The notes below the pieces were generated by a model. The model was not told the DNA's origin. It did no database searches and saw only the letters and a program-made list of their open reading frames with translations. Shown piece after piece: positions 1-6,422 of a DNA stretch of 6,422 bases. The stretch is from Candidatus Pacearchaeota archaeon (GTDB taxonomy: Archaea > Nanoarchaeota > Nanoarchaeia > Pacearchaeales > GW2011-AR1), in the NCBI GenBank assembly GCA_002686195.1, contig NZAS01000142.1, positions 1 to 6,422 of the forward strand. Direction: 5' to 3'. The translations under genes were made by a program, and so were the position numbers. Every line of letters starts with the position of its first letter. Position 1 is the first letter of the stretch.

Positions 1-248
1 CCATGACGTAATGCAAATAAAGCAACACCTTCATTCTTATCTCGTAAAAGTTGCCATACTTCTTCAATATTTTCTTCTGTCACAATAATCCATTCAACCT
101 CTAGTAACTCTAATGGTTGTGGATCAGGTAAACTTAATGGGAGTTTTTCAACCGCAGTAGTAGTTATACCTATCTCTTTGACTTTAGGAGTCATAGAACA
201 ACCTGTTATAAAAACTGCTGCCACCAATAACAATATCACTTTTTTCAT
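1..248 (-). CDS. Lipoprotein, probable outer-membrane spanin (o-spanin/Rz1-like), C-terminus cut by window edge
   Basis: The 82 visible residues begin with a lipoprotein signal peptide: MKK, a hydrophobic stretch at residues 4-14, then a lipobox I-T-G-C with the lipidated cysteine at position 17. Serine at +2 fits sorting to the outer membrane. The mature part starts with a proline-containing segment (LPLSLPDPQP at 36-45) and continues into a mixed charged/hydrophobic region that runs off the window. The start codon overlaps the stop of the upstream 156-aa membrane protein as TAATG, with a strong AAGAGGAAG ribosome site just before it, so the two are co-translated. A membrane-anchored coiled-coil protein followed directly by a lipoprotein is the usual i-spanin/o-spanin order for outer-membrane disruption at lysis. 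I recall similar lipoproteins in marine T4-like phages. A lipoprotein with another role, such as superinfection exclusion, is the main alternative. Confidence 0.65.
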   Translation of the reverse strand, partial: MKKVILLLVAAVFITGCSMTPKVKEIGITTTAVEKLPLSLPDPQPLELLEVEWIIVTEENIEEVWQLLRDKNEGVALFALRH

Positions 249-718
249 TACGAATCTTCCTCTTTGCCTAGGTTAGGATTAGCTAACTCTGGACATTCAC
301 GGTTACTCTCTGATTTCTTTCTCGCAGCAAGCTCATCATGTGTCAATGGTGAACCTGTTTGGATTTCAAAGCAACGCATCTCATTCTTTGATGCACGATT
401 AATTATTCTTACAACAAGACCTGGTTTATTTTCAGCAAGTATATCTAACTCATGCCGACCCAGTTTATTGGCGAGATTCTTTTTATCTTTTGCAAGTACT
501 GCCTGCTGTTCTCTCAAGTCTGCATTGGCAGCTTGAATCTGTGCAGCCTGGGCCGACTGTTGTTTAATAGCGGCCTCTTGTTCTGCAACAGCACCTTCAA
601 GTTTTTCTTGATTGACTTGAAGGATTTTATTTTCTGCTTGTAGTTTCGTAACCCAACTATAGGCTCCAAACCCACCAGCACCCATCAATAACACTAAAAT
701 AATAACAACTTGTATCAT
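248..718 (-). CDS. Membrane-anchored coiled-coil protein, probable inner-membrane spanin (i-spanin/Rz-like)
   Basis: This 156-aa protein has an N-terminal hydrophobic segment at residues 2-20 (signal-anchor topology, little before it). A long Gln/Ala/Glu-rich coiled coil follows at about 25-90. The C-terminal periplasmic-type domain contains a conserved-looking RHELDILAENKPGLVVRIIN stretch and two cysteines (C116, C142), which could form disulfides within or between subunits. The layout of one N-terminal membrane segment, coiled coil and small C-terminal domain is that of Rz-type i-spanins, which join with an outer-membrane lipoprotein to fuse the two membranes in the last step of lysis. The next gene is such a lipoprotein. 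The start at 718 is supported by a GAGG ribosome site 7 nt upstream. The gap from the large polyprotein gene is only 14 nt. The function is inferred from architecture and context; no enzymatic motif is seen. Confidence 0.7.
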   Translation of the reverse strand: MIQVVIILVLLMGAGGFGAYSWVTKLQAENKILQVNQEKLEGAVAEQEAAIKQQSAQAAQIQAANADLREQQAVLAKDKKNLANKLGRHELDILAENKPGLVVRIINRASKNEMRCFEIQTGSPLTHDELAARKKSESNRECPELANPNLGKEEDS

Positions 719-725
719 AACAAAA

Positions 726-730
726 CCTCA
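726..730 (-). promoter_or_regulatory. Ribosome binding site of the i-spanin-like gene
   Basis: On the minus strand TGAGG lies 7 nt upstream of the ATG at 718. It supports this start and fits inside the 14-nt gap after the stop of the 966-aa gene. Confidence 0.6.
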
Positions 731-732
731 CT

Positions 733-3633
733 TTATATATTGGCTATAGAAAACTCCGCAAATGTATTGATACCCTTTTTGGATTTCAACATCTGTTCTA
801 CCTTCTGTTGATTGGCATGACTGAGATTATCAAACACTTTGCACATTGCCGATGCACTATAAACATCAACTTTATGTCCATCAATTTCTGCGGACTCTTT
901 GTTAGCAGCAATCTTACGAATGATGTCCATAGATTCAAAAACTTCTTCTTTTATTCCCTTATCCTTCATAAACTTTTTTATTCTCGGATCATCAAAAAAC
1001 TTTTTAAATGCGGGTCGAATATCACCCTTGGGACCTTCCTTTTTAAGAATATCCTCAACATCATCCCAAACCTCATCATCGCCAATCACATTGAAATACT
1101 TTTTATCTGCACCCTTTGCAGGAATAGGTCGTTTCATCAACTTCATCACCTTATCATATTCCTTTTGAGTAGATGGGATTGCCCATGTACCTTCATGGAT
1201 ATAATCTTCTCGGGCCATACGACCCTTTATGACATCCTTGCGTTTCTTCTCCATACCTTTCAAACGACCACCGGGCTTCAACTTCTTGACTTTGCCTCCG
1301 CCCCTTTCAAACTTTTCAATGTCCTTATCACTTACGGCACTCTTTTTGGCAGTCGGTCGGATGCTCTCGTTAGATTCTTCGCAACCATCACCTACAGGAT
1401 CATCGTCCTCATCTTCTTCAGTATTTACTTTTTTTTTAACTCTAGCAGTTTCGATAGCTTTCTTCAAGGCGGGTGGGAGTTTGCCTTTTGTTTGTGTTTC
1501 TTCTTCGTGGTCACCTTCCCAATTCTTGTCAACGTAATCGAAAAACTTTTTCTTTTTCTCGTCATCCATCTCTGCAGGACTCTTTGCACCAAACTTCTTC
1601 AGTGCCGCTCGGAAAAACTTTTCATATTCTTCCTTATCGCCTTCTGTCATCATATTTCTATGATGCTCACGGGATTCAAAATGTGTATCTTTGAAATCGT
1701 CCATATCTTCAAAGTCATCCTTATCACCATAACCACTCTTATGATACCATGCCCAAATATCTTCGATACTCTTACCAGTAACTTCCCATTCATCCTGACC
1801 TGGGTTTACATCCTTTTGAGATATCTTTCCTTTGAGGCGAAACTTCGCTAGAGACTTTTTCATCTCTTTATTATCCATTGCATCAAAGTGACCTTTGACT
1901 GCTTCATGGATAGTATCTTCATTTTGTACTTTAATATCAGCAATTTTACCTTTAAATTCTTGCTCCACTTCAGCCGCAACCGATTTTAATTCTTTATCAT
2001 CACCACCTACACGATAAAACTCTACAACTTTACCACTAATATCTATTTCTAATTTTCCAGGAGAGATGGGTGTGGAGAAGTTTTTTACAAAAGCCACTGC
2101 GGACTTTGCATCTCTATCAGACTTAAACGTAAACTCAACACTATATAAACCACCACGGGCCCAGGCGGGCAACCCTTCGTGGATGGTTTCTTCGTTGGCA
2201 TCTTGCAACGCAGCCTGGACTGTAGGCTCATCACCAAGGCCTCGTTTGATTTTTTCAATCTTCTTCCAAGCGCCCGTCATGTTGCCTTCCATATCATAAG
2301 CAATCTTGATGGCCTTCTTGATATCTTTAGGTCGGAACTTGCCTTCCTCTAACTCATCTTCTTCTTTGACTGTAGACTTTAATTTATTGAGTCGTTCTTT
2401 TCGCATTGCAATACGTTTTAGAGTTTCTTTATACTGTTTAGTTCGGCCATCAACTTTTTGAGGAGCAGTTGCTTCAGCATCTGTAGCTTCTTCTACTTCA
2501 GGAGTCGTCGGAGTATCCGCTTGTGCTACGTTAGCACCTGCCTTCCAGACACTTAAGATAGTATCTTCAAGACTTACACTTTTTGATTTTAGATATTTTT
2601 CTGTCATAGTTTCTTCGGTTTTTTGACTGTCCTTTAGTTTCTGTTGTACCTTGGTCAGTTGTTGAACACGCTCCTGTGCTTTAGCAATTTCTAATTGCGC
2701 CTGTGCAATAGCCCTTGCTATTTTTAGTTCTTTCTTCTTTGCTCGGTCGAGCTTTTCTTTATTGGGATCTCCTTCTTCAAAAATAGATTCGTTCTTGGCA
2801 ACTTTAGTAGCAATAGCCATCTTGACTGACTTCCACCGTTCACCATATTTCTTTTTCATCTCTGAATCATCTATTTTTTGAGCGATTTCCTCTCGACGTT
2901 TTAGTTCTGTTGAACTCAATTCTCTTTCATCTATATTTATAATTTCTTTAATTTCTTCTTTGATAGACTCAATACTAGTTGCCATATCACCTTGTGCCAT
3001 AGTAACACCAGTATCTCTCTTATACAAATAATGTTTAACACTTCTTGGATTTTTAACACTTTTCAAAGTAATCTTTTCTACTCTCATTTTACCAACAACA
3101 TTTTTGGCTGTTACTTTGAATGTGTCTTTGCCGCGAGACATAGCAGAAGTATATTCTATTGTGACAGTATCACCTTTCTTTAATTTATCAAAGAGTTTAT
3201 TTAACTTGGGGTCATTCATTTTTAACCCTTCACCAAGTCCTTCTGTTCTCAAACGAGGCTCCCGTCTATTCCAAGATGGGTCAGTTAGTTTGAGATTAGT
3301 TTCATCATTATTCAAAGGATTATTATCTTTGTGATGAACATCTTTGCCGTCGCCTCGTGCGGCCTTACCGTTCTTTATCATAAGACGGCGAGCTCTCAAA
3401 CGAGCAGCATTCTTTTCTCTCTGTTCGGGTTTGGAATGATAGTTATCATATTCCTTTTTATAATTACGTTGTGCCTCTTCAATTTGTTCGGCAGACATTC
3501 TACGTTTACGTTTATAGACTTTAGGTTTCTTCTTAACTACCACAGTGGAATCATCATCTCCAGTTCCAGGCACTGCTGTACCTGTAGCATTAGTGGGAGC
3601 ATCTTCTTTCAAATAATGACTAAATCTTTTCAT
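733..3633 (-). CDS. Giant modular structural protein with HNH-like N-terminal domain; candidate prohead-protease-processed polyprotein
   Basis: This 966-aa, highly charged (Lys/Glu/Asp-rich) protein has no membrane segment and only two cysteines (C751, C931). It starts MKRFSHYLKE, a leader style I associate with capsid-interior and structural proteins of marine T4-like phages. The order seen is: basic region 34-90; HNH-like signature 96-123; beta-rich module about 137-216 (KKGDTVTIEY onward); helical basic module about 237-282; coiled coil about 295-340; SLEDTILSVWKAG 354-366; helical module about 432-482; alpha/beta module 488-573; modules about 578-660, 667-708 and 755-808; module 815-898; C-terminal module 902-966. 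Sites of the form (I/L)-X-E followed by G/A occur at 133-136, 428-431, 484-487, 575-578 and 812-815, mostly between modules, matching the T4 gp21 cleavage rule. The start has a GAGG site 9 nt upstream and overlaps the preceding gene by 14 nt. The ORF itself is certain. Its role as a packaged polyprotein is inferred; a scaffold or neck protein is possible. Confidence 0.8.
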   Translation of the reverse strand: MKRFSHYLKEDAPTNATGTAVPGTGDDDSTVVVKKKPKVYKRKRRMSAEQIEEAQRNYKKEYDNYHSKPEQREKNAARLRARRLMIKNGKAARGDGKDVHHKDNNPLNNDETNLKLTDPSWNRREPRLRTEGLGEGLKMNDPKLNKLFDKLKKGDTVTIEYTSAMSRGKDTFKVTAKNVVGKMRVEKITLKSVKNPRSVKHYLYKRDTGVTMAQGDMATSIESIKEEIKEIINIDERELSSTELKRREEIAQKIDDSEMKKKYGERWKSVKMAIATKVAKNESIFEEGDPNKEKLDRAKKKELKIARAIAQAQLEIAKAQERVQQLTKVQQKLKDSQKTEETMTEKYLKSKSVSLEDTILSVWKAGANVAQADTPTTPEVEEATDAEATAPQKVDGRTKQYKETLKRIAMRKERLNKLKSTVKEEDELEEGKFRPKDIKKAIKIAYDMEGNMTGAWKKIEKIKRGLGDEPTVQAALQDANEETIHEGLPAWARGGLYSVEFTFKSDRDAKSAVAFVKNFSTPISPGKLEIDISGKVVEFYRVGGDDKELKSVAAEVEQEFKGKIADIKVQNEDTIHEAVKGHFDAMDNKEMKKSLAKFRLKGKISQKDVNPGQDEWEVTGKSIEDIWAWYHKSGYGDKDDFEDMDDFKDTHFESREHHRNMMTEGDKEEYEKFFRAALKKFGAKSPAEMDDEKKKKFFDYVDKNWEGDHEEETQTKGKLPPALKKAIETARVKKKVNTEEDEDDDPVGDGCEESNESIRPTAKKSAVSDKDIEKFERGGGKVKKLKPGGRLKGMEKKRKDVIKGRMAREDYIHEGTWAIPSTQKEYDKVMKLMKRPIPAKGADKKYFNVIGDDEVWDDVEDILKKEGPKGDIRPAFKKFFDDPRIKKFMKDKGIKEEVFESMDIIRKIAANKESAEIDGHKVDVYSASAMCKVFDNLSHANQQKVEQMLKSKKGINTFAEFSIANI
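1189..1200 (-). other. Candidate prohead-protease site IHE|G (residues 812-815)
   Basis: The third I-H-E-G copy sits between a lysine-rich segment (781-808) and the folded-looking module that begins TWAIP. Confidence 0.55.
1900..1911 (-). other. Candidate prohead-protease site IHE|A (residues 575-578)
   Basis: The second I-H-E copy follows an E-D-T context that nearly repeats the E-E-T-I-H-E context at 481-486, and it is followed by alanine. It separates two modules of different composition. Confidence 0.55.
2176..2187 (-). other. Candidate prohead-protease site TIHE|G (residues 483-486, cut before G487)
   Basis: I484-H485-E486 is followed by G487. This is the first of three I-H-E-G/A copies. 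It follows an E-E-T context and separates the helical module from the GLPAWARGG module. Confidence 0.55.
2341..2352 (-). other. Candidate prohead-protease site LEE|G (residues 428-431)
   Basis: L-E-E-G lies at the end of an acidic linker and immediately before the helical module starting GKFRPKDIKKA. It fits the gp21 rule. Confidence 0.45.
2934..2941 (-). promoter_or_regulatory. Possible T4-type late promoter box TATAAATA inside the 966-aa gene
   Basis: The minus strand carries an exact TATAAATA, the late promoter -10 consensus of T4-like phages. It also encodes I-N-I in the 966-aa protein, and no start codon with a good ribosome site follows closely. It could help transcribe the distal polyprotein part and the lysis genes, or be a chance match in AT-rich DNA. 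Confidence 0.22.
3226..3237 (-). other. Candidate prohead-protease site LGE|G (residues 133-136)
   Basis: The tetrapeptide fits the gp21-type rule (I/L)-X-E followed by a small residue. It lies just after the HNH-like region and just before the beta-rich module, at a place where a domain boundary is expected. Confidence 0.45.
3262..3366 (-). other. HNH-nuclease-like motif inside the 966-aa protein (residues 90-124)
   Basis: Residues 98-123 read D-V-H-H-K-D-N-N-P-L-N-N, then N-L at 113-114 and W-N-R at 121-123. This is the typical pattern of HNH homing-type nucleases: a histidine pair, the DGNPxNN-like turn, an asparagine before a leucine, and a last Asn/His. The third position is Asn (N122) rather than His, which is common in H-N-N variants. 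Basic, arginine-rich residues at 72-93 precede it and could bind DNA. Catalytic activity is not proven; the fold may be kept only for DNA binding. Confidence 0.6.
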
Positions 3634-4192
3634 GATCCAAATCCTCTAGAGAAACATATCTTTCATTTCCCTTATAAACAGTTTTAAAAATAGGTTGGCC
3701 TAATACATAATCTACAGGAATTTTATCAAAGATAGTAACGGTTCCGCCCTCTTTGAGTTTATGTCTACCCGACAATAAAATCTCATGTTCTAGGTGTTCT
3801 TTGACTTCTTCCTCTGTAGCATATCCGTTATCTATCAACCAACTTTTAAAGGCGTTTTCTATGGTATCTTCTTCTTCTACTTGATCTGCAAAATGTTGTT
3901 TCAAAAGATAGAGGGCCGTAGCATACGTTCCTATCTTTGTTCTTACACCAGGGATTTTGTGAAGTATACGTTTTAGATTGAATATCAAACGAATGAGTAG
4001 AGTAAAAGCTTCTTTTTCTTCAGTGGTTTTCAATTCTTTAGCGGGTTTGAGAAGTCTTCCATCTTCATCTATAATACCGAGTTTGAATGCGGGTTGATCT
4101 TCCCACGGTGTAGTGAGAATTCTCAGAAACCGATAGGCCACGAACAAGTCAATGGCTCTACCTTCTGTTAAATTTTCTCTAGTGTTTCCCAT
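3620..4192 (-). CDS. Conserved marine T4-like phage protein of unknown function, 190 aa
   Basis: The ATG at 4192 gives 190 aa and a 25-nt overlap with the upstream gene. An ATG at 4276 would lengthen the protein by 28 residues but create a 109-nt overlap, and that extension looks like out-of-frame reading of the neighbour. The N-terminal half is mostly helical and hydrophobic/aromatic (RAIDLFVAYRFLRILTTPWE, then GIIDEDG, then LLIRLIFNLKRILHKIPG). The C-terminal part has an acidic helical region and ends with a beta-like IPVDYVLGQPIF...YKGNERYVSLEDL segment. I recall this RFLRILTTPWE...KLGIIDE family from marine T4-like phages, next to the 120-aa family seen here, without a firm function. It lies among structural genes, so a virion assembly role is possible but unproven. 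No membrane helix or enzyme motif is evident. The stop lies inside the start of the 966-aa gene. Confidence 0.75.
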   Translation of the reverse strand: MGNTRENLTEGRAIDLFVAYRFLRILTTPWEDQPAFKLGIIDEDGRLLKPAKELKTTEEKEAFTLLIRLIFNLKRILHKIPGVRTKIGTYATALYLLKQHFADQVEEEDTIENAFKSWLIDNGYATEEEVKEHLEHEILLSGRHKLKEGGTVTIFDKIPVDYVLGQPIFKTVYKGNERYVSLEDLDHEKI

Positions 4193-4530
4193 ACATATGG
4201 ATCCAGTTCTATATCCCGTAACTCTGTTTCGGGTATCATGTGCAAATAAGTCATAAATGTCTTTAGTGCAGACCAATACTCCTTATCAATTTTAAAAAAT
4301 AACAAGATACCAGAAGCCTCAACTCCAAACACATTAGATAAAACTATAATGTGATTAAGAATCAATCGTTCTTTCAATTCACCCGTTTCTCTATACTTCT
4401 TGAAAAGTCGTTTCAAATACTTAAATCTTTTGAGATCGTCTTGAAACTCCTCTTCGCTTTCACATTGCGGATTATCATAATTATGCATAGCGAACATTAC
4501 CCAGTTCGCCGGAGTTATCTTTTCATACAT
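4168..4530 (-). CDS. Conserved T4-like phage protein of unknown function, 120 aa
   Basis: The protein starts MYEKITPANWVMFAMHNYDN. Its predicted-helical core carries the pattern F-x-D-D-L-K-R-F-K-Y-L-K-R-L-F at about 29-43, then L-I-L-N-H-I-I-V-L-S-N-V-F-G at 56-69 and an aromatic-rich amphipathic segment. I recall this pattern as strongly conserved across marine and other T4-like phages, where it is normally annotated hypothetical. It is mainly alpha-helical by appearance, with no signal peptide and no catalytic motif. The start lies 4 nt after the stop of the 203-aa gene (TGAGTAAATG) with no good ribosome site close by, which suggests translation by termination-reinitiation. Its end overlaps the 190-aa gene. 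The tight linkage suggests the two small proteins act together or in fixed ratio. Confidence 0.8.
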   Translation of the reverse strand: MYEKITPANWVMFAMHNYDNPQCESEEEFQDDLKRFKYLKRLFKKYRETGELKERLILNHIIVLSNVFGVEASGILLFFKIDKEYWSALKTFMTYLHMIPETELRDIELDPYVWETLEKI

Positions 4531-4534
4531 TTAC

Positions 4535-5146
4535 TCATGCTATCTTAGCGAATACCTTACATCTGCCATTATCTAGTTCCATATATTTAAAGTTAATACT
4601 CAATCCACCGTCATGCCTATGAGAGATACCATCATCATTGACCAACTGGCCATCTTCGGTGCCACTGCCATCATTTCCATAACGGCCACCAAACTGTGAT
4701 AACGGTGAAGAAACTTCTCCTTCTCCCTCGTAAATATCGACCTGACCAAACTCAAGGCCGACTCTCATAAGTTTCTGTCGTAATTCTGCTATAGCGTGAT
4801 TTGCATTTAGATACTCTTTATCAGCAATAGACCCAACAAAAGCATTGACACGTTTACGAACTTCGGGATCAGCAATGTCATGGACATCCATCCCACCATC
4901 TTCAACTGGTATTTGAGAAGCTCCTGCAACACTACTTTCTTCTATAGGATCAAATTCATTCTTTCTGAGTTTTGCTCCCTTCTTTGCTGCTTTAGACCGA
5001 CTCTTATCAACTTTATATCCAGCTTTGGAAGTTTTCTTCTTATAAGCCTTTGCAGATTTTTTACCTGCTGCTGATTTACGATATTTTGCCTGCTTCATTT
5101 TAGCTGCGGCTGTCATCTTTTCATCAAAGTCTTTAAATGTTTTCAT
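4535..5146 (-). CDS. Structural-type protein with lysine-rich leader and predicted protease site, 203 aa
   Basis: The protein starts MKTFKDFDEK, the same MK-x-F style as the 966-aa protein. Residues 1-63 hold 24 Lys/Arg, looking like a nucleic-acid- or scaffold-binding leader. Residues 66-71 read D-P-I-E-E-S: the gp21-type motif I-E-E followed by S falls exactly at the end of the basic region. A second match, I-Y-E-G, is at 138-141. The middle is helical (about 93-130). The C-terminal third is a glycine-rich, beta-like domain (PLSQFGGRYGNDG, then DDGISHRHDGGLSINFKY) that I recall from marine T4-like phage structural proteins. Removal of the first 70 residues would leave a 133-aa mature protein. 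The start overlaps the 52-aa gene by 14 nt, with an AGGA site 10 nt upstream. A precise virion position cannot be given. Confidence 0.75.
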   Translation of the reverse strand: MKTFKDFDEKMTAAAKMKQAKYRKSAAGKKSAKAYKKKTSKAGYKVDKSRSKAAKKGAKLRKNEFDPIEESSVAGASQIPVEDGGMDVHDIADPEVRKRVNAFVGSIADKEYLNANHAIAELRQKLMRVGLEFGQVDIYEGEGEVSSPLSQFGGRYGNDGSGTEDGQLVNDDGISHRHDGGLSINFKYMELDNGRCKVFAKIA

Positions 5147-5291
5147 CGTTTTTTAATCCTAATCTTTCAAGCTCATTGTCAGGAGTTTCTGTTTCTGTCC
5201 AGGTAACTACTACTTTGGGCTCTTTTTTCTTTTTCTGTTTAGGTTCCTCAGAGGCTTCATCAACTTCGTATTTAATAACTTCTTCACTCAT
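5133..5291 (-). CDS. Small charged hypothetical protein, 52 aa
   Basis: The chosen start ATG at 5291 gives MSEEVIKYEV and has an AGGAG ribosome site 10 nt upstream. It overlaps the end of the 65-aa gene by 8 nt (ATGAGTGA). A further upstream ATG at 5336 would overlap that gene much more and add a basic stretch read out of frame from it. The protein is hydrophilic, with an acidic N-terminus, a K-Q-K-K-K-K run in the middle, a short VVVTW strand and a DNELERLGL tail. No family or function is recognised. Its end overlaps the start of the 203-aa gene by 14 nt. Confidence 0.65.
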   Translation of the reverse strand: MSEEVIKYEVDEASEEPKQKKKKEPKVVVTWTETETPDNELERLGLKNDENI

Positions 5292-5481
5292 CTTTCTTTT
5301 TCTCCTGAAGTGGAATTGCTGCAAGGAAAAAGTCACAAGTTTGAATTGCGCCTCTCATAGCATTTATATTAGCTACAACTTGAGTTTTCCGCTCCTCTAA
5401 TTGTGACAAATTTTCCTGCAGTACTTCCATTTCATTCAATAATACAGTTTTGCGTTCCTTAATAGTTTCACCAGTAATCAT
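5284..5481 (-). CDS. Small coiled-coil protein, 65 aa
   Basis: Residues about 5-45 form one amphipathic helix rich in Glu, Gln and Leu with heptad-like spacing (LLNEMEVLQENLSQLEERK). It is followed by N-I-N-A-M-R-G-A-I-Q-T-C-D-F-F-L and a lysine-rich tail. I recall similar 60-80 aa coiled-coil proteins with an 'AxxGAxQxCxxFL' end in marine T4-like phages, function unknown; they could be oligomeric assembly factors. Initiation is supported by AGGA about 10 nt upstream, lying directly behind the double stop of the preceding gene. It overlaps the 52-aa gene. Confidence 0.7.
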   Translation of the reverse strand: MITGETIKERKTVLLNEMEVLQENLSQLEERKTQVVANINAMRGAIQTCDFFLAAIPLQEKKKDE

Positions 5482-5496
5482 AATATAAAGTTCCTA

Positions 5497-5940
5497 TTAC
5501 GCTAATACACAACCCTGGTTAGCAATTACACTCCAACCACCAGTTGAGTTATAAATCAACACACACGAATCACCAGCGGTATCAAAAGCAATAGATGTAT
5601 AACCGTTTAGTGTTGTTGGTGTTAGTGTTGCTGTACCACCATCAGTTGTCATGCACAGAATTTTAATCTGTCCAACTGAACCGTTAGCCAGTGTCAACGC
5701 AATCGCTGCTGATGTAGCAATAGTTGTAACGGCAGTTGTCAAGTTGACTGCACCAGCGGCTGTCAATGCTTGAGGGGTTGAATCAAACGCCAACCAAGTT
5801 GGAAAATTATTAAAAAGACTAGCAATGGAAATCTTCTTGTTTACTGGTGTTCCTGCCGGATCATCAATAACGTGTAAAAGGTCTTCCGCTGCTACACCTG
5901 TTCCCAGGTCTGTTAGTGCTGTGATTTTCTTATCAGCCAT
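5497..5940 (-). CDS. Probable small virion/tail decoration protein, 147 aa ('MADKKI' type)
   Basis: The N-terminal segment [20 protein letters not shown], then [23 protein letters not shown], is a pattern I recall at the start of tail-fibre-like or appendage proteins of marine phages. The rest (about 55-147) is Thr/Ala/Gly-rich and beta-prone with alternating hydrophobics ([20 protein letters not shown]), ending in a WSVIANQGC strand. No enzymatic motif and no signal peptide are seen. A clear AGGAGA ribosome site 6 nt before the ATG supports the start. It follows an 87-aa beta-rich protein and precedes the coupled small-gene cluster. A virion surface role is inferred from composition and context only. 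Confidence 0.7.
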
Positions 5941-5946
5941 TTCTTT

Positions 5947-5953
5947 CTCCTAT
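5947..5953 (-). promoter_or_regulatory. Strong ribosome binding site of the 147-aa gene
   Basis: TATAGGAGAAAGAA precedes the ATG at 5940 on the minus strand, giving an AGGAGA core at near-ideal spacing. It fixes the start and suggests high expression, in keeping with a virion protein. Confidence 0.6.
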
Positions 5954-5976
5954 ATAAACCCTTTCGGGAATTCTAC

Positions 5977-5994
5977 TTCGTGCATATACACGAA
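5977..5994. other. Inverted repeat (6-bp stem, 6-nt loop) between two structural genes
   Basis: TTCGTG and CACGAA pair perfectly around CATATA, 4 nt after the stop codon at 5999. The minus-strand transcript has no T-run after it, so it is not a clear intrinsic terminator. It may slow ribosomes or protect an RNA end. It sits in the largest intergenic gap of the window (58 nt). Confidence 0.35.
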
Positions 5995-5998
5995 TCAA

Positions 5999-6262
5999 TT
6001 ACGAATAAAAGGCAACCGATACTAATTTAACCTCTGCGTGTGCCGCAAAGATTTTATCCGTGGCTGCTTTATCAACATACTCTGTAGCTCCACCAGAGAG
6101 TGTGAAGGTACCGATATCAGTACCATCACTCTCTTCCAGTGTAACTAATCTTGCAGTGGACCCAGAGTTAGTAACTCTAACTAGAGTTGCAGATCCAACA
6201 TTGGAAGCTCCAGCAGTATCAGTGCCGGAGGCCACCTCTGTTCCTTTAAGTTTTAGTTTCAT
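5999..6262 (-). CDS. Small beta-rich structural-type protein, 87 aa
   Basis: The protein starts MKLKLKGTEVASGTDTAGAS and consists of short Thr/Ser/Val strands (SATLVRVTN, ARLVTLEES, IGTFTLSGG), then VDKAATDKIFAAHAEVKLVSVAFYS. I recall this short family as common in marine phage genomes near other small virion genes, with no firm function; it resembles a single beta-sandwich decoration domain. The start lies about 10 nt behind an AGGAA site that overlaps the tandem stop codons of the upstream gene. There is no signal peptide, cysteine or catalytic motif. The virion role is inferred from composition and location. Confidence 0.7.
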   Translation of the reverse strand: MKLKLKGTEVASGTDTAGASNVGSATLVRVTNSGSTARLVTLEESDGTDIGTFTLSGGATEYVDKAATDKIFAAHAEVKLVSVAFYS

Positions 6263-6277
6263 GCTAATAGTTTCCTA

Positions 6278-6422
6278 TTATGACAATACTGTATGTACTT
6301 GAACAACGCCAGAAATATCCAACGAAGCAGCAAGTGTTGTTCCACCCACTACTGTATCAGAAATTGTTCCACTATTAAGTGTGATAGCTGCAGGTGTTGT
6401 TAGAACATCAGTGTTTCCTAAA
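6278..6422 (-). CDS. C-terminal end of a Thr/Ser/Gly-rich protein, probably a small virion protein
   Basis: The last 47 codons of a gene that enters from the right edge of the window. They encode a beta-prone segment with LTTPAAITLNSGTISDTVVG followed by a short tail ending VVQVHTVLS. The composition matches the next two genes (87 and 147 aa), which suggests a cluster of small surface or tail-associated proteins. The gene ends with tandem stops TAA TAG. The family is not recognisable from this fragment. Confidence 0.55.
   Translation of the reverse strand, partial: LGNTDVLTTPAAITLNSGTISDTVVGGTTLAASLDISGVVQVHTVLS

Follow-up and report, generated by a model that had tools for sequence, protein, structure and literature searches.

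Can a single long phage gene supply a whole series of head proteins that become separated only by proteolysis? This question is raised by the window analysed here, a stretch of 6,422 nt of contig NZAS01000142.1 from an assembly assigned to Candidatus Pacearchaeota archaeon (GCA_002686195.1). An open reading frame at 733..3633 on the minus strand, described as a 966-aa phage polyprotein in an earlier note on this DNA, encodes from an ATG start a protein of that length, which is modular, shares the hallmark GTGDD.STV with related proteins and appears to be a polyprotein. Short signals of the hydrophobic-x-Glu type, the known cleavage signal of T4-type prohead protease, recur along it. We consider it probable that the gene belongs to a marine T4-like (Kyanoviridae-like) phage and encodes internal head proteins as one polyprotein, to be processed by gp21.

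Modules of the chain and their motif content

The chain (all coordinates on the minus strand) opens with a leader similar to capsid-targeting sequences (residues 1-10, MKRFSHYLKE; 3604..3633), with a predicted cut after E10; T4 ipII and ipIII start with MKTYQEFIAE. It is followed by a head peptide, DAPTNATG..GTGDDDSTVVV, ending in IEE (residues 11-53; 3475..3603), which is similar to the sequence around the predicted cut in gp23 of relatives, where a like motif stands after that cut. The HNH-nuclease-like module (residues 54-135; 3229..3474) matched phrog_4590 with E 6.8e-12, and 34 of the 35 members had a Pfam HNH_3 match with E no higher than 0.1, the window being below the curated cut-off. 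Then come a small beta-barrel module, M3 (residues 136-230; 2944..3228), a helical module, M4, ending in SIFE (residues 231-286; 2776..2943), a long helical stretch with a linker (residues 287-430; 2344..2775; AlphaFold helix 291-348) and a second helical module, M7 (residues 431-486; 2176..2343). An optional cassette starting LPAWARGG.., present in some relatives and absent from others (residues 487-577; 1903..2175), precedes the ferredoxin/ACT-like module M9, which ends in MMTE (residues 578-664; 1642..1902). The remainder consists of M10 (GDKEEYEKFF.., matching phrog_28651) with an LPPALKKAI element and a basic linker (residues 665-814; 1192..1641), a cassette starting GTWAIP.. that was found in P0003 and P0005 and is missing from other relatives (residues 815-900; 934..1191), and the C-terminal module M14 (residues 901-966; 736..933), which also ends the 172-aa Melnitz counterpart. 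At least two unlike domains are thereby joined in one chain, with HNH-like, beta-barrel, ferredoxin-like and helical modules represented, and structural modelling predicted several of the pieces to be folded domains, one of them HNH-like.

All protease-like motifs listed previously were found at their positions on inspection of the protein (a slash marks the putative cut): IHE/G at 484-486, IHE/A at 575-577, IHE/G at 812-814, LGE/G at 133-135, LEE/G at 428-430, LKE/D at 8-10, IFE/E at 284-286, MTE/G at 662-664 and VFE/S at 898-900. Three more were absent from that list, namely IEE/A at 51-53, IKE/I at 228-230 and IDE/R at 234-236, and the motif was present there in 33/33, 22/33 and 32/33 aligned relatives, respectively. 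Chance expectation was estimated from 2000 shuffles. The raw number of sites did not exceed it, with 20 [ILVMF]xE (22.0 expected) and 12 [IL]xE (10.2 expected). Higher counts than expected were obtained with the following residue included: six [IL]xE[GA] against 1.4 (P 0.0035) and ten [ILVMF]xE[GAS] against 4.1 (P 0.0075). IHE[GA] occurred three times against 0.01 expected and in 0/2000 shuffles, a figure to be read with the possibility that the three IHE linkers, whose codon sequence is largely common, are mutual copies. In the AlphaFold model, pLDDT was below 50 at 16 of the 20 [ILVMF]xE sites, compared with 35 of 81 other Glu residues.

Module joints among the relatives

Among the matches listed, 43 of 120 homologues carry the GTGDD.STV hallmark; these are metagenome proteins of 544-1137 aa, among which modules have been gained, lost and moved. 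Their joints are enriched in hydrophobic-x-Glu, often with Gly or Ala next. Alignment ends lay within four residues of [ILVMF]xE in 89/241 (37.2 expected) and in 130/327 (50.1 expected) unique cases. At P3 of joint-near Glu, [ILVMF] was enriched 1.95-fold (168/594 vs 89/615), compared with 0.70 to 1.15-fold at other offsets, and G/A/S was enriched 1.64-fold at P1'. Upstream contexts of six modules contained the motif in 142 of 173 unique cases (W and Y allowed at P3), against a background of 17-20%. Hydrophobic-x-Glu flanked both ends of 69/256 unique insertions, as compared with 1.8% of random segments, and neither end of 90/256. It should also be added that joints are Glu-rich in general: non-hydrophobic xE was found at both ends of 147/256 insertions (19% of random segments), and EE and ExxxE scored equally with LxE. 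These comparisons support the presence of putative gp21-type sites at many joints of the swappable modules. Of the earlier proposal of reiterated protease-like sites, what stands is their placement, which exceeds chance across relatives; their mere number does not, and any motif excess appears clearer in the former than in the latter.

Conservation of single sites, on which the earlier proposal also depends, was uneven. The motif was well kept at E286 (32/33 relatives, P2 varying) and E577 (22/29 aligned relatives), partly at E135 (11/20), E430 (8/19) and E814 (5/7), and poorly at E486 (2/24) and E900 (2/14). At E664, Glu was present in 25 of 32 relatives, with a hydrophobic P3 in 14 and Arg in nine. 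E345, E382, E424 and E538 were generally not kept, and E960 is located inside a folded module. Glu at position 10 was invariant (32/32 aligned relatives), and P3 was Trp in 25, Tyr in three, Phe in three and Leu in one; I/L/V/M/F occupied it in only 4/32, the window having Leu. P1' of this leader is Asp in the window, vs Ala in T4.

Leaders, stand-alone genes and the prohead protease

An N-terminal leader of about ten residues ending in (L/I)-x-E is present in the window, and its strict form is missing from most relatives. Four of the window's modules also open other phage genes, where a short leader with the motif at its end precedes them; for such N-terminal placements, the motif was at the joint in 22/25. 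In 11 other proteins M7 follows a leader ending in IRE, VRE, VDE, MSE or ISE, then G/A. The HNH-like module forms leader-bearing genes at three loci (L006, L007 and L018), M10 forms genes with a T4-type leader at three others (L058, L059 and L061), and such a leader also precedes an HNH relative. Some of the leaders are near-copies of the T4 internal-protein capsid-targeting sequence, e.g. MKTYKGFIRE/GSKEEY, to be compared with MKTYQEFIAE/A in T4 and MMTE/GDKEEY in the window. HNH relatives lacking a leader were found in six podovirus-type phages, a point in favour of gp21 processing of the chain. A point against it is that HNH genes at L095, L116 and L124 have none, yet their products carry the head peptide.

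Contigs with the polyprotein contain further genes with T4-type leaders, MKTYKEFIAE (L056), MKTYKEFLTE (L057) and MKTYKSFVTE (L054). The upstream neighbour in the window (4535..5146, minus strand; 203 aa) begins with MKTFKDFDE, corresponds in position to the MKTYKSFVTE gene on L054 and is perhaps another leader-bearing gene. Over the fetched loci (24,537 Met positions), 47 unique ORFs had a ten-residue T4-type leader at their first Met, vs 10 matches elsewhere, and on one gp21-bearing contig five consecutive ORFs start with a T4-type leader, four meeting the strict pattern. Genes adjoining the polyprotein are of unknown function or spanins.

A gp21-type protease (S77, PF03420) was found in Melnitz (gene 207), HTVC008M, phiM12, BUCT-ZZ01, G008, G013 and G015, and also in two MAGs, perhaps on a different contig from the homologue. 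No gp21 match was obtained in the remaining records searched, nor in the contigs of 8-30 kb that carry the closest relatives, nor in the records for L007 (75.6 kb) and L018 (84.3 kb), both with leader-bearing HNH genes.

Interpretation and comparison with known systems

The earlier note had proposed that the protein is made as one chain, packed into the prohead and cut there. Speaking for this are the single chain, the T4-like leader, sites at joints, module swapping, modules as leader-bearing genes elsewhere and gp21 homologues in several related phages, all shown by sequence comparison; from these we infer that the chain would be cut and that its pieces would remain with the DNA and reach the host. 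Counting against it are the raw motif number at chance level, the general Glu-richness of joints, the poorly kept sites, Trp at P3 of most leaders, Arg at P3 of E664 in nine relatives and the contigs on which no gp21 was matched. The leader would bring the chain into the prohead core, where a gp21-type protease would cleave after hydrophobic-x-Glu at the module joints, so that as many as about 11 pieces, each 43-150 residues long, would be released. Among them would be domains of HNH-nuclease-like and ferredoxin-like type and a small beta-barrel.

Many gp21 cuts could also be expected of a prohead core or scaffold protein whose pieces leave the head without serving as cargo; T4 gp22, gp67 and gp68 are cut to several fragments and mostly removed, according to parts of PMC9026906 and PMC5694885. 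This seems unlikely to us, considering that several pieces are predicted by modelling to be folded, one being HNH-like, and that relatives of the same domains follow a single leader in other genes, like T4 internal proteins. Moreover, the positional counterpart in Melnitz lies at least 38 kb from the gp21-gp23 cluster (circular record), which has its own core-protein gene, and no core- or scaffold-named family was present among Pfam and PHROG matches of the window or 35 members.

Glu-rich linkers might otherwise serve as flexible joints and recombination points of an uncut multidomain protein, the motif having been spread by linker copying, as the general E-richness of joints and the codon sequence common to the three IHE linkers would suggest. 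We regard this as quite improbable: at E286, P3 and P1 are held while P2 is free, and the motif persists where an unrelated leader replaces the whole upstream sequence. That the protein acts outside the head, e.g. directed to the tail or the host, with a leader merely resembling a capsid-targeting sequence, would agree with Trp at P3 in most relatives and with the neighbours being spanins or of unknown function; the concentration of T4-type leaders at first Met and the run of five successive leader-type ORFs make it very improbable.

Returning to the gp21-processed polyprotein, we tentatively suggest, as a serious possibility, that marine T4-like phages possess an open cargo-loading system, in which effector cassettes would be exchanged between a cassette polyprotein and capsid-targeted genes that stand alone; the prohead-protease motif would act as the joint shared by all, and a single leader might thereby load some ten different proteins into each head, in equal copy number, for injection. 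If so, a set of large unannotated marine-phage proteins would be accounted for, and a rule at the sequence level, namely a leader together with a hydrophobic-x-Glu joint, would list possible head cargo of T4-like phages. It would represent a viral polyprotein processed within the capsid by the morphogenetic protease, and the old question of which proteins T4 relatives inject would become directly testable by virion proteomics at the predicted termini.

Such a cassette polyprotein was not described in the literature searched. Phages and conjugative elements also encode polyvalent proteins, which likewise combine many unlike domains per chain and are proposed to be injected and processed; PMC5512222 ascribes processing to a built-in zincin-like metallopeptidase, whereas the sites here fit a prohead protease. 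No peptidase domain was detected among Pfam matches of 35 polyprotein members, and a divergent one may be present. In phiKZ and SPN3US, a prohead protease cuts inner-body and ejection proteins of the head, including long propeptides cut repeatedly; in SPN3US the signal is A-x-E and, according to passages of PMC10052503, the repeatedly cut parts are propeptides and not a series of cargo domains. The T4 core proteins gp22, gp67 and gp68 have several gp21-type sites per chain (excerpts of PMC9026906 and PMC5694885), comparable to the putative ones here, but no sequence match to them was found for the polyprotein, whose modules are predicted to be folded, are shuffled and occur in other genes.

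At the same locus, directly after a phrog_18642-like neighbour, Melnitz gp30 (172 aa) and a C48C1 gene (58 aa) share the head peptide (GTGDDSSTVVV and GAGSDSSTVIV, respectively), and HTVC008M gp143 (359 aa), one gene further on, is without the head motif; these counterparts have few or no cassettes. There is also a likeness to T4 IPI, IPII, IPIII and Alt, which have an N-terminal leader ending in hydrophobic-x-Glu, cargo-sized small pieces and a gp21-type protease, here found in several relatives. T4 internal proteins are separate genes, N-terminally processed, whereas here about ten modules share one chain, with Trp at leader P3 in the majority of relatives; T4 Alt also undergoes C-terminal processing, as mentioned in part of PMC9026906, which further states that Asp in place of Glu at P1 prevents cleavage of the T4 leader. 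Since the protein is 966 aa long with many modules and is not a single small protein, it would work like a T4-type internal head protein rather than being a plain member of that class.

The probable polyprotein gene and its exchangeable cassettes

The 966-aa protein is encoded by a single ORF (733–3633, minus strand), with a DUF7207 gene and a phrog_18642 gene upstream. A spanin pair (3–718) lies directly downstream, namely the inner spanin (248–718; phrog_739, E 6.7e-12) and the outer spanin lipoprotein (3–248; phrog_812, E 3.3e-7). The protein search, which scored the 7989 candidates with the most words in common, returned at least 138 relatives with E no higher than 1e-3; among the 120 listed, 43 (544–1137 aa) have in common the GTGDD.STV peptide of the head (residues 11–53). 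The related protein P0001 is nearly identical to that of the window. Reading of the sequences revealed cassettes in differing places among relatives, the TYIFPILD cassette being preceded by INE↓ in P0002, IHE↓ in P0004 and IRE↓ in P0018 (arrows mark joints or predicted cuts).

The product encoded at this locus varies in length. In C48C1 it measures 58 aa and consists of leader and head; in Melnitz (172 aa) the head is joined to the tail module, which is residues 901–966 of the window protein; on the contig of locus L059, where the neighbour was recognised by eye only, 222 aa comprise head and HNH; and products of the window type measure 544–1137 aa. Growth of the gene by cassette insertion at joints fits this series, with the direction of change inferred.

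Hydrophobic-x-Glu sites at module joints

Every motif claimed in the earlier note was confirmed in the protein by sequence check; the bare number of [ILVMF]xE is as composition predicts, and only the fuller form with Gly/Ala/Ser after Glu and the IHE triplets exceeded shuffles. Joints were defined as local-alignment ends among 43 relatives and the window protein, which left 241 left and 327 right unique contexts. [ILVMF]xE was found within four residues of the joint in 89/241 left (37.2 expected) and 130/327 right contexts (50.1 expected), with no enrichment of [ILVMF]xD or [ILVMF]xK in the same contexts. LxE ranked blindly as top residue pair with one residue between; joints are also Glu-rich, since EE, ExxE and ExxxE scored about equally. 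Given Glu, [ILVMF] was in 1.95-fold excess at P3 (168/594 near joints against 89/615 far), compared with ratios of 0.70 to 1.15 for the other offsets; for Gly/Ala/Ser at P1' near joints the excess was 1.64-fold. The 256 unique insertions carried the motif at both ends in 69 cases, at one end in 97 and at neither in 90, against 1.8% (both) and 21.8% (one) of random segments. The control, non-hydrophobic xE at both ends (147/256 insertions against 19% of random segments), is in weaker, yet real excess. No P value is attached to the joint cases, because joint and insertion cases overlap in ancestry.

Individual sites were counted in alignment A1 of 34 relatives, over the rows with a residue at the site; the motif requires I/L/V/M/F at P3. 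The motif was present at E53 in 33/33 rows, at E236 and E286 in 32/33 each (with D, N, E, K, V or F at P2 of E286), at E230 in 22 (Glu in 31/33), at E577 in 22 (Glu in 23/29), at E814 in 5/7, at E135 in 11/20 (seven of the remainder being a different cassette), at E960, within the tail module, in 7/14, at E664 in 14 (Glu in 25/32, Arg at P3 in nine), at E430 in 8/19 and at E424 in 7/19. Further counts were 4/34 (E345), 2/7 (E382), 2/24 (E486), 2/14 (E900), 1/24 (E226), 1/8 (E896), 1/28 (E287) and 0/1 (E538). Since per-site conservation differs, the list of cut sites proposed earlier mixes well-kept positions (E286, E577) with poor ones (E486, E900). In nine relatives, e.g. P0008, the joint aligned to E664 reads IRTE↓G, where Arg at P3 breaks the rule. 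The leader (residues 1–10, MKRFSHYLKE) has Glu at E10 in 32/32 rows, whereas its P3 breaks with the T4 rule in most relatives, 25 of 32 having Trp there (Tyr 3, Phe 3, Leu 1); the leader of most relatives thus ends W-x-E, not L/I-x-E (window 3604–3612).

The AlphaFold model from 35 rows had mean pLDDT 57, with confident islands at about 240–285, 435–481, 578–653, 667–706 and 900–966, a moderate one at 139–219 (54–76) and weak stretches between. Stretches below 50 hold 16/20 sites against 35/81 other Glu. In the model M3 (136–230) resembles an SH3/chromo barrel and M9 (578–664) a ferredoxin/ACT fold; the Z scores are insufficient to name a family.

Modules, leaders and head peptide in other genes

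Unique upstream contexts of six modules, among them the HNH-like module (54–135), M3, M7 (431–486) and M10 (665–814), were collected from listed proteins and from ORFs of the loci retrieved up to that point. The motif, with W/Y allowed at P3, lay within eight residues upstream in 142/173 contexts (background 17–20%), including 33/33 for M3. In 25 contexts no more than 26 residues separated the module from the start of its ORF, and the motif stood at the joint in 22 of them (M7 11/11, M3 5/5, HNH 3/5, M10 3/4). Leaders before M7 and M3 were of a type other than T4's, mostly MTRY.., MSKHGQ.. and similar. T4-like leaders preceded M10 (MKTYKGFIRE↓GSKEEY, MKSFRKFVKE↓GTKEEY, MKAFKSFMSE↓GSKEEY; window MMTE↓GDKEEY), an HNH relative (MKTYQELSDSINE↓RNYKKEYDNYH; window counterpart IEE↓AQRNYKKEYDNYH) and a cassette absent from the window (MKGFGTFIKE↓NWKDEATELK on L058, compared with LRE↓AVDKDAARELE in P0025). 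M10 (window 1192–1641) also shows a faint similarity to PF24205, a family of T4-like antiholins: 7/35 members match with E of 0.1 or lower, the best at 0.014, short of the cut-off.

A scan of 24,537 Met positions placed the ten-residue T4-type pattern at the initial Met in 47 unique ORFs, with 10 matches elsewhere. Polyprotein contigs carry such leaders as well: MKTYKEFIAE (L056), MKTYKEFLTE (L057) and MKTYKSFVTE (L054). The L054 gene occupies the place corresponding to the 203-aa window neighbour (4535–5146), which starts MKTFKDFDE and has an inner IEE↓S. On contig G015, T4-like leaders open five ORFs in a row, leaving out one overlapping frame; four of the leaders match the strict pattern, and the same record also bears a gp21 homologue. 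This series is L150 4491–8374, its last ORF nucleotidyltransferase-like by eye.

Six podovirus-type phages with the HNH relative were selected out of 42 records: four Autographiviridae, one member of the Zobellviridae and one unclassified phage. In these six it starts a few residues from Met without a leader. Leaderless HNH genes are also present on L095, L116 and L124, and their products bear the head peptide; on L116 (9992–10546) the order is reversed, HNH coming first and the head peptide (GTGDDSSTVVV) following VTE↓D at the end.

The predicted maturation context of the Melnitz major capsid protein gp23, FLSE↓AAPTNSTGSAV, may be set against LKE↓DAPTNATGTAV of the window. When Melnitz and HTVC008M were scanned in all six frames with a loose head motif, three matches emerged: the gp23 of each phage, and gp30 of Melnitz, which corresponds in position to the window gene. 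Other gp23 contexts were FLNE↓AAPTN (G015) and LSE↓AAPVNATG (G013); by analogy with T4, the listed contexts would be the gp23 cut positions. The shared APTN/APAN..[ST]G motif may belong to the protease site, or may be a copied segment. On L048 (27893) and L049 (22687) it stands slightly behind Glu in the major capsid protein and gene 30.

Prohead protease and T4 internal proteins

The gp21 family (PF03420), expected in the phage by the earlier note, was matched in 2/10, 4/6 (Melnitz counted again) and 4/20 records of three sets, two of the last four being MAGs with the protease not necessarily on the same contig. Several related phages have a homologue, and none was found on the 8–30 kb contigs bearing the closest relatives. 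Round the circular Melnitz record, gene 30 is separated from the protease by 103 kb in one direction and by 38 kb in the opposite one, and in HTVC008M gp143 lies 42 kb from the protease; because of these distances, absence from short fragments says little. PF03420 was likewise not found in the records L007 (75.6 kb) and L018 (84.3 kb), maybe fragments, which have leader-bearing HNH genes, and this absence speaks against the gp21 reading.

Judged by titles and abstract openings, none of the listed papers, taken from the open literature outside preprint servers, describes a gp21-type protease that cuts a polyprotein of a phage into cargo domains; comparison drew on PMC9026906, PMC5694885, PMC10052503, PMC5512222, PMC9024508, PMC9004378 and PMC2993671. 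The predicted pieces are of 4.7–17.2 kDa (computed), mostly basic and two acidic, and T4 internal proteins are of about 8, 10 and 20 kDa, according to PMC9026906. T4 ipII and ipIII start with MKTYQEFIAE↓A, which the leaders of the M10 and HNH genes resemble.
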